Shown here piece by piece: positions 1-64,000 of a DNA stretch of 64,000 bases. The DNA is taken from assembly GCA_002319075.1 (NCBI GenBank), contig NVQB01000001.1, positions 1,240,001-1,304,000 of the forward strand, in the 5' to 3' direction. Below the pieces are notes generated by a model. That model was not told the origin of the DNA. It saw only the letters and a program-made list of their open reading frames with translations, and ran no database searches. A program made the translations under genes and the position numbers. Every line of letters begins with the position of its first letter. The stretch's first letter is position 1. The DNA is from Sphingobacteriaceae bacterium (lineage in GTDB: Bacteria > Bacteroidota > Bacteroidia > B-17B0 > Aurantibacillaceae).

Positions 1-481
1 AATTCTGAGATGTTACACTCATGTTAAAGCCTGGATTTCTGTAGCGGGTGGCACCTGATGCAGATCCTGAAAAATCATAGATCAATTTTCCGGTACGGGT
101 TCTACCATCTTTTCCAATACAACCGCTTGTACCAAAGTCGATGGTTACAACTTGATTATTCACTGTTACTGCTGCACATCCCGACGCTTCCAATGCTTCA
201 ACAGAAGAAGGGCCACTTGTCTTGTAGGTAGATAAAGACCCATTGTCTGAAACCTGGCTTCCCATAGACTCTATATCTGCTACATAACTTTCAGCCACAT
301 TATTATCAGTGGCGGTGCTTTGTTCTGTATCTTCGGCGATAGTTTCTTCCTTATCTTTTTTACGGCACGAGCTAAAAGATAAAGAGGCTACTGTAAAAAT
401 TACTGCGAGACCCATAGAGATTTTGGATGTTCTATATCCCGGCTTGTACTGACCTTTGAGGTTTTTTAGTTGATTTTCCAT
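1..481 (-). CDS. putative lipoprotein, 3' part cut off by the window edge
   Basis: An ATG at 481 opens a leftward frame that stays open to base 1, so the C-terminus is missing. About 160 residues are visible. A basic N-terminus is followed by a hydrophobic stretch ending in S-S-C-R-K-K, a likely lipobox with the lipidated Cys before a charged K/E/D linker. The rest is Ser/Thr-rich and includes a D-F-G-T-S-G-C segment that looks extracytoplasmic. I do not recognise the family; an outer-surface or periplasmic lipoprotein is the most that can be said. It shares direction with the ECF operon but lies 95 bases downstream of its last gene. Confidence 0.7.
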   Translation of the reverse strand, partial: MENQLKNLKGQYKPGYRTSKISMGLAVIFTVASLSFSSCRKKDKEETIAEDTEQSTATDNNVAESYVADIESMGSQVSDNGSLSTYKTSGPSSVEALEASGCAAVTVNNQVVTIDFGTSGCIGKDGRTRTGKLIYDFSGSASGATRYRNPGFNMSVTSQN

Positions 482-576
482 TTTTTATTCTGGTTTAGTT
501 TATTTGAATCTTTGACTCAAGGAATGCATCAAGGTTTAACCAAAAAAGAAATAATTTAAAAAAAAAAGAAAAATAC

Positions 577-1506
577 TTAGTAATAAATCGGATAAAAACG
601 AAAGCCGTTCTTAGTGCATTGCAGGGCTGGCGCTGGAAATTTCAGCATGTTAACCACTGAAAAAATTCCTTTTAAAATTTTTGATTTTGTTTTAATACGT
701 GTCAGGTCCACATCTAAACTTAAATAGAATCTTCGTTCTCTGTCAAATTTTAAAACGTTCCCTTCATTATCCACAACCACACTATTATTGTAGTGACCAC
801 CAAGCATGCCATAAGCACCATAGCCCAAGGCTATATTTAACCATTTCGGAAATTTGTTTTCTCTTTTTATAAATGCAGAAGGATTTATGCTTAACCAATA
901 AGTTTGTCCATTGTAATCCTTTAGAACCTGCGTGTAAGGTGTTTCACCAAGTAAAGCAGGATTGTATTTTGCAAGTCCGCTTTCTGAATAAGACAATTTT
1001 AGCTGGAAACGCTGTTCTCTCCAGGCAAGCTCCTGGGCAATAGCCATGCCGGTTCCCAAACCATCGGCCAATTGATCTCCCCATGAAAATCCCCAGCCTC
1101 TGCTAAAACCATCCATTACTTCTATTGTTGTCATGTACACAAATCCAATACCCCCACCGTAAATAAGTTTTTGTTTTCTTGTATAACCTGCCCAGTCAAA
1201 AGCATTCATCATTAAGCGTGACATTTGATATGTGGTGAAAGTATGTCCTACTTTATCCATCTGAAGCCACTCTTTGTTATCATTGAAAAAATGAAATTTC
1301 CCTGTATTATATCCGCTATACCAGGCTACGTTCAAATAAAAAAGAGAACCTACAGTTAAGGCACCTGTTGAAGATGCAAGAACTACTTTTCGCTTTTTAA
1401 ATGGGTCGGCTTTAAGAGAATCGTTTTGACCCAAAAAAACCTGAGTCAGAAAAACTAAAAAAATAAATAAGGAAAGCCTCGGGCGCATCCCTGTAAAGAT
1501 AAGCAT
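577..1506 (-). CDS. DUF2279 family protein (YfiM-like), exported
   Basis: This 309-residue protein has an N-terminal hydrophobic signal ending near F-L-G-Q. Its central K-V-G-H-x-x-x-T-Y segment followed by a Gly-rich, Trp-containing stretch (G-W-G-F-S-W-G-D) is the mark of DUF2279, a family of predicted periplasmic or outer-membrane proteins of unknown role. The C-terminal third has alternating aromatic strands. It is the last gene of the five-gene ECF sigma operon, and its ATG follows the TAA of the preceding gene directly (TAAATG). A second ATG at 1488 gives a more compact signal peptide. Function unknown. Confidence 0.8.
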   Translation of the reverse strand: MLIFTGMRPRLSLFIFLVFLTQVFLGQNDSLKADPFKKRKVVLASSTGALTVGSLFYLNVAWYSGYNTGKFHFFNDNKEWLQMDKVGHTFTTYQMSRLMMNAFDWAGYTRKQKLIYGGGIGFVYMTTIEVMDGFSRGWGFSWGDQLADGLGTGMAIAQELAWREQRFQLKLSYSESGLAKYNPALLGETPYTQVLKDYNGQTYWLSINPSAFIKRENKFPKWLNIALGYGAYGMLGGHYNNSVVVDNEGNVLKFDRERRFYLSLDVDLTRIKTKSKILKGIFSVVNMLKFPAPALQCTKNGFRFYPIYY

Positions 1507-2679
1507 TTAGAAATCATTATAGTCTACCAGGTCCTCAACGGATTTAAGATTTAAATCTGATTTTTTCTTCTTCGGAGAAAGAGGAATTTGCGCATTACCA
1601 TTACTATTCGGGTCAATGCTAGTATTCAAATCAACAGCATCATAAATATTCTTATTATTAAAGTAAGACCGCGTTTTACCGAATTTTAAAACGAATCCGA
1701 AATTGAAAAAGAGTGAAGGCGCTATGTTCTTTCTATAAAAATAAGTACTATAATAACTTCGTCTTCTGTTAGCGTTTTCAGAGTAAAAGGTAATTGTGTT
1801 TCCTGTGCTTAGGCCTGTTGCTAAATAAAAATTAAAATTACGACTTACCCTAATATCAAACCTTACTCCCGTATTCAGTTCCCTGCGGGTGAAATGGAAA
1901 GTGGCATCGGTTTTTTTGTAATACAGAGAATCGGCATTTGAAAAATTAAACAGACCTCCCTGCGGACGTGTGTAAAAACTAAAAATAACTTTTGAACCCA
2001 TGGGTACATTTAAACTTGCGCTTCTTGGAAATTGCACACTCACATTTACTTTATCAAGACGACCAACCCTGAGCCCTATAAACGGCCAGTAAAATCGATT
2101 TCCCCACATAAAAGATTTTGTAATCCCGAGTCGCCAGTTAAAGTGATCGTTAACATTGTGACTATAAACAAGTGTGCTGGCAAGTCTGTAATAAGGTTTA
2201 GAAGACGGGTACGTAATGTCACGCGTTACAAAAGGAGAAACGTCTGCAAACCAAACTCCTTTTTTTCCGGTATTGTAAATAAAGCGCATACCAACACCAA
2301 ACTTAACAAGGTTATGATCGCCTAACCCATCAAACACCGGACGTAAAGACAAAAAATTAGCTGTGAGCAACAGATGGGAATTTTGTATTGTTCCATCTGT
2401 CGCTGTTCTATCTTTTGTGAAAACCGGGGTTAGGAAAGAAAAAGTAAATTGTTTGATGCCATAGCTTTTTAAACGTTTACTTAAAGCGTTGGAAGTATCT
2501 TTAAATTCTCTGTTTGGCTTTCGGTAAGAGTCAAGAACAATAAGCGTGTTAAAATAGTGCTTGGGGAGTTTTAGTTTTAAACTGTCGTAAGTTGTTTGCG
2601 AATTCAGCTTAGTGGAAAATAAAAAAAACAAGCAAGTGAATCCTGCCAGCCCTTTTAAAATATAAGAGTTGTTCTTCAA
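1507..2679 (-). CDS. predicted outer-membrane beta-barrel protein
   Basis: The 390-residue product starts with a signal peptide ending near L-N-S-Q. Many alternating polar/aromatic strands follow (for example F-W-R-L-G-I-T-K-S-F and F-Y-L-A-T-G-L-S), typical of an outer-membrane barrel. The last 45 residues are hydrophilic and Asp/Asn/Lys-rich, probably a periplasmic tail. The start codon is TTG at 2679, overlapping the TGA of the upstream gene (TTGA), which indicates translational coupling. The family is not recognised. The ECF operon context suggests it belongs to an envelope-stress or surface-remodelling regulon. Confidence 0.75.
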   Translation of the reverse strand: MKNNSYILKGLAGFTCLFFLFSTKLNSQTTYDSLKLKLPKHYFNTLIVLDSYRKPNREFKDTSNALSKRLKSYGIKQFTFSFLTPVFTKDRTATDGTIQNSHLLLTANFLSLRPVFDGLGDHNLVKFGVGMRFIYNTGKKGVWFADVSPFVTRDITYPSSKPYYRLASTLVYSHNVNDHFNWRLGITKSFMWGNRFYWPFIGLRVGRLDKVNVSVQFPRSASLNVPMGSKVIFSFYTRPQGGLFNFSNADSLYYKKTDATFHFTRRELNTGVRFDIRVSRNFNFYLATGLSTGNTITFYSENANRRRSYYSTYFYRKNIAPSLFFNFGFVLKFGKTRSYFNNKNIYDAVDLNTSIDPNSNGNAQIPLSPKKKKSDLNLKSVEDLVDYNDF

Positions 2680-3107
2680 TTATCGCTTTCTCCTTTTATA
2701 CTCTTTATTACTTTTAATCTGAACTCTTCTTCTGCAACATGTAATTTTACGAGTTTTTTTGCTCCAACAATTACTTTTAGTCTGTCATAGTATTGCCTGT
2801 GGATGTCAGCCTCGGCTTGTTTTGATTGAACAAAAAGAACTGATAATTGTTCAGCTTCCCTGTCGCTAAGATTCTCCGGCCTGCTTTTATAACTCTGACG
2901 GAGATTTCTACGAATCGCTTTTATCTTTTCATTGTATTCGTTGTAAACAGGCCAGAATTTTTCCGACTCAGAGGGTGTTAAACCAACATTCTCTGTAATA
3001 TAGGCTACCCGCAAAGCCTCCACCTTATCCTTGCCCGATTGGGCAAAAACAGAGTTTCCCTCCACGAAAAACAAAAAAATTATGGCTATGCGTAACAAGT
3101 ACTTCAT
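2676..3107 (-). CDS. small exported helical protein, Spy/CpxP-like in layout
   Basis: The 143-residue product has a signal peptide (residues 1-22, ending V-F-A-Q) and then an all-helical charged body. The segment L-T-P-S-E-S-E-K-F-W-P-V-Y-N-E-Y resembles the helical 'LTPeqa..f' region of periplasmic proteins found beside ECF sigma factors in Bacteroidota. Spy/CpxP proteins have a comparable size and layout, but I do not see their LTxxQ motif exactly. Its ATG overlaps the TAA of the preceding gene by one base (TAATG), so the two are probably coupled. It may be a periplasmic sensor or chaperone for the sigma/anti-sigma pair; this is inferred from context. Confidence 0.75.
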   Translation of the reverse strand: MKYLLRIAIIFLFFVEGNSVFAQSGKDKVEALRVAYITENVGLTPSESEKFWPVYNEYNEKIKAIRRNLRQSYKSRPENLSDREAEQLSVLFVQSKQAEADIHRQYYDRLKVIVGAKKLVKLHVAEEEFRLKVIKSIKGESDN

Positions 3108-3874
3108 TATATATCTTCTAAATCCTCTTCTTCTAAAAGGTTATTTATACTGCTATCCTGACTTTTATCCTTAACCTCATCAGCCTTTTTTGCGTCCAGT
3201 TTTTTTTCAAGAGCAGAAGGATCCACTAGATCGTACAACTGATCATCATCGAGACTCTCTATACTTTTACTTTTTACAATATCCTGTTTATCAAGACAGG
3301 CAATCGTTCCACAATCTACAGGTTCTATGGGAACAAAATAAAAATTATAAAGCCAAAGCCCTATAACTACCACAAACATAGCTGCTGCAGCCAGGCTAAC
3401 TTTTTTAGTAAAAAGCGAAATAACTTTTGCTCTCTTTTTTGGATCTACTTTTTCTGAAATTAGTTTTTCTGTTTTTTCAAAATAATTTTCAGGGATAACA
3501 AAATTATTTTTTTTATCGAACGACTGTAATATTGGAAATACATTTTCCTCATTAACCAAAACCTTTGCTAATTCTATAACTTCCAGCTCTGCAAAATAAT
3601 TTTGAGGAACCGAAAAAGCATTCACCCGCTCTAGTTTTTTTAAAGCAGGATAATCCATTAGCTCTAACTGGTGTTCGTTTTCAGAAAAATAATTTTCGGG
3701 AACAGCGAAAGCGTTCACGTTTTTAAGCGCACTTAGACGTGGAAATTTTTTATGTTCTTCTTGCCACTCTATTTTATTCATGATAGAGCCGGCAGACTTT
3801 TGAAAATAGCCCTCTGGCAAACCGAAATTTCCCGGCAGATCGTTGAATTGATTATTTTCGTCTTTATCTATCAC
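3107..3874 (-). CDS. single-span membrane protein with four F-x-[VIL]-P-x-x-Y-F repeats, putative anti-sigma factor
   Basis: The 255-residue product has a cytoplasmic-type N-terminal region (1-155), one membrane span (about 158-180, L-A-A-A-A-M-F-V-V-V-I-G-L-W-L-Y) and a periplasmic acidic tail ending E-E-E-D-L-E-D-I. Four copies of a short motif occur at about residues 17-24 (FGLPEGYF), 56-63 (FAVPENYF), 87-94 (FSVPQNYF) and 125-132 (FVIPENYF). The gene starts 30 bases after the ECF sigma gene, and its topology matches an anti-sigma factor that holds sigma through its cytoplasmic half. No classical zinc anti-sigma motif (HxxxCxxC) is visible, so the role rests on position and topology. Confidence 0.75.
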   Translation of the reverse strand: MIDKDENNQFNDLPGNFGLPEGYFQKSAGSIMNKIEWQEEHKKFPRLSALKNVNAFAVPENYFSENEHQLELMDYPALKKLERVNAFSVPQNYFAELEVIELAKVLVNEENVFPILQSFDKKNNFVIPENYFEKTEKLISEKVDPKKRAKVISLFTKKVSLAAAAMFVVVIGLWLYNFYFVPIEPVDCGTIACLDKQDIVKSKSIESLDDDQLYDLVDPSALEKKLDAKKADEVKDKSQDSSINNLLEEEDLEDI

Positions 3875-3904
3875 GCTTTATAGATGCTTTATTAGCTAAA
3901 AGGT

Positions 3905-4453
3905 TTAAGCTCCCACCAGGATTTCTTCAATTTTTTTTGAAGCAATATGATAACTGGCCTTTAAAGCTCCAACAGAGGTCTCCAGGATGTGAGACATTTC
4001 CTCATAAGGTGTTTCGTCATAGTAACGCATATTAAACACGATTCTTTGTTTTTCAGGCAAAGTCAAAATGGCTTGTTGTAATTTTAACTGTATTTCGTCG
4101 CCCGAAAAATAGTTATCGCTTTCAAGGTTCTTACTTAATTCATATTCTATAGAATGAATAGAAGTCGTATTCTTTTTCGCTTTTTGACGTAGTAAGGTCA
4201 AAGCCTCATTCGTAGCTATCCTGTATATCCAGGTGTAGAGTTGACTTTCCTCTTTAAAGTTCTCTAAGCCCTTCCAGATTTTGATAAAGGTATTTTGCAG
4301 TACGTCATCACTATCGTCGTGATCAATAACAATTTTACGAATGTGCCAGTAAAGGCGTTGTTGGTATTTTGAGATTAAATGACCAAGAGCGGCATTACGC
4401 GTTTTTTCATCGCGAAACAGTTCTAAAATGGTTTTATCATCAATTTGAGCCAA
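3905..4453 (-). CDS. ECF-subfamily RNA polymerase sigma factor
   Basis: The 182-residue product has sigma region 2 (about 20-85; Y-Q-Q-R-L-Y-W-H-I-R and D-D-V-L-Q-N-T-F-I-K-I-W) and region 4 (about 125-175; L-P-E-K-Q-R-I-V-F-N-M-R-Y, then an HTH with Y-E-E-M-S-H-I-L-E-T-S-V-G-A-L-K). This is the standard two-domain ECF layout and length. The start is TTG at 4453; an in-frame TAA a few codons upstream leaves no room for an ATG. It is the first gene of a leftward operon with the repeat-bearing membrane protein, the small helical protein, the barrel protein and the DUF2279 protein. It probably directs transcription of its own operon, as ECF factors often do. Confidence 0.95.
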   Translation of the reverse strand: MAQIDDKTILELFRDEKTRNAALGHLISKYQQRLYWHIRKIVIDHDDSDDVLQNTFIKIWKGLENFKEESQLYTWIYRIATNEALTLLRQKAKKNTTSIHSIEYELSKNLESDNYFSGDEIQLKLQQAILTLPEKQRIVFNMRYYDETPYEEMSHILETSVGALKASYHIASKKIEEILVGA

Positions 4454-4491
4454 AACTTTTTATTGTTAGACGTAAAAATAAAGTAAAAGTT

Positions 4492-4499
4492 TAATTTTG
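4492..4499 (+). promoter_or_regulatory. candidate -7 box (TAATTTTG)
   Basis: The octamer fits the Bacteroidota -7 consensus TAnnTTTG. It ends 12 bases before the ATG at 4512, so transcription would start just upstream of that ATG. This argues against the TTG at 4497 as the start codon. The nearest TTG that could serve as a -33 element (4463-4465) is 26 bases away, rather far, so the call is tentative. Confidence 0.35.
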
Positions 4500-4511
4500 A
4501 GTGAAAATAAA

Positions 4512-4865
4512 ATGGATCTTCTCGATAAAATACGGAAATACGAAAGTATGCACATCGTGTTCTGGCTCATAAAAGACACCTGCTGGATGCTGGAGCTTAA
4601 GTGGTTAGGGGCTATAATGATGGCACCCACTCTTTTTCTTGCCGGTTATATAATTTATAAAACCTTAGGAACTAAAGACGCCTATCTCAATGCAGCAATA
4701 CTATTTTGGATCATGGCCAATAGTTTTTGGATGATGATGGAATTTTTTAACGACAACGCGTACAAATATTATGCATCCATACCTTTTGGCTTAGGATTTT
4801 TATTCGTGGGTATTTTTTATTGGCGTGATTACCAGAATAAAAAAACCGCTATTCTCCAACAATAA
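4512..4865 (+). CDS. small membrane protein of unknown function
   Basis: About 117 residues with three to four hydrophobic segments: M-H-I-V-F-W-L-I, then L-G-A-I-M-M-A-P-T-L-F-L-A-G-Y-I-I-Y, then A-A-I-L-F-W-I-M-A-N-S-F-W-M-M-M-E-F-F, then a final aromatic helix. Trp and Met are unusually common. I choose the ATG at 4512 over the upstream TTG at 4497 because a -7 box overlaps the latter. The 3' end overlaps the convergent metalloprotease gene by 17 bases. It is divergent from the ECF sigma operon. The family is not recognised. Confidence 0.7.
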   Translation: MDLLDKIRKYESMHIVFWLIKDTCWMLELKWLGAIMMAPTLFLAGYIIYKTLGTKDAYLNAAILFWIMANSFWMMMEFFNDNAYKYYASIPFGLGFLFVGIFYWRDYQNKKTAILQQ

Positions 4866-6933
4866 TTTTGCGTGTTGAAGATGCTTTGTCTATCTCAATT
4901 TTTAGAAAATAAATTCCCTTTGGTAAAGCACCGCCGCTGTTTATAATGTGTTTTTGTTCGCCCGATTCAAACTGAGTTTCTGTAAATTCTTCCATTATAC
5001 GTCCTGTAATATCGCACACCGAAAATGTTATTTTCCTAGGCTCAGTGAGTTGAAAAGATACTGTTAACGCACCTTTAGAAGGTACAGGATAAACATTAAG
5101 ATTCTGAATCTTTAACCTGTTCTGTTCAATGGAAGTTGGTCCCGTAATATTGATATCATCAATGTAGATTGTATTTGCAGCAGGAATTGTGTCGCGTGTA
5201 TACTCAAATTTAAAATTCACATATGACGCTGACAATGCCTGTGGCAAAAGAATCGTTTCGGTACGCCACTCACTTTTTTGCGGAACAAAATTGGAGGCGG
5301 CACTACTGCTGGTTACAAGAGATTGTCCTGCTTTGGAATAAATAGCACCCCATGTGTTACCACAATCTACCGAAAGATATACTTTTAAACTGTTTACATG
5401 GTTTGTTGTGACCTCAGCCGTTGCAACTTTAAAAGTGAGAACAGGTCCGGGATTAGTTCCCATATTTATAGCGGGGCTAATCATCGATGTGACTGTTTTT
5501 CGGGTATTATTTGCGGGATTAATTTTAGCAGAGTAGGTTCCGGTATAAGCGGCATCGGCCGATTGCTCCCATTTAGACGCACCGCTCGAAGATTGCAGTG
5601 TCCAGTTTGTATTTAATGCGGAAAGATTTTCAAACCCTTCTGACCAATAATTGGTAAAAACTGCTATTGGGCTTGTGACATTTATAATATTACTTTTTGT
5701 AACTGGAGCTGAAGTTCCCGCAGTATTAGAGACAGTATAACTTACAGAATAAACTCCTGGAAGTGCATAGGTGACAACAGGCGCAGACGCTGTAGATACT
5801 GCAGGAGAACCTCCGGGAAAAGACCAGCTATAAGAAGTCGGTTGACCATTCCAGGAGGCGTCTTTAAAAACCACAGGTGAACTGACACAAGTTTTAGAGC
5901 GGCTGTATTTGAAGTCAGCAACCGGAATACAAGCGGAAGATGGGTTTAAAATGCCGGTGGCAATAAGATTAGCATTGGTCCATAAATTATTTCTGCCTCC
6001 TGCCGTATTTTGTAAGGCAAACTGCATGTGCTGCCCCTGTTCACTTGTAAACATTCTACAGCAATAAGAATAATCCATATAGTTTTGAAAATTCTCACTT
6101 ACCCCTGGCGTGCAAAGTTGATACTGCGAAGGAATTGCTGGATTTGGACAATTTAGATATCCCGGTGTAGGAGGTGTGTCATTTATAAAATCGTCGCCTG
6201 AGCAATCTACTCCTGCGTTATTAGAACCGCCAAATACATGATTAAGATCTAACCAATGTCCTGCCTCATGCGTTAATACCCGCGATAAAAAACTACTTCC
6301 GGTTCCAATTGAGCCAAAATAATTATTCAGAACTACAATGGCGTCGTAAGAGTCGCCAGGAGAAAAAGTTCCCGGAAAATAGGTATAACCTGATGCTCCA
6401 AAGCCTCCTGTTAAGGTGATAGTTCTTACTAAATAAACATTCAAATATTTGGTCGGGTCCCAGGTATGCGAAAATAAAGTCGGAGAAGTATCATCCCAGT
6501 CAGTATCAGTGTCGTAATGATGCACAATGCCATTCGTGCAATTGCCCAATGGATCCTTCGTTGCTAACTCAAATTGAATTTTTGTGGAATCTGCTATATT
6601 TTTAAATACCGGGATAATTTCTGTGGTATCGGGATTTTGTCTGGCAAAATCGCGGTTTAAAATTCTCAGTCCATCTTTAACCTGGGCATCAGAAATATTT
6701 TCAGGACCATTTACATGCAACACGTGGAAAACAATAGGAATAATGTATGTTGCACTTGGTTGAGGACGTTGCGCACTGCTGCGTTGCGACTGAAATCTCG
6801 CATCTCTGCTTATCTTCAACCCGGGATTTTTGTCATAGATCCTTTTCATAACTACATCGGTGGCACAGTGATTGTCTTGCGCTGTAACTGAAACAGAAAT
6901 AAGACTTATGAAAAGCAAATAAATTTTTCTCAT
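4849..6933 (-). CDS. secreted M43-type zinc metalloprotease with PKD domain and T9SS sorting domain
   Basis: The product (about 694 residues from the ATG at 6933) begins with a signal peptide (M-R-K-I-Y-L-L-F-I-S-L-I-S-V-S-V-T-A-Q). The catalytic domain carries H-E-A-G-H-W-L-D-L-N-H, the extended metzincin zinc motif of the M43 (pappalysin/cytophagalysin) family. A downstream N-Y-M-D-Y-S segment supplies the Met-turn. A PKD fold follows (F-K-D-A-S-W-N-G, Y-S-W-S-F-P-G-G), then a beta-sandwich region, then a C-terminal T9SS sorting domain (Y-P-V-P-S-K-G ... G-I-Y-F-L-K). An ATG 99 bases further upstream would put 33 residues before the signal peptide, so I reject it. Probably an extracellular protease exported by T9SS. 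Confidence 0.92.
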   Translation of the reverse strand: MRKIYLLFISLISVSVTAQDNHCATDVVMKRIYDKNPGLKISRDARFQSQRSSAQRPQPSATYIIPIVFHVLHVNGPENISDAQVKDGLRILNRDFARQNPDTTEIIPVFKNIADSTKIQFELATKDPLGNCTNGIVHHYDTDTDWDDTSPTLFSHTWDPTKYLNVYLVRTITLTGGFGASGYTYFPGTFSPGDSYDAIVVLNNYFGSIGTGSSFLSRVLTHEAGHWLDLNHVFGGSNNAGVDCSGDDFINDTPPTPGYLNCPNPAIPSQYQLCTPGVSENFQNYMDYSYCCRMFTSEQGQHMQFALQNTAGGRNNLWTNANLIATGILNPSSACIPVADFKYSRSKTCVSSPVVFKDASWNGQPTSYSWSFPGGSPAVSTASAPVVTYALPGVYSVSYTVSNTAGTSAPVTKSNIINVTSPIAVFTNYWSEGFENLSALNTNWTLQSSSGASKWEQSADAAYTGTYSAKINPANNTRKTVTSMISPAINMGTNPGPVLTFKVATAEVTTNHVNSLKVYLSVDCGNTWGAIYSKAGQSLVTSSSAASNFVPQKSEWRTETILLPQALSASYVNFKFEYTRDTIPAANTIYIDDINITGPTSIEQNRLKIQNLNVYPVPSKGALTVSFQLTEPRKITFSVCDITGRIMEEFTETQFESGEQKHIINSGGALPKGIYFLKIEIDKASSTRKIIVGE

Positions 6934-7088
6934 GAAAAAGAAGTTAGGTTTTACAAATATAGACCATTTCCCGGACGACTTCTTCCCCTTCAATAACTGG
7001 TGTAATTCCATCTGTAAATGGTTATTAAACACATAATTCTGTCACCGCTTGCTGATTATGAAGCAGATGCGTTTCTTTTACCTCAAAA

Positions 7089-7120
7089 TTGAAAAAATTG
7101 GCTTAAATCTGCTAAATTTA
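7089..7120 (+). promoter_or_regulatory. putative promoter of the fused mutase gene
   Basis: TTG at 7089-7091 and TAAATTTA at 7113-7120 are 21 bases apart and match the Bacteroidota -33/-7 pattern. The -7 box ends 21 bases before the ATG at 7142. This supports that ATG over the one at 7049, which would lie upstream of the promoter. Confidence 0.45.
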
Positions 7121-7141
7121 TACCTCCCTAAACGACTACTG

Positions 7142-10100
7142 ATGATTGAAACTATACCGTATCAAACGAAACACAAAATCCGCATTGTAACTGCCGCTGC
7201 TTTATTCGATGGTCACGATGCTGCCATAAATATTATGCGCCGCGTAATGCAAAGTACAGGCGCTGAAATAATTCACTTAGGACACGATCGCAGCGTTCAG
7301 GAAATTGTAGATTGCGCCATCCAGGAAGATGCTAATGCGATAGCCATAACCAGTTATCAGGGCGGACACAATGAGTATTTTAAATACATGTACGATCTTT
7401 TGAAAGAACGTGGCTGTGCGCATATTAAAATATTTGGTGGCGGAGGTGGAACTATACTTCCTTCGGAAATTGAAGAACTTCATAATTATGGTATCACGCG
7501 CATCTATCATCCTGATGATGGTCGTAACTTAGGTTTGCAAGGAATGATCAATGATGTTTTAAAACAAAGTGATTATGCTACCGGAACAAATTTAAACGGA
7601 GAAGTAAAACATTTAAAAGAAAAAGATCATAAATCTATAGCTAAGTTAATTTCGGCAGCAGAAAATTTTAATGAGGAAAGTAAAGCGGTGTTAGATCCTA
7701 TCCGTAAAGAAGCAAAAACTTCCAAAACACCGGTTATTGGTATTACAGGAACAGGTGGAGCCGGTAAATCTTCTTTGGTGGATGAATTGGTACGTAGATT
7801 TCTTTTAGATTTTCCAGAGAAAAAAATAGGTATCGTTTCTGTAGATCCAAGTAAAAGAAAAACAGGTGGCGCATTGCTGGGAGACCGTATACGTATGAAC
7901 TCGATCAAAAACGAAAGAGTTTATATGCGTTCTTTAGCAACCCGTCAAAGTAATTTAGCTTTATCAAAATATGTTCAGGATGCAATTGATATCTTAAAAG
8001 TATCGGGTTTTGATCTAGTGATAATTGAAACTGCTGGTATCGGACAAAGTGATACAGAGATTATTGAGCATAGCAATATGAGTCTTTACATCATGACTCC
8101 TGAATTTGGTGCTGCATCGCAGTTAGAAAAAATCGACATGTTGGAATTTGCTGACATTGTTGCTATTAATAAATTTGACAAGCGCGGTGCACTTGATGCT
8201 TTACGCGATGTAAAAAAACAATACAAACGCAACCATAATCTGTGGGAAGCAAAAGATGAAGAGCTTCCTGTATTTGGAACCATAGCGTCTCAGTTTAACG
8301 ATCCAGGCACAAACACTTTATACAAAGCTTTAATGGATAAGCTGGTAGAAAAAACCGGCACAGACCTGAAGTCAACTTTTAAAGTTACGGATGAAATGAG
8401 CGAGAAAATCTATATTATTCCGCCAAATCGTACACGTTACCTGAGTGAAATCTCTGAGGCTTCAAGAACTTATGATAAATGGACAAATGATCAAAGTAAC
8501 ATTGCCATTAAGCTACAAAGTATTCGCACTACCATTCAGACTCTGAAAGATTCTAAAATGGATGATAAAGACCGTATTATTAAATCTTTGGAAGAACAAG
8601 CGGAAATTATCCGTTTAGATTTGGACCCGCGTAATTTAAAAACGTTAGAGACTTTCGACGATAAGAAAAAACAATATCAAAACGAATATTATGTTTTTAA
8701 AGTTCGTGATAAGGAGATAAAAATTAAAACACATTACGAAAGTTTGTCGCATTCGCAAATCCCAAAAGTATCTGTTCCAAAATACACAGGTTGGGGAGAT
8801 ATTTTAAAATGGAGTTTACGCGAAAACTTTCCTGGAGAATTTCCTTATACCTCCGGAATTTATCCATTTAAACGTGAAGGGGAAGATCCAACACGTATGT
8901 TTGCCGGCGAAGGCGGGCCAGAAAGAACCAACAAACGTTTTCATTATGTGAGTAAAGGTTTGCCTGCAGCGCGTTTGAGTACGGCGTTTGACAGTGTAAC
9001 ACTTTATGGAAATGATCCTGATCACCGTCCTGATATTTACGGAAAAGTGGGTAACTCCGGTGTGAGTGTTTGTTGTTTAGATGACGCTAAAAAATTATAC
9101 AGTGGCTTTAATTTGGCCGATCCGAAGACATCGGTATCTATGACCATTAATGGTCCTGCTGCTACCATTGCGGCTTTCTTTATGAATGCTGCAATCGATC
9201 AGCAATGCGAGCTTTACATCAAAGAAAATAAATTAGAAAAAGAAGTAGAGAAAAAGATCGCGGATATCTACAAGAAAAAAGGAACAACCCGTCCGAAATA
9301 CAATTTAGAGGAACTACCAGAAGGCAACAACGGTTTAGGCTTAATGTTACTGGGAGTAACCGGCGACATGGTTTTGCCTGCCGATGTTTATGAAAAAATA
9401 AAAACATTCACTTTAGCTCAGGTACGCGGAACGGTTCAGGCAGACATTTTAAAAGAAGACCAGGCTCAAAACACCTGTATTTTTAGTACCGAGTTTAGCC
9501 TGCGTGTGATGGGTGACGTGCAGCAGTATTTTATTGATAAGAACGTAAGAAATTTTTATTCGGTTTCTATCAGTGGTTATCACATCGCTGAGGCCGGCGC
9601 TAATCCTATTTCACAGCTTGCCTTTACTTTATCAAATGGATTTACATTTGTAGAGTATTACTTAAGTCGCGGCATGAACATTAATGATTTCGCGCCCAAC
9701 TTATCCTTCTTTTTCAGTAACGGAATTGACCCTGAATATTCTGTAATCGGCCGCGTGTCCCGTCGTATATGGGCCAAAGCTATGAAACAAAAATACGGAG
9801 CAAACGAAAGAAGCCAGATGTTGAAATACCACATTCAAACTTCAGGACGTTCTTTGCACGCTCAGGAAATTGATTTTAATGATATCCGTACTACACTTCA
9901 GGCTCTGTACGCGATTTATGACAACTGTAACTCCCTTCATACAAATGCCTACGATGAAGCTATTACAACACCCACCGAAGAATCAGTGCGTCGCGCTATG
10001 GCCATTCAATTGATCATTAACCGCGAGCTGGGTTTAGCCAAAAATGAAAATCCATTACAAGGCGCGTTCATCATTGAAGAATTAACGGATCTCGTGGAAG

Positions 10101-10525
10101 AAGCCGTGCTAAGTGAATTCGACCGCATTACAGAACGTGGTGGTGTTTTAGGAGCTATGGAAACCATGTATCAACGTAGCAAGATTCAGGAAGAAAGTTT
10201 GTACTATGAAACTTTAAAACATAACGGTGAATACCCTTTAATTGGCGTAAACACCTTCTTAAGTTCTAAAGGCAGTCCAACTGTGTTACCGCGTGAGGTT
10301 ATTCGCTCTACTACAGAAGAGAAGGAAGACCAGATCAAAACCCGTAATAGTTTGTGGGAAACCCATAAAGATAAAAGCCCCGAGATTTTAAAAACACTTC
10401 AGCACAAAGCCATTCAAAATGAAAACTTATTTGAAGGCTTGATGGAAGCTGTGAAATATTGCTCTTTAGGACAAATTACAAACGCACTTTTTGAAGTAGG
10501 TGGACAGTATAGAAGGAACATGTAA
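7142..10525 (+). CDS. icmF: fused B12-dependent acyl-CoA mutase with built-in G-protein chaperone (IcmF type)
   Basis: The product (about 1127 residues) has three parts. The N-terminal B12-binding domain carries D-G-H-D-A-A, then I-T-S-Y and a G-G-G-G-G loop. A MeaI/ArgK-type GTPase follows, with Walker [10 protein letters not shown] and N-K-F-D for guanine. The large TIM-barrel mutase domain is C-terminal, with [11 protein letters not shown]. This domain order is that of isobutyryl-CoA mutase fused. By motif alignment, the positions that bind the methylmalonyl carboxylate in methylmalonyl-CoA mutase (Tyr89 in R-Q-Y-A-G, Arg207 after N-D-I-L-K-E) are Phe587 (R-M-F-A-G) and Gln776 here. That fits isobutyryl/butyryl-CoA or a related branched substrate. 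It stands alone, divergent from the protease. It would feed branched-chain acyl-CoA into beta-oxidation. Confidence 0.93.
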
Positions 10526-10616
10526 TAACCCTTCAATTTGCTTCCTATTGCTCTAAAAATCAAACTCTTTCAATTACTTGATATTTAACACTTTACATTC
10601 ATAAAACGTTAATTCT

Positions 10617-10712
10617 GTCAATATAATGACAATTTTTATATAAATTTAGTCAATACAATGACAATTTTTACATTAATTTAGTCAATATACTGCCTAAATT
10701 AATACCTTTAGG
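10617..10712. repeat. 32-bp tandem repeat, two full copies and a decayed third
   Basis: Two adjacent 32-base units (10617-10648 and 10649-10680) differ at only a few positions. A third, partial copy begins at 10681 with GTCAATATA. Each unit opens with GTCA-N6-TGAC, an interrupted dyad, and ends with a TAAATTTA-like or TTAATTTA-like box that could serve as a -7 element. The array ends just before the ATG of the DUF4143 ATPase gene at 10715. It may be an operator/promoter array for that gene. Confidence 0.75.
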
Positions 10713-10714
10713 AT

Positions 10715-11848
10715 ATGGAAATACATCGCATTCAAACCGAAGAACTCCTGAAAAGTTTGAAACCCCAAAAAGTAATTTTACTTCTTGGTGCGCGCCGCGT
10801 TGGTAAATCGGTGCTACTGGAAAGCGTTTTAAAAAACTATAAGCGCCCTTATTTATACCTCAACGGCGAAGACGAAGACACGCATCAATTGCTCGCACAA
10901 CGTACGGTAAGCAATTACACAAGGGTATTAAATGGCAATGATTTATTGGTGATCGATGAAGCGCAAGGCATTCCAGAGATTGGTAAAAAATTAAAATTAA
11001 TGGTAGATTCTATTAAAGGCTTAAAAATTCTTGTCACAGGATCTTCCGCTTTTGATATTCTCAACATTTCGGGCGAACCACTCACAGGAAGAAGTACGGT
11101 TATTAACCTTTACCCGATATGGCAAGGCGAACTAAAAGAAAATGCCTTGCAAATAAAACAAAATCTCGAAGACCGGCTTGTGTATGGTTCTTATCCAGAG
11201 CTATGGCATCTAAAGTCTGCTGATGAAAAAAAGCGGTATCTCTCAGATCTCGTAAATGCTTATCTCCTAAAAGACATTTTAATTCTCGACGGCTTACGAA
11301 ATGCATCTGTAGTTTTTAGTCTTTTAAAAATGGTGGCTTATCAAATTGGAAAAGAAGTTTCTTATAATGAGCTGGGCGCCGCATTAGGCATAAGTAAGAA
11401 CACTGTCGAAAAATATCTGAACCTGCTAACCAAAGTCTTTGTTCTTTACAAAGTATCTGCATACAGCAATAATTTAAGAAAAGAAATTTCTAAGAGCCAA
11501 CGTTGGTATTTTGTGGATAACGGAATACGCAACGCCATTATCGGCGACTTTGAACCTTTAGCGTTGAGAAGAGATGACGATAAAGGAATGCTTTGGGAAA
11601 ATTATCTTTTTATGGAAAGACTAAAAAGAAACACTTACAAAAAAAATAATCCTGAAACTTATTTCTGGCGAACCTACGATCAACAAGAGATAGACCTGGT
11701 GGAAGTAAAAGCTAAAAAAATAAATTCTTTTGAGTTTAAATACAGCTCTAAGAAACTGCCAAAACAACCAGTTGCTTTTGCAAAAGCCTACCCCGGCTCA
11801 GGTTTTGAAGTAATTAACGATAAAACGTATTTGGACTTTATACTTTAA
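10715..11848 (+). CDS. AAA-family ATPase with DUF4143 C-terminal domain
   Basis: The 377-residue product has Walker A L-L-G-A-R-R-V-G-K-S near residue 22-31 and Walker B L-L-V-I-D-E-A-Q near residue 80. It has sensor V-T-G-S-S-A-F-D, then a winged-helix-like middle (Y-N-E-L-G-A-A-L-G-I-S-K-N-T-V-E-K-Y). The C-terminal DUF4143 part has a PD-(D/E)XK-like Q-E-I-D-L-V-E-V-K. This is a widespread prokaryotic family of unknown biological role, often horizontally moved. Length is normal. It sits behind the tandem repeat, and the next gene begins seven bases later, so they may be cotranscribed. Confidence 0.9.
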   Translation: MEIHRIQTEELLKSLKPQKVILLLGARRVGKSVLLESVLKNYKRPYLYLNGEDEDTHQLLAQRTVSNYTRVLNGNDLLVIDEAQGIPEIGKKLKLMVDSIKGLKILVTGSSAFDILNISGEPLTGRSTVINLYPIWQGELKENALQIKQNLEDRLVYGSYPELWHLKSADEKKRYLSDLVNAYLLKDILILDGLRNASVVFSLLKMVAYQIGKEVSYNELGAALGISKNTVEKYLNLLTKVFVLYKVSAYSNNLRKEISKSQRWYFVDNGIRNAIIGDFEPLALRRDDDKGMLWENYLFMERLKRNTYKKNNPETYFWRTYDQQEIDLVEVKAKKINSFEFKYSSKKLPKQPVAFAKAYPGSGFEVINDKTYLDFIL

Positions 11849-11855
11849 ATGAACC

Positions 11856-13211
11856 ATGAAAAAATTACTTAACATAGGTTACAATGCCGCAAATGAAGAG
11901 TCATTGAGTCGAAAGATTAGAATTTCCAACCTTATCTCGCTGATTACGATTGTTTACATGGCAATATTTACGCCACTTTCAATTTCCTTTCATATTACCG
12001 GATCTGCAGAAACCAATATCATTTTCCTGCTTATATCCGTGTGCAATTTTTTACTCCACAAAAAAGGTCTTCATCAACTTTCCTTCCATATTTCCTGTAT
12101 CTATGGTATTGTGTATTTCTCTTTGGCAACCATTATTTTTGGATTAGAATCAAGTATGCATCTATTTCTACTCATCATGGCAATGATAGTAGTTATGTTA
12201 TTTGATGAAATGCTAATATTAAAAATTTACAATTTTTCAATTGTAGCTATCTTTTTTATTTTAATGATGTATATGAAAAACAGGGAAGGTTCATTTCACT
12301 TAGATGGACCGTTAAGAGAAATACAGAAGATCATTAACATATCTAATCTGTTTTCACTCTTTTTGATTACTATCGTTTTTTTCATCTTTTTTAAACGTGA
12401 CAATGTGCTATATCAAAAACTCCTGCTGGAACAAAAAAAAATAGTACAGGAAAAACAAACAGAAGTAATCGACAGTATTACTTATGCTAAGCGCATACAG
12501 GACGCTATCCTTCCCCCGTTGCATTATTGGGCGAAAAATTTACCGCAAAGCTTTATACTATATAAACCGAAAGATATTGTAGCCGGAGATTTTTATTGGA
12601 TGGAAAAAGGTAATGACGAAAACCATATTTTTTTCGCAGCTGCCGATTGCACTGGTCACGGAGTTCCTGGCGCAATGGTTTCAGTTGTCTGTAACAACGC
12701 ATTGAACAGAAGTCTGCTCGAATTTAATTTAACCGAAACAGGAAAAATCCTTGATAAAACAAGAGAACTTGTTATTGAAACTTTTGGCAAAAGCAATAAC
12801 GAAGTAAAAGATGGGATGGATATTAGCCTTTGCCGTTTAAACACTGCAACACTTGAATTACAATGGTCTGGGGCCAATAACCCTTTGTGGTACATACGCA
12901 ACTCTGAACTGCTGGAAATTAAACCCAACAAACAACCCATTGGTAACTACACCGAACAGACGTCCTTTACGACACATAGCTTACAACTCAAAAAAGGAGA
13001 TTCACTTTACATTTTTTCAGATGGTTACGCGGATCAATTTGGGGGACCAAAGGGGAAAAAATTCAAATACAAACAATTGGAAGCTGAGCTTATCCGGATT
13101 CATAAAAATAACCCGAATGATCAAAAACAGATTCTTGATAAAGTGTTTGAAGACTGGAAAGCCAATTTAGAACAGCTGGATGATGTTTGTATTATTGGAG
13201 TTCAGGTTTAA
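11856..13211 (+). CDS. membrane-anchored SpoIIE-type PP2C serine phosphatase
   Basis: The 451-residue product has about six membrane spans in residues 25-185, a short coiled linker (E-K-Q-T-E-V-I-D-S-I-T-Y-A-K-R-I-Q-D-A-I) and a SpoIIE/PP2C domain (about 215-451). The metal-binding acidic motifs are present: A-G-D-F-Y-W, A-A-A-D-C-T-G-H-G-V-P-G-A, D-G-M-D-I-S and a terminal D-D-V-C-I-I-G. Bacteroidota proteins of this form dephosphorylate STAS-type anti-anti-sigma partners or signal through them. The sensor input is the unclassified membrane domain. It starts seven bases after the ATPase gene. Confidence 0.9.
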   Translation: MKKLLNIGYNAANEESLSRKIRISNLISLITIVYMAIFTPLSISFHITGSAETNIIFLLISVCNFLLHKKGLHQLSFHISCIYGIVYFSLATIIFGLESSMHLFLLIMAMIVVMLFDEMLILKIYNFSIVAIFFILMMYMKNREGSFHLDGPLREIQKIINISNLFSLFLITIVFFIFFKRDNVLYQKLLLEQKKIVQEKQTEVIDSITYAKRIQDAILPPLHYWAKNLPQSFILYKPKDIVAGDFYWMEKGNDENHIFFAAADCTGHGVPGAMVSVVCNNALNRSLLEFNLTETGKILDKTRELVIETFGKSNNEVKDGMDISLCRLNTATLELQWSGANNPLWYIRNSELLEIKPNKQPIGNYTEQTSFTTHSLQLKKGDSLYIFSDGYADQFGGPKGKKFKYKQLEAELIRIHKNNPNDQKQILDKVFEDWKANLEQLDDVCIIGVQV

Positions 13212-13298
13212 TATAACAACCAGTCAATCAATTATCTTTTAGGTATTCACTAATTAGCTGTCCTTCGGTTACGAATTTCGAATTACCCGAAACAATGT

Positions 13299-13562
13299 AT
13301 GGGCACCTTTATATATTTCGCTGGAAAAAACCAGGGAGGTGGCTACTCATTAAATGGACCATCTTATTCTAATAGCACCCCCATAGCGAAATAATTAAAC
13401 CGACTCTATCTTGCCGTTAATGCCGAAGTAAATTTCTGTTTTAAATTAGTAAATAAACAAACCCTTAGTTTAGGAGTAAAAATATTGGTTGAAAGCAGTG
13501 ATGGTTTCAACACTGTAAAACATTATCCTTTTACAGGTTTTGTTGCCTATGGCCTAAGATAA
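13299..13562 (+). pseudogene. relic of an outer-membrane protein gene (C-terminal piece with internal stop)
   Basis: From ATG 13299 a single frame runs 88 codons to TAA 13560-13562, interrupted only by TAA at 13392-13394. The second half reads like a terminal beta-strand pair of an outer-membrane barrel (L-Y-L-A-V-N-A-E-V-N-F, then T-G-F-V-A-Y-G-L-R at the end). It fills the gap between the SpoIIE phosphatase and the convergent epimerase, touching the latter's stop codon. It could be chance open frame; the continued frame on both sides of the stop makes a decayed gene more likely. Confidence 0.4.
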
Positions 13563-14558
13563 TTACTCACCTTGCAGATTTTCCCAGTACCACTTTACGG
13601 ATTCTTTAAGCCCTTGCTCTAAAGTATGAGAGGGTTTATATCCTAGCAATGTTTTTGCTTTTTCAATAGAGGCGAGAGAGTGCGGAATATCCCCTGCCCT
13701 TTCAGGACCATATTGAATTTTAACCTCAGCAATTTTTGAGTCAAACTCGGATAAAAACTTTTTTAGTATAGACGTTAATTTGTTCAGATCGGCGCGTTCG
13801 CCTACTGCGGTATTAAACACCTGTCCAATGGCATCGGGGTTTTCGGTTAAGGCCGCAAGATGATTCATTTGAATCACGTTATCTATATAAGTAAAGTCGC
13901 GTGAATTTGTACCATCTCCATTAATAAGAGGAGATTTATATTCCATAAAAGACTTTGTAAATTTTGGTATCGCTGCAGCATAAGCCCCATCCGGATCCTG
14001 ATGGCGACCGTAAACATTAAAGTAGCGGAGACCAATTAGCTGCATACCATAGTTTAATCCAAACACATGCGCGTACAGCTCATTTACATACTTCGTAACG
14101 GCATAGGGCGACAATGGTTTTCCAATAACATCCTCCGTTTTTGGAAGAGATTTTGAGTCGCCATATGTAGACGAACTGGCAGCATACACAAAACGTGTTA
14201 CTTTGGCGTCGCGTGCGGCTATTAACATATTTAAAAAGCCGCTGACATTTACTTCGTTAGTAGTAAGAGGGTCGTTCAGAGACCTTGGCACAGAACCCAA
14301 AGCCGCCTGCTGCAAAACAATATCTACACCTTCAACTGCTTTTTTACAATCCTCAGGATGACGAATATCTCCAGTAACTAAAGTAAAATTTTTATGATCT
14401 AAAAAAGACGCAATGTTTTGTTTTTTTCCAGTGGAAAAATTATCAAGACAAATAACACGGTTATTAGTTTGTAAAAGGTCGTGGCATAAATTAGAGCCTA
14501 TAAAGCCCGCGCCGCCTGTAACAAGAACACTAGAATCTGAAATTTTTGAATAAGACAT
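13563..14558 (-). CDS. NAD-dependent UDP-sugar epimerase of the WbpP/TviC type
   Basis: The 331-residue extended SDR has the NAD-binding G-G-A-G-F-I-G-S near its start. It has catalytic Ser/Tyr/Lys in A-A-S-S-S-T-Y-G-D and P-L-S-P-Y-A-V-T-K. The stretch S-T-Y-G-D then L-P-K-T-E-D then G-K-P-L-S-P-Y is characteristic of UDP-N-acetylglucosamine (or glucuronic acid) 4-epimerases such as WbpP/TviC, which supply sugars for surface polysaccharides. The exact substrate cannot be told from sequence. It is monocistronic here, not inside a visible polysaccharide cluster. Confidence 0.88.
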   Translation of the reverse strand: MSYSKISDSSVLVTGGAGFIGSNLCHDLLQTNNRVICLDNFSTGKKQNIASFLDHKNFTLVTGDIRHPEDCKKAVEGVDIVLQQAALGSVPRSLNDPLTTNEVNVSGFLNMLIAARDAKVTRFVYAASSSTYGDSKSLPKTEDVIGKPLSPYAVTKYVNELYAHVFGLNYGMQLIGLRYFNVYGRHQDPDGAYAAAIPKFTKSFMEYKSPLINGDGTNSRDFTYIDNVIQMNHLAALTENPDAIGQVFNTAVGERADLNKLTSILKKFLSEFDSKIAEVKIQYGPERAGDIPHSLASIEKAKTLLGYKPSHTLEQGLKESVKWYWENLQGE

Positions 14559-14772
14559 TTGATTTTGATATAGATCTTAAAGGCGTAAATATAGACACAT
14601 TTTATTACTCCTTTAACGTATAATAACAAAATACTATTAAACTATGGCACTGGCTTTGCATCTAATTTTCTAAATTTAGTCATCATGAAATAGCCTGTTG
14701 CCTACCGCACAAACACATACCAAGAAAACAGGGCTATACCATATGACAATTCAAAAACAATAATATCTACTT

Positions 14773-16026
14773 ATGAAAACCAGTTTAACCATCAGCGTGC
14801 TTGTAACAGCGTTTATGTTGTCAGGTGCTTCTGCCTTCTCACAAAGCGATTCTCTCGGAATGCCGGGTGACAATCTTGACCTCAATGCGGTGTTAAGTAT
14901 TTTTAAAAAATCAGCTTCTATCGAAGACTTTGAGAAAAATCTAAACTCGGCATCTACCAAAATAAATAACCTTGATTTAAACAGCGACGGACAGGTGGAT
15001 TACCTTCGAGTAGTAGACTATGGTAAAGAGGATTTTCACTCCATAGTTATACAAGATGCGGTTAGTAAAACAGAATCGCAGGATGTGGCTGTAATTGAAA
15101 TTGTAAAAAAAGGAGATAACACCGCACACATTCAAATTGTTGGCGATGAAACTTTGTATGGTAAAGACTACATTATTGAGCCCGAAGACCAGGCACCTTT
15201 AAATGCTGATTCCAAAAAAACTGAAAGTCCTTCCACGGACGATGCGTATGCTTCACAAAATTCGTCTTCAGGTACTACGCATGTTATGGTAAATGTTTGG
15301 GCATGGCCAAGTGTTTCTTATATCTACGCTCCAGGCTACAGCTATTGGGTTTCACCCTGGTATTGGGGATATTACCCCGGCTGGTATTCGCCTTGGGCAC
15401 CCTACGGATATTATTCTTACCGCCGCGGATTTTACGGTTACAACTATGGCTTTTATGGGTATCGCAGATATCACCACGCTTTTCCTCACGTGCATAACTA
15501 CTATTATGGAAGACGCGTTTCTTCAGGTTATGTTCAAAAAACTGCTCCTCATTACGGAAGACGTACAAATAATAATGGTTACAACGGGGCGCGTTCTTCG
15601 CAAGGCGGAACAAACAGAAGAGAAGGCGTTCGTAGCAATGGTGCTGTAAATCCGAATCAGGGTGCAAACCGCGGTCGCACACAGAGCAATCAACAGCGTC
15701 AACAAAATACAAATAAAGGTACAACTACACCGAACCAAAGAAGGGAAAATACCCGCCAGACATCTCCCGGCACGAGTCCTGGAACAAATCGTCAGCAACG
15801 TGTAAATCAAAGTACTCCACGTAGCAATCAGAGTTCGCCGAACGTAAATCCTGGCAGCAACAGAAAATCTCAGGCAAGTCCTGGTAGCCCTGCCCCTTCA
15901 GGAGGCTCGAGAGTTGGTAATCCTGGCGGAGGTACACGCTCCGGCGGTGGAGCCGGTAGACCCAGCGGAGGTGGTTCGGGCGGCGGTAGATCTGGTGGTG
16001 GTGGTGGCAATGGCGGCAGAAAATAA
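14773..16026 (+). CDS. secreted Tyr/Trp-rich and Gly-rich low-complexity protein
   Basis: The 417-residue product has a signal peptide (ends S-A-F-S-Q). A globular N-terminal domain follows (about 45-145; D-L-N-S-D-G-Q-V-D-Y-L-R-V, an EF-hand-like Asp/Asn loop). Next comes a dense aromatic tract (about 180-245, many Tyr/Trp/Pro/Gly) and a long Asn/Arg/Gln/Ser/Gly tail ending in Gly-Gly-Ser repeats. The arrangement suggests a cell-surface or matrix protein; I do not recognise a named family beyond Bacteroidota hypotheticals. A strong terminator follows directly. Several antisense ORFs through the repetitive part are composition artefacts. Confidence 0.8.
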   Translation: MKTSLTISVLVTAFMLSGASAFSQSDSLGMPGDNLDLNAVLSIFKKSASIEDFEKNLNSASTKINNLDLNSDGQVDYLRVVDYGKEDFHSIVIQDAVSKTESQDVAVIEIVKKGDNTAHIQIVGDETLYGKDYIIEPEDQAPLNADSKKTESPSTDDAYASQNSSSGTTHVMVNVWAWPSVSYIYAPGYSYWVSPWYWGYYPGWYSPWAPYGYYSYRRGFYGYNYGFYGYRRYHHAFPHVHNYYYGRRVSSGYVQKTAPHYGRRTNNNGYNGARSSQGGTNRREGVRSNGAVNPNQGANRGRTQSNQQRQQNTNKGTTTPNQRRENTRQTSPGTSPGTNRQQRVNQSTPRSNQSSPNVNPGSNRKSQASPGSPAPSGGSRVGNPGGGTRSGGGAGRPSGGGSGGGRSGGGGGNGGRK

Positions 16027-16031
16027 TTTTA

Positions 16032-16057
16032 AAGGCTATACTTGTATAGCCTTTTTT
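16032..16057 (+). terminator. rho-independent terminator after the Gly-rich protein gene
   Basis: A perfect 10-bp stem (AAGGCTATAC, loop TT, GTATAGCCTT) is followed by a T run. It lies 6 bases after the stop codon. Confidence 0.9.
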
Positions 16058-16111
16058 CTTTTCACGATTTCTTAAGCGAAAATTTTTTGTATCATTGATC
16101 TCCGTTATTTT

Positions 16112-16513
16112 ATGCCTTCACTTATCCTTTTAAGAGGTTTACCCGGCTCAGGAAAATCAACACTTGCCAAAGTACTAAGCGAAAATACCTGGCCTGTGTT
16201 TTCAATAGATAGCTATTTTACTGATCCCGTTACCAACACCTACATTTTTCAATTCGACAAAAATCATCTCGCCTACAAACACTGTCAGGATCAAACACGC
16301 AAAGCAATGAACGATGGCGTTGAAAAAATTTTTGTGGATAATACTTTCACTATTGATTGGGAAATAGAACCTTACTTCAAAATGGCTGCTGAGGCAGGTT
16401 ACCAGGTATTTGTGATGACAGTGGAAAAATACCACAGCGGAAATAACATTCATAATGTGGCAGACGAGCAACTCAAAAAAATGGCCGACAAATACAAAGT
16501 GAAGCTGATGTAA
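16112..16513 (+). CDS. small P-loop kinase-like ATPase (N4BP2-like)
   Basis: The 133-residue product has Walker A G-L-P-G-S-G-K-S-T at residues 8-16, D-S-Y-F as a substrate-side acidic motif, and I-F-V-D-N-T-F-T as Walker B. The overall pattern resembles the single-domain P-loop kinases related to the N-terminal part of NEDD4-binding protein 2 and to polynucleotide/zeta-toxin-like kinases. Substrate unknown. It stands alone between two terminator-bounded genes. Confidence 0.8.
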   Translation: MPSLILLRGLPGSGKSTLAKVLSENTWPVFSIDSYFTDPVTNTYIFQFDKNHLAYKHCQDQTRKAMNDGVEKIFVDNTFTIDWEIEPYFKMAAEAGYQVFVMTVEKYHSGNNIHNVADEQLKKMADKYKVKLM

Positions 16514-16594
16514 TTCAATGCCTTTTGTTGATTCTTTTAAAAAGATGACACTCTTTTTCCATGTATCTTTACCGCTAAAATTTATTATACGTTT

Positions 16595-17365
16595 ATGAGA
16601 AAATTACTTTCTTTTCTTTTTATACTTCCATTGATTTTTGCATCTGCTCAAACAACAGATTCTAAAGGAAAAAAACAGGGCTACTGGAAAAAGACAGATG
16701 AGAAAAATAAACTCGTGTACGAGGGCATGTTTAAAGACGATCAACCGGTAGGCAAATTCAAATACTATTATCCGAATGATTCTGTCCGCGCAATAATGAA
16801 TTTTAAACCCGATGGCAAAGGCGCCTATGTGAAACTTTTTCACATGACCGGCAAACGCATGGGCGAAGGCAAATATAGCGGCATGGAAATTAAAGACAGC
16901 ACCTGGACTTATTACGATGAAGCAGGTGTATTAATCTCCCGTGAAAATTATAAAGCCGGTAAAAAAGAAGGCCAATCTTTTGTATACTTACCCGATGGCA
17001 CTATTTCGGAAATGCGCACTTTTAAAAACGACATACAGGATGGTCCGTTTAAAGAATATTTTTCGAGCAATTCCATCAAGGCCGAAGGAAACTATCTTAA
17101 TGGACACATGGAAGGAAGGATTAGTTATCGTTTTCCAAATGGTACCGAGGTAGCTGCGGGTTATTATAAAAATGGCGTTAAAAATGGTCCGTGGATTTAT
17201 AAAACGGAAAGCGGTAAAGTTCGCGAGAAAGAACTTTACAAAAACGGATCTTTAGCTTCAAAAAAAGAGACTGATGAGTTTTTTGCTAAGAATAAAACAG
17301 AAAGTAAACCAGCTTCTCAAACACCCGTTCAGCAAAAACCAGCTCCGAAGAAGCAGACGAAATAG
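16595..17365 (+). CDS. exported MORN-variant (YwqK-type) repeat protein
   Basis: The 256-residue product has a signal peptide (ends I-F-A-S-A-Q). It then has about seven repeats of the MORN_2 type, with motifs such as K-Q-G-Y-W-K, Y-E-G-M-F-K-D, G-E-G-K-Y, E-G-N-Y-L-N-G-H and A-A-G-Y-Y-K-N-G-V. The tail is Lys/Gln/Pro-rich. Databases often label such proteins 'YwqK family antitoxin', but no toxin gene is adjacent and the signal peptide argues for an envelope role. Confidence 0.85.
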   Translation: MRKLLSFLFILPLIFASAQTTDSKGKKQGYWKKTDEKNKLVYEGMFKDDQPVGKFKYYYPNDSVRAIMNFKPDGKGAYVKLFHMTGKRMGEGKYSGMEIKDSTWTYYDEAGVLISRENYKAGKKEGQSFVYLPDGTISEMRTFKNDIQDGPFKEYFSSNSIKAEGNYLNGHMEGRISYRFPNGTEVAAGYYKNGVKNGPWIYKTESGKVREKELYKNGSLASKKETDEFFAKNKTESKPASQTPVQQKPAPKKQTK

Positions 17366-17481
17366 TAGTCTTGTTCTCAAATCAGCAAAAATTAACTTTA
17401 GTACAATCTTACTGGCTGCCTCTCAAGCCGATTATTCGTATCTTTACCAGCGCTAAATTAAAGCCTTAGCAAACAATAAAC

Positions 17482-18582
17482 ATGAGCAAGCACGGTAAAG
17501 TATTGGTAGCAATGAGTGGTGGGATCGACAGCAGTGTCACAGCTATGATGCTTCATGAGCAGGGTTACGAAGTTATTGGCATTACCATGAAAACGTGGGA
17601 TTACGAGAGCTCTGGTTCGAGTAAACGCGAAACGGGTTGTTGTAGTTTAGACAGCATCAATGACGCGCGCACCATGGCTGTATCTTATGGCTTTCCCCAT
17701 TATATTCTGGATATACGCGGAGAATTCGGAGAGTTTATTATCAATAATTTTGTTGAAGAGTATTTGGCCGGACGCACACCCAATCCTTGTGTGCTTTGCA
17801 ATACACATATAAAATGGGATGCTTTGCTGAAACGTGCAGACATGCTGGATTGCGAATTTATCGCTACAGGGCATTATGCGCAGGTGCGTGAAGAAAATAA
17901 CCGCAGAGTAATTTATAAAGGACTCGATCAATCAAAAGATCAAACTTATGTGTTATGGGGACTTCCCCAAGAAAGCCTTCGCCGCACCATGTTTCCATTG
18001 GGCCAGTTTCAAAAAACCGAGATCAAACAAATGGCCAAAGACGCCGGATTTTATGATCTCGCTAATAAAAGCGAGAGTTATGATATTTGTTTTGTTCCTG
18101 ACAATGATTACAGAGAATTTTTAAAACACCGCATGCCCGATCTTGAAAAAAAGGTAGAAGGTGGAAATTATATTTTTAAAGGTAAGAACGTAGGCAAACA
18201 CCGGGGGTATCCATTCTATACTGTGGGACAGCGTAAAGGACTGGATATCGCACTGGGAGCACCCGTTTTTGTTAAAGAAATTATACCTGAAACCAACACG
18301 GTTATTTTGGGCGATAAAGAAGATCTGGAAGAAAACCATTTGACAGTGCGAGATTTCAATCTTATTAAATACGAAACACTTCCTGAAGATTTTGTTGGCT
18401 TAACCAAGATTCGTTATAAAGACGCAGGAACTCTTGCCACTATTAACACGATTGACAATAAACTTGACGTGATTTTCCATTCCTCAGTAAATGGTGTGGC
18501 TCCCGGACAAAGCGCCGTAATTTATGAAGGAAATGATCTTATTGGCGGAGGCTTTATTGACCGTAAAAAACTTTTATTTTAG
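17482..18582 (+). CDS. mnmA: tRNA 2-thiouridine(34) synthase MnmA
   Basis: The 366-residue enzyme activates U34 of tRNA-Lys/Glu/Gln with ATP and transfers sulfur to it. The PP-loop S-G-G-I-D-S-S is at residues 11-17. The first catalytic Cys is in N-P-C-V-L-C-N and the second in Y-D-I-C-F-V-P-D. The central domain ends in the H-R-G-Y-P-F-Y-T-V-G-Q-R-K-G-L segment typical of MnmA, followed by the C-terminal barrel. Length is standard. It is probably monocistronic. Confidence 0.96.
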   Translation: MSKHGKVLVAMSGGIDSSVTAMMLHEQGYEVIGITMKTWDYESSGSSKRETGCCSLDSINDARTMAVSYGFPHYILDIRGEFGEFIINNFVEEYLAGRTPNPCVLCNTHIKWDALLKRADMLDCEFIATGHYAQVREENNRRVIYKGLDQSKDQTYVLWGLPQESLRRTMFPLGQFQKTEIKQMAKDAGFYDLANKSESYDICFVPDNDYREFLKHRMPDLEKKVEGGNYIFKGKNVGKHRGYPFYTVGQRKGLDIALGAPVFVKEIIPETNTVILGDKEDLEENHLTVRDFNLIKYETLPEDFVGLTKIRYKDAGTLATINTIDNKLDVIFHSSVNGVAPGQSAVIYEGNDLIGGGFIDRKKLLF

Positions 18583-18627
18583 GGGATTCCTAACAGTATG
18601 CCGTTGATTAAGCCTCATTGTTTGGGT

Positions 18628-18657
18628 TTGATTATTAGCATTATTCTGTTAAATTTA
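18628..18657 (+). promoter_or_regulatory. putative promoter of fabD
   Basis: TTG at 18628-18630 (inside TTTG) and TAAATTTA at 18650-18657 are 19 bases apart, the usual Bacteroidota spacing. The -7 box ends 25 bases before the fabD ATG. Confidence 0.55.
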
Positions 18658-18682
18658 CCATTCTAACATTATCACATTTTCT

Positions 18683-19567
18683 ATGCAAAAAGCCTACATA
18701 TTTCCAGGTCAGGGTTCGCAATTTCCAGGTATGGGGAAAGAACTTTATGATACTAATTCCCAGGCAAAAGACCTTTTTGAAAAGGCAAACGACATTTTAG
18801 GTTTTCGCATTACCGATACTCTTTTTTCGGGAAGCGAAGAAGAATTAAAACAAACGAAAATAACACAGCCAGCCGTATTCTTGCATTCTGTTGTGCTTGC
18901 TTCTACACTTGCAGACTTTAAACCAGATATGGTTGCGGGTCACTCTTTAGGTGAATTTTCTGCTTTGGTAGCAAATAAAACTTTGAGTTTTGAAGATGGA
19001 CTCTCGCTGGTATACAAGCGTGCGCTCGCGATGCAGAAAGCCTGCGAAATTAATCCAAGCACTATGGCGGCTATTTTAAATTTAGACGACAAGATCGTGG
19101 AAGATATCTGCGCAGAAATTACAGCTGGCGGAAATGTGGTAGTAGCAGCAAATTATAACTGTCCCGGTCAATTGGTAATTTCAGGAAGTATTGAAGGGAT
19201 TACTATAGCTTGCGAAAAATTAAAAGCGGCGGGTGCCAAACGTGCTTTGGTATTGCCGGTTGGCGGAGCATTTCATTCACCTTTAATGGAACCAGCGCGT
19301 GTAGAATTGGAAGCTGCTATTAACTCTACAAAATTCAGTCATCCAATCTGTCCGGTATATCAAAATGTGACTGCCAACGCGGTTTCTGATCCGGCAGCTA
19401 TTCAAAAAAATCTTATCGCTCAATTAACTGCGCCGGTGCGCTGGACTCAAAGCGTACAACAAATGGTTAACGATGGTGCAACTCAGTTTATTGAGGTTGG
19501 TCCCGGAAAAGTTTTACAAGGTTTAGTTAAAAAAATTAATGCCACGGCAGAAGCCATGAGTGCATAA
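18683..19567 (+). CDS. fabD: malonyl-CoA:ACP transacylase FabD
   Basis: The 294-residue enzyme moves malonyl from CoA to acyl carrier protein to start fatty acid synthesis. It has the N-terminal F-P-G-Q-G-S-Q, the nucleophile Ser in G-H-S-L-G-E-F, and the catalytic His in G-G-A-F-H-S-P. Full length. The next gene starts 6 bases later and may be cotranscribed, although its product is an unrelated envelope protein. Confidence 0.97.
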   Translation: MQKAYIFPGQGSQFPGMGKELYDTNSQAKDLFEKANDILGFRITDTLFSGSEEELKQTKITQPAVFLHSVVLASTLADFKPDMVAGHSLGEFSALVANKTLSFEDGLSLVYKRALAMQKACEINPSTMAAILNLDDKIVEDICAEITAGGNVVVAANYNCPGQLVISGSIEGITIACEKLKAAGAKRALVLPVGGAFHSPLMEPARVELEAAINSTKFSHPICPVYQNVTANAVSDPAAIQKNLIAQLTAPVRWTQSVQQMVNDGATQFIEVGPGKVLQGLVKKINATAEAMSA

Positions 19568-19573
19568 TAACAC

Positions 19574-20302
19574 ATGAAAAAAATAATTACAATTTTAATC
19601 TTTCTTTTGTCGCTGCAGATCCCGGCGCAAAAACTTTTTAAGGGTGTTGGCGTATTTGGAGCTTTAACTGTTTCAAAACATGAATACAGAAACAAAGATG
19701 ATGATCAAAAGGCCGATACACCTTACGTTTACAACCGTTTTTATCCTCAAACGCATGTCTCCAAAGAATTTCTGAATTGGGGTGCCGGTATTTTTTTAGA
19801 ATTATCGCGCAATGAAAATGTGCGCTGGCAAACCGAGCTTGAGTACATGAATAAAGGTGCTAAAGAAATGGGAGTTCTGAATTATTATACAGGAGAAAGA
19901 TCTGGTGCTTACAGTAATAATAAACTCACATACATTCAATGGAATAACTACATTAAATTCTGGAATCCCATTTTTTCGAATGCTCATTGGTATTTCATGG
20001 CGGGAGTTCGCTTAGAGTATTTATTTAGAAGTTCCGCTACTGTTTACCCGGACGTTGTTGCAAGTTTTCCTAAATTTTGGTTTAGCGGGGATTTAGCTGT
20101 TGGTTATGAATTTCCTGTGACACAAAAAATTGGCGTATTTGTTGAGCAACACTGGAATCCAGATATTATTCCGCATAAATATAATGGAAATACGAATGTT
20201 CGTGCACGTAGTTTTGAAACACGTGTGGGACTAACTTACCGTCCAAGAAAAAGAAGAATTGACGACTGTAACGCTCCTGTTTATAAGGGACCGGCGTTCT
20301 AA
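19574..20302 (+). CDS. predicted outer-membrane protein of unknown family
   Basis: The 242-residue product has a signal peptide (ends L-Q-I-P-A-Q) and alternating aromatic strands such as W-Y-F-M-A-G-V-R-L-E-Y-L-F and G-D-L-A-V-G-Y-E-F. It ends in a Arg-rich hydrophilic tail. This is a PorT-like small barrel layout, but I cannot assign a family. It follows fabD closely and precedes the alanine dehydrogenase gene by 16 bases. Confidence 0.75.
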   Translation: MKKIITILIFLLSLQIPAQKLFKGVGVFGALTVSKHEYRNKDDDQKADTPYVYNRFYPQTHVSKEFLNWGAGIFLELSRNENVRWQTELEYMNKGAKEMGVLNYYTGERSGAYSNNKLTYIQWNNYIKFWNPIFSNAHWYFMAGVRLEYLFRSSATVYPDVVASFPKFWFSGDLAVGYEFPVTQKIGVFVEQHWNPDIIPHKYNGNTNVRARSFETRVGLTYRPRKRRIDDCNAPVYKGPAF

Positions 20303-20318
20303 TTAAAAAAAGGAAACT

Positions 20319-21536
20319 ATGGTAATGACAAAAGATGTACTTTATTCTCTAACCAAAGGCGGCTTTGCGCCACAGGAGGAGATGCTCGAAGTTGCCAGAA
20401 AAAAAGGCAAACTTTATATTGGAATTCCAAAAGAAATTGCTTTCCAGGAAAACAGGGTGCCACTGGTGCCTGATGCTGTTGCCTTACTGGTTAATAACGG
20501 TCACCGCATAGTTATTGAAGCCGGTGCCGGAAAAGCTGCTAATTTCGAAGATACTGATTACAGTGAGGCTGGTGCAGAAATTGTTCATTCTCCAATAGAT
20601 GTTTACAAAGCAGACACCATTTTAAAAATTGCTCCTCCTACCCTGGAAGAGATTGAGATGATGCAGCCGAAACAAACTTTGTATAGCGCTTTGCAATTAC
20701 CTGTTCAACCACAGGACTTCCTGAAAAAATTAATCTCTAAGAAATTAAACTGTGTTGCCTTCGATCTTATCATTGATGAAGCTGGAATTTTTCCGGTGAT
20801 CCGCGCTATGGGAGAAATTGCAGGCGGCGCAAGTATTACAATAGCAGCCGAACTCTTAAGCAATGTAAACAATGGCGTTGGATCCATATTAGGCGGTATC
20901 AGCGGCATTTCTCCAACTGAAGTTATTATTATCGGCGCGGGAACCGTTGGTGAGTTCGCAGCGCGTGCCGCCATAGGCCTTGGAGCAACTGTAAAAGTAT
21001 TCGACAATTCAACTTCCCGTTTAAGAAGGTTACAAAGTCAACTGGGAAGTCGTGTGTTTACTTCTGTTATTATTCCGAAAGTACTTGAAAAACATTTAAA
21101 ATCAGCAGACGTAGCGATCGGTGCTTTGCGCGCTACACGCGGACGCACACCTTGCATTGTTACAGAAAATATGGTGAGCGAAATGAAAACTGGTTCGGTT
21201 ATTATCGATGTAAGCATTGACCAGGGAGGTGTTTTTGAAACTTCAGAATTAACCAACCATACACATCCAGTATTTCGCAAACATGGAGTAATTCATTATT
21301 GCGTGCCAAACATCAATAGTCGTGTTGCAAGAACAGCTTCTTATGCTTTCAGTAATATTTTTTCGCAGATCATGTTAAACATGGGTGATGAAGGTGGCTT
21401 TGATGGCATCGTGCGAAAAGATGCCGGTTTAAGAAACGGGGTTTATATTTACAATGGTATTCTTACTAACCAATATTTAGGAGAAGCATTTCATCTTCCT
21501 TTTAAAGACATTAATTTATTGATGGCAGCCATCTAA
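20319..21536 (+). CDS. ald: alanine dehydrogenase
   Basis: The 405-residue product starts the recognisable domain with G-I-P-K-E-I-A-F-Q-E-N-R-V-P-L-V-P, the substrate-binding N-terminus shared by alanine dehydrogenases and transhydrogenase alpha subunits. It has the NAD-binding G-A-G-T-V-G-E-F near residue 205. R-G-R-T-P and the I-I-D-V-S-I-D-Q-G-G segment are also present. It converts L-alanine to pyruvate and ammonia with NAD+. The protein is about 30 residues longer than typical Ald because of an N-terminal extension. Transhydrogenase alpha is less likely because no beta or membrane subunit follows. A terminator closes the unit. Confidence 0.88.
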   Translation: MVMTKDVLYSLTKGGFAPQEEMLEVARKKGKLYIGIPKEIAFQENRVPLVPDAVALLVNNGHRIVIEAGAGKAANFEDTDYSEAGAEIVHSPIDVYKADTILKIAPPTLEEIEMMQPKQTLYSALQLPVQPQDFLKKLISKKLNCVAFDLIIDEAGIFPVIRAMGEIAGGASITIAAELLSNVNNGVGSILGGISGISPTEVIIIGAGTVGEFAARAAIGLGATVKVFDNSTSRLRRLQSQLGSRVFTSVIIPKVLEKHLKSADVAIGALRATRGRTPCIVTENMVSEMKTGSVIIDVSIDQGGVFETSELTNHTHPVFRKHGVIHYCVPNINSRVARTASYAFSNIFSQIMLNMGDEGGFDGIVRKDAGLRNGVYIYNGILTNQYLGEAFHLPFKDINLLMAAI

Positions 21537-21549
21537 TAGCTTCAAAAAG

Positions 21550-21585
21550 AAAGCCCCGTAATCAATGATTGCGGGGCTTTTTTTT
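21550..21585 (+). terminator. rho-independent terminator after ald
   Basis: AAAGCCCCG pairs with CGGGGCTTT, extended inward to a 14-bp stem with an AAT loop, followed by eight T. It also faces the convergent T9SS gene ending at 21598. Confidence 0.9.
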
Positions 21586-21597
21586 ATGAAACAAACT

Positions 21598-23088
21598 CTA
21601 CTCTTTAATAAGTTTAAGTGTCTCTGTTTTTCCTGCTGAATTTATTTTAGCGTAATAAACACCCGCTGAAAATTCCTTTAGGTCTATTTTTAATTTTTTA
21701 CTGGTAGTTTGCGTGCTAAGAATAATTCTTCCACTTAGATCAATTACTTCCACGAATTTCATTTCTGAATTTTCGGATTCAAAAGTATAAACTCCGCTGC
21801 CCGGATTAGGATAAACTTTAAACATCGAAGCTGAAGAGTTGCTTGTTAATCCACTACAATTGTCTGAAGAGAAGAAGATAGCCGTTGTTTTCTTGCAACC
21901 ATCAGAACCCATACCAATAAGATTTATGGAATTAGAAATGGCTGCCGTGTATGTATAAAGCGTGCCGGAAGCATTTCCCTGACTGGTTGACCAGGTATAA
22001 CTCAAACTACCTGCGCTGCTCGCTGTAAAGGTTATTACATCAAACCTGCAAAGAGTACTCAATGATTTTGAAGCGCTGTATGTAAATACAGGCAAAGGAT
22101 TAACGGTAACAGTGTAATTCGCGATTGATGAACAGCCACTTGAGTTTGTCCCGGTTACCGTGTAAATAGTAGTAACTGCTGGAGTTACTGTTATTGCTGC
22201 TGATGTGGCGCCGGTGTTCCACGAATAAGAGGTGGCGCCATTTGCCTGCAAACCTATATTAGCACCTAAACAAACAGAATTATCTCCGACAACCACAATG
22301 CCCGGAGCAGGCAGCAGTGTTACATACGGAGCATTTAAAGTCGCGGAACAACCACTAAGCATATTGGTACCTATAACATAATATTGCATGTTTTGATTAG
22401 GCATTGCGGTAAAACTCGATGCCGTTGAGCCATTGCTCCAACTGTAAGTATCAGCTCCACTTACAGTAGCAGAATAAGTTTGTCCATTACATAATGTGTT
22501 TGTAGCTGTAACAATTGTTAAGCTGGGGGAATTGCCAGCCGAAGTGCAAGGAATACTAACGTCAAAATCATCCCATGTTAAAGAAGGATTACTGAAAGAA
22601 TTATTTATACTTATTCCACGTATGGCGAAATAATAAGTACCACTTGAAGCTACTGCAAAAGTATTGCTAAGAGCCACATAGGCAGGAGAAGCAGGAAAAT
22701 TTACCGAAGCAAGAGAAACCAACCCTGATGAGGTCTGGCTTGTGCCGAGCATAATGGATAAATCACTCCAGGAATTAGAACTAGCCGAAGAAACTTTGTG
22801 CCAGAGAGATGCAGAATAGGTTACTCCCGCATTTAAATTTACAGCCCGCGAATAAAAGTAGCTTGTACCAACGGGACCATCCAGAAATCCTGCAGAACCA
22901 TTACCCAGTGAGTAGGTAACACAAGTAGTCGGATTACTAATAGCCCAGCATGCAGGCAATTGATTGTTAGCTGTGAAGCCACTAAAATTCTCATGATAAG
23001 GAACTGTTGTGGCAGTTGCGCATTGTGAGAATGAGCGTGTAAAAAATAAACACGCAAGCAGTGTAAGTGTGAGGTAGATTTTTTTCAT
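21598..23088 (-). CDS. secreted Ig-like repeat protein with T9SS sorting domain (paralog 1)
   Basis: The 496-residue product has a signal peptide (ends R-S-F-S-Q). It has an N-terminal jelly-roll-like domain opening with V-P-Y-H-E-N-F and containing W-D-D-F-D-V. Two to three PKD/Ig-like repeats follow (S-Y-S-W-N-T-G-A-T, Y-T-V-T-G-T-N-S-S-G-C). The T9SS type A sorting domain is C-terminal (V-Y-P-N-P-G-S-G-V-Y, L-K-L-I-K-E). Paralogs are the adjacent gene at 23117-24619 and the gene at 31200-33713. No catalytic motif is seen; probably a surface adhesin-like or structural protein. Confidence 0.9.
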   Translation of the reverse strand: MKKIYLTLTLLACLFFTRSFSQCATATTVPYHENFSGFTANNQLPACWAISNPTTCVTYSLGNGSAGFLDGPVGTSYFYSRAVNLNAGVTYSASLWHKVSSASSNSWSDLSIMLGTSQTSSGLVSLASVNFPASPAYVALSNTFAVASSGTYYFAIRGISINNSFSNPSLTWDDFDVSIPCTSAGNSPSLTIVTATNTLCNGQTYSATVSGADTYSWSNGSTASSFTAMPNQNMQYYVIGTNMLSGCSATLNAPYVTLLPAPGIVVVGDNSVCLGANIGLQANGATSYSWNTGATSAAITVTPAVTTIYTVTGTNSSGCSSIANYTVTVNPLPVFTYSASKSLSTLCRFDVITFTASSAGSLSYTWSTSQGNASGTLYTYTAAISNSINLIGMGSDGCKKTTAIFFSSDNCSGLTSNSSASMFKVYPNPGSGVYTFESENSEMKFVEVIDLSGRIILSTQTTSKKLKIDLKEFSAGVYYAKINSAGKTETLKLIKE

Positions 23089-23116
23089 GTGGTGTGTGGT
23101 TATTTAGATGGTGAGT

Positions 23117-24619
23117 TTATTCTTTTATAAGTTTGATTGAAACCGGCTTTCCCAGGGAGCTTATGTTTATGTTATAAATGCCCGCGCAAAATTGTTCAAG
23201 ATTTATTTTTATTTGAGCGGAAGATGATTGACTGCTGGAAACGATCTTGCCTGTAAAATCCTTAATTACTATTGTTTTCAAATCCTCACTTCCGGAATCA
23301 AGAATGTACTGGCCCTTACCTGGGTTAGGATAAATTTTAAATTCTGTAACCTCATTACGTTTGATACCGGTGCAAGCAGCCACATTTAAAACATACACTG
23401 CCTTTGCAAAACAGCCATTTGCCCCGGTACCGGTAAGGTTTACGGTTGTTGCACTGGTAGCTTCAAGGCTAAAGGACGACCCTGAAAAAAGTCCTTGATT
23501 TGTAAACCATTGGTAACTAACAGCACCCTCGGCTTTGAAGCTTACGGTTTCTCCTTTACAAACCGTAGGCGTTAAAGCAGAAACACTGTAATTAATTACA
23601 GGCAGAGGGTTGACGATAACAGAGTACTCGGCTGACGCTTTACAACCACTGGCATTTGTTCCTACAACCGTATAAGTTGAGGGAGCTGATGGCGTGACTG
23701 TTATCACTGCTGAGATAGCTCCGTTGCTCCATAAATAAGAATTGGCGCCATTTGCAACCAAGGTTATATTGTCGCCCAAACAAACGCTCGGTTTACTTCC
23801 AGTTACAATAACAGGTGGCGATGGAAAGAGGGAAACGTTAACCGCCGCTGAGCTCGAGCAACCGGTTAACGTACTTGTGCCCACTACAGAATAGCTAGTG
23901 TTGAAAAAAGATGAATTGGTACTTGTATTTGTTGGTGCAGTTGTTCCGTCAAACCATAAATAACTATCTGCTCCACTAGCTGTTGCAGTAAAATTATTTT
24001 GACCCTGACATATGGAATTCGTATTTGCAACCACCGTTACGCTAGGGGTATTGGCTGAAATAGTGCAGGGAATAATTACGTTAAACCCATCCCAGTAGAG
24101 CACCGATGATCCGGAAACTCCATTGCTTATGCCCCTCACAGCAAAATAATAAACACCACTGGAAGCTACAGCAAAAGTGCCACTTACGGGTGAATAAATC
24201 ATATTTACGGCAGCACCATTTGTACTAGCCAGAGTTACTACACCAGTAGAACTTTGACCTGTGCCTAATAGAATCGAAAAATCCGTCCATGTAATAGTAG
24301 TATTTGACAAAACTTTATACCACGCAGAGGTCGAGTAAGTAATGCCGGCGTAGAGTTGAACAGCTTTAGAGTAAAAATAGCTCGACTGTGCAGGACTATA
24401 ATAAAACGCGGCACCTGCTGTCCCGGTCCACCCTGCTCCCGTAAAGGTCAAGCAGGTAGAAGGGTTGCTTATTGCCCAACAGCCAGGCAATTGGTTGTTA
24501 GTGGTAATGATTTCAAATCCTTCATAGTAAGGAACTGTTGTTGGAGTTGAACATTGAGAAAAAGATTTTATACAAAATAAAGAGGCAACAAGAATAAGAA
24601 ACGGGTAGATTTTTTTCAT
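23117..24619 (-). CDS. secreted Ig-like repeat protein with T9SS sorting domain (paralog 2)
   Basis: The 500-residue product matches its downstream neighbour in layout. It has a signal peptide ending K-S-F-S-Q, V-P-Y-Y-E-G-F-E opening the N-terminal domain, Y-W-D-G-F-N-V, then Ig-like repeats (Y-T-V-V-G-T-N-A-S-G-C) and a sorting domain (I-Y-P-N-P-G-K-G-Q-Y, I-K-L-I-K-E). The two genes are 28 bases apart in the same direction, so they look like a tandem duplication in one transcript. No enzyme motif seen. Confidence 0.9.
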   Translation of the reverse strand: MKKIYPFLILVASLFCIKSFSQCSTPTTVPYYEGFEIITTNNQLPGCWAISNPSTCLTFTGAGWTGTAGAAFYYSPAQSSYFYSKAVQLYAGITYSTSAWYKVLSNTTITWTDFSILLGTGQSSTGVVTLASTNGAAVNMIYSPVSGTFAVASSGVYYFAVRGISNGVSGSSVLYWDGFNVIIPCTISANTPSVTVVANTNSICQGQNNFTATASGADSYLWFDGTTAPTNTSTNSSFFNTSYSVVGTSTLTGCSSSAAVNVSLFPSPPVIVTGSKPSVCLGDNITLVANGANSYLWSNGAISAVITVTPSAPSTYTVVGTNASGCKASAEYSVIVNPLPVINYSVSALTPTVCKGETVSFKAEGAVSYQWFTNQGLFSGSSFSLEATSATTVNLTGTGANGCFAKAVYVLNVAACTGIKRNEVTEFKIYPNPGKGQYILDSGSEDLKTIVIKDFTGKIVSSSQSSSAQIKINLEQFCAGIYNINISSLGKPVSIKLIKE

Positions 24620-24703
24620 GGGATTGGGTTTAGTGTTAAATTAAAGGTATTCAAAATTAAATAGCCTCCAACTAAATTAACAGATACTTTACCCGTTTGT
24701 TAT

Positions 24704-25753
24704 CTAAATGCTGTAGATCGCCCCACCACCACTTGTTTGGGAAGCGCCAGTGACCGTATGAAGCGTATTCGTTTTCTGACTAACACGTAAGTAGCCCAGG
24801 AAGGCAAAAATTAAAGCTTCTTTAAAATTAATTACTTCATCCGAAGGAAGAACAAGGTCACATTGGGTTTTTGATTTAATCCTTTCGATTAAATAAGAAT
24901 TAAAGGCTCCTCCACCTGTAATGAGCACATTTTTAAGTTTCAAGCGATTCAATTCATTTGAAATAATGTCGGCAATGTGCTCAGTAGACGTGGCTAATAG
25001 GTCTTGTGTGCCTGTTTTATCTTCGAGAAGGAGTTCAACATTTTTTTCAAACCATTCACGGCCTATGGATTTAGCACCTCTCTGATTATAATACTCAAAA
25101 GTGTTTAGTGTATTTAAAAGCGAATCGTTCACTTTTCCGGATCGTGCTAGCTCTCCATTTTCATCGTAAGCCTTTCCTGCTCTTTCCGCTAAAAGATTTA
25201 GCAGCATGTTAGCTTCACAGATGTCGTAGGCAACTCTATTTCCACTGACATCGTCGTAAGAAATATTTGCAATGCCTCCGATATTAAGACAAGCGTCGTA
25301 ATCGGAAAACAACTGTTTATCGCCTATAGGAACCAAAGGCGCGCCTTGTCCACCAAGGGCCACATCCAGACTTCTGAAATCGCAGACAGTTGTTATTTTT
25401 GCATTCGCTGCAATTGTGGCGCCACAACCGAGTTGTGTACTAAAACCAAGAGAGGGTTGATGAAAAACGGTGTGCCCGTGAGAAGCAATCAGGTCAGGTT
25501 TTAAATTCGTTTCTTTTAAAAAACTATTTACTTCCCCGGCCATGTACTTTCCGTAAGCAGCATGTAGTGCAAAATAAGACTCGGCGCTGGCATTTTTCGC
25601 TTCCAGCAGACGTGTTTTCCAGTCATTAGAATAAGCAACTGTTTTGGCGCTTATAATTTTATAGGAGTATTTTCCAGACTGCTGTTCCAACTCACATAAG
25701 GCAAGGTCTAAGCCATCGAGTGAAGTGCCGCTCATAAGGCCCAGAACCAGCAT
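24704..25753 (-). CDS. anmK: anhydro-N-acetylmuramic acid kinase AnmK
   Basis: The product (about 349 residues from the ATG at 25753) opens with L-G-L-M-S-G-T-S-L-D-G-L-D, the ATP-binding signature of AnmK. It contains S-H-G-H-T-V-F-H, C-L-N-I-G-G-I-A-N-I-S and I-T-G-G-G-A-F-N. The enzyme phosphorylates and opens 1,6-anhydro-MurNAc to MurNAc-6-phosphate in cell-wall recycling. The longer frame to 25804 adds 17 residues not seen in the family, so I choose the internal ATG. It is divergent from the acyl-CoA dehydrogenase gene. Confidence 0.94.
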   Translation of the reverse strand: MLVLGLMSGTSLDGLDLALCELEQQSGKYSYKIISAKTVAYSNDWKTRLLEAKNASAESYFALHAAYGKYMAGEVNSFLKETNLKPDLIASHGHTVFHQPSLGFSTQLGCGATIAANAKITTVCDFRSLDVALGGQGAPLVPIGDKQLFSDYDACLNIGGIANISYDDVSGNRVAYDICEANMLLNLLAERAGKAYDENGELARSGKVNDSLLNTLNTFEYYNQRGAKSIGREWFEKNVELLLEDKTGTQDLLATSTEHIADIISNELNRLKLKNVLITGGGAFNSYLIERIKSKTQCDLVLPSDEVINFKEALIFAFLGYLRVSQKTNTLHTVTGASQTSGGGAIYSI

Positions 25754-25795
25754 TTTATCGTGTATTTCCAGGGTCAAAATAAATCTCTTATTAAA

Positions 25796-25826
25796 TTGCA
25801 GCAATGGGACTATACCATTATATTTG
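25796..25826 (+). promoter_or_regulatory. putative promoter of the acyl-CoA dehydrogenase gene
   Basis: TTG at 25796-25798 and TATATTTG at 25819-25826 are 20 bases apart, a full match to the Bacteroidota consensus. They lie 40 bases before the ATG at 25866, which supports that start over an upstream in-frame ATG at 25725. Confidence 0.6.
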
Positions 25827-25865
25827 CAAGGTTACAAAAAAAATATAAACCTTAAAATTATCCCT

Positions 25866-27005
25866 ATGCATTTCGAGTTATCCGAAGAACATTTAATGAT
25901 TCAAAAAGCGGCCAGAGAGTTTGCGCAGAATGAATTAAAGCCAGGAGTTATTGAACGCGATGAACTTCAAAAATTTCCAACTGAGCAGATCAAAAAAATG
26001 GGTGAGCTTGGATTTATGGGAATGATGGTTGACCCTAAATACGGCGGAGGTGGCATGGATGCTATTTCTTACGTTTTAGCCATGGAAGAAATCTCTAAGA
26101 TAGATGCTTCCTGCAGTGTAGTAATGAGCGTAAATAACTCACTTGTTTGCTGGGGACTGGAAACATTTGGAAACGAAGAACAAAAACAAAAATATTTAGT
26201 GCCTTTGGCTAAAGGAGAAAAAATCGGAGCATTTTGCTTGAGCGAGCCGGAAGCTGGAAGTGATGCAACCTCTCAAAGAACTACCGCAAAAGATATGGGT
26301 GACCATTATCTATTAAACGGAACAAAAAACTGGATCACGAATGGTAATAGCGCATCTACTTATTTAGTAATCGCTCAAACCAATGTAGAAGCTGGTCACC
26401 GTGGTATTAACGCGCTCATTGTTGAAAAAGGAATGCCCGGCTTTACTGTTGGCCCTAAAGAAAACAAAATGGGAATCCGTGCCAGCGACACGCACTCTTT
26501 AATGTTTGATAATGTAAAAGTTCCAAAAGAAAATCGTATCGGCGAAGACGGATTCGGATTTAAATTCGCCATGAAAACATTAAGCGGAGGCCGCATCGGT
26601 ATTGCTTCTCAGGCATTAGGAATTGCTAGTGGGGCTTTCGAATTAGCTTTAGCATATTCAAAAGAACGTAAAGCGTTTGGAAAAGAAATCAGTCAGCACC
26701 AGGCAATTCAGTTTAAATTGGCTGATATGGCTACAAAAATTGAAGCAGCGCGTTTATTGATTTTCCATGCTGCCTGGTTAAAAGATCAACATTTACCATT
26801 AGATAAAGAAAGCGCCATGGCAAAAGTATTTGCCAGCGAAGCAGCTATGTGGGTAACCACAGAAGCGGTTCAGGTTCATGGTGGCTACGGTTACGTAAAA
26901 GAGTACCATGTAGAACGTTTGATGCGTGACGCCAAGATTACGCAGATTTATGAGGGCACGAGCGAAATACAGCGTATTGTGATTTCCCGCGCTTTGTTAA
27001 GCTAA
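25866..27005 (+). CDS. acyl-CoA dehydrogenase, short-chain/butyryl type
   Basis: The 379-residue flavoenzyme catalyses alpha,beta-dehydrogenation of acyl-CoA. It has the N-terminal helical domain (F-E-L-S-E-E-H-L-M-I-Q), the FAD-site S-E-P-E-A-G-S-D and K-N-W-I-T-N-G motifs, and R-K-A-F-G-K-E-I. The catalytic base by family alignment is Glu363 in Q-I-Y-E-G-T-S-E-I-Q. Full length. It fits the branched-chain/fatty acid degradation context suggested by the IcmF gene elsewhere in the window. It is closed by a strong terminator. Confidence 0.95.
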   Translation: MHFELSEEHLMIQKAAREFAQNELKPGVIERDELQKFPTEQIKKMGELGFMGMMVDPKYGGGGMDAISYVLAMEEISKIDASCSVVMSVNNSLVCWGLETFGNEEQKQKYLVPLAKGEKIGAFCLSEPEAGSDATSQRTTAKDMGDHYLLNGTKNWITNGNSASTYLVIAQTNVEAGHRGINALIVEKGMPGFTVGPKENKMGIRASDTHSLMFDNVKVPKENRIGEDGFGFKFAMKTLSGGRIGIASQALGIASGAFELALAYSKERKAFGKEISQHQAIQFKLADMATKIEAARLLIFHAAWLKDQHLPLDKESAMAKVFASEAAMWVTTEAVQVHGGYGYVKEYHVERLMRDAKITQIYEGTSEIQRIVISRALLS

Positions 27006-27033
27006 AATCTTTTTAAATTCCTATTCTTCCTGA

Positions 27034-27065
27034 AGCCTCCTTTTTGTTAAAAAGGAGGCTTTTTT
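27034..27065 (+). terminator. rho-independent terminator after the acyl-CoA dehydrogenase gene
   Basis: A perfect 12-bp stem, AGCCTCCTTTTT and AAAAAGGAGGCT around a GTT loop, is followed by a T run. Confidence 0.92.
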
Positions 27066-27160
27066 GTTATAAATTTTTTTAATAAAATCAATCTTTTTTA
27101 ATGAAATTATAGCCGTAATTTTAAGGATTGGTATTTATACAGAAATAAATATTTACAGGT

Positions 27161-28573
27161 ATGAGTGAGTACGACGATGATGCGGACGGATTGAATGACA
27201 AGGAATTTGAAGAGAACTTAAGACTTTTCGAAGATATGCTGACCACTGGTCAGGTTCATTTTTTTGATGCGGATGATATTGAGGAGATTATAGATTATTA
27301 TCTTCAGTGGTTGAATTATGATATGGCCAAAAAGGCTATTGATTACGGATTGGAGCGTTATCCTTTTTCCACGATCATTAAAATCCGTTATGCCCAATTT
27401 CTTTCGAGCCAACATTACACTTACGAAGCGCTCAACATTCTTAACGAAGTAGAACAAATCGAACGCAATAATTTTGAGCTTTATATGGCTCGTGGATACA
27501 TCTACAGCCAAATGGGTCTGGGTGAACAGGCTATTGAGAATTTCAAGAATGCCATTCCACTTTCAGATCAAAAAGATGAGGTATATGTAGCACTTGGTGT
27601 TGAATTCTTAAATGAAGACAAGCCAGATGACGCTCTCTATTACCTTAAGAAGGCAATCAAGATGAATCCTAAAAACGAAGTAGCATTAAATGAACTTTCT
27701 TTGTGCTTCGACCTTACCGGAAAATCAGATGAAGCTATTGGCTTCTTTGAGCAATACATTGACAATCACCCATACAGTTATTTTGCCTGGTTTAATCTCG
27801 GCTTAGGATACGGACGCATTGGTCTTTTTGAGAAAGCCATTGAAGCCTATGATTATGCCTTGGCTATAAATGAACAATTTAGTTCAGCCTATTTTAATAA
27901 AGCAAATTCGTTAGCGCAATTAAATAAGTTTGAAGAAGCAATTGAAGTTTATAAAGAAACTTTCAAGTACGAAGATCAGGAACCTACTACTTATTATTAC
28001 ATCGGCGAGTGTTACGAAAACCTCGATCGTTTTGAGGAAGCCCTTGTTAACTACAATAAATGCGTAAAACTCGATCCGGCAAACGCTGATGCTTGGTTAG
28101 GTATTGGGGTTGTTCTCGACGCTATGAACCGGTTAACGGAAGGCGTACATTACATTAAAAAAGCCATTGAGATTAACCCCAACGAACCTGAATACTGGTA
28201 TGTATTTGCCGAAGTTCAGGAAAAACTTGGATTTATTGAAGAGGCTGCCATGGCCTACCAACGGGTTATAGAACTCGATTACCCCGATTACGACGTATGG
28301 TTGGATTACTCTAAACTTTTGCACCATAACGGTTACGTAGACGACGCTATTAAAAACCTCAACGAAGGCATTAAGAAATTTCCGGATGTTGCTGAACTGT
28401 ATTACCGTCTCTCTATAATATTATTAGATAAACACCGTCGTAAAGAATCACTCGATATTTTAGCCCGCGCTATGGATATGGATTTTACAAAACACGACGA
28501 AATTTTTGAATACGCACCTGTTTTAAAAAATGACCAGGAAATTTTAAATTTAATCTCCGGTTTCAAAAAATAA
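27161..28573 (+). CDS. tetratricopeptide repeat protein
   Basis: The 470-residue product has an acidic N-terminus and then about eleven TPR units from residue 45 onward. Examples are A-I-E-N-F-K-N-A-I-P-L, D-A-L-Y-Y-L-K-K-A-I-K-M-N-P, E-A-L-V-N-Y-N-K-C-V-K-L-D-P and G-V-H-Y-I-K-K-A-I-E-I-N-P. No signal peptide, so cytoplasmic. TPR proteins act as scaffolds; the partner is unknown. It is first in a tight operon with comA (2-base gap), a rhodanese and a DedA protein. Confidence 0.92.
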   Translation: MSEYDDDADGLNDKEFEENLRLFEDMLTTGQVHFFDADDIEEIIDYYLQWLNYDMAKKAIDYGLERYPFSTIIKIRYAQFLSSQHYTYEALNILNEVEQIERNNFELYMARGYIYSQMGLGEQAIENFKNAIPLSDQKDEVYVALGVEFLNEDKPDDALYYLKKAIKMNPKNEVALNELSLCFDLTGKSDEAIGFFEQYIDNHPYSYFAWFNLGLGYGRIGLFEKAIEAYDYALAINEQFSSAYFNKANSLAQLNKFEEAIEVYKETFKYEDQEPTTYYYIGECYENLDRFEEALVNYNKCVKLDPANADAWLGIGVVLDAMNRLTEGVHYIKKAIEINPNEPEYWYVFAEVQEKLGFIEEAAMAYQRVIELDYPDYDVWLDYSKLLHHNGYVDDAIKNLNEGIKKFPDVAELYYRLSIILLDKHRRKESLDILARAMDMDFTKHDEIFEYAPVLKNDQEILNLISGFKK

Positions 28574-28575
28574 TT

Positions 28576-29367
28576 ATGGCAAATCAATATAACTTCAACC
28601 TCTCCCACTTACCTGAACGCACAACCAGCCCACGTAAAAACGGTGTTACTATGGTAATGGATAAAGGGATTAGTCTGCGTCAGGCAGAAGATTTTATCAG
28701 CGTGTCGGCCGACTACGTTGACTTTGTAAAACTGGGTTTCGGAACCTCTTTAATTACAAAGAATGTAAAAGATAAAATTAAGTTGTATAAAGATGCCGGC
28801 ATGAAAGTTTATGTGGGCGGTACCTTGTTCGAAGCTTTTATAGCACGCAACAAATTTGACGACTACAGAAAATACATTGCTGACCTTGGATTGGATTCTG
28901 CAGAAGTAAGCGATGGCAGTGTTGAAATTAATCACGAAAAGAAATGCGAATATATAAGCATTCTTGCAAAAGATTACACCGTGTTAAGTGAAGTTGGCAG
29001 TAAAGAAGAAGGCGTGATCATTCACCCTGCGCGATGGATTAACATGATGTTGAATGAATTGCAGGCTGGTGCTTTTAAAGTGATTGCCGAAGCAAGAGAA
29101 AGCGGAACTGTTGGTATTTTTCACAAGAATGGAAGTGCTCACACTATGCTTATCAACCGCATTGTAAATAAAGTAAAGATTGAAAATATCATCTGGGAAA
29201 CCCCTCAAAAAAGTCAGCAGGTTTATTTTTTAAAATTATTCGGATGCAATGTAAACGTTGGTAATATTGGTGTTGACGATGTTATTCCATTAGAAACCTT
29301 ACGTTTAGGGTTACGCGGAGACACCTTCTTTACTTTTTTACCGGAAGAAATGAAACAACCCCTTTAA
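28576..29367 (+). CDS. comA: phosphosulfolactate synthase (ComA family)
   Basis: The 263-residue TIM-barrel protein has the family hallmarks R-K-N-G-V-T-M-V-M-D-K-G, V-D-F-V-K-L-G-F-G-T-S, Y-V-G-G-T-L-F-E, V-S-D-G-S-V-E-I and S-E-V-G-S-K-E-E-G. The enzyme adds sulfite to phosphoenolpyruvate, giving (R)-2-phospho-3-sulfolactate, the first step of the archaeal coenzyme M pathway. The phosphatase for the next step, ComB, is at 63110-63817. The gene begins 2 bases after the TPR gene and is followed by a rhodanese gene, a sulfur-handling family. Assay would be needed to confirm substrate. Confidence 0.9.
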   Translation: MANQYNFNLSHLPERTTSPRKNGVTMVMDKGISLRQAEDFISVSADYVDFVKLGFGTSLITKNVKDKIKLYKDAGMKVYVGGTLFEAFIARNKFDDYRKYIADLGLDSAEVSDGSVEINHEKKCEYISILAKDYTVLSEVGSKEEGVIIHPARWINMMLNELQAGAFKVIAEARESGTVGIFHKNGSAHTMLINRIVNKVKIENIIWETPQKSQQVYFLKLFGCNVNVGNIGVDDVIPLETLRLGLRGDTFFTFLPEEMKQPL

Positions 29368-29379
29368 TAGTTTAATAAC

Positions 29380-29688
29380 ATGAAAGAAATTACAGTACAG
29401 GAATTAAAAAAACTCATCGACGAGAAAGCGGATTTTCAATTGATTGATGTGCGCGAAGAGCACGAGTTTGACGAAGCAAATCTGAATGGAACCTTAATTC
29501 CTATGGGTGAAGCCTTAGATCGCGCTGATGAAATTTCAAAAGATAAACAAGTTGTAATTCATTGCCGCAGCGGTAAACGCAGTGCAACTGTTATTGGAGC
29601 TTTAGAAAGTCAGTTAGGCTACACCAACCTTTACAATCTTAAAGGTGGTATTCTTGCATATATTGAAGAAATCGGATTAGAAAAATAA
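29380..29688 (+). CDS. single-domain rhodanese-like sulfurtransferase
   Basis: The 102-residue product is a complete rhodanese domain. L-I-D-V-R-E-E-H-E-F-D is near the start and the active-site loop is H-C-R-S-G-K-R-S, with the persulfide-carrying Cys. It lies between comA and the DedA gene with gaps of 12 and 4 bases. Single-domain rhodaneses pass sulfane sulfur or act on thiosulfate; here it might supply sulfite or persulfide to the same pathway, which is an inference from position only. Confidence 0.93.
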   Translation: MKEITVQELKKLIDEKADFQLIDVREEHEFDEANLNGTLIPMGEALDRADEISKDKQVVIHCRSGKRSATVIGALESQLGYTNLYNLKGGILAYIEEIGLEK

Positions 29689-29692
29689 ACCC

Positions 29693-30334
29693 ATGGTAGA
29701 ATTATTTAAACACATCTTACACCTCGATTTCGATTGGTTGTTTGCCAATTATGGAGCGGCTATTTACACCGTTCTTTTCCTGGTTATATTTATTGAAACC
29801 GGTTTAGTGGCTATGCCATTTTTACCCGGCGATTCTCTTTTATTTACTGCAGGATTATTTGCAAGAACCGGGCATTTAAATATGTCTTATCTCTTAATTC
29901 TTCTCTTCATTGCTGCCGTATTAGGCGACAATTGTAATTACTGGATAGGAAGAAAAATTGGTGTCAAAATTTTTGATCTCAAATTAAAAGGCCGTCCCAT
30001 TGCGAAAAGAGAATACCTTGACAAAACGCATGAGTTCTTTGAAAAACACGGCACTAAAGCCATCATCATGGCCCGTTTCGTTCCTTTCGTTAGAACTTTT
30101 GCACCCTTTGCAGCGGGCGTAGGCAAAATGGATTATAAAAGGTTTTTAAGCTTCGACGTTCTTGGTGGGGCTCTTTGGATAGGCAGTTTAACTACAGCCG
30201 GTTATCTTTTAGGAAAAGTTGATTTTATCAGAAAACATATTGATTTGGTTTGCCTTGGAATTATTTTTATTTCCGTGGTACCGATTATTTTTTCTGCTTT
30301 GAAAAGCAGAATGCAAAGCAAACAATCTTCTTAA
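29693..30334 (+). CDS. DedA/SNARE-associated family membrane protein
   Basis: The 213-residue product has about five membrane spans. It has the DedA signatures F-I-E-T-G-L-V-A-M-P-F-L-P-G-D-S-L-L-F and, later, A-R-F-V-P-F-V-R-T-F-A-P-F-A-A-G. DedA proteins are inner-membrane transporters, several of which move undecaprenyl phosphate or phospholipids across the bilayer. It is the last gene of the TPR-comA-rhodanese operon and is closed by a terminator. Confidence 0.93.
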   Translation: MVELFKHILHLDFDWLFANYGAAIYTVLFLVIFIETGLVAMPFLPGDSLLFTAGLFARTGHLNMSYLLILLFIAAVLGDNCNYWIGRKIGVKIFDLKLKGRPIAKREYLDKTHEFFEKHGTKAIIMARFVPFVRTFAPFAAGVGKMDYKRFLSFDVLGGALWIGSLTTAGYLLGKVDFIRKHIDLVCLGIIFISVVPIIFSALKSRMQSKQSS

Positions 30335-30350
30335 TTAGCTAAGCATTAAA

Positions 30351-30384
30351 AAAAGCAGGATAAATTAATTATCCTGCTTTTTTT
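30351..30384 (+). terminator. rho-independent terminator after the DedA gene
   Basis: AAAGCAGGATA pairs with TATCCTGCTTT around an AATTAAT loop, followed by a T run. It ends the TPR-comA-rhodanese-DedA unit. Confidence 0.9.
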
Positions 30385-30454
30385 GTTCACTCCTAGCTTA
30401 TAAAACGAAAACCATAAAGTACCGTTAAATTAGAGAGTTTAATTAATCACATCT

Positions 30455-31036
30455 ATGTTAAGGCAGCTTGTTAAATACTGTGTCGCTTTTCTTGTTGTAT
30501 GTTTTTCTTTTATCAAAGGAACCGACTTCCTCTACAGCGGCGTAAGCTATACTAGGGACGTTGAACTTAAACTCGATACAATGCAGCGTACTGTCAGCGT
30601 CTACCTACTTCCCCCTAGTATTGACTGTCTCTATTTTTTTAATGACGCCACAGCAGGCAACCTATTCTATAAACAGGAAATCACTTCTGACTCCATAAGA
30701 TTTAAGAATATAACCGCACGAGCGCTGCAATTAGTTGTAGAAAAAGAATAAGGCGATACAGAATTATATAATTTTAAGTACAATGACTCAACTAATAGCT
30801 ATCAATTAGAAAAGTGTAATTGCTTAAATAGACTATCTGACAAAATGTATATAATGCACCATTTTTATAAGATGTTTTTTATTTTTTGGACTCAGCTAAT
30901 AGTAGTATTGACTCTTGATTTTTTATTATTCCGCAAAACCGATTCACTTAAGAAGAACTGGGTTATGTCATCAATTTTTATTTTTCTTGGCACCTGTGTA
31001 ATCTATCATCCGCTTATTAAGATACTGATACTATAA
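30455..31036 (+). pseudogene. membrane protein gene split by one in-frame TAA
   Basis: ATG 30455 opens a frame of 98 codons to TAA 30749-30751. The same frame then continues without further stops to TAA at 31034-31036. Read through, the product has 193 residues: an N-terminal signal or anchor (V-K-Y-C-V-A-F-L-V-V-C-F-S-F), a soluble beta-rich domain spanning the stop, and two C-terminal membrane helices (F-W-T-Q-L-I-V-V-L-T-L-D-F-L-L-F and S-S-I-F-I-F-L-G-T-C-V-I-Y). The soluble domain continues naturally after the stop (L-Y-N-F-K-Y-N-D-S-T-N), so one nonsense mutation in a former single gene is the likeliest reading. Two separate small genes (30455-30751 and 30845-31036) are the alternative. 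Family not recognised. Confidence 0.55.
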
Positions 31037-31144
31037 TCCATTAGAGCTTTCTGGGTCATGTTTTTTTTTGAACGCTATTCACTGCAGATATAAATTAGAT
31101 TACGTAGCTGGTAAAAATTTAAACGATATATTGCAAGCATACGC

Positions 31145-31182
31145 CATAAAAAAAGGGAATGATGCAATGCACCATTCCCTTT
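31145..31182 (-). terminator. rho-independent terminator of the 837-residue T9SS gene
   Basis: On the minus strand AAAGGGAATG pairs with CATTCCCTTT, followed by seven T. It lies 18 bases beyond the stop at 31200. Confidence 0.88.
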
Positions 31183-31199
31183 CTATTAGGAATTGTATA

Positions 31200-33713
31200 T
31201 TAGTTTTTTATAAGCTTGATTACTTTGTTTGCATTACCTGAAGTAATTTTTACAGAATAAACACCTGCTGCAAGACCATCAACACTTACGTTTATTTGAT
31301 CTTCAGAAGATTTTGTATTAACAACAACACGTCCTGTAACATCCGTTACAATTACTTGTTTAGTTACACCATTTGCTAAGCCAACAGTGAAAAGACCATT
31401 GGTTGGATTTGGATAAAGGTTAACCCCGGTTAATTCAGAACTTATTTCATTTAAACCTACACAAGCTGAAACATTCACCGCTACCTGCGCTGAAGCTGAG
31501 CAACCACGGAAATCAGTTCCTGTTAATGTATAAACAGTGCTTGACGTCGGATTTACTAAAGCCTGTTGTGTAAGGATAATTGTAGAGTTATTGATCCATT
31601 GGTAGCTGATAGCACCACTTCCGGTTAACGTTGCCGTTTCACCTGCACAAAGTTCGTTAGGTGCAGAGCTCACTGCTGTTACAGGAGGCAAAGGATTAAC
31701 ACCAATCGTTGCTACTACAGATGTTTTACAGCCGATATTGTTTGTACCGGTTACCGTGTAAGAAGTTGCCACTGTTGGAGCAACTGTTGCTGTTGAATTC
31801 GTAGATCCGGTACTCCAGCTGTAAGAAGTAGCTGAACCCAAAGCAACTAATGATGCCGATGAGCCCAAACATACTGATGGTGTTGAAACATAAATTGAAA
31901 CAACGGGTGAAGGATTTATTGTAAGCATTGGTGTTACAGTTGTTGAACAACCGGATGCTGTGTTAGTGGCTACCACGCTGATATTTACATTAGTCGAATA
32001 AGGAATGAATGTAATAGAAGGAGCGATTTCGCCTGTGCTCCAGGTAAATTCATCGCCACCGGTAGCAGAAATAGTAATATCCTGATCACTACAAAGATTA
32101 GCCGGACTTGTGGTTAAAGAGACAGTTGGCGCATTTAACGAGCAAGGAATTGTGACAGATAAATCATCAAATGTTAAGAAATTTGGAGTACTATTTCCAA
32201 TACATTTAATGGCTATGTAATAAATTCCCGACGTTGCTACAGTAAATGTGTTTGATAAAAGTTGGTAGAAAGTACCTGTAACTGGGGTTACGGAAGCAAT
32301 TGTAGTTAATCCTACAGTAGATTGCGTTGATCCCAGGTTTAATGAAAGATTAGACCAACCAAGTGCGCCGTCAGTAATGTACCAAACAGCCGCCGAATAC
32401 GTAACACCTGGCTCCATTTGAACGCCGTTAGAATAAAAATAATCTCCCGCGGCATTTGTACCGAAGCGGAATGAAGCAAATTTAGATCCTGTATGCGGAA
32501 TTCTATTGTTAGCTGCAGCTACAGTGTAAGTTTGATTAATGGTGGGTAAATTACTGGCAGCCCATGAACAGTTTGGCAACTGGTTGTTCACCGTAATACC
32601 TTCAAATCCTTCGTAATAAGGCACCGTATTAATTGTTACGCCGGCAATATTTACACCATAAGGTGTAGCAGTTGAACTTTGTGGTCCCACACTGCATGTA
32701 ATTACCGCCTGGTAGTAACTCGTTACCGTTACATTGCTGGCAGCATAAGAAGAGTTAGTTGCAGTAGGAACGATAGTAAAGGGCCCTACAGCTGATTGAT
32801 CTGAAACGTACCACTGATAACTGATACCGGTGTTTGTATAAGAGTTTACAAGATTTAAGGTAGACGCACCGCCCGGACAAATTAAAGAAAATGTGGACGC
32901 AACTGTATTACTAGCCGGTGCTCCTGAACATGGTGGTGGTGGAGTCCACTCGTAAACCTGACCACTTACAGGTTGTAATCCAGAGGTATTGATATTACAA
33001 ACATCAGTATTAACAGTTCCAGGAATAGAGCTGGCCCATACAGTTGGACTCACAACGCTTCTGTTATTAAAGTCAGCATTTGAATTTCCTCTGATACCTA
33101 CCTGGCCGCCTGTTGTACTTGTGATCGTTTGCGAACCATAAACAATATTTATTACATTGGTTGTTTCTTGTAAACGGATCTGAAAATTAAGAAAATCGTT
33201 CCCTAAAAAAACACGGTAGTTAGTCCATTGAATAACACATTCGCGGTTTGGTGGAGAACCCACTGTTTGCACTCTTAAGCTTCCATTGTTAGATACTAAA
33301 TCTCTCCCAAAAGCAGACACCCTGTTTTGTAAAATGGCAGGAGCGGTGCTTGCCCCTGAAATACCTGCTCCAAGGCCGGTATTATTTAGGTTGACCGGAT
33401 TTGGGGTTAATGCAGACTGACCAAATGCAATCCACCCGTTGTTGTCAATACCAAAAACATCATAGGTATTAAAATTAAAAGTAAAATTAAATCCAATAGG
33501 AATACCCGGGCCGGTAGTTTGATTTAAAGTTGGGTTGGCAGGATTAACGAATGCTCCGTCGTCAGTAGTAGAAGTTGCAAATACAGTTCCTCCTGTAATT
33601 GGCAGGTAGGTTCCCTGGTATTGGGAAAACCCATAAATTGAGACTTGTGCGGACGCAGAAAAGGCGAGTATGCCGGTTGCTGCGACCAGTAGGTTTTTGT
33701 ACACTTTTTTCAT
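31200..33713 (-). CDS. large secreted Ig-like repeat protein with T9SS sorting domain (paralog 3)
   Basis: The 837-residue product has a signal peptide (ends A-F-S-A-S-A-Q). An N-terminal domain of about 250 residues follows, with I-G-F-N-F-T-F-N-F and D-N-N-G-W-I-A-F-G, a pattern common in Bacteroidota surface proteins. Residues from about 370 repeat the architecture of paralogs 1 and 2 (V-P-Y-Y-E-G-F-E, T-F-D-D-L-S-V), then come Ig/PKD-like repeats (S-Y-S-W-S-T-G-S-T, Y-T-V-T-G-T-N-N-I-G-C). The C-terminal T9SS sorting domain has L-Y-P-N-P-T-N-G-L-F and V-I-K-L-I-K-N. No catalytic motif was seen. Confidence 0.9.
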   Translation of the reverse strand: MKKVYKNLLVAATGILAFSASAQVSIYGFSQYQGTYLPITGGTVFATSTTDDGAFVNPANPTLNQTTGPGIPIGFNFTFNFNTYDVFGIDNNGWIAFGQSALTPNPVNLNNTGLGAGISGASTAPAILQNRVSAFGRDLVSNNGSLRVQTVGSPPNRECVIQWTNYRVFLGNDFLNFQIRLQETTNVINIVYGSQTITSTTGGQVGIRGNSNADFNNRSVVSPTVWASSIPGTVNTDVCNINTSGLQPVSGQVYEWTPPPPCSGAPASNTVASTFSLICPGGASTLNLVNSYTNTGISYQWYVSDQSAVGPFTIVPTATNSSYAASNVTVTSYYQAVITCSVGPQSSTATPYGVNIAGVTINTVPYYEGFEGITVNNQLPNCSWAASNLPTINQTYTVAAANNRIPHTGSKFASFRFGTNAAGDYFYSNGVQMEPGVTYSAAVWYITDGALGWSNLSLNLGSTQSTVGLTTIASVTPVTGTFYQLLSNTFTVATSGIYYIAIKCIGNSTPNFLTFDDLSVTIPCSLNAPTVSLTTSPANLCSDQDITISATGGDEFTWSTGEIAPSITFIPYSTNVNISVVATNTASGCSTTVTPMLTINPSPVVSIYVSTPSVCLGSSASLVALGSATSYSWSTGSTNSTATVAPTVATSYTVTGTNNIGCKTSVVATIGVNPLPPVTAVSSAPNELCAGETATLTGSGAISYQWINNSTIILTQQALVNPTSSTVYTLTGTDFRGCSASAQVAVNVSACVGLNEISSELTGVNLYPNPTNGLFTVGLANGVTKQVIVTDVTGRVVVNTKSSEDQINVSVDGLAAGVYSVKITSGNANKVIKLIKN

Positions 33714-33829
33714 AGTTAGTTATGTTGGATTTATTAAACTAAATTATGAAAAAATTGCACATTTCCTACATTAACAGTTAAAGGCTTCTGAGAATAAATG
33801 TTAATTAGTAAATTGACTTTGATTAACTT

Positions 33830-34609
33830 TTAATTAAGTTTTTTCTCCTTCTTAATCTCAGCCAACTCTACCTTCAGCCCACGTAACATATTCATAATGC
33901 TATCCAGATTAAGTTCTTCATTTTGATATTGATTCATATTAATACAACATGTGTATTCCCAAATTTCAAGGATTTCGCTCAACTTTACCTTATAGGGTTG
34001 ATAAACTTTATTATCAGAATGTAATTCAAAGGTTCCTTCTTTTTTATTAAAATTCATGATACGTTTGTACGACAAGCCATCGTCTTTTGTAACGATAACA
34101 TAGGTACTTCCTAATTTTACATCTTCCGCTTTCTCGATATATTTTCCTATCACAAAAGAACCCTCTTTAATAGGCGGCATGCTATCACCTTTAATAGGAA
34201 AAGCGCGGTGTTTGCCTGTTGGTAAAAATGGCAAACGCATTTGTGGTAATTTTTCAATATAATCAGGATCAGCATAACCCCTTAAATACCCAGCGGATGC
34301 TTTTAAAGGAATGAGCTCTACCATATCGTTTCCATCTTGATCTAAAAGTATGGGAAATAAAATACGGTTCTTGCCCACTTTCATTAAGCCATCCAGATTT
34401 GTTTTTTTAAGATCGCCTCTTACAAGTGCATCGATAGCAATATGAAAAAACTCCGACAGGCGAATAAGTAAATCAATAGGGGGTTCGTTACGAGCTTCTT
34501 CGTAACCGCCAATGCGGGATCGGGTAACTTGTAACTCGTCGGCTAATTGCTCTTGTGACAAGCCTTTCAGGCCTCGTAAAAAACGGATATTGGAAGAAAT
34601 TTTGCTCAT
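33830..34609 (-). CDS. XRE-type regulator with LexA-like S24 peptidase domain
   Basis: The 259-residue product has an N-terminal XRE HTH (about 6-60; L-S-Q-E-Q-L-A-D-E-L-Q-V-T-R-S-R-I-G-G-Y-E) and a C-terminal S24 domain. The putative catalytic dyad is Ser143 (K-G-D-S-M) and Lys182 (S-Y-K-R). An Ala106-Gly107 bond (A-S-A-G-Y-L) lies 37 residues before the Ser, and the Ser-Lys spacing is 39. Both are close to LexA (Ala84-Gly85, Ser119, Lys156). It may be a self-cleaving repressor of the phage-CI/LexA type. No phage genes are nearby. The C-terminal 40 residues form a Glu/Lys-rich helix, probably for dimerisation. Confidence 0.88.
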   Translation of the reverse strand: MSKISSNIRFLRGLKGLSQEQLADELQVTRSRIGGYEEARNEPPIDLLIRLSEFFHIAIDALVRGDLKKTNLDGLMKVGKNRILFPILLDQDGNDMVELIPLKASAGYLRGYADPDYIEKLPQMRLPFLPTGKHRAFPIKGDSMPPIKEGSFVIGKYIEKAEDVKLGSTYVIVTKDDGLSYKRIMNFNKKEGTFELHSDNKVYQPYKVKLSEILEIWEYTCCINMNQYQNEELNLDSIMNMLRGLKVELAEIKKEKKLN

Positions 34610-34695
34610 TGCTATAATTTATAGTTTAAAATTACTATTAATTATAGTTATTTGCAAATGCTGTTTTACAAGATTTTGTTATTAAATTTTAAAAT

Positions 34696-35100
34696 TTAAA
34701 CTTTAACTCTCACCTTTTCCAATGACAACAGCCACTTGACGGCATCTTTTTCAGAATTAAAGATTTTACTTGGTTTTTGGGGTTTATTCAGACTTAAATA
34801 AAGATTCGCCATAACGCGTTGTGTTATAGACTTAACCACCATAGCATCGGCGATCGTATATCTCTGACCCTCTTCGCTCGCCGAAAAAGCCATCGCCTCT
34901 TCATTTACCTGGGTTAATTCCTCAGCCATCATTAATACAAGGATCTCTTTTCCCTTAGATAAAATGCCGATCGCATCGTTCAGCTCTTTTGTTCGTTTTC
35001 CGTCAATCACAAGCTCTCCAAATACCTCTATGCGCACTAGTTTTGCATCCAGCAACTGCACTTTCGCGTAAGAAAAAATAATTTCCTGTAAAATTTTCAT
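34696..35100 (-). CDS. STAS-like small regulatory protein
   Basis: The 134-residue product has alternating beta/alpha pattern: V-R-I-E-V-F-G-E-L-V-I-D, a helix, then E-I-L-V-L-M-M-A-E-E and a long amphipathic helix. It resembles the SpoIIAA-like/STAS-like proteins that are common in Bacteroidota. These might partner SpoIIE phosphatases such as the one at 11856-13211, but that link is a guess. The gene is monocistronic, upstream of the acyltransferase-like gene in the opposite order of transcription flow (both leftward). Confidence 0.6.
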   Translation of the reverse strand: MKILQEIIFSYAKVQLLDAKLVRIEVFGELVIDGKRTKELNDAIGILSKGKEILVLMMAEELTQVNEEAMAFSASEEGQRYTIADAMVVKSITQRVMANLYLSLNKPQKPSKIFNSEKDAVKWLLSLEKVRVKV

Positions 35101-35175
35101 AAGAGAAAGATAACCAAATTTCCTATTTCAGCACCTCAGAGGATTTTAAAAGCTTCTACGAAGATATAAACACTT

Positions 35176-36357
35176 TTAAAAATATTTGAGCCACTTGATG
35201 TGCTTGTGCGTAAGCTTGTAATTACCATACCACCTGCACAAAGGATACATGAAGATGATCAAACACATCCAGTACAAATAAATAAAAGGTAAAGTTAAAC
35301 CCACGCCCGATTCTGGTCTACCAAATTGCATAATGCCAAACGGCATCTCAGCCCACTCTACCCCCTGCAGCCGAATCATTACAAACATCGAAATATGAAT
35401 AATGTACCAATGCAGAATATAAAAAAACATAGGTACACGTCCGTAAACCACGAAAATTCTGATAAACCTGTTGTCTTTACTTTCTACTAAATACAGTACA
35501 AAGAACATGATCGATAAAGTTGCGCAGGCATATAACAAAGAGGGTGGGTATTTTGTAAGATCAATAAAAGAAAAAAAAGTGTTTAAAGGCGTAGATTGTA
35601 AAGACCATGGCTTGCGATCGCCATACACATTAAAAAACCGCAGGATAATAAAAGTAAAAAGTGCCGCAAGTGCCGTTAAAATTAAAACACGGGATCGCCT
35701 CTTAGTTTCAAAAGTAAAAACTTGTCCGAAGCCATAGCCGCATAATAAAATTCCTAACCAGGGGATAATGGCATAACCAATCATCAATCCGCGCTCTTCA
35801 CCCATTTTAAAAAAGCCTCGATCAAATAATAAGCTCCAAATAAATCCTAATGCCGATTCTTTATTGATGTGTACCTGCGGTGTAAGATTATGAAGAATAA
35901 CTATCCCGAGTCCAATAAATCCAAGTGTTTTTGCTGGAATTTTGAGCAGAAAAGAAAGGATAAAGAAACCTGCGCCTATAGCGAAGATTACCTGAAATAA
36001 AAAAGTACGGAAATAAATATCGAACCACACACCAAAACCTACGACTGTTACTTCCAGAATCATTAATAAAATACCGCGACTTCGCAAAAACCCTTTTGTT
36101 TTAGAAAGATCATTTTGATTTATAAATGTCAGGTAAGCCGAAACGCCTCCTAGAAAAACAAAAATGGGAGCACACAAATGCGTAATCCATCGTGTCATAA
36201 ACAAAGCCGGAGTGGTTGTAGCAAGATCAAGCGGATCGTTGGTTAAAGAAGTAGTGTGCAAAAGATCACGGATATGATCAATTGCCATAATCACTATAAC
36301 AAGCCCGCGCATAAAATCTATGGAGCTTATTCTTGAGCTTTTAATGAGTTCTTTCAT
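35176..36357 (-). CDS. membrane acyltransferase-like protein (DUF1624/HGSNAT type)
   Basis: The 393-residue product has ten or so membrane spans. It opens with R-I-S-S-I-D-F-M-R-G-L-V-I-V-I-M-A-I-D-H-I-R-D, the signature of heparan-alpha-glucosaminide N-acetyltransferase-like proteins (DUF1624). The conserved D-H pair and W-I-T-H-L-C-A-P-I-F-V-F-L-G-G are present. The family is thought to acetylate sugars across the membrane using acetyl-CoA; the substrate here is unknown. Confidence 0.85.
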   Translation of the reverse strand: MKELIKSSRISSIDFMRGLVIVIMAIDHIRDLLHTTSLTNDPLDLATTTPALFMTRWITHLCAPIFVFLGGVSAYLTFINQNDLSKTKGFLRSRGILLMILEVTVVGFGVWFDIYFRTFLFQVIFAIGAGFFILSFLLKIPAKTLGFIGLGIVILHNLTPQVHINKESALGFIWSLLFDRGFFKMGEERGLMIGYAIIPWLGILLCGYGFGQVFTFETKRRSRVLILTALAALFTFIILRFFNVYGDRKPWSLQSTPLNTFFSFIDLTKYPPSLLYACATLSIMFFVLYLVESKDNRFIRIFVVYGRVPMFFYILHWYIIHISMFVMIRLQGVEWAEMPFGIMQFGRPESGVGLTLPFIYLYWMCLIIFMYPLCRWYGNYKLTHKHIKWLKYF

Positions 36358-36444
36358 TTAAATTTTTGGAATGCCTAAATGTAAGAAATACAATTTGCAG
36401 AATGAATCCAGGGAAATATAAAATCATTTAGTATTTTAGTAATA

Positions 36445-36813
36445 ATGACAACGGAAAGCAAGAAAGAAATTTCCAAATTCACAAATGGAAAAACTGAACA
36501 AAGTTTAGTTCTGTTGGAGCATTTTATAAATCACTTCGAAAGCATTGGAAACATTACCCTGCATGCGGCAAAAACAATGATTGGAATATCTAATGGTAAA
36601 AAACGTATTGCCTGGATCACGCAGATTGGCAAAAATTTCATCCATGTTGTTTTTCCTTTCAAAAAAGAATACCCCGATAATTTGTGTTTTCAAAAAATTG
36701 CACAAGTTCCTGGAGATGCAAAACAATTTAATCACCATTTCAGAATGCTGTTACCTGAAGATGTAAATGAAGAAGTTTTAAGATTTATGAAGCGGGCAAT
36801 TGAAAGCCAATAA
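36445..36813 (+). CDS. small DUF5655-like protein
   Basis: The 122-residue product is basic and soluble. It contains I-T-L-H-A-A-K-T-M-I-G-I-S, then A-W-I-T-Q-I-G-K-N-F-I-H-V-V-F-P-F, and a C-terminal helix with L-L-P-E-D-V-N-E-E-V. The length and pattern fit DUF5655, a family seen alone or fused to predicted transporters or nucleases. Function unknown. It is convergent with the TPR-type gene ending one base later. Confidence 0.65.
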   Translation: MTTESKKEISKFTNGKTEQSLVLLEHFINHFESIGNITLHAAKTMIGISNGKKRIAWITQIGKNFIHVVFPFKKEYPDNLCFQKIAQVPGDAKQFNHHFRMLLPEDVNEEVLRFMKRAIESQ

Positions 36814-37569
36814 CTATTTTACCAGTTTCGAAATTTCTTCTTTGGATTTATCAATCCACAAAGTAACGCCTCCTTTTTCTCTGCGGCTCATCCGTTCAGA
36901 TTCTTCTACAATATCAAAAAAAATAAGACCAGCCTCTTCTATGCGACTTTGTCTTAATAAAAAACATCCGTAATTATATCTTGCCTCATAATTCGAAAAG
37001 CGGTGATTCATTGCCTGATATTGTTTCTCAACAAGACTAGTATTTCCAGTCTTTTCAAGAGCCAATGCATATAAAAGATTGGTATGGCTTTTTGAAAAAT
37101 TCATGGCATTTGTTATTTTAAGACCAGTACGTACAACTTCATCCATCCTGTCCAGTTGATAATAAGCATGAATAAGTTGCTTTAAGATATGTTCATTATC
37201 ATGAAAAATCCCTGTAAGGGCAGGCTCATAAAGTTCAATCGCTTTTTCAAACATGCCACTCTCAAGATAAGCATCTGCTAAGGCAACTCTATTTGTGAAA
37301 GTACTTGTAAACTTGAAATTTTTCTCAAGGTTTTTTATCCTTCCACCAGGATTTACAAAGGCAACCGCCTTTTCCTGAATATCAGAAACATGATTTCGCT
37401 TTACTATTTCGGTGAAAATGTAAACCAATGACCCTACTAAAGGCAAAAAAACAATTATCCAGATCCATTTTTGCTGATTGCCCTTGCGGTAAGAATGAAA
37501 TACGCATAGTGCTTGTAAAGCAAGAATGAAATAATAATATTCTGAAAAACTGCCAAACAGATCGTACAT
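36814..37569 (-). CDS. membrane-anchored TPR protein
   Basis: About 251 residues from the ATG at 37569. Two N-terminal hydrophobic segments (Y-Y-F-I-L-A-L-Q-A-L-C-V-F and W-I-W-I-I-V-F-L-P-L-V-G-S-L-V-Y-I-F) resemble the short 'PLDc_N' anchor (W-I-x-x-I-x-x-P-x-x-G). Then come about five TPR-like units (F-E-K-A-I-E-L-Y-E-P-A, A-L-A-L-E-K-T-G-N). A longer frame starts at 37629 but adds 20 residues without clear purpose. The partner and role are unknown. Confidence 0.75.
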   Translation of the reverse strand: MYDLFGSFSEYYYFILALQALCVFHSYRKGNQQKWIWIIVFLPLVGSLVYIFTEIVKRNHVSDIQEKAVAFVNPGGRIKNLEKNFKFTSTFTNRVALADAYLESGMFEKAIELYEPALTGIFHDNEHILKQLIHAYYQLDRMDEVVRTGLKITNAMNFSKSHTNLLYALALEKTGNTSLVEKQYQAMNHRFSNYEARYNYGCFLLRQSRIEEAGLIFFDIVEESERMSRREKGGVTLWIDKSKEEISKLVK

Positions 37570-38007
37570 AAGGGAATTAATTATTAGCGGCTTAAATATA
37601 ATAATTAATGTATTATCAATACAAAACAAGCTTACTGGCGGTAGAATTGGTGAAATTCTCAGAAGAGAAAAAACCTTATGAGTTGGTCAAAAAATTTATG
37701 GTGAGAAGTTTTAAGTCGGTTCGTGACTGGATATCAGTCATGCGACAAAATTACTAGTTACTGTTACAAATTTTGTGGTCATTCGAACTATTCCTCTAAG
37801 ACTGACAAAGATTGCCTCATGTCACAAATAATTTTAAACTAATTAATTATGATAATTTACGACGATGGACTATTTGCCTTCGGCAAATAGTCCATCGTCG
37901 TAATTTCTCCTTTAAGATTCAAATAATTCAACGATCACAATAGCTATCGGGAGAGAAATCTGCGTCACAGAAAGTGTTGACTAACAGGACGCACTTCCGA
38001 ACAACTC
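37570..38007. other. intergenic gap of 438 bases
   Basis: The gap holds a perfect inverted repeat at 37857-37903 (listed separately). It also holds a 49-codon rightward frame (ATG 37608 to TAG 37757) coding for a basic helical peptide with K-F-M-V-R-S-F-K-S-V-R-D-W. That frame could be the end of a decayed gene; I do not recognise it. No tRNA or clear promoter is seen. Confidence 0.5.
37857..37903. repeat. perfect 22-bp inverted repeat with 3-base loop
   Basis: A 22-base arm (37857-37878) is exactly complementary to 37882-37903 around the loop TTC. The core is GACGATGGACTATTTGCC. Neither strand has a T run after the hairpin, so it is not a standard terminator. It could be a transcript-end structure for the leftward DinB gene or a small repeat unit inserted in the gap. 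Confidence 0.9.
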
Positions 38008-38481
38008 TCAGTTCACCTTAAGAAGTTTGATGGTTATACCTATCTGCCCAAGATGATAAGCATCGTGATGAATGAGTCCAAACAAAATATCTTTATTTGT
38101 AAATTCAGATAGATGGTATTTTTTGCTAAGAAATTCTTCGCTGCAAGTATCGATATATTCTATCAAACGCTGGTGAGCGCGATAAAACTCTTTTTTTAAA
38201 ACAGACCAACCTTTTTTACGCAAAACTTCGTTTGTTTTCCAATCATTTTCATCGTTATCTTTTAAAGTGTTTGCAATACAATTCATACGGTCTAAGCAAG
38301 CTTCGATCCAAACACTTATATGAGAGAGTAACTCAGCAACGCTGTGCACTTCGGCAATGGGCCTTGTAAACGCGAGATCGTCCGTTAGACCAGCCAACTT
38401 CTTATTGAAATTTTCATCCAGCCATAAGGGACCCTCCAACAAATCGTTTAGCTGTTTAGTTATATCCTCTTTAATTTTCAT
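38008..38481 (-). CDS. DinB superfamily protein
   Basis: About 157 residues from ATG 38481 (an ATG at 38490 adds three). A four-helix bundle is indicated, with S-V-A-E-L-L-S-H-I-S-V-W near residue 45 and H-H-D-A-Y-H-L-G-Q-I at the C-terminus. These supply the three His that bind a metal ion in the DinB/YfiT family. Such proteins may be thiol or glutathione-type transferases; the substrate is unknown. Confidence 0.85.
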   Translation of the reverse strand: MKIKEDITKQLNDLLEGPLWLDENFNKKLAGLTDDLAFTRPIAEVHSVAELLSHISVWIEACLDRMNCIANTLKDNDENDWKTNEVLRKKGWSVLKKEFYRAHQRLIEYIDTCSEEFLSKKYHLSEFTNKDILFGLIHHDAYHLGQIGITIKLLKVN

Positions 38482-38541
38482 GTACTGCAAAAATAACTCC
38501 GGACAAACATCTTACCGTCCATCACGAGCCTGTCAAAGTTT

Positions 38542-38745
38542 TTAATATCCCGCTGTCTCATCTTCTTCATCGCTTCCATTACTCTCGCGGTTTTTGGTAA
38601 TCAAACTCTTGCCACCAGAAGCGTCTTTAAAAAAAAGAGGCATAGTACTCCGTAGCTTTTTCCTCAACTTTTTTTTTTAGAAACCCTAAATGAGGTTTGA
38701 TTTTTTGAAGCTTTTAAGCACACCTTCGATTAGATAGAATGCCAT
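38542..38745 (-). pseudogene. frameshifted small-gene remnant
   Basis: Leftward, ATG 38745 reads M-A-F-Y-L-I-E-G-V-L-K-S-F-K-K-S-N and stops. A second frame then reads L-G-F-L-K-K-K-V-E-E-K-A-T-E-Y-Y-A-S-F-F, and a third ends K-D-A-S-G-G-K-S-L-I-T-K-N-R with an acidic tail to TAA 38542-38544. The pieces join smoothly into a protein of about 67 residues if one allows shifts near the run of ten A/T at 38669-38678 and a run of eight further on. Either a decayed gene or sequencing errors in homopolymers. It overlaps the end of the AHSA1 gene by 16 bases. Family unknown. Confidence 0.35.
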
Positions 38746-39233
38746 TTTAAATTATTTTCGAGTTTATCGAGTGATTCAAGCCAGCCCTGAACGCAATCAT
38801 TGTAGGCTTCAACCGGTAAACCCTCTTGTTTTAAGGAAATAAATGTTTTTTCATTGTCTGCCTGTAATTCTACTGTTGTTAAAAGAGCTTCGGGCCAATC
38901 GCCTGCCATTTCAGCTGGAGCAGAGATGATGTTTCCCGAACTATCCGAAAAACTATCCGTCATAACAAGTTTCTTATAAGGGACAATTTCCTTATAAATT
39001 CCTGTTGAGTAAATTTCTTCCCCATCTTTTGCCTTCATACTAATGAAATATTTGCCGCCAATTTGTAAATTAATCTCACAATGAGGGCAGGTATAAGCTT
39101 TTGGTCCCCACCACTTATGAAGCAACTCACAATTTGTCCAGGCTTTCCAAACCTCCGAAACAGGGAGATTCACAGTCTTTTCAAGGGATAGGGTTTTTCG
39201 CGTCCCGGGAGATTTTTCTTTAATAGTCGTCAT
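38730..39233 (-). CDS. SRPBCC/AHSA1 domain protein
   Basis: The 167-residue product has the START-like AHSA1 pattern: E-K-T-V-N-L-P-V-S-E-V-W-K-A-W-T near the start, L-H-K-W-W-G-P-K, then G-G-K-Y-F-I-S-M-K and a C-terminal helix with G-W-L-E-S-L-D-K-L-E. The fold binds hydrophobic ligands or Hsp90; many bacterial members are uncharacterised. A C-P-H-C pair (T-C-P-H-C-E) is unusual but may be structural. Confidence 0.88.
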   Translation of the reverse strand: MTTIKEKSPGTRKTLSLEKTVNLPVSEVWKAWTNCELLHKWWGPKAYTCPHCEINLQIGGKYFISMKAKDGEEIYSTGIYKEIVPYKKLVMTDSFSDSSGNIISAPAEMAGDWPEALLTTVELQADNEKTFISLKQEGLPVEAYNDCVQGWLESLDKLENNLKWHSI

Positions 39234-39415
39234 TGGTAATTAGTAAAAAATGATTGTTGCTTCGTTAAATGCTTTGTTGAACCTTTAAGTGTTGCAAACA
39301 AAATGCCAGCGACCTTCAAAGGTAAAAGGCGTCATTCTATATACCAGGCACAAAGTTCCTAACTCCTCAAATTTCTATTTGAAAAACCATTCTTTTGCCG
39401 CAACTTTATTGTACA

Positions 39416-40189
39416 ATGTTTTCAGAAAGATATAGTCCTTGCCCGGCTCTTCAGCCGTTTATTAAAACAATGATGATCATTGAAAGCTCAGAGGGTATGC
39501 AAAACAAGCTTTTGCCGGATACCTCTATTGTTATAGCGTTCAGATTAAGAGGGACTGTAAGTTCAGTAGATATAAAAGGGAAAACGACACTTCCCACTTC
39601 CCTCATAACCGGACTTCGCAAATCCTCACGCCTTGTGAATTACGAAAAAAATACGGCGGTGCTTTTAGTTATATTCAAAGAAACGGGCCTTTCCACTTTT
39701 CTCAAAACGCCGGCTCACGAATTTTTCGGAGAAAGCATTTCCCTTGAGCAGCTCTTCCCTAAAGAGCAACTGCATGCCTTAGAAGATCAACTTGCAGATT
39801 CTCATTCCAACCTTGAAAGTTTTCAATTATCCGAACGTTTTTTTCTTAAATTTTTGTCATCCAAAAAGCAAGACTACCTGATAGTAAACGCTGTTCAAAC
39901 AATTAAACTTTCAAAAGGATCCCTTCCAGTTAAAATTCTTGTAAACACTTTTCCTATTAGCCACGATGCTTTTGAAAAACGATTTCGAAAAACAACGGGC
40001 ACTAGTCCAAAACATTTTTCCTCTATAGTTCGTTTCCGGCATCTGATCTCGAACTATACCGCAAACGTCACTCTAACAGATCTAGCATATGACTCCGGCT
40101 TTTTCGATCAAAATCATTTTATAAAAAATTTTAAATCTTTTACAGGCGAAACTCCACGCATTTTCTTTCAGGCAGGACGCTTCTGGTAA
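39416..40189 (+). CDS. AraC-family transcriptional regulator
   Basis: About 257 residues from ATG 39416; a TTG at 39395 would add seven and is less likely. The N-terminal half has the sensing-domain pattern seen in Bacteroidota AraC proteins (Y-S-P-C-P-A-L-Q-P-F-I-K, L-P-D-T-S-I-V-I-A-F). The C-terminal half has two HTHs, the second with L-A-Y-D-S-G-F-F-D-Q-N-H-F-I-K-N-F-K and G-E-T-P, the AraC signature. It may control the neighbouring AHSA1 gene or the following genes. Confidence 0.9.
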   Translation: MFSERYSPCPALQPFIKTMMIIESSEGMQNKLLPDTSIVIAFRLRGTVSSVDIKGKTTLPTSLITGLRKSSRLVNYEKNTAVLLVIFKETGLSTFLKTPAHEFFGESISLEQLFPKEQLHALEDQLADSHSNLESFQLSERFFLKFLSSKKQDYLIVNAVQTIKLSKGSLPVKILVNTFPISHDAFEKRFRKTTGTSPKHFSSIVRFRHLISNYTANVTLTDLAYDSGFFDQNHFIKNFKSFTGETPRIFFQAGRFW

Positions 40190-40251
40190 ATCACTGATTT
40201 TTTACTATTTATCTTTTTTTCATCTCTGTAGTTTTGATAAAAATTTACAAG

Positions 40252-40794
40252 ATGAAAAAAATTATTCTCTATTGCGTTATAGTAGCTGGCGTTTCAGTAA
40301 CGTTTTCAAGCTTCACAGGTAGTAAATTAAAAAATCAGAAACATTTTCCAAATCACAAAACCATGATCAACAAAAACAAAGAAGTAATTCGTAAATTATA
40401 CGAAGAAGCCTTAAACAGAAGAAATTACAGTCTTTTAAAACAACTTGTGTCTGAAGATTACATTGGGCCGCGCGGAGAAAAAGGTGCCGAAGGAATGGAA
40501 GGAAGCGTGAAACCTCTTATTGTTTCTTTTCCCGAAGTACAATGGAAAATTGAAGACCTGTTGGAAGAGGGCGACAAAGTAGTTGTGCGCTGGTATTGGC
40601 AAGCCACACACAAAGAAACATACCAGGGAATTACAGCAACTAACAGATTAGTAAAAAGTGAAGCCATTGCAATTTATGTTTTAAAAGATGAAAAAATAAT
40701 AGGGGCAACAATGATTACCGATCGCCTGGGATTTTTAATGCAATTGGGTGTTATATTGCCGGAGCAATTGCCAGGAAACCAATCAAAAAAATAG
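40252..40794 (+). CDS. exported SnoaL-like ester cyclase-type protein
   Basis: About 180 residues from ATG 40252. It has an N-terminal hydrophobic leader (I-L-Y-C-V-I-V-A-G-V-S-V-T-F). The SnoaL/NTF2-like fold follows: N-K-E-V-I-R-K-L-Y-E-E-A-L, L-V-S-E-D-Y-I-G-P, then D-K-V-V-V-R-W-Y-W-Q-A-T-H and a C-terminal M-I-T-D-R-L-G-F-L-M-Q-L-G. The match covers the whole 'ester cyclase' pattern. Most such single-domain proteins have unknown substrates. Confidence 0.85.
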   Translation: MKKIILYCVIVAGVSVTFSSFTGSKLKNQKHFPNHKTMINKNKEVIRKLYEEALNRRNYSLLKQLVSEDYIGPRGEKGAEGMEGSVKPLIVSFPEVQWKIEDLLEEGDKVVVRWYWQATHKETYQGITATNRLVKSEAIAIYVLKDEKIIGATMITDRLGFLMQLGVILPEQLPGNQSKK

Positions 40795-40916
40795 CGAATG
40801 TTCGCTCTGTACAATCCATAAAAAAAGTTATACTGCTTCCTTATGGGTGGTATCCAAAAAGAAAGCGACTCTATTTTTGAAAGCGATAATCTTATCTTTA
40901 ACCTAAATTTTAATTT

Positions 40917-41951
40917 ATGGAAATAGGAATAGATAGTTTCGCTGCAGCGGCGATTGGCAATGATGTAGGCTCGAAAACAAACAGTATGGACGCCCTTGGG
41001 AAACTCCTGGAACGCATTGAGCACGCCGATAAATCGGGGCTTCACGTGTTTGGCATAGGCGAACATCACCGCAAAGAATTTCTCGACTCTGCGCCTACTA
41101 TGATTCTTGCAGCAGCAGCTTCCCGCACAAAACAGATCCGTCTTACCAGTGCGGTTACGGTTTTAAGCGCTGCCGATCCTGTGAGAGTTTTTCAAAACTT
41201 TGCAACCCTTGATCTTATCTCTAAAGGACGTGCTGAAATCGTTGCCGGACGAGGCTCTTTTACAGAAGCTTTTCCTTTGTTTGGCCTGAATCTTAATGAT
41301 TACGATGAACTCTTTAGCGAAAAACTAGAGCTTCTTTTGAAAATACGCGACAATGAATCTGTTACCTGGTCAGGAAAATTTCGTCCGGCTTTAAAAAATC
41401 AAGCTATTTATCCAAGACCTATTCAAGATCTTTTCCCGGTTTGGATCGGCGTTGGCGGAACACCTGAATCCTTCGTCCGTGCAGGAACTCTGGGCCTTCC
41501 GCTTATGGTGGCAGTTATTGGTGGCGAAACACATCGTTTTCGTCCTTTGATAGACCTTTATAGAGAAGCGGGAAAACGGGCCGGACATGCTCCTGAAAAA
41601 TTAAAAGTTGGCCTGCATTCCTTAGGATACATTAGCGCAAGCTCACAACAAGCGGTGGAGGAATTTTATCCAGGTTATGCCGAAACCTTTACCAGAATTG
41701 GAAAAGAAAGAGGATGGCCCCCGGTTACTAAAGCACATTTTGATGCGCAAAACGGAGCAAGAGGGGCGTTGATGATTGGTGGTCCGGAAGAAATCGCTGA
41801 AAAAATTCTCCGTCACAGTGAAGCCCTGGGAGGTATTTCCAGATTTACTTTTCAGATGGACAATGCAGGACTAACGCATGAAAAATTGATGAAAGCCATT
41901 GAGTTGATCGGGGAGAAGGTGATTCCTTTGGTAAATGCAAAATCTAACTAG
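40917..41951 (+). CDS. LLM-class (luciferase-like) flavin oxidoreductase
   Basis: The 344-residue product has the bacterial-luciferase-like TIM barrel: I-G-E-H-H-R-K-E-F near residue 45, L-T-S-A-V-T-V-L, R-A-E-I-V-A-G-R-G-S-F, and P-V-W-I-G-V-G-G-T-P-E-S. It belongs to the subgroup of stand-alone putative FMN-dependent oxidoreductases. Substrate unknown. It is preceded by the SnoaL-like gene in the same direction with a 122-base gap. Confidence 0.9.
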   Translation: MEIGIDSFAAAAIGNDVGSKTNSMDALGKLLERIEHADKSGLHVFGIGEHHRKEFLDSAPTMILAAAASRTKQIRLTSAVTVLSAADPVRVFQNFATLDLISKGRAEIVAGRGSFTEAFPLFGLNLNDYDELFSEKLELLLKIRDNESVTWSGKFRPALKNQAIYPRPIQDLFPVWIGVGGTPESFVRAGTLGLPLMVAVIGGETHRFRPLIDLYREAGKRAGHAPEKLKVGLHSLGYISASSQQAVEEFYPGYAETFTRIGKERGWPPVTKAHFDAQNGARGALMIGGPEEIAEKILRHSEALGGISRFTFQMDNAGLTHEKLMKAIELIGEKVIPLVNAKSN

Positions 41952-41997
41952 TTGTAAAGGCTTAATTCGCTGCATTCGCCTGAGTTTTGCGAGGTGA

Positions 41998-42168
41998 AAA
42001 AATAACCTGCAGGCAAAATTTGATCGCAGAATCACACCTAGTTTAGCTAAGGTGATCTGGTTTTTAGGAAGGTCGCAACCAAACTCGGATCAGTGGAAAA
42101 AGCTGGAGGCGGATTTAAAAATTCATTTTCCGAAGTCAAGCCTGATAGTCCATTTTTACAGCAATTAG
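41998..42168 (+). pseudogene. orphan 56-codon gene fragment without a start
   Basis: After TGA 41995-41997 a frame runs to TAG 42166-42168 with no ATG. It reads like the C-terminal part of a soluble protein (S-L-A-K-V-I-W-F-L-G-R-S-Q-P-N, then W-K-K-L-E-A-D-L-K and I-V-H-F-Y-S-N). The part coding I-W-F-L-G-R recurs, followed by a stop, at 44104-44121, as part of a direct repeat. A remnant of an unrecognised gene is likely. The rest of the gap up to 42398 holds only the operator-like repeats. Confidence 0.35.
42040..42073 (+). repeat. imperfect direct repeat, copy 1 (copy 2 at 44089-44122)
   Basis: AGTTTAG, a short variable stretch and TGATCTGGTTTTTAGG-n-AGGT occur here and again about 2.05 kb away, with the same spacing. 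The copies bracket the hip locus. They may mark a past insertion or a duplicated gene end. Confidence 0.7.
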
Positions 42169-42213
42169 TCAATTTTTAAAGTCCAAATGTTCCATGAGAG
42201 TACAGTTCAGTAT

Positions 42214-42343
42214 AATGGTACAAATCTATCAATTATACGTAATTTCCACTTTTTTCCGCATTTGTACCATTCTAACGATGTATTTTAGACTATTCGCGCG
42301 TATTCTCTATTTTGCTTTTAAAAGCAGTTATGATGGTACAAAT
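42214..42343. promoter_or_regulatory. putative HipB operator cluster (three ATGGTACAAAT copies)
   Basis: The 11-mer ATGGTACAAAT occurs at 42215-42225 and 42333-42343 on the plus strand and inverted at 42260-42270. The first two form a 12-bp inverted repeat (AATGGTACAAAT/ATTTGTACCATT) spaced by 34 bases. All lie within 190 bases upstream of the HTH gene at 42399. Type II antitoxins of the HipB kind bind such dyads to repress their own operon. Confidence 0.6.
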
Positions 42344-42398
42344 TTGACATTCATAAAGAAAACTCCCTAATTTGATAGAATATTACCAATATAATGGC

Positions 42399-42608
42399 AT
42401 GGAAGTAGCAGAAATAGGTAAAACAGTAAAGCATAGACGGGAGGCATTAGATCTAACTATAAGAGATCTGGCTGAGGTTACAGGTCTATCTAAAACAACA
42501 ATTACTCAAATCGAAACAGGTAGCAGCAACCCTACGTTTGAAGTACTACAAAAGATTTTTGAGTATCTCAACCTGGAGATGAAAATAGAAGTCAGAAAGC
42601 AAATATAA
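42399..42608 (+). CDS. HipB-like XRE antitoxin
   Basis: About 69 residues from ATG 42399; a TTG at 42372 is less likely. The XRE HTH covers almost the whole protein: I-G-K-T-V-K-H-R-R-E-A-L-D-L-T-I-R-D-L-A-E, then V-T-G-L-S-K-T-T-I-T-Q-I-E-T-G. Order and size fit HipB of HipAB/HipBST loci. It is followed 6 bases later by the HipS-like gene. It would autoregulate through the upstream dyads. Confidence 0.88.
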   Translation: MEVAEIGKTVKHRREALDLTIRDLAEVTGLSKTTITQIETGSSNPTFEVLQKIFEYLNLEMKIEVRKQI

Positions 42609-42614
42609 CCTTCT

Positions 42615-42944
42615 ATGAAAATCGGAAATAAATTAGAAGTCATTTATAAAGGAGTAATCAAAGCAGGCATTCTGTGGGTTGATGATGACGGATATCATTT
42701 TGAGTATGATGATGTATTTATTAACGATAACTCAGTGCGACCAATTTCAGTCAATTTATCAAAGACAACAAAGACGCATCATTCCAAAGAATTGTTTCAC
42801 TATTTCAAATCCATTCTTAGCGAAGGCGAGAATCGCCAACAAATTTGCAAAGCACTAAGTATTGATCCCAGCGATGACTGGAGCCTATTGGCATTGACCT
42901 GCCAACATGATACAATTGCAGCTATAACGGTAAAAACGATATAA
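42615..42944 (+). CDS. HipS-like protein (free HipA N-terminal subdomain)
   Basis: The 109-residue product matches the N-subdomain 1 of HipA kinases (L-E-V-I-Y-K-G-V-I-K-A-G-I-L, F-E-Y-D-D-V-F, V-R-P-I-S-V-N-L). In two-gene hip loci this part is fused to the kinase. Here it is a separate gene before the kinase remnant, as in the HipBST system of E. coli O127:H6, where HipS is the antitoxin. The frame is intact. In many Bacteroidota the same split is called 'HipA N-terminal domain protein'. Confidence 0.8.
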   Translation: MKIGNKLEVIYKGVIKAGILWVDDDGYHFEYDDVFINDNSVRPISVNLSKTTKTHHSKELFHYFKSILSEGENRQQICKALSIDPSDDWSLLALTCQHDTIAAITVKTI

Positions 42945-42945
42945 C

Positions 42946-43887
42946 ATGGCACAATGTAACGGATGCTTAAAAGATGATATAAATGGTTTTTGCTCTTCCT
43001 GTCAGAGAATTCTATTTGACCGCTCAAAAGTAACGCCCCAACTTAAATTCAATTGGGAAGATATATCAAAAATAATCGACGGTCAACCAACTGGATTTAG
43101 TATTTCAGGAGTGCAATGAAAAGGATTTATTGGAAAACCTAGGGGTATTGAATTACTTCCAAAAATGGATGTTGATGAAAAATCTCAATATATCCTAAAA
43201 CCAATGCTATCACGGTTTAATTTGCCAGACCAATCACCTGCAAATGAGCCTGTGATTATGTAAATAGCTAAACAACTTTCAAAATCAAAATTGCCGAGTG
43301 TACGTTTATGAAATTTGCAAACGGAACACCTGCATACGTCACCAGACGATTTGATTATAACGCAAATGGTGAAAAATTAAATCAGGAAGATTTCGTGTCA
43401 GTACTTAAAGCTGCAGATAAATAAATCAAAGTCATACCAAGATGTTGGTGAATGGCTAAGCCCGCTAAACAAAGTTGATTTTCTTCGCATACTGATATTC
43501 AATTTCCTCACAGGAAATGGTGATGTTCATTTAAAAAACATATCCCTGCTTGAAACTGCCCACTGAGACATGATGCTATCTCCTGCTTACGATTTAATGA
43601 ATACCAAAATTCATCTTACTGATAATTTACTGGCATTGAATCTATTCGAAGAACTGGAACAAACCAGCTTGCCACGGGGACAAAAATATAATTATAAAAG
43701 TGCTGATTTTATTGAGTTTGGAAAGCGTTTGAATATTGATGCGACTTTAATTAAGAAGATCGTTGACTTATTAATTCAAAAAGAAAGTGAACTTCTCGTA
43801 TTAGTCGATAAGTCATTTTTATCTGATGAAGCGAAAACACTTTACAAAAATAATGTGGTTGCGAATTACAAATTGTTTAAGCAATAA
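42946..43887 (+). pseudogene. inactivated HipT/HipA-type kinase toxin gene
   Basis: ATG 42946 follows the HipS-like stop by one base. The reading begins with a Cys pair module (C-N-G-C ... C-S-S-C) and a Gly-rich S-I-S-G-V-Q loop. It is then broken by TGA 43117-43119 (inside the loop), TAA 43261-43263, a shift near 43308, TAA 43422-43424 with another shift, and TGA 43564-43566. Conserved kinase pieces remain in different frames: Y-I-L-K-P, A-Y-V-T-R-R-F-D, the catalytic G-N-G-D-V-H-L-K-N, and L-S-P-A-Y-D-L-M-N in the last open piece (43570-43887). The number of lesions rules out a single sequencing error, so the toxin is dead. Confidence 0.88.
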
Positions 43888-44040
43888 GCGCATTTGTGAA
43901 CCACTATGCAACCAGTAGAAATTAAAATGCTTAGCAGATAGTCAAACTCTTAAAAAGAGTGCAACCATCTTCGATTAAACTTACTAAGATATCTTAACCA
44001 GACACTTACATAGCAGTAGTTAACGTAAGGCACAAATAGC

Positions 44041-44076
44041 AAAAAAACCTGAAAACAGAAGCTTTCAGGTTTTTTT
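44041..44076. terminator. terminator-like hairpin before the tRNA-Pro fragment
   Basis: AAAACCTGAAA pairs with TTTCAGGTTTT around ACAGAAGC, with A/T runs on both sides. It sits in front of a tRNA-Pro 3' fragment (44074-44090) exactly as the intact tRNA's own terminator does. Confidence 0.75.
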
Positions 44077-44090
44077 GTTGGGGTGGCCAG
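44074..44090 (-). repeat. copy of the 3' end of tRNA-Pro (possible attachment-site scar)
   Basis: The 17-mer TTTGTTGGGGTGGCCAG matches TTTGTCGGGGTGGCCAG at 45682-45698 in 16 positions. That site is the acceptor and T-arm end of tRNA-Pro on the minus strand. Beyond the match the tRNA is not continued. Elements that integrate at tRNA 3' ends leave such copies. Confidence 0.65.
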
Positions 44091-44122
44091 TTTAGATGCC
44101 CTGATCTGGTTTTTAGGGAGGT
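44089..44122 (+). repeat. imperfect direct repeat, copy 2 (copy 1 at 42040-42073)
   Basis: AGTTTAG and TGATCTGGTTTTTAGGGAGGT repeat the sequence left of the hip locus. The copy begins within the tRNA-Pro fragment. Confidence 0.65.
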
Positions 44123-44198
44123 GACAAACTAACAACCAATCTTGCTTAAGAGAGATTGTGTTTTTTTGGGATCAGGCGCAAAATCTGTGGAGTAAAAT

Positions 44199-45191
44199 TT
44201 AGGCAAATAGTTTAGAGAGTCTAAATAGGAAGAAATTTACATCTGTAACTCCTCGGTATTGCGCTCTAAAAGCTTTGATTTTCGCATTAAATGATTCGGC
44301 TGAGGCATTAGTACTTCTGTTATTAAAGTAGTTTAGTATTCTTTTGTAATTGTTTTCAATGGTTCTGGATAGGGTATTGAAGGTCTTGAACCCAGATTGG
44401 GCAACCTCTTCATGCCATTTGGCTAATCTTGTAAACGCATATATTTTCTCTTTTGTATTGCTGTAGATCCAGGATAATTTTTGAGCCAGACCATACGCTT
44501 TTTTAATATCAGGATAACGATCAAAAAGTATGTTAGCTCTTTGGGATTGTTCTAAAGTCCAGTTGTGTTCGGCTTTGTAGAGTAAATAGCGGCTTCTTGC
44601 GAGTAGTTGTTTGAGAGTCTCACCATTACTTAAAATTTCAGGGACATAAGCTCTTTTGTTTTTCCGGGATTCGTCAATGCCATTATTTTCAGCCTCTATA
44701 GCTTCCCAACGATGTCTTATTCTTATTTCCTGGAGTGCTTCGGTAGCTAACTGTTGAACATGGAAGCGATCAATAACCATACTTGCATGAGGAAAACATT
44801 TTTTTACGATTAACCCCATGCTACCCGCAAGATCCAGTGTGACTTCACGAACTCTCTTTCTAAGATGTAAGGGGATACTTTGTAGCAATGAGATTATGCT
44901 CTCCGAGTGAGTCCCCTTTAAAATCGCAACTATGGTACCCTTCTTCCCTTTTGCCGCTTTGTTGGAGAGGATTGTGTAAAGCTCTGAGTGTGATAAACAG
45001 GTCTCATCAATGGATAAATAAGGACCAATGTTTTCAGGAAATATAATTCCTTGTTCGGCTTTATTCTTGTATTTCCAATCGTTATAATCACTTAATTTCT
45101 TACGATAGTAACGCTGAAGCTTTTTGCCATTAATGCCGTAAAATGAGCCTATAGTTTTAATGCTATGCGCATGCGTATCAACTAATTTCTT
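44199..45191 (-). CDS. ISAon1/ISL3-like DDE transposase (main ORF)
   Basis: The frame is open from just after a TAA near 45192 to 44199 (about 330 codons), with no ATG early on. TTG at 44888 is the first usable internal start but would cut off the first catalytic Asp. The probable catalytic acids are D in Y-L-S-I-D-E-T, D in V-T-L-D-L-A-G-S-M and E in A-S-A-E-S-F-N-A-K. The HTH-like R-F-H-V-Q-Q-L-A and the C-terminal R-A-Q-Y-R-G-V-T fit the DDE_Tnp_ISL3 family. It likely depends on a +1 (or -2) frameshift from the N-terminal ORF. Catalytically intact as far as visible. Confidence 0.85.
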   Translation of the reverse strand, partial: KKLVDTHAHSIKTIGSFYGINGKKLQRYYRKKLSDYNDWKYKNKAEQGIIFPENIGPYLSIDETCLSHSELYTILSNKAAKGKKGTIVAILKGTHSESIISLLQSIPLHLRKRVREVTLDLAGSMGLIVKKCFPHASMVIDRFHVQQLATEALQEIRIRHRWEAIEAENNGIDESRKNKRAYVPEILSNGETLKQLLARSRYLLYKAEHNWTLEQSQRANILFDRYPDIKKAYGLAQKLSWIYSNTKEKIYAFTRLAKWHEEVAQSGFKTFNTLSRTIENNYKRILNYFNNRSTNASAESFNAKIKAFRAQYRGVTDVNFFLFRLSKLFA

Positions 45192-45534
45192 TTAAAAAAG
45201 CCGCAAAATCGTTTGTGATTCGCGTCCCTTTTGTAATGATATCCCAATTACGAAAAACTACACTTCCGGTCTCCTCATTAAGCCAGCGACGACGCTTGAC
45301 ATGCAGAAAAACATTGTGCCCCCGAATCGGAAAATCTTGTATAGTTACCTGATCAAAAAAACCTTTTGAAGTTAATCGGACAGTCGCGTACTCAGCAGGA
45401 ATAGTGCTTATCTCTTGTAAATACAAATCAATGCGCTCGCTTTCTGAGTCTTTTTTATAACCTGTGAGTTCAAAATAATCGCAAATCCCCTCAGGTAATA
45501 CTATTTTTAAAAAGTCATTGTAGGATGGGTCCAT
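45178..45534 (-). CDS. ISAon1 family transposase N-terminal region
   Basis: The 118-residue product opens with D-F-L-K-I-V-L-P-E-G-I-C-D-Y-F-E-L-T-G and contains F-P-I-R-G-H-N-V-F-L-H-V-K-R-R-R-W, the known N-terminal ORF of ISAon1-type elements (a zinc-free DNA-binding part). It overlaps the transposase frame by 14 bases. The overlap holds TTTTTTAAAAG just before its TGA, a run that could promote slippage. Confidence 0.85.
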   Translation of the reverse strand: MDPSYNDFLKIVLPEGICDYFELTGYKKDSESERIDLYLQEISTIPAEYATVRLTSKGFFDQVTIQDFPIRGHNVFLHVKRRRWLNEETGSVVFRNWDIITKGTRITNDFAAFLKEIS

Positions 45535-45645
45535 AGTTAGTTTTAGTCCCCGTAAAATTCAGATTATTTTTTCTTCCCCACAACTTTTGCGCCTGATCCA
45601 ACTTTTGCGCCTGATCCTAAGCGAGCCTGCGGCTTGGTGGAAAAT

Positions 45646-45680
45646 AAAAAATCCTTTCAGCAAAGCTGAAAGGATTTTTG
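45646..45680 (-). terminator. rho-independent terminator of tRNA-Pro
   Basis: AAAATCCTTTCAGC and GCTGAAAGGATTTT form a near-perfect 15-bp stem with an AAA loop, and the minus-strand side ends in T. It lies 5 bases downstream of the tRNA 3' end. Confidence 0.88.
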
Positions 45681-45684
45681 TTTG

Positions 45685-45758
45685 TCGGGGTGGCCAGATT
45701 CGAACTGACGACCTCCTGCTCCCAAAGCAGGCGCGATACCGGGCTACGCTACACCCCG
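45685..45758 (-). tRNA. tRNA-Pro (anticodon TGG)
   Basis: The minus strand folds into a full cloverleaf. The acceptor is CGGGGTG/CACCCCG with discriminator A. The anticodon stem CCTGC/GCAGG carries loop TTTGGGA (anticodon TGG). The T-arm is GTCAG-TTCGAAT-CTGGC. CCA is not encoded, as expected. It is followed by its own terminator, and the insertion sequence lies just beyond. Confidence 0.95.
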
Positions 45759-45873
45759 ATTGTGTGCGTACTCAAATTAAATTTTGAGAGTGCAAATATA
45801 CGATTATTTTATCTTCTACAAAAAAAGTATGCATTTTTCTTAAAAATGTTTAACCCGCTGTGAATTAGACTTT

Positions 45874-45900
45874 TTGGCCGAAAATTAAATTGTATTTTTG
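45874..45900 (+). promoter_or_regulatory. putative promoter of guaA, giving a very short leader
   Basis: TTG at 45874-45876 and TATTTTTG at 45893-45900 are 16 bases apart, slightly tight. The -7 box ends only 6 bases before the ATG at 45907, so the transcript would start at or next to the start codon (leaderless). Confidence 0.45.
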
Positions 45901-45906
45901 TTCTCT

Positions 45907-47433
45907 ATGCAAGAACAGATTCTCATTTTAGATTTTGGTTCTCAATTTACACAGTTAATTGCCCGCCGTTTGCGCGAATTAAACGTTTATTGCGAAATTC
46001 ATCCTTATACAAAAGTTCCTAAAATTACCCCTGACATTAAAGGTGTTATACTTTCCGGAAGTCCACACAGCGTGCGTGAAGAAAATGCACCAAGACCTGA
46101 TTTGTCTGAAATAAAAGGTAAACTTCCTTTGTTAGGGGTTTGCTATGGCGCCCAGTTTCTTGCACATTTTTTTGGTGGTGAAGTTGGTAAATCAAACTCC
46201 CGCGAATACGGACGGGCGCACCTTGAAATAAAGGATAAGGAAAGCAGACTTTTTAAAGATGTTAATGATTCTGTAGTTTGGATGAGTCATGGCGACACTA
46301 TTCTAACTATTCCTTCCACCTATAAAATTACGGCTAGCACCCACGATGTTAAAGTGGCAGCATACGATATTGCCGGTGAAGATACTTTTGCGATTCAGTT
46401 CCACCCTGAGGTTTATCATACAGCTGAGGGAACTAAAATCCTGAAAAATTTTGTGTACGGCATTTGTAAATGCAAAGGCGATTGGACACCCGCATCTTTT
46501 ATCGATACAACCATTTCTGATCTTAAAAAACAATTGGGTGACGAAAAAGTAATTCTTGGTCTGAGTGGTGGTGTAGACAGTAGCGTTGCTGCGATGATAC
46601 TTCACAAAGCTATTGGTACAAATTTGCATTGCATTTTTGTTGACAATGGTCTGCTTCGTAAAAACGAATTTGAAAGTGTTCTCGAATCCTATAAGCACAT
46701 GGGATTAAATGTAAAAGGAGTGAATGCTAAAGATAAATTCTATTCAGAATTAAACGGCGTTTCTGATCCTGAGAAAAAACGTAAGGCTATTGGTAAAGTA
46801 TTTATCGATGTATTTGACGAAGAATCGAAACTTGTTGCAAACGCACAATGGCTTGCGCAGGGCACTATTTATCCTGACGTTATTGAAAGTGTTAGTGTAA
46901 AAGGACCTTCTGCTACTATTAAATCTCATCATAACGTAGGCGGACTACCCGACTACATGAAATTAAAGATTGTAGAGCCACTTCGCAGTTTATTTAAAGA
47001 CGAAGTGCGCCGAGTTGGTAAAGAATTAGGTCTCGACGAAAACATCCTGAATCGTCATCCCTTTCCCGGGCCCGGATTGGCAATACGTATTCTCGGAGAA
47101 ATTACAGAAGAAAAGATTCGCATCATACAGGAAGTAGATGCTATTTTTATTGATGGATTAAAATCACACGACTTGTATAAAGAAGTTTGGCAGGCCGGTG
47201 CAATTTTCCTTCCCATTCAAAGTGTTGGCGTTATGGGCGATGAAAGAACTTACGAAAGTGTTGTAGCCTTAAGAGCTGTAAGCAGCACAGATGGCATGAC
47301 AGCAGACTGGTGCCACTTACCCTATGAGTTTCTTGCTAAAATAAGCAACGAGATCATAAACAAGGTAAGAGGCGTTAATCGCGTGGTTTATGACATTAGC
47401 TCTAAACCACCAGCAACTATTGAGTGGGAATAA
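45907..47433 (+). CDS. guaA: GMP synthase (glutamine-hydrolysing)
   Basis: About 508 residues from ATG 45907. The N-terminal class I glutaminase has its Cys in L-G-V-C-Y-G-A-Q and His/Glu in F-H-P-E-V-Y-H. The ATP-pyrophosphatase domain has the P-loop L-S-G-G-V-D-S-S near residue 220. The dimerisation domain ends in P-P-A-T-I-E-W-E. It turns XMP into GMP using glutamine and ATP. Full length and intact. Confidence 0.98.
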
Positions 47434-47460
47434 TCCTTTAATCTAAGTTTACCATCTTTA

Positions 47461-49173
47461 ATGATTATTACACAAAGTAAAAAATATATTCTTTTCAGCC
47501 TTTTGGTTCTGACGAGCTTCATTAGCTTGGCGCAGACCAAATCCACAAACATTCAAACCGTTGACGGAAAGAAATATTATATTCATAAAATTGAAAAGAG
47601 TCAGAGCCTTTATGCTATCTCAAAAACATACAGCATTAGTCTTGAAGAGATTTACAAAGTAAACCCAGAGCTAAAAACACAGGGAGCAAAAGTAGACCAG
47701 GAGATTAAAATTCCTCTTGCTGTTAGTCCACCCGCTCCGGCAAGTAACACTTTGAGCTCTATCACTTCTAGCGTAGCAATTGATACAAATAAATACATCA
47801 CTTATAAAATCGCTAAAAGTGAAACGATTTATAGCATTACACGCCGTTTTAATATTTCAGAAAAACAGTTGGCTAACTATAATCCCGGCATTACCCCAGC
47901 TCTTAGAGAAGGGCAAACTATAATTGTTGGCGAAAAAACTAAAAAGAAAACCCAGGTAAAAGAAAAAGAATCTAAAAATACAACAGTGGTTAAAGAACAT
48001 AAATCTTCTCACTTTAGCCTGATAGATTCAAGTTTATTTAAACCGGTTTCAAAACCCAAAAAAGAAAAATACAACGTTGCTTTAATCCTTCCGTTTCGAC
48101 TTGATCAAACTTTGACTGTAGACGTAAACGAACTGGCGAAAACAAACAGCAATTTTCCTGTTGTACCAGCACTTGCGATTGATTTTTATTTAGGGTTTAA
48201 ACGCGCCGTAGATTCTTTGCTGGCTAAAGATTTTGAGGTAGATATCCTTCTATATGAAAGTGATGACAAGGATTCGCTCAAACTAGAGCAAATTGTAAAG
48301 GATCCCAAATTTAAAGAGCTCGATCTTATCTTCGGACCATTATATGCCCATGGCTTTAAAACCATCTCTAAAAAAGCCAAGGAATTAAATATTCCAATTG
48401 TGTCGCCGATCACGCAACAAAACAAAATTCTTTACAATAACATTTACATTTCAAAAACGAACCCCTCACAATTTACCTTATTGGAAAGTCTTGCAGATTA
48501 TTGCATAGATTCTCTTGTTGGAACGAATAATAATATTGTGTTGATGCTTTTGTCAGAAAAAGATAAAAAAGAACTTGCTTTCGTAACAGCTTTTAAAAAA
48601 TACTACAACGAGAAACAAAAAGCTCTCGGAAAAGGAATCAAAGACACTATAACACTTGCAAAAGGAATGAGTGCCCTCAAGAATGCATTTAAGCCCGGGG
48701 TAAAAAACATTGTTGTAACCTTAAGTTCTAACCAGGTATATCTTGCTGACTTTACAACGCAACTTTCTATGGCAGGTGACAAGAAAGAAGTGACCCTTTG
48801 CGGATGGGAAAGCCTTACGGAGACAGAAAATATTGACCAGGAATATTTGAACCAATTAAATTACGTATTCCCGCACCAGTTTAACATCACTAACCTTTCA
48901 GCGTACTCAACTATTACAAAATCTTACCAGGAGCAGCAGCAGGCGTTACCGGGCGAATATTTCTACATTGGGTTTGACATTGGTTTTTATTATCTCATGA
49001 ATTTAAAAACTACCGGTCCTAATTTTGTTTACAACCTGAATAATCTTCCCTACGAAAGTAATTACATGCGTTTTAAATATGCGCGTCCCGATTTCACAAC
49101 AGGTTTCGATAACCGCGGGGCATATATTTTTAAGTATTCTGACTATCACTTGCAAAAAACAGGATGGAAATAA
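47461..49173 (+). CDS. LysM-repeat protein with periplasmic-binding-like domain
   Basis: The 570-residue product has a signal peptide (ends I-S-L-A-Q). Two LysM repeats follow: about 40-86 (Y-Y-I-H-K-I-E-K-S-Q-S-L-Y-A-I-S) and about 116-160 (Y-K-I-A-K-S-E-T-I-Y-S-I-T-R-R). After a Lys-rich linker a domain of about 360 residues resembles type 1 periplasmic binding proteins (V-A-L-I-L-P-F, L-D-L-I-F-G-P-L). It probably binds peptidoglycan and some ligand in the periplasm. The next gene, hemF, overlaps its last codons by 10 bases. Confidence 0.88.
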   Translation: MIITQSKKYILFSLLVLTSFISLAQTKSTNIQTVDGKKYYIHKIEKSQSLYAISKTYSISLEEIYKVNPELKTQGAKVDQEIKIPLAVSPPAPASNTLSSITSSVAIDTNKYITYKIAKSETIYSITRRFNISEKQLANYNPGITPALREGQTIIVGEKTKKKTQVKEKESKNTTVVKEHKSSHFSLIDSSLFKPVSKPKKEKYNVALILPFRLDQTLTVDVNELAKTNSNFPVVPALAIDFYLGFKRAVDSLLAKDFEVDILLYESDDKDSLKLEQIVKDPKFKELDLIFGPLYAHGFKTISKKAKELNIPIVSPITQQNKILYNNIYISKTNPSQFTLLESLADYCIDSLVGTNNNIVLMLLSEKDKKELAFVTAFKKYYNEKQKALGKGIKDTITLAKGMSALKNAFKPGVKNIVVTLSSNQVYLADFTTQLSMAGDKKEVTLCGWESLTETENIDQEYLNQLNYVFPHQFNITNLSAYSTITKSYQEQQQALPGEYFYIGFDIGFYYLMNLKTTGPNFVYNLNNLPYESNYMRFKYARPDFTTGFDNRGAYIFKYSDYHLQKTGWK

Positions 49174-50105
49174 ACAGAGATGAAATTTCTGCATGGTTAA
49201 AAAATCTGCAGGATTCTATTTGTATCGCTTTGGAAAAAGCAGATGGCAAAGCTCAGTTTGAAGAAGAGAACTGGAGCCGCCCTGAAGGCGGAGGTGGAAG
49301 AACCCGCATCATGCGCGAGGGAAATGTAATTGAAAAAGGCGGCGTATTATTCAGCGCTGTGGAAGGAGATGCTCCCGACTTCTTATTTAAAGAGAAAGAA
49401 CATTCAGTTTCCGGAACACAAGATTCAAAAGAAAAACCGAAATTCTTCGCTACTGGAGTTTCCATTGTTATTCATCCACAAAATCCCATGGTTCCAATCA
49501 TCCACATGAACATCCGTTATTTTGAAATGACGAATGGTGTGCGGTGGCTGGGAGGAGGGATTGACCTTACTCCGCATTATGTTGTGGAAGAGGATGCTAA
49601 GTTTTTTCATATCGCTCTTAAAACGGTTTGCGACAAACATAATAAGACCTACTATACCCAATTTAAAAAATGGGCCGACGATTATTTTTATATTCCGCAC
49701 CGTAAAGAAACGCGGGGCATTGGAGGGATCTTCTTTGATCGTTTAAATGAAGACGCTTCCATGAACTTTGAAAAAAACCTCGCTTTCTGGAAAGCGGTGG
49801 GTGAAACCTTTGCTCCCACTTACACAGAACTCATTGCCAGAAATAAAAACAAAAAATTTTCCGAAAAAAATAAACAGTGGCAATTATTGCGCCGTGGTCG
49901 TTACGTAGAGTTTAATCTTGTTTACGACAAAGGGACAAAATTTGGTCTTGAAACCAACGGACGTGTGGAATCCATTTTAATGAGTCTGCCAAAATTAGCA
50001 AGTTGGGAATACGATTTTAAAACGGATGAAAATTCTGAAGAAGGAAAAACCTTGAGCCTTTTGAAAAAAGACCTAAATTGGGCTAGTGAGGAAAGTAAGG
50101 GATAA
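49164..50105 (+). CDS. hemF: oxygen-dependent coproporphyrinogen III oxidase
   Basis: The 313-residue enzyme converts coproporphyrinogen III to protoporphyrinogen IX with O2 in haem synthesis. It shows F-E-E-E-N-W-S-R-P-E-G-G-G-G-R-T-R, V-I-H-P-Q-N-P, G-G-G-I-D-L-T-P-H-Y, and R-R-G-R-Y-V-E-F-N-L. The start codon overlaps the end of the LysM gene (ATGGAAATAA). This gene shows the organism makes haem aerobically. Confidence 0.97.
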   Translation: MEINRDEISAWLKNLQDSICIALEKADGKAQFEEENWSRPEGGGGRTRIMREGNVIEKGGVLFSAVEGDAPDFLFKEKEHSVSGTQDSKEKPKFFATGVSIVIHPQNPMVPIIHMNIRYFEMTNGVRWLGGGIDLTPHYVVEEDAKFFHIALKTVCDKHNKTYYTQFKKWADDYFYIPHRKETRGIGGIFFDRLNEDASMNFEKNLAFWKAVGETFAPTYTELIARNKNKKFSEKNKQWQLLRRGRYVEFNLVYDKGTKFGLETNGRVESILMSLPKLASWEYDFKTDENSEEGKTLSLLKKDLNWASEESKG

Positions 50106-50111
50106 AAACTA

Positions 50112-50378
50112 TTACTTCCGGAATTTAAAAATCATCAGCATTAAAAAGATCACAGGCAGGGAACTTAAAAACATGCCTATGTACCCTTTAGGAAATTTTT
50201 CCTGCTCCGAATAATGTTTCTCATTTAAAAAAATATTTATCACAGCGAAGATAAAGCCGAATATAGCAAGTGCTACCCCATAAAACATAAACTGTTTTTG
50301 ATAAACGCACAAGGTTGCCAGAAGGCCGATTCCGACAGAGAGGTAGCCGCTCAGTTTGTAAAGTTTTTTAACATCCAT
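50112..50378 (-). CDS. small three-span membrane protein of unknown function
   Basis: The 88-residue product has three hydrophobic segments: Y-L-S-V-G-I-G-L-L-A-T-L-C-V, F-Y-G-V-A-L-A-I-F-G-F-I-F-A-V-I, and I-G-M-F-L-S-S-L-P-V-I-F-L-M-L-M. Its ATG overlaps the TAA of the helicase gene upstream (TAATG), so the pair is probably cotranscribed. Family not recognised. Confidence 0.7.
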   Translation of the reverse strand: MDVKKLYKLSGYLSVGIGLLATLCVYQKQFMFYGVALAIFGFIFAVINIFLNEKHYSEQEKFPKGYIGMFLSSLPVIFLMLMIFKFRK

Positions 50379-51886
50379 TATTCGGCGTAGTAGGTCATTA
50401 ACCTTCTTCTTAATTTACTAGCGTAACTCTGACTCTGCCAATCAATGTGATTGTTGGTAGAATTAATGCATTTACCAAACTGTTTCATACGGTATTTCAT
50501 TTCTTCACCCAGGAGATTGAATAATTCAAGAGCCTCTTCAAAATCAGCAGCATTGTCTTTAATACGGCCAAAGTGATCTTCCAGGCTTTCATCTACAACT
50601 GTCTGTGGTTTTTTTCCTTTACGAAGCGCCATTGCATAACGGTCGCGTACAATAAAGGCTTCAGCACTTGAGTTAAGAAAACGCTCTTTAATTTCTGGAG
50701 GAAGGTCGTAATCATTTACCAATTCGTAATCCCACTCGTCTTTGTAACGTTGCTCAAGATACATGTGCGGCGCCACAAACACGTGATTCCAGTCAATAGG
50801 ATACTGCCATAAATTAAAGCGGCGCGAATTGTTCCCTAAATCGATGATATTGAAAGTCTTTTTGTTTGGGAGCACACGGCTACCACGACCAATCATTTGA
50901 TGATAGAGTGTAAGGGACTTTGTAGCACGATTAAGAAAAATGGTTTCCACTTCCGGTTCGTCAAAACCTGTAGTTAAGATACTAACGGAAGTAAGGATAC
51001 CGTCTTTGGTCTTGCGAAACCAATCCAAGGTATCTACCCGTTCTTTATCGCTAAAGGTACTGTCCAGATGCTTAATTGGGTAGCCTTTAGCTTTAAAAGT
51101 TTCGTATACTGCGCGACTGGTTAAAATACCTGCATTAAAAATTAAAGTCTTTTTTCCTTTTGAAAGTTCTTCGTAAGCCTCCACAAGTTTACCCTGCATG
51201 ATAGCTTGTGTATATAACTGTTCGTGAGATCCAACGGTAAACTCACCGTTATTACCGACACGTAAAGAGCTTAAGTTAACATCGTAAGAAAAAGTCTGCC
51301 CCTCGCACAAAAATCCCTGCTCGATAAGATTAGAAATACTCTCGCCAACAATAAGTTCGGTATAAGTTTGATATAAGGGTAATTTCTTATTACTGCTTAA
51401 AGGTGTTGCTGTTACACCTAAAATATTTACGTCATTAAAATAATGGAAAATTTTGCGGAAAGAGTTGTTGTGAGCCTCATCGACAATCACTAATCCTATG
51501 TCCTCTAAAAATTTATCATTTTCCTGTAAACGGTTATTTAAAGTCTCAACAAGCGCTATAAAAGAGTTGTAATGACTTTGCTGCGGCAATTGTTTTACAT
51601 CACTTGTAATAACCTTATTTGAAATCCCTGCCTCCGCTAAAACATCGGAAGTTTGTTTTCCTAACTCGATGCGGTGTGTGAGAATTAAAACTTTACGTTT
51701 GCTCTGAGCTATATAACGCTTTGCAATTTCACTAAAAATAATCGTTTTACCTCCACCTGTAGGGAGCTGAAAAAGTAGATTAGCGTTTGGAGGTAACTCG
51801 CTCAAACGGTTAAAAATTCTATTTACGGCTTGTTCCTGGTAAGGATATAATTTACGTGATTCTGCGGCTTCTAGGGTTTCTTCCAT
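50378..51886 (-). CDS. DEAD/DEAH-box helicase (type III restriction-like SF2)
   Basis: The 502-residue SF2 ATPase has Walker A L-P-T-G-G-G-K-T-I near residue 43, I-V-D-E-A-H-N-N as motif II and T-A-T-P-L-S as motif III. Y-H-Q-M-I-G-R-G-S-R, motif VI, is near residue 325. The C-terminal 130 residues are helical. It resembles the RadD/SSL2-like branch that acts on DNA ends or branched DNA, but the exact role is unknown. No restriction-modification partner is nearby. Confidence 0.9.
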   Translation of the reverse strand: MEETLEAAESRKLYPYQEQAVNRIFNRLSELPPNANLLFQLPTGGGKTIIFSEIAKRYIAQSKRKVLILTHRIELGKQTSDVLAEAGISNKVITSDVKQLPQQSHYNSFIALVETLNNRLQENDKFLEDIGLVIVDEAHNNSFRKIFHYFNDVNILGVTATPLSSNKKLPLYQTYTELIVGESISNLIEQGFLCEGQTFSYDVNLSSLRVGNNGEFTVGSHEQLYTQAIMQGKLVEAYEELSKGKKTLIFNAGILTSRAVYETFKAKGYPIKHLDSTFSDKERVDTLDWFRKTKDGILTSVSILTTGFDEPEVETIFLNRATKSLTLYHQMIGRGSRVLPNKKTFNIIDLGNNSRRFNLWQYPIDWNHVFVAPHMYLEQRYKDEWDYELVNDYDLPPEIKERFLNSSAEAFIVRDRYAMALRKGKKPQTVVDESLEDHFGRIKDNAADFEEALELFNLLGEEMKYRMKQFGKCINSTNNHIDWQSQSYASKLRRRLMTYYAE

Positions 51887-52019
51887 TTAAAAAAGGCAAT
51901 TTGCAAATATACTGCTAAAGCGGCCAATTCTGTAAATAAATATTAAATAAAATGTGAAGATTTAAACAACGGCTAAATACTTTTCGTTAAAAAAAGCAAT
52001 AATGGTATCTTAGCCATTT

Positions 52020-53627
52020 ATGAAAAGTAAAATCCACCTTGTTATTTTAAGTTTCATCTCAGCGCTTTTACTTTCCATTTCGTGGTACTGGCACCTGACG
52101 ATTTGTATATTTTTTGCGTTTGTGCCTCTCTTATTTGTAGAAGACCGGATTTCTTCATCCGGTAATTCTAAAGGCGCAGCGAAATTATTCCCCTACGCTT
52201 ACCTTTGTTTTTTTACGTGGAATATCCTCGTGACCTGGTGGGTAGTTTACGCGTCTGTAGGTGGCGCTAGTATGGCGTTTCTGGCCAATTCACTATTGAT
52301 GTCGGCTGTGTTTGTCGTTTTTTCAGTCATTAAAAATCGCCTTAACAAATCATGGGCAATTTGGCTATTGATTCCAATCTGGATTGCATGGGAACATGGC
52401 CACACTTTATGGGACCTAACGTGGACCTGGCTAACCATAGGAAATGTTTTTGCGTTTAACACCAACTGGATTCAATGGTACGAATTTACCGGTACCTCTG
52501 GCGGAACGCTCTGGGTGCTAGCTACAAACATTTTTATCTTCCAGATTTTAAAAAACAATAGCAAACTTAAAGTCTTTTCAAAACCTATTCTCAAAATTGC
52601 CGCACTGATTATCGTTCCTATAGTTATTTCATATACTATTCTTGTAAGCTACACTTTAAAGCAGGCAAACACAACTGTAAAAGAAGACCCCAAAAACGTA
52701 GTGGTTGTTCAACCCAATATTGATCCCTACAACGCTAAATTCAGCATGGAATATCAGTCACAGTTTTTAAAAGTAATGGATCTTATACGGGGGAAAGTTA
52801 CGGATGAAACCGATTTTTTAGTCCTGCCAGAGACCTTTATCACCGATGATCTAGATGAAAGTGCGATCTCAGAATCAGAAGCACTTTACTGGTTCAGGGA
52901 TAGTTTAATTCGCCGGTTTCCAAACTTAAAAATTGTTACCGGTGGAAATACTTACATTGTTTATGAAAACGAAAAAGACAATACAGCAACCTCGCGCAAA
53001 GATTCGCGCACGGGAAAAAATTACGATGTATTTAACAGTGCAGTGTATCTCGACAAAAACGTTGTAGAAGTTTATCATAAATCAAAACTTGTTCCGGGCG
53101 TCGAGCAAATGCCCTTTCCTGCGCTGCTAAAGCCTTTGGAAGGACTGGCAATTAACATGGGCGGAACGATGGGGAGCCTAGGCAAACAGGATAAACGTTC
53201 CGTATTCAGTGATAGTGCGGCACATACCAGTATTGCGCCCGTTGTGTGTTACGAAAGTGTCTACGCGGATTATGTAACCGGCTACATCCGCAATGGAGCA
53301 AATTTTATTTTCATCATTACCAACGACGGCTGGTGGCAGGATACTCCCGGATACATTCAACATTTGAATTATGCGCGTTTAAGAGCTATAGAAAACAGGA
53401 GGCAGATCGCACGTTCGGCAAACACCGGCATTAGCTGCTTTATTGATGAATTCGGAACGATTTCGGAAGCAACAAACTGGTGGGAAGAGGCAGTTATTGA
53501 AAAAAAGATGCGACCAAACAATGAACTCACTTTTTTTTCACGCTTTGGCGATCTAATTTCGTATACCAGCGTTTTTGCAAGTATGCTATTGATACTCTGG
53601 TCCTTATTTTTACGCTTTAAAAAGTAA
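52020..53627 (+). CDS. lnt: apolipoprotein N-acyltransferase
   Basis: The 535-residue membrane enzyme adds the third acyl chain to lipoproteins. It has about six to seven N-terminal spans and a periplasmic nitrilase-type domain. The catalytic Glu is in L-P-E-T-F, Lys in Y-H-K-S-K-L-V-P-G-V-E, and Cys in V-V-C-Y-E-S. A final span is at the C-terminus. Family length and residues are normal. A TATCTTAG sequence 8 bases before the start may be a weak -7 box. Confidence 0.95.
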   Translation: MKSKIHLVILSFISALLLSISWYWHLTICIFFAFVPLLFVEDRISSSGNSKGAAKLFPYAYLCFFTWNILVTWWVVYASVGGASMAFLANSLLMSAVFVVFSVIKNRLNKSWAIWLLIPIWIAWEHGHTLWDLTWTWLTIGNVFAFNTNWIQWYEFTGTSGGTLWVLATNIFIFQILKNNSKLKVFSKPILKIAALIIVPIVISYTILVSYTLKQANTTVKEDPKNVVVVQPNIDPYNAKFSMEYQSQFLKVMDLIRGKVTDETDFLVLPETFITDDLDESAISESEALYWFRDSLIRRFPNLKIVTGGNTYIVYENEKDNTATSRKDSRTGKNYDVFNSAVYLDKNVVEVYHKSKLVPGVEQMPFPALLKPLEGLAINMGGTMGSLGKQDKRSVFSDSAAHTSIAPVVCYESVYADYVTGYIRNGANFIFIITNDGWWQDTPGYIQHLNYARLRAIENRRQIARSANTGISCFIDEFGTISEATNWWEEAVIEKKMRPNNELTFFSRFGDLISYTSVFASMLLILWSLFLRFKK

Positions 53628-53695
53628 AAACCTCTCACAAAAAAACCGTAAATTCACCCTGATTTTTTAAGTGCTAATTAATAGACAATTTATAT

Positions 53696-55102
53696 ATGGA
53701 AAAATTTGATGTAACCATTATTGGTGGTGGTCCCGGCGGATATGTAGCCGCAATTCGCTGTGCACAGTTAGGTATGAAAACGGCATTGGTAGAAAAATAT
53801 CCTTCTTTAGGTGGAACTTGCCTTAACGTGGGTTGCATTCCATCAAAAGCTTTACTGGATTCAAGCGAACATTTTTACAATGCTGTTCATCACTTCGAAG
53901 AGCATGGTATCGACATTAAAGCGCCGAAAGTGAATCTGAAACAAATGATTGAACGCAAACGCGGTGTCGTAAAAATGACGGTGGACGGGATCAATTTTTT
54001 AATGAAAAAAAATAAGATCACCGTTTATACAGGTCACGGAACTTTTGTAACTAAAAACACTATTGAAGTTGCAAAAGCTGACGGAAGCAAAGAACAAATT
54101 GAAACTGGAAAAACAATTATTGCAACGGGGTCAAAGCCTTCTTCCTTACCAGGAATTGAAATTGACAAAAAACGTGTAATTACTTCCACCGAAGCATTAG
54201 AAATGACCGAAGTCCCTAAAAACCTTATCATTATTGGTGGCGGCGTTATCGGACTAGAATTAGGAAGCGTTTACGGCCGCTTAGGAAGCAAAGTAACGGT
54301 GGTTGAATTTATGGATCGCATCATTCCTGGAATGGATGGCGCCTTGAGTAAAGAGTTAACCCGCGTACTTAAAAAGAATTTAGGATTTGAATTCTTAATG
54401 AAACATAAAGTTACCGGTGTAAAAGCAAGCGCCAAAGAGGTAACCGTTACCGCATTAAATGCAAAAGATGAACCTATAGAAATTAAAGGCGACTACTGTT
54501 TAGTTTCAGTGGGACGTAAACCTTACACGGATAATTTAGGTCTTGAAAAAATAGGCGTAAAACTAGATAACCGTGGACGAATTGAAACAGACGATCATCT
54601 GAAAACCAGTGTGGATGGCATTTACGCTATTGGTGATGTTGTGAAAGGTGCTATGTTGGCTCACAAAGCGGAAGAAGAAGGAACCTATGTGGCTGAGCAA
54701 TTAGCCGGACAAAAACCACATATCAATTACAACTTGATTCCAGGTGTTGTTTACACATGGCCTGAAGTTGCTGCAGTAGGATTTACCGAAGAGCAATTAA
54801 AAGAGCAAGGAAAAAAATACAGGGTTGGTTCATTTCCTTTTAAAGCAAGCGGAAGAGCAAGAGCGAGTATGGATACAGATGGTTTTGTAAAAGTATTGGC
54901 CGATGAAGCTACAGATGAAATTTTGGGTGTACACATGATCGGTCCGCGCACCGCAGACATGATTGCTGAAGCCGTGGTAGCCATGGAATACAGGGCGAGT
55001 GCAGAAGATATAAGCAGAATGAGTCACGCGCACCCTACTTTTACAGAAAGTATGAAGGAAGCCTGTCTTGATGCTACAGGAAAAAGAGCAATACATATTT
55101 AA
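53696..55102 (+). CDS. lpdA: dihydrolipoyl dehydrogenase (E3)
   Basis: The 468-residue flavoprotein has the FAD-binding G-G-G-P-G-G-Y-V and the redox disulfide G-G-T-C-L-N-V-G-C. The NAD-binding G-G-G-V-I-G-L-E-L-G and the C-terminal His-Glu pair in H-A-H-P-T-F-T-E-S are also present. It reoxidises lipoamide in pyruvate/2-oxoglutarate dehydrogenase or glycine cleavage. No other E1/E2 gene is adjacent, which is common for lpd. Confidence 0.97.
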   Translation: MEKFDVTIIGGGPGGYVAAIRCAQLGMKTALVEKYPSLGGTCLNVGCIPSKALLDSSEHFYNAVHHFEEHGIDIKAPKVNLKQMIERKRGVVKMTVDGINFLMKKNKITVYTGHGTFVTKNTIEVAKADGSKEQIETGKTIIATGSKPSSLPGIEIDKKRVITSTEALEMTEVPKNLIIIGGGVIGLELGSVYGRLGSKVTVVEFMDRIIPGMDGALSKELTRVLKKNLGFEFLMKHKVTGVKASAKEVTVTALNAKDEPIEIKGDYCLVSVGRKPYTDNLGLEKIGVKLDNRGRIETDDHLKTSVDGIYAIGDVVKGAMLAHKAEEEGTYVAEQLAGQKPHINYNLIPGVVYTWPEVAAVGFTEEQLKEQGKKYRVGSFPFKASGRARASMDTDGFVKVLADEATDEILGVHMIGPRTADMIAEAVVAMEYRASAEDISRMSHAHPTFTESMKEACLDATGKRAIHI

Positions 55103-55172
55103 CCTCTCGACTGCACCCGATCTGACATCAACTGTTTGTCTTTTCGAGTGTGGTTGAAATCCAAATAAAAAA

Positions 55173-55667
55173 ATGATGAGCAATCCAAAAGTTGGAATTA
55201 TAATGGGAAGTAACAGCGATTTGCCAACTATGCAGGCCGCTGCGGACATCCTGAAACAGTTTGATATCGCTTATGAAATCGACGTTGTTTCAGCGCATCG
55301 CACTCCAGAAAAAATGTTTGACTATGCCAAAAGCGCTCATGGCAGAGGTTTGCAGGTTATTATTGCCGGAGCCGGCGGTGCCGCGCACTTACCGGGAATG
55401 GTTGCTTCTTTAACTCCTTTACCGGTTATCGGTGTGCCAGTAAAAAGCAGCAACAGTATTGATGGTTGGGATAGCTTATTAAGCATAGTACAAATGCCTA
55501 ATGGTGTTCCGGTTGCCACGGTAGCAGTTAACGCTTCGCAGAACGCCGGAATTTTAGCAGCACAAATAATTGGGTGCTCCGATAAAGTTATACTGGATAA
55601 AATGATTTCTTTTAAAGAAGGCTTGAAAGAAAAAGTATTGCAGGCGAGTAAGGAGATGAAGAAATAA
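55173..55667 (+). CDS. purE: N5-carboxyaminoimidazole ribonucleotide mutase PurE
   Basis: The 164-residue enzyme of purine synthesis has G-S-N-S-D-L-P-T-M near residue 12-20, S-A-H-R-T-P-E-K-M with the catalytic His, [12 protein letters not shown] and S-L-L-S-I-V-Q-M-P. All are conserved class I PurE motifs. Length normal. Two adjacent ATGs are possible starts. Confidence 0.97.
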
Positions 55668-55723
55668 ATTTGTGATAGTTTATTCAGCCTGGATATTTCC
55701 TACATTTGAATACAGGCCTTACC

Positions 55724-55945
55724 ATGCGGAAATTTCTTTTTTTTTCTTTACCCTTGATAATCTTTTCGTGCAAACGAAATTATACCTGCCATTGTCAGAC
55801 GGTAGATAAGAATAAGCAGGTTTTGGAAGAAGCAGAAATGAAAGTAAAATCAAAAGATTCAAAACGCGCATATCTAGATTGTTTAAACGAGTATATAAGT
55901 AAAGCCAGTAGACAGGGCGAAGAAATCCAATGCGATGTTCAATAA
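55724..55945 (+). CDS. small Cys-rich putative lipoprotein
   Basis: About 73 residues from ATG 55724 (the upstream TTG is less likely). The leader F-F-S-L-P-L-I-I-F-S-C ends at a Cys that could be lipidated. Four further Cys follow (Y-T-C-H-C, L-D-C, I-Q-C), probably forming disulfides in the envelope. The family is not recognised. It lies between purE and the DUF721 gene in the same direction. Confidence 0.6.
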   Translation: MRKFLFFSLPLIIFSCKRNYTCHCQTVDKNKQVLEEAEMKVKSKDSKRAYLDCLNEYISKASRQGEEIQCDVQ

Positions 55946-55954
55946 CTTTTTAAA

Positions 55955-56248
55955 GTGGCAAAAAAAAACAATCTCATAAAGCTTGGCGATGCCATTAACC
56001 AGATTTTCAAACAGGAAAAACTGGATATTAAAATTTCTCAATTCTCAGTGAAGAACGGTTGGAAAGAGATTGTAGGGGATATGATTGCCAATAGCACGAC
56101 CGAAATCTTCTTCAATGAAAAAGTTATTTTTATTACGCTTAACTCTGCGGCTTTAAAACATGAACTTACTTTCAGACGCGAGGAATTAATAAATGCCATC
56201 AACAAATTTTGTGGCTATAAGCTTGTAGATACAATTGTAATCCGATGA
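55955..56248 (+). CDS. DUF721 (DciA-like) protein
   Basis: The 97-residue product starts with GTG and contains W-K-E-I-V-G-D-M-I-A-N-S-T, then F-I-T-L-N-S-A-A-L-K-H-E-L, the DUF721 pattern. DciA members load the replicative helicase in bacteria without DnaC. Many Bacteroidota have this short form. It ends four bases inside the next gene (ATGA overlap). Confidence 0.85.
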   Translation: MAKKNNLIKLGDAINQIFKQEKLDIKISQFSVKNGWKEIVGDMIANSTTEIFFNEKVIFITLNSAALKHELTFRREELINAINKFCGYKLVDTIVIR

Positions 56249-57621
56249 AATATCTTTTTATTTTTTTAAGTCTGGGATTTTTTAAACCGGTTGTTTTTTC
56301 GCAAAACCAGGATTCACTTGTTATACGCAAGATCTACGATCATTATCTCACAAAAAGCAGGTGTTATTCAAATCTCGAAGAACTCACTACAAAAATAGGC
56401 GGACGGTTAAGTGGAAGTCCCCAGGCCGCGCAAGCCGTTGAGTGGGCCAAAAAGGCGATGTATGCAGCAGGCGCTGATACGGTTATTCTTCAACCTTGTA
56501 TGGTGCCGCATTGGGTAAGAGGAGCAAAAGAAAAATGTTCATTTACCTCCGCTAAATCAAAAACGCCGATCTCACTTAAGTGTATTGCGCTCGGAAGTTC
56601 GGTAGGCACAGGTGCAAAAGGAGTCAAGGCACAGGTTATCCAGGTAAAAAGTTTTGAAGATCTTGAGAGGCTAGGTGAAAAAAATATCAAAGGAAAAATA
56701 GTTTTTTACAATGTATTTTTTGACCAGACAAAAATTCGTACCGGAAATGCTTATGGCGAAACGGTGAAGTTTAGGGCCCGGGGTGCGAGTTATGCTGCCA
56801 AATACGGTGCTGTGGCATGCCTTGTGCGCAGTATGACTTCCGTTGCCGACGACGAGCCTCACACAGGAAACATGGCTTACGACACCACTATTTCCAAAAT
56901 AAAAATTGCTGCAGTAGCTTTGAGTTATAAAGCTGCCGACCTTTTACTCGAAGGACTTTCGAAAGACAATGATGTGCTTGTTTATCTTGAAACGCATTGC
57001 GAAAAGTTACCCGACGCTCCCTCTTTTAACGTGGTAGGACAAATTAACGGAAGCGAAAAACCAAATGAATTTATCATTGCCGGTGGTCACCTCGACAGCT
57101 GGGATAATGGCCAGGGCGCGCATGACGATGGCGCCGGCATAGTGCAATGCGTAGAGATTTTATCTGCGTTTAAACAATCAGGCATTCGCCCTAAACATTC
57201 AATAAGAGCTGTAGCTTTTATGAATGAAGAAAATGGTTTGGCAGGAGGAAATGCTTATGCAAAATTCGCTAAGGAAAAAAACGAAAAACACATTGCCGCT
57301 TTAGAAGCAGATGCAGGAGGTTACACTCCAAGAGGTTTTCTGGTAGACACGGCAAAAGGATTATACAAGCAAGTTAGCGGCTGGAAAGCCTTATTTCATC
57401 CTTATCTTATAGATCGTGTTGAAATGGAAGGCGGTGGGGCTGACCTCAACGCTTTGGCAAACTCTGGAGTTCCCTGCATAGGATTTGAGCCCGATACTCA
57501 AAGATACTTCGACATTCATCACACAGCTGCTGATACCTTCGACAAAATAAATAAGCGTGAACTGGAACTCAGTGGCGCCGCTATTGCAGCCCTGCTTTAC
57601 CTTTTAGATGCATATAACTGA
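56245..57621 (+). CDS. secreted M28 family zinc aminopeptidase
   Basis: The 458-residue product has a signal peptide (ends V-V-F-S-Q). A PA-type insert domain follows (about 140-220, K-Y-G-A-V-A-C-L-V-R). The M28 catalytic domain has its metal ligands in G-G-H-L-D-S-W, H-D-D-G-A-G, M-N-E-E-N-G, E-A-D-A-G-G and D-I-H-H-T-A-A-D. All ligands are present, so it should be active. No T9SS domain, so probably periplasmic or exported by another route. Confidence 0.92.
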   Translation: MKYLFIFLSLGFFKPVVFSQNQDSLVIRKIYDHYLTKSRCYSNLEELTTKIGGRLSGSPQAAQAVEWAKKAMYAAGADTVILQPCMVPHWVRGAKEKCSFTSAKSKTPISLKCIALGSSVGTGAKGVKAQVIQVKSFEDLERLGEKNIKGKIVFYNVFFDQTKIRTGNAYGETVKFRARGASYAAKYGAVACLVRSMTSVADDEPHTGNMAYDTTISKIKIAAVALSYKAADLLLEGLSKDNDVLVYLETHCEKLPDAPSFNVVGQINGSEKPNEFIIAGGHLDSWDNGQGAHDDGAGIVQCVEILSAFKQSGIRPKHSIRAVAFMNEENGLAGGNAYAKFAKEKNEKHIAALEADAGGYTPRGFLVDTAKGLYKQVSGWKALFHPYLIDRVEMEGGGADLNALANSGVPCIGFEPDTQRYFDIHHTAADTFDKINKRELELSGAAIAALLYLLDAYN

Positions 57622-57681
57622 TCTTTAAAAAAGCACCTCTACTGGCATTAAATTTGAAGTTAGTTTTAAGATTCTGATTTC

Positions 57682-58593
57682 ATGTTTTTAGTAAAAAAAT
57701 CTTTTGCGCTTCGCTCAAAAAGCTTCCTCTTTTTTTGCGTAGGACTCTTTACTTTCTCTTCCGTTTTTTCTCAAAGAAATTATGAAGCAAAATCTTTTAT
57801 CTACAATACACTGATTGGAGGCATCTCAAGTGGTATTGGAGCGCTCATCAATAAACATAAAGACGAAAAACCATTAAGAGCATTTACAAAAGGTTTTACG
57901 ATTGGCTGCGGCGGAGGCGCGGTTATGTATGCCGGAAAAAAAAGCAACATACTCATTGCCCGTCAAAAAAACATAGGTTATGCCTGGCTATCACGTGGCA
58001 TTTTTAGTGCAGGAAATTCAATAGTCGAAAATGCTTCGGCTAATCGTTTGTGGTATTCGCAGTGGCATTATGATTTAGGATTTGTGCGGCTGGAGTTAAA
58101 AACAAATGGCAAAACTACCCTGATTCCAAAGCTTTTACCTTCAGCTTTCGGAGCATTCGCGTTCACTGCCCTACACGGACATTTAAATGCAATTGCGAGT
58201 TTAGAATGCGGAACCTTTATATTTGAAAATGTAAAGATTAGTTACGCACCCTACCTGGTTGGTTCCACTACTGGAAATAACGTTTTGTTCGTTGATTCGC
58301 TCCGAACAACCGAAAGATATCATGAAGTCTTTGCACACGAAATGGTTCATACCTGCCAGTTCCAGGAGCTCTCAGGCTTTAATTATTACTTTAATCCACT
58401 CACAACAAGGTGGAAAGAAAAGTCGTCCATGTTCAGAAAGATCAGCAAGTATGTTTACGGAGACATTAACTATGAACTTATGCTTATTAATTATTTTTTT
58501 GTGCAAGGAAGTATTATAAAAAACCGGTATTGCAGCAATTTTCTCGAAAATGAAGCGGAGGTTCTCACTACCGGAAGAATTTCTTGTCCCTGA
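57682..58593 (+). CDS. exported protein with HEMVH motif, family unknown
   Basis: The 303-residue product has a signal peptide (ends S-S-V-F-S-Q). It has Gly-rich hydrophobic segments in the first half (G-G-I-S-S-G-I-G-A, G-C-G-G-G-A-V) and an H-E-M-V-H motif at about 219-223. E291 and E293 in E-N-E-A-E follow about 70 residues later. This arrangement resembles a gluzincin zinc site. I do not know the family, so a peptidase is only a possibility. It stands alone. Confidence 0.7.
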   Translation: MFLVKKSFALRSKSFLFFCVGLFTFSSVFSQRNYEAKSFIYNTLIGGISSGIGALINKHKDEKPLRAFTKGFTIGCGGGAVMYAGKKSNILIARQKNIGYAWLSRGIFSAGNSIVENASANRLWYSQWHYDLGFVRLELKTNGKTTLIPKLLPSAFGAFAFTALHGHLNAIASLECGTFIFENVKISYAPYLVGSTTGNNVLFVDSLRTTERYHEVFAHEMVHTCQFQELSGFNYYFNPLTTRWKEKSSMFRKISKYVYGDINYELMLINYFFVQGSIIKNRYCSNFLENEAEVLTTGRISCP

Positions 58594-58704
58594 TTAAAAT
58601 TTAAGTTTAAAGCGTAGAACTCTCTGCTTTTCACTGGGGCCTTAGTGTCTCAAAGGCCATATAATTGGCCCTTTTTGCGTATATTTACCTATTAATTTAA
58701 AACT

Positions 58705-59937
58705 ATGACTGAGACTGCAACTAAGAGCGCGCATTTAATGGAATTAGAAGACAATTATGGAGCCCATAATTATCATCCTATTCCAGTTGTATTAGAAAAA
58801 GGAGAAGGTGTGTTTGTGTGGGATGTGGAAGGAAAAAAGTATTTTGATTTTCTTGCAGCATATAGCGCAGTAAACCAGGGACATTGTCACCCGCGTATTG
58901 TAAAGGCCTTAACAACACAAGCTCAAAAACTGACCTTAACTTCCCGTGCATTTTATAATTCTGTGCTTGGCGAATACGAAAAATACATTACTTCTTATTT
59001 TGGTTACGATAAAGTTTTGCCCATGAATACCGGCGTTGAAGGTGGCGAAACCGCTTTAAAACTGGCACGTCGCTGGGCTTACGATGTTAAGGGAGTAAAA
59101 GAAAATAAAGCGAAAATGGTTTTCGCCAAAGGAAATTTTTGGGGAAGAACATTAGCAGCCATTTCTGCAAGTAACGATCCAAGCAGTACCAATGGCTTTG
59201 GTCCATTTTTACCAGGCTACGAATTAATAGATTATAACGATTTACAGGCCTTAGAAAATGCCATTAAAGATCCCAACACAGCTGCGTTTATGGTAGAGCC
59301 CATACAGGGCGAAGCCGGAGTTGTAGTTCCTGACGAAGGGTATTTAAAAGGTGTTCGCGATCTGTGTACAAAATATAATGTACTATTTATCGCCGATGAA
59401 GTTCAGACAGGTTTGGCCAGAACAGGAAAAATGCTTGCCTGTGATCATGAAGATGTGAAGCCTGATATTTTGGTTTTGGGTAAAGCTTTGAGCGGTGGTT
59501 TAATGCCCGTAAGCGCAGTTCTTGCAAACAATGAAGTGATGCTTACTATTAAACCAGGCGAACATGGCAGTACTTACGGCGGAAACCCTCTTGCTTGTGC
59601 CGTAGCAATGGAAGCTCTCAAAGTTTTAAAAGAGGAAAAACTTGCTGAAAACTCTGAAAAACTGGGAATCGTATTTAGAAGTGAAATGAATAAGTTGAAA
59701 GACGAGTGTGATGTTATTACACTTGTTCGCGGACGCGGTTTATTCAACGCTATTGTTATAAAAGAAAAAAATGGTAAAACAGCATGGGACGTTTGTGTAA
59801 AATTTGCTGAAGAAGGTTTGCTTGCAAAACCCACGCATGGAGATATTATCCGTTTCGCTCCACCGCTTGTTATTACCGAAGCGCAACTCATGGAATGCGT
59901 TGCCATTATTCGTAAAGTTATTTTATCTTTTGCCTGA
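58705..59937 (+). CDS. rocD: ornithine aminotransferase
   Basis: The 410-residue PLP enzyme moves the delta-amino group of ornithine to 2-oxoglutarate. It has [12 protein letters not shown], the aspartate in F-I-A-D-E-V-Q-T-G, and the PLP-binding Lys in [10 protein letters not shown]. The [12 protein letters not shown] motif and full length match the ornithine group of class III aminotransferases rather than the acetylornithine group. A TATATTTA box lies 18 bases upstream of the ATG. Confidence 0.93.
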
Positions 59938-59943
59938 GTTTAA

Positions 59944-60825
59944 ATGATCACTTACAATCCAAAAGACTGGTTTAAACTTATTGTTCATTTTCACAAATCA
60001 GATACCTTTCGTATTCTGTTTCCAACCATGTCGTTGCTTGGAGCAATTACCTGGGTGATCTGTATTATTGAAAAGAAGTTTTTAACCATAGAAATTCCAA
60101 CCTTAACTATCTTTCACCAGATAGCTGGTTTTATAATCTCGATGGTTTTGGTTTTTCGTATTAACACCGCTTACGATCGCTGGTGGGAAGGCCGGAAACT
60201 GTGGGGCGCACTGGTTAATAATACCCGTAACCTGGCTATGAAACTTCACGCTTTTATACCTGCAAATGATTTAAAAACGCGGCAAGAATTTTTCTACCTA
60301 ATTACAAATTTCCCTTTCGCCCTTAAAGAGCATTTGAGAAATAATGTAACTAATGAGGATATAAAATTTACACCGGCCCTAACAGAGCAAGCTTATACCA
60401 AAACATCTCATAAGCCAAATTACATAGCCCGCCAGCTTGGAACCTATACTTTAGAATTCACGAAGAATACAATTCATTCGCCAAACGACTTCCTGGTATT
60501 GAGTGAAAACATCAATCAATTTACAGATATATGCGGAGCGTGTGAGCGGATTAAAAGAACGCCTATTCCCTACTCCTACAGTATTTTTATTAAGAAAATT
60601 ATTTTTCTATATATTATTACCATGCCCATTTCTTTTGGATTAACCATTGGCTACTGGGCAATTCCAATTGTAATGATCATGTTTTATGCATTTGCTTCTC
60701 TTGAAATTATCAGTGAAGAAATTGAAGATCCCTTTGGAACAGACTCCAACGACCTACCCACAGATGAAATGTCGGTAAGAATTAAAGAAAACGTACGCGA
60801 AATATTATTAGGAGATGAAGATTAA
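59944..60825 (+). CDS. bestrophin-family membrane channel protein
   Basis: The 293-residue product has the bacterial bestrophin pattern: P-K-D-W-F-K-L-I near the start, V-F-R-I-N-T-A-Y-D-R-W-W-E-G-R-K, W-G-A-L-V-N-N-T-R-N-L, then P-I-P-Y-S-Y and I-E-D-P-F-G-T-D near the end. Bacterial members are pentameric ion channels of the inner membrane. It starts 6 bases after rocD and its 3' end overlaps the next gene by 11 bases. Confidence 0.92.
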   Translation: MITYNPKDWFKLIVHFHKSDTFRILFPTMSLLGAITWVICIIEKKFLTIEIPTLTIFHQIAGFIISMVLVFRINTAYDRWWEGRKLWGALVNNTRNLAMKLHAFIPANDLKTRQEFFYLITNFPFALKEHLRNNVTNEDIKFTPALTEQAYTKTSHKPNYIARQLGTYTLEFTKNTIHSPNDFLVLSENINQFTDICGACERIKRTPIPYSYSIFIKKIIFLYIITMPISFGLTIGYWAIPIVMIMFYAFASLEIISEEIEDPFGTDSNDLPTDEMSVRIKENVREILLGDED

Positions 60826-62014
60826 TTACGACTACAACCACACAGGTGACTTTGAAATGAAAGTAACCACTTTTTTTGGCCTCGAAGAAATTCTTGCAAA
60901 AGAACTTCTGCAGCTTGGTGGAAAAGAAATAACAGAATTTAAAAGAGGTGTTTCCGTTGTGGGTGATATCGGTTTTTTATACAAGGCAAATCTTTGTTTA
61001 CACACGGCGTTAAAAGTTATTATTCCTATCACAAAATTTACTGCCGACAATGAGCAGGAACTTTACGACAACATTAAGTCTATTGACTGGGAGCGTTTTA
61101 TTTCCAACAGCGATACCCTTATGGTGGAAAGCGTTTTAAATTCGGAGATCTTTACCCACAGTCAGTTTGTTTCTCAAAAAGTTAAAGACGGCATTGTAGA
61201 TCGTTTCCGCGATAAAACCGGTAAACGTCCCGATGTTGATCTCTTACATCCGGCATTTAAACTTTACGTTCACATTTATAAAAATGAAGTTTCGTTAAAT
61301 ATTGATAGCAGCGGAGATCCTTTATACAAAAGAGGGTATCGTTCCGATATTAATGAAGCTCCAATGAAAGAAGTACTTGCTGCAGGACTTGTGAAATTAG
61401 CAGGGTGGGAAAGGCATCACCTGCTTGTGGATGGAATGTGCGGTGCAGGCACCATTGCCATTGAAGCGGCACTCTGGGCAAACAATATTCCCCCGGGATA
61501 TTACCGCAATGAATTTGGTTTTATGCGTTGGAGAAATTTTGACGAGAAAACTTACGATACCATTTTCGATAGTGCCATTAATAAGATCAGAAATGATAAG
61601 GTAGAAATTATTGCAAACGATATTGATTTTCCAACGCTTAAGAAAGCAAAAATAAATACCAAAAATGCGAAAGTGGATGATGTGATAAACTGCACGCAGG
61701 AATCTTTTTTTGATATGACTCCTCCGCGTCAGGCAGGTGTCGTTATTTTGAATCCCCCGTATGGAGAAAGAATGCCGGTTCCGGAAATTGAAAACATGTA
61801 CAAAGAAATTGGAAATAAATTAAAAAAAGATTTCAAAGGTTTTAGTGCATGGATCATTACCAGTAGTCCCGAAGCCATTAAGAGCATAGGATTGCGACCA
61901 TCGAGAAGAATACAGATTTTTAACGGGTCTTTGGAGTGTCGTTATTTGAAGTTTGACTTGTATGATGGAAGTAAAAAAGCCGTAAAAAATCCTGACACGA
62001 TGGTTAAAAGATAA
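60815..62014 (+). CDS. THUMP-domain rRNA guanine-N2 methyltransferase (RlmL N-terminal type)
   Basis: The 399-residue product has a ferredoxin-like/THUMP N-terminal half (F-F-G-L-E-E-I-L-A-K-E-L, then F-T-H-S-Q-F-V-S-Q-K-V-K-D-G-I). The class I methyltransferase half has G-M-C-G-A-G-T-I-A-I-E-A-A and catalytic N-P-P-Y-G-E-R-M. This matches the group modifying G2445 of 23S rRNA (first half of E. coli RlmKL). It overlaps the bestrophin gene by 11 bases; an internal ATG at 60857 is an alternative start. Confidence 0.93.
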   Translation: MKINYDYNHTGDFEMKVTTFFGLEEILAKELLQLGGKEITEFKRGVSVVGDIGFLYKANLCLHTALKVIIPITKFTADNEQELYDNIKSIDWERFISNSDTLMVESVLNSEIFTHSQFVSQKVKDGIVDRFRDKTGKRPDVDLLHPAFKLYVHIYKNEVSLNIDSSGDPLYKRGYRSDINEAPMKEVLAAGLVKLAGWERHHLLVDGMCGAGTIAIEAALWANNIPPGYYRNEFGFMRWRNFDEKTYDTIFDSAINKIRNDKVEIIANDIDFPTLKKAKINTKNAKVDDVINCTQESFFDMTPPRQAGVVILNPPYGERMPVPEIENMYKEIGNKLKKDFKGFSAWIITSSPEAIKSIGLRPSRRIQIFNGSLECRYLKFDLYDGSKKAVKNPDTMVKR

Positions 62015-62092
62015 TTTTAATTTAGCGTTGAAAGCTGGTGCTCTAAGAAGCTTTAGTTTGCTCTCCTCATTTTATTAGATTCCTCCTTCCAT

Positions 62093-62830
62093 TTAAAAAA
62101 CGCGGAACCGTTTAAAGAGGTCGTCTCTTTTTCTTACCGAAACAGGAATATCTTCGCCATTAGAAAGCGTAACGTGACTGGTATCCCGCGAATAAGAAAC
62201 AATCGAATCTAAATTTACAAGATACGAATGATGGATCCTCACAAATGAGGCAGTCATGGCTGTTTCAAATTCTTTTAGATTTTTATATGAAGTGTAAAAA
62301 TCTTTTGTGTTTACATGAATTTCTGAATGTTTACCTAAAGCCTTTATAAAAACAATATCCTTTTTATCCAGCGCGATCAATTTGTTTTTATAATTAATCA
62401 TCAAAGGCGTTTCAGATTCGTTCTTAGCTTTCACTAACTCTCCTTTCAGACCTACAAACTTTGCAGAGGCGTCTTTTGAACACAGTTTCATTACTTTTTT
62501 AACTGCATTTACAAATTCAGACTCGTTAAGTGGTTTTAGCAGGTAATCCACTACGCTATATTTAAAAGCTTCGATAGCATAATCTTTATAAGCCGTTACA
62601 ACAATTACATATATAAAATCTTTTATCTCCTTAAGCACATCGAAACCCACCCCGTCTTTTAACTCCATATCTAAAAAAACAACATCGTATTCAGACGAAT
62701 TTATTAACTCGACAGCATTACCAACCGAGGCCGATTCTTCTATAGTTTCAATCTGAGAAAAATGTTTTTCTAAACAAGTTCTAAGATAAAGGCGATTGAC
62801 CTTGTGATCGTCTATTATTAAGGCTTTCAT
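62093..62830 (-). CDS. LytTR-family response regulator
   Basis: About 245 residues from ATG 62830 (the longer frame adds 13 residues before the receiver). The receiver has D-D-H near the start, the phosphorylated Asp in V-F-L-D-M-E-L, T in V-V-T-A-Y and K in L-L-K-P-L. The C-terminal LytTR DNA-binding domain has Y-K-N-L-K-E-F-E, F-V-R-I-H-H-S-Y-L-V-N and S-N-G-E-D-I-P-V-S. No histidine kinase gene is adjacent, so its partner lies elsewhere. Confidence 0.93.
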   Translation of the reverse strand: MKALIIDDHKVNRLYLRTCLEKHFSQIETIEESASVGNAVELINSSEYDVVFLDMELKDGVGFDVLKEIKDFIYVIVVTAYKDYAIEAFKYSVVDYLLKPLNESEFVNAVKKVMKLCSKDASAKFVGLKGELVKAKNESETPLMINYKNKLIALDKKDIVFIKALGKHSEIHVNTKDFYTSYKNLKEFETAMTASFVRIHHSYLVNLDSIVSYSRDTSHVTLSNGEDIPVSVRKRDDLFKRFRVF

Positions 62831-63109
62831 AAATTGAAGTTCAGATTGAGTGCATCCTAAACTAATCAAAATCAGACGAAATCCACCACCATTTTAGCTG
62901 GATTAAGAGTTAAACACTTATTCTAAAAATATAACAGTTATTCCAAATGCAGGGCAGATAAGGGACGATAACACCCGATTTAAGGTAAAATTTTCTCCTA
63001 AATATGTTAAAAAGAGATTAAAAAAACAGGTGAAAAATCGACCAATTTTTAATTTGTCCTATAAAAACTTAGACGTACTACTACGCGCGTTTACACTTTA
63101 GAATTCCTT

Positions 63110-63817
63110 TTATCCTTTCACGAGAAACTTCCTGTCCATGATGGGAATTACCGGGCACTGATTCGGAGTTAAGCAATATTTAATATCCCGTTCAAGATCC
63201 AGCTTTTCAAGACGATTGCGATGAGATGAATGTGCAAGAAAACCGTAAAGGTCATGCTTTGCCAGTTTGTAGAGTTCCATAGCAGCTATGGCCGAGTCGC
63301 AGGCGGAATTAAACCCGTATTTATAAATGAGCTGCTCTGCTACTGCGCCGGCGTATAAAGTATCCTCGAGGTTAAATTTATTTTTCCATCCCGCGCAGAG
63401 AAACACAACATCCTTCTTTTCTTTTTTTAAAAACTCAATAACGGCGTCAAGATTTAAAAAGCTACCGATAATGACTTTGTGAGCATCTTTTGCTACAGAA
63501 ATTGCTTGCGTTCCATTAGTAGTTGTAATGGCAATAGTTTTTCCTTTTACTTTGGCGTTCATATACCCAAAAGGACTGTTGCCAAGATCGAAGCCTTGTA
63601 CTATTTCACCATCTCTTTCAGCTGCTACGAGATACCCTTGTTCCTTATAGGATTGAGCTTCCTCAACGGTAGCAACGGGAATCATTTTGGTAACGCCATT
63701 AAAAAAAGCTGTAGTGATAGCAGAAGAAGCTCTTAAAATATCAATGACAACAACAATGGAATTGGAATTATGGAATAAGGGGTAAGAAAGTGGGCTAAAA
63801 CAAACTTCAATATTCAT
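63110..63817 (-). CDS. comB: 2-phosphosulfolactate phosphatase (ComB family)
   Basis: The 235-residue product shows the ComB motifs V-V-V-I-D-I-L-R-A-S-S-A-I-T-T, A-A-E-R-D-G, F-D-L-G-N-S-P, and T-T-N-G-T-Q-A-I. ComB removes phosphate from phosphosulfolactate, leaving sulfolactate. Its substrate source, ComA, is about 34 kb away in this window. ComB relatives are also annotated in bacteria without coenzyme M, so the true product is uncertain. It is monocistronic here, and the 183 bases beyond its start hold nothing I can identify. Confidence 0.9.
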   Translation of the reverse strand: MNIEVCFSPLSYPLFHNSNSIVVVIDILRASSAITTAFFNGVTKMIPVATVEEAQSYKEQGYLVAAERDGEIVQGFDLGNSPFGYMNAKVKGKTIAITTTNGTQAISVAKDAHKVIIGSFLNLDAVIEFLKKEKKDVVFLCAGWKNKFNLEDTLYAGAVAEQLIYKYGFNSACDSAIAAMELYKLAKHDLYGFLAHSSHRNRLEKLDLERDIKYCLTPNQCPVIPIMDRKFLVKG

Positions 63818-64000
63818 ATTCAGTTTTTAAAAAAAGATCGATAACCCGTTAGTTCAAAATACACAGGCTTAGTCACTAACAAACATAAGGTTTTTTATGA
63901 TTATTGTAAAATTACAATTTGTAACTCTTGCTTGTTTCGGAAGCTTATGCTAACAAAGCTTGCAGAAGGGCCAGCTGAGAAAAGAAATCCCCAGTGGGTC

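Follow-up and report, generated by a model that had tools for sequence, protein, structure and literature searches.

What would a member of the Bacteroidota gain from ComA, phosphosulfolactate synthase, when its gene sits beside a rhodanese gene and the gene for the phosphatase ComB lies elsewhere? The question was raised by the window, the whole 64,000-nucleotide stretch of DNA analyzed here, which belongs to a Sphingobacteriaceae genome of 5,650,162 bases in 2 contigs. A first-pass annotation had paired ComA with a rhodanese, placed ComB about 34 kb away, and supposed that the two enzymes together could make sulfolactate that might feed sulfonates or sulfonolipids. The genes were found as described: ComA is full length and matches PF02679 over the whole profile, a PF00581 gene follows 12 bases 3′ of it on the same strand, and a PF04029 gene lies about 33.7 kb away on the opposite strand (Table 1). 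Profile searches of the entire genome (5.65 Mb) returned ComA as the sole PF02679 match and ComB as the sole PF04029 match. Elsewhere in the window, at 21598-24619 and 31200-33713, are two neighboring paralogues, each about 500 aa long, and a longer protein resembling them; judged by eye, these carry repeats and a C-terminal tail like those of secreted Bacteroidota proteins.

Table 1. Coordinates of the ComA gene row and of ComB, counted from the first letter of the window
Feature	Position	Strand	Basis
Terminator-like hairpin 3′ of the upstream acyl-CoA dehydrogenase gene	27032-27062	+	14-pair stem and T run; consensus match only
TPR-repeat protein at the head of the row	27161-28573	+	Pfam TPR matches
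ComA, phosphosulfolactate synthase	28576-29367	+	PF02679; alignment to 1u83, 1qwg
Single-domain rhodanese, possible sulfite source	29380-29688	+	PF00581
DedA-family membrane protein	29693-30334	+	PF09335 VTT domain
ComB, 2-phosphosulfolactate phosphatase	63110-63817	-	PF04029; alignment to 2yyv, 1vr0

Both genes were scored in a class sample of 295 genomes, of which 253 formed a good subset (completeness 90% or more, contamination 5% or less), and in a phylum sample of 198 genomes. ComA was found in 244 class genomes and ComB in 241, with both present in 232, ComA only in 12, ComB only in 9, and neither in 42. For the good subset the counts were 206, 3, 5, and 39, respectively (Fisher P 1e-36, kinship ignored), a co-distribution within the class that favors the joint work of ComA and ComB that had been claimed. 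In the phylum sample, ComA was over the cut-off in 56 genomes and ComB in 116; all 56 ComA genomes had ComB, and as a further 60 of the 198 had ComB with no ComA over the cut-off, making such cases frequent outside the class, ComB alone is not diagnostic. The ComB protein itself matched PF04029 with an E value of 3.1e-76 over positions 11 to 224 of 226 (255.9 bits), had 2yyv (166 bits) and 1vr0 (138.5 bits) as solved relatives, and scored under all eight listed NCBIfam equivalog cut-offs (e.g., 204.9 versus 330 and 132.4 versus 175.05). In 28 of the 30 ComB loci read (L073-L101 and L202-L208), a GcvT-like gene was no farther than 1.5 kb away, a neighborhood that is absent from the window's own genome and that occurs in ComA-free genomes too. 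Because ComB often stands alone outside the class and has this GcvT-like neighbor, we conclude that ComB may have a second role in some lineages.

A search for sulfonolipid genes, which the first-pass annotation had recommended, returned two CFAT homologues from the window's genome, L111 and L112, the latter 65% identical to the former. L111 scored 591.8 bits to 7u7h, which we take to be A. finegoldii SulA, 580.5 bits to a solved cysteate-C-fatty acyltransferase, and 218.5 bits to serine palmitoyltransferase; a separate serine palmitoyltransferase is encoded in the same genome (685 bits versus a cut-off of 640). When the 295 class genomes were scored with L111, counting E values below 1e-90 as presence and E values above 1e-77 or no match as absence, CFAT was present in 258, including three weak presences (G301, G314, and G272; 1e-93 to 1e-112), and absent in 37; at most six candidates were scored per genome, and therefore CFAT may have been overlooked in some genomes counted as lacking it, such as G286 (6 of 10 scored). 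ComA and CFAT occurred together in 233 of these genomes, ComA only in 11, CFAT only in 25, and neither in 26, and the good subset gave 205, 4, 21, and 23 (Fisher P 9e-17, kinship ignored). Kinship was handled by family counts: among 70 good families, ComA was absent in 8 of 9 without CFAT versus 6 of 61 with CFAT (P 3e-6), family f66 being the one CFAT-free family with ComA. In the phylum sample, where best CFAT scores split into a group of at least 375 bits and a group of at most 236 bits, CFAT was present in 74 of the 198 genomes; 49 had ComA and CFAT, 7 ComA only (all in f13 and f35), 25 CFAT only (2 in f4, 18 in f5, and 5 in f6), and 117 neither. Reduced lineages that lost these genes jointly could give the same picture as a functional link. 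G326 has lost ComA, ComB, and CFAT, all of which are present in the other eight genomes sampled from its genus, apart from G446 (81% complete), in which ComA and ComB are present and no CFAT was found.

Cysteate, the presumed substrate of CFAT, can also come from CapA, and cysteate genes had likewise been recommended for a search. In the window's genome that search returned no CapA over the cut-off; the one match, L123 (454 bits versus 600), is a 456-aa cystathionine beta-synthase-like protein that a tree placed outside the CapA clade of families f4 and f5. CapA over the curated cut-off was found in 8 of the 295 class genomes, all of family f5, all with CFAT, and all without ComA and ComB, which amounts to 8 of the 258 CFAT genomes and none of the 244 ComA genomes. 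Matches under the cut-off occurred in f4 (546 to 548 bits, two genomes) and in G037 of f6 (about 508.5 bits). A CapA-type gene adjoins CFAT in 2 of 2 f4, 8 of 14 examined f5, and 1 of 5 f6 genomes. Trees set the f4 and f5 CapA proteins apart from all others (support 100/99). They joined the CFAT proteins of f4, f5, and f6 in one clade (support 97/98), and therefore the swap to CapA may have been a single evolutionary event. The G037 gene was called CapA from its CFAT linkage and score, a call that is unsure because in the tree it branches, on a long branch, with the beta-synthase side. Some ComA genomes (G201, G429, G252, G316, G304, and G166) encode single-domain CapA-like proteins, which were considered as CapA and rejected, as the tree groups them with the cystathionine beta-synthase-like protein of the window's genome, away from the CapA clade of f4 and f5; that of G252 is on a long branch.

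The 25 phylum genomes that carry CFAT but lack ComA were examined for CapA except for G142, G154, G170, and G174 of f5; 17 had it, and in the other four, G064, G158, G162, and G178 of f6, none was found beside CFAT. Among the 226 good class genomes with CFAT, 202 had ComA and ComB, 3 had ComA without ComB (G246, G275, and G450), 11 had CapA (G037 counted), and in 10 neither ComA nor CapA was found (G064, G243, G322, G331, G334, G349, G355, G401, G442, and G444). Two of the three genomes with ComA but without ComB belong to genus g148, in which three genomes (G243, G275, and G450) lack ComB; ComA is low-scoring in two of the three and absent in the third, and CFAT is kept, a pattern that may represent decay of the route.

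We consider it moderately probable that, in most of the class, ComA-ComB serves as an alternative to CapA in supplying cysteate for sulfonolipids, by a route in which sulfite and phosphoenolpyruvate give sulfolactate, then cysteate for CFAT, with rhodanese possibly releasing the sulfite. In the reactions that we infer, ComA would join sulfite to phosphoenolpyruvate to form (R)-phosphosulfolactate, and ComB would remove the phosphate to leave (R)-sulfolactate. Sulfolactate would be oxidized to sulfopyruvate, probably by a broad-range malate- or 2-hydroxyacid-type dehydrogenase, and sulfopyruvate transaminated to cysteate, probably by aspartate aminotransferase; broad-range enzymes are proposed because sulfolactate, sulfopyruvate, and cysteate correspond, as sulfonates, to malate, oxaloacetate, and aspartate. 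Malate dehydrogenase acts on sulfopyruvate in animals. CFAT would then condense cysteate with a fatty acyl group at the start of capnine/sulfonolipid synthesis. The supposition that the product feeds sulfonolipids gained partial, indirect support: two CFAT genes, the co-occurrence of ComA with CFAT across 295 genomes, and the exclusion between ComA and CapA over the cut-off speak for it, and the sulfolactate step is left without a ComC-family enzyme. The sulfolactate dehydrogenase that had been suggested as a target was sought as ComC, and PF02615 had no match in the window's genome, with control matches in 4 of 14.

Neighborhoods were also read for the two middle enzymes. AroE apart, no dehydrogenase or aminotransferase was found among the annotated conserved neighbors of ComA, ComB, and CFAT; the CFAT neighbors common to two genomes of f2 serve the cell wall and cell division (FtsZ, FtsA, and Mur ligase). 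AroE, often downstream of ComA, was considered for the sulfolactate step, is a shikimate dehydrogenase-type protein (PF08501), and was assigned no role in it. Separately, a 317-aa phosphoglycerate dehydrogenase-like protein (L349:6662-7615) is encoded in the window's genome at a distance of about 6.4 kb from L112, its second CFAT gene, on the opposite strand and with several genes between. It is a weakly linked candidate for the sulfolactate step and a lead only.

Sulfolactate could instead be the end product, as a solute or an excreted sulfonate with no lipid link, in which case the tie to CFAT would reflect shared ancestry and shared loss. Sulfolactate is an end product in Bacillus spores, which we count toward such a role, as we do the absence of ComC from the window's genome. 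Moreover, ComA occurs without CFAT in families f13 and f35, both outside the class and both with ComB, and four good class genomes (G223, G286, G323, and G369) have ComA and ComB without detected CFAT. We nevertheless think an end-product role unlikely, since CFAT accompanies ComA in 205 of 209 good ComA genomes and since the CFAT lineages that have CapA (f4, f5, and part of f6) lack both ComA and ComB. The distribution supports a putative role for ComA-ComB in sulfonolipid supply.

The row in which ComA lies is wider than the ComA-rhodanese pair first reported, as it includes the TPR and DedA genes: it starts after the terminator-like hairpin and runs TPR, ComA, rhodanese, and DedA with intergenic gaps of 2, 12, and 4 bases. 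The rhodanese (PF00581 E 2.4e-15) has a CRSGKR loop. Neighborhoods were compared in the best 80 of at least 585 ComA matches, with denominators given as the loci having enough sequence on the side in question. A TPR gene was directly upstream of ComA in 75 of 77 of these nearest relatives, and 54 of 73 had a rhodanese gene no more than 200 bases 3′ of ComA, an order that exceeds chance; AroE, DUF368, and DedA genes were within 1.5 kb in 40, 32, and 27 of 73, respectively. Of the 67 loci with a rhodanese match, 66 retained Cys62 and one was unaligned. DedA and DUF368 (PF04018, a family named undecaprenyl phosphate translocase-like) occupy the same position in the row alternately and were together in none of the 80 loci (L209-L288). 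When the window and 40 loci fetched more broadly were compared as a wider set, clustering gave a TPR family of 15 members and an AroE family of 14, and a same-cluster rhodanese was directly 3′ of ComA in only 2 of 41 loci (the window and L038); ComA had been missed by the gene caller in 4 of the 40 and was recovered by tblastn. As the wider set seldom shows the row, the full row is a trait of the window's relatives and not of the whole phylum. In the f23 lineage, ComA lies between a 4-alpha-glucanotransferase gene and a starch-synthase-like gene, and in loci L053 and L059-L069 of that family it is inside a glycogen gene group that also includes GlgB.

Rhodaneses react with thiosulfate, and the neighboring rhodanese may free sulfite from it. 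An extended version of the proposal would make TPR-ComA-rhodanese-(DedA or DUF368) a sulfonolipid supply module, in which rhodanese would make sulfite, ComA and the distant ComB would fix it into sulfolactate for cysteate, and DedA or DUF368, as interchangeable translocase-type proteins, would help move the finished sulfonolipid; this would be the commonest cysteate route of the class, displaced by CapA in f4 to f6. We regard the extended version as quite unlikely. ComA could also act as a sulfite trap, removing with phosphoenolpyruvate the sulfite freed by rhodanese or other reactions. The closeness of the two genes in the nearest relatives and the conserved rhodanese cysteine would suit a trap, which would nevertheless leave the ties of ComA to CFAT, CapA, and ComB unexplained and would sit poorly with the rarity of rhodanese adjacency in the wider set; we judge it decidedly unlikely.

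The proposed cysteate supply further presumes that ComA acts as a phosphosulfolactate synthase. The 263-aa protein matched PF02679 with an E value of 3.5e-86 over positions 1 to 243 of 243 (289 bits versus a cut-off of 25.2) and scored 262.8 bits against TIGR03849 (phosphosulfolactate synthase, arch_ComA, an NCBIfam equivalog), under its cut-off of 280. That shortfall, and the fact that the Pfam family also takes in divergent members, would suit an enzyme of the ComA fold that acts on a different substrate, which the divergent PF02679 proteins may do; plant HSA32 is a ComA-fold protein with a possibly different substrate. Such a departure is very improbable here, given an alignment over most of the protein's length to the solved relatives 1u83 (198.6 bits) and 1qwg (180.3 bits), both named phosphosulfolactate synthase, the tie to ComB by distribution, and the residues themselves. 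Lys143 aligned with Lys137, presumably catalytic, of the M. jannaschii enzyme, which we take to be 1qwg. Fifteen checked positions were identical in all 80 nearest relatives (the best 80 of at least 585 matches), and D49, K52, E110, E139, K143, E172, E208, K212, E240, and R243 were unchanged in 105 of 106 canonical loci, the remaining one having K212R; within the class, these ten positions were the same in 39 of 40 sampled loci, with a single change in one. The checked catalytic, acidic, and basic positions are thus conserved, and not replaced as the first-pass annotation had allowed for.

The 106 canonical loci comprise 40 of 40 class and 66 of 70 phylum loci, with some genomes represented twice and 4 further loci divergent, which speaks against inflation of the PF02679 counts by a divergent subfamily; the check left out the low-scoring class matches of G275 and G450 and the single match of G058. 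The divergent proteins (L047:6250-7200, L050, L051, and L071) are about 24% identical to the window's ComA where aligned, have equally high Pfam scores, and lack Lys143 and the ETPQKSQQ-like motif. They accompany canonical ComA in f13, f23, and f35, are the only match in G050 (L071, f13), and may be the plant HSA32-like branch. The nearest relatives of the window's ComA among the matches listed were metagenome-assembled genomes labeled Bacteroidota, Sphingobacteriaceae, Bacteroidetes, and Bacteroidia. ComA and ComB look intact by sequence, and we conclude that both are real genes whose products are likely active. That they serve coenzyme M, as the first two enzymes of its pathway (PMC5695019, in the part available), is scarcely credible and was rejected, as the missing PF02615 match agrees with the earlier remark that coenzyme M genes show no sign here, judged through ComC only.

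Sulfonolipids have been tied to gliding, choanoflagellate development, and inflammation (available parts of PMC9304779 and PMC11211663), and the accessible text of PMC11211663 starts the sulfonolipid route from phosphoserine. The available portion of a review (PMC10191378) assigns CapA to Capnocytophaga and an archaeal-type synthase to Alistipes and Odoribacter, with PMC9304779 as the citation; in the main text of that paper, as far as available, a word search found neither "archaeal" nor "CapA." CapA and this reported archaeal-type synthase were the published cysteate sources that we found. No proposal of ComA-ComB as a sulfonolipid cysteate supply, and no paper in which phosphosulfolactate or sulfopyruvate stands together with sulfonolipid or capnine, was found in the literature searched, which has most subscription journals outside it; where sulfolactate was paired with "sulfonolipid," the word meant the plant lipid SQDG in the text available. 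ComA-ComB would be a candidate cysteate source in 202 of 226 good CFAT class genomes and a possible third route to sulfonolipid precursors. The distribution among related genomes points to many Bacteroidota using ComA-ComB to build the sulfur-carrying head of unusual membrane lipids. If so, the class would be a broad source of sulfolactate or cysteate.

Among known systems, the nearest bacterial likeness is YitD/YitC, which we take to be the ComA/ComB pair of Bacillus subtilis; PF02679 and PF04029 both matched in the B. subtilis control. In B. subtilis sulfolactate is the end product and the two genes are linked, whereas in the window's genome they are 33.7 kb apart. In methanogens, according to the available part of PMC5695019, there are two ways to sulfopyruvate, one through ComA, ComB, and ComC and the other through cysteate synthase and aspartate aminotransferase; ComC has lactate/malate dehydrogenases as relatives, and malate dehydrogenase activity was seen in both M. 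jannaschii enzymes that were assayed. The ComABC branch is like the route proposed here in its first two enzymes, which take phosphoenolpyruvate and sulfite to sulfolactate, and unlike it in that the window's genome lacks the ComC family and the product would be for lipid instead of coenzyme M. By analogy, ComA-ComB and CapA would best be read as alternatives that parallel ComABC and cysteate synthase in methanogens, except that the cell would run the aminotransferase toward cysteate and spend cysteate through CFAT. The capnine pathway, CapA-CapB-CapC, shares CFAT (CapB/SulA), of which the window's genome has two copies, but begins with sulfonation of phosphoserine by CapA (PMC10191378, available portion), in whose place we propose ComA-ComB. 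The archaeal-type cysteate synthase of Alistipes and Odoribacter would likewise be a cysteate source other than CapA, as a single enzyme (PMC10191378, same portion) in contrast to the four-step ComA-ComB route proposed here.
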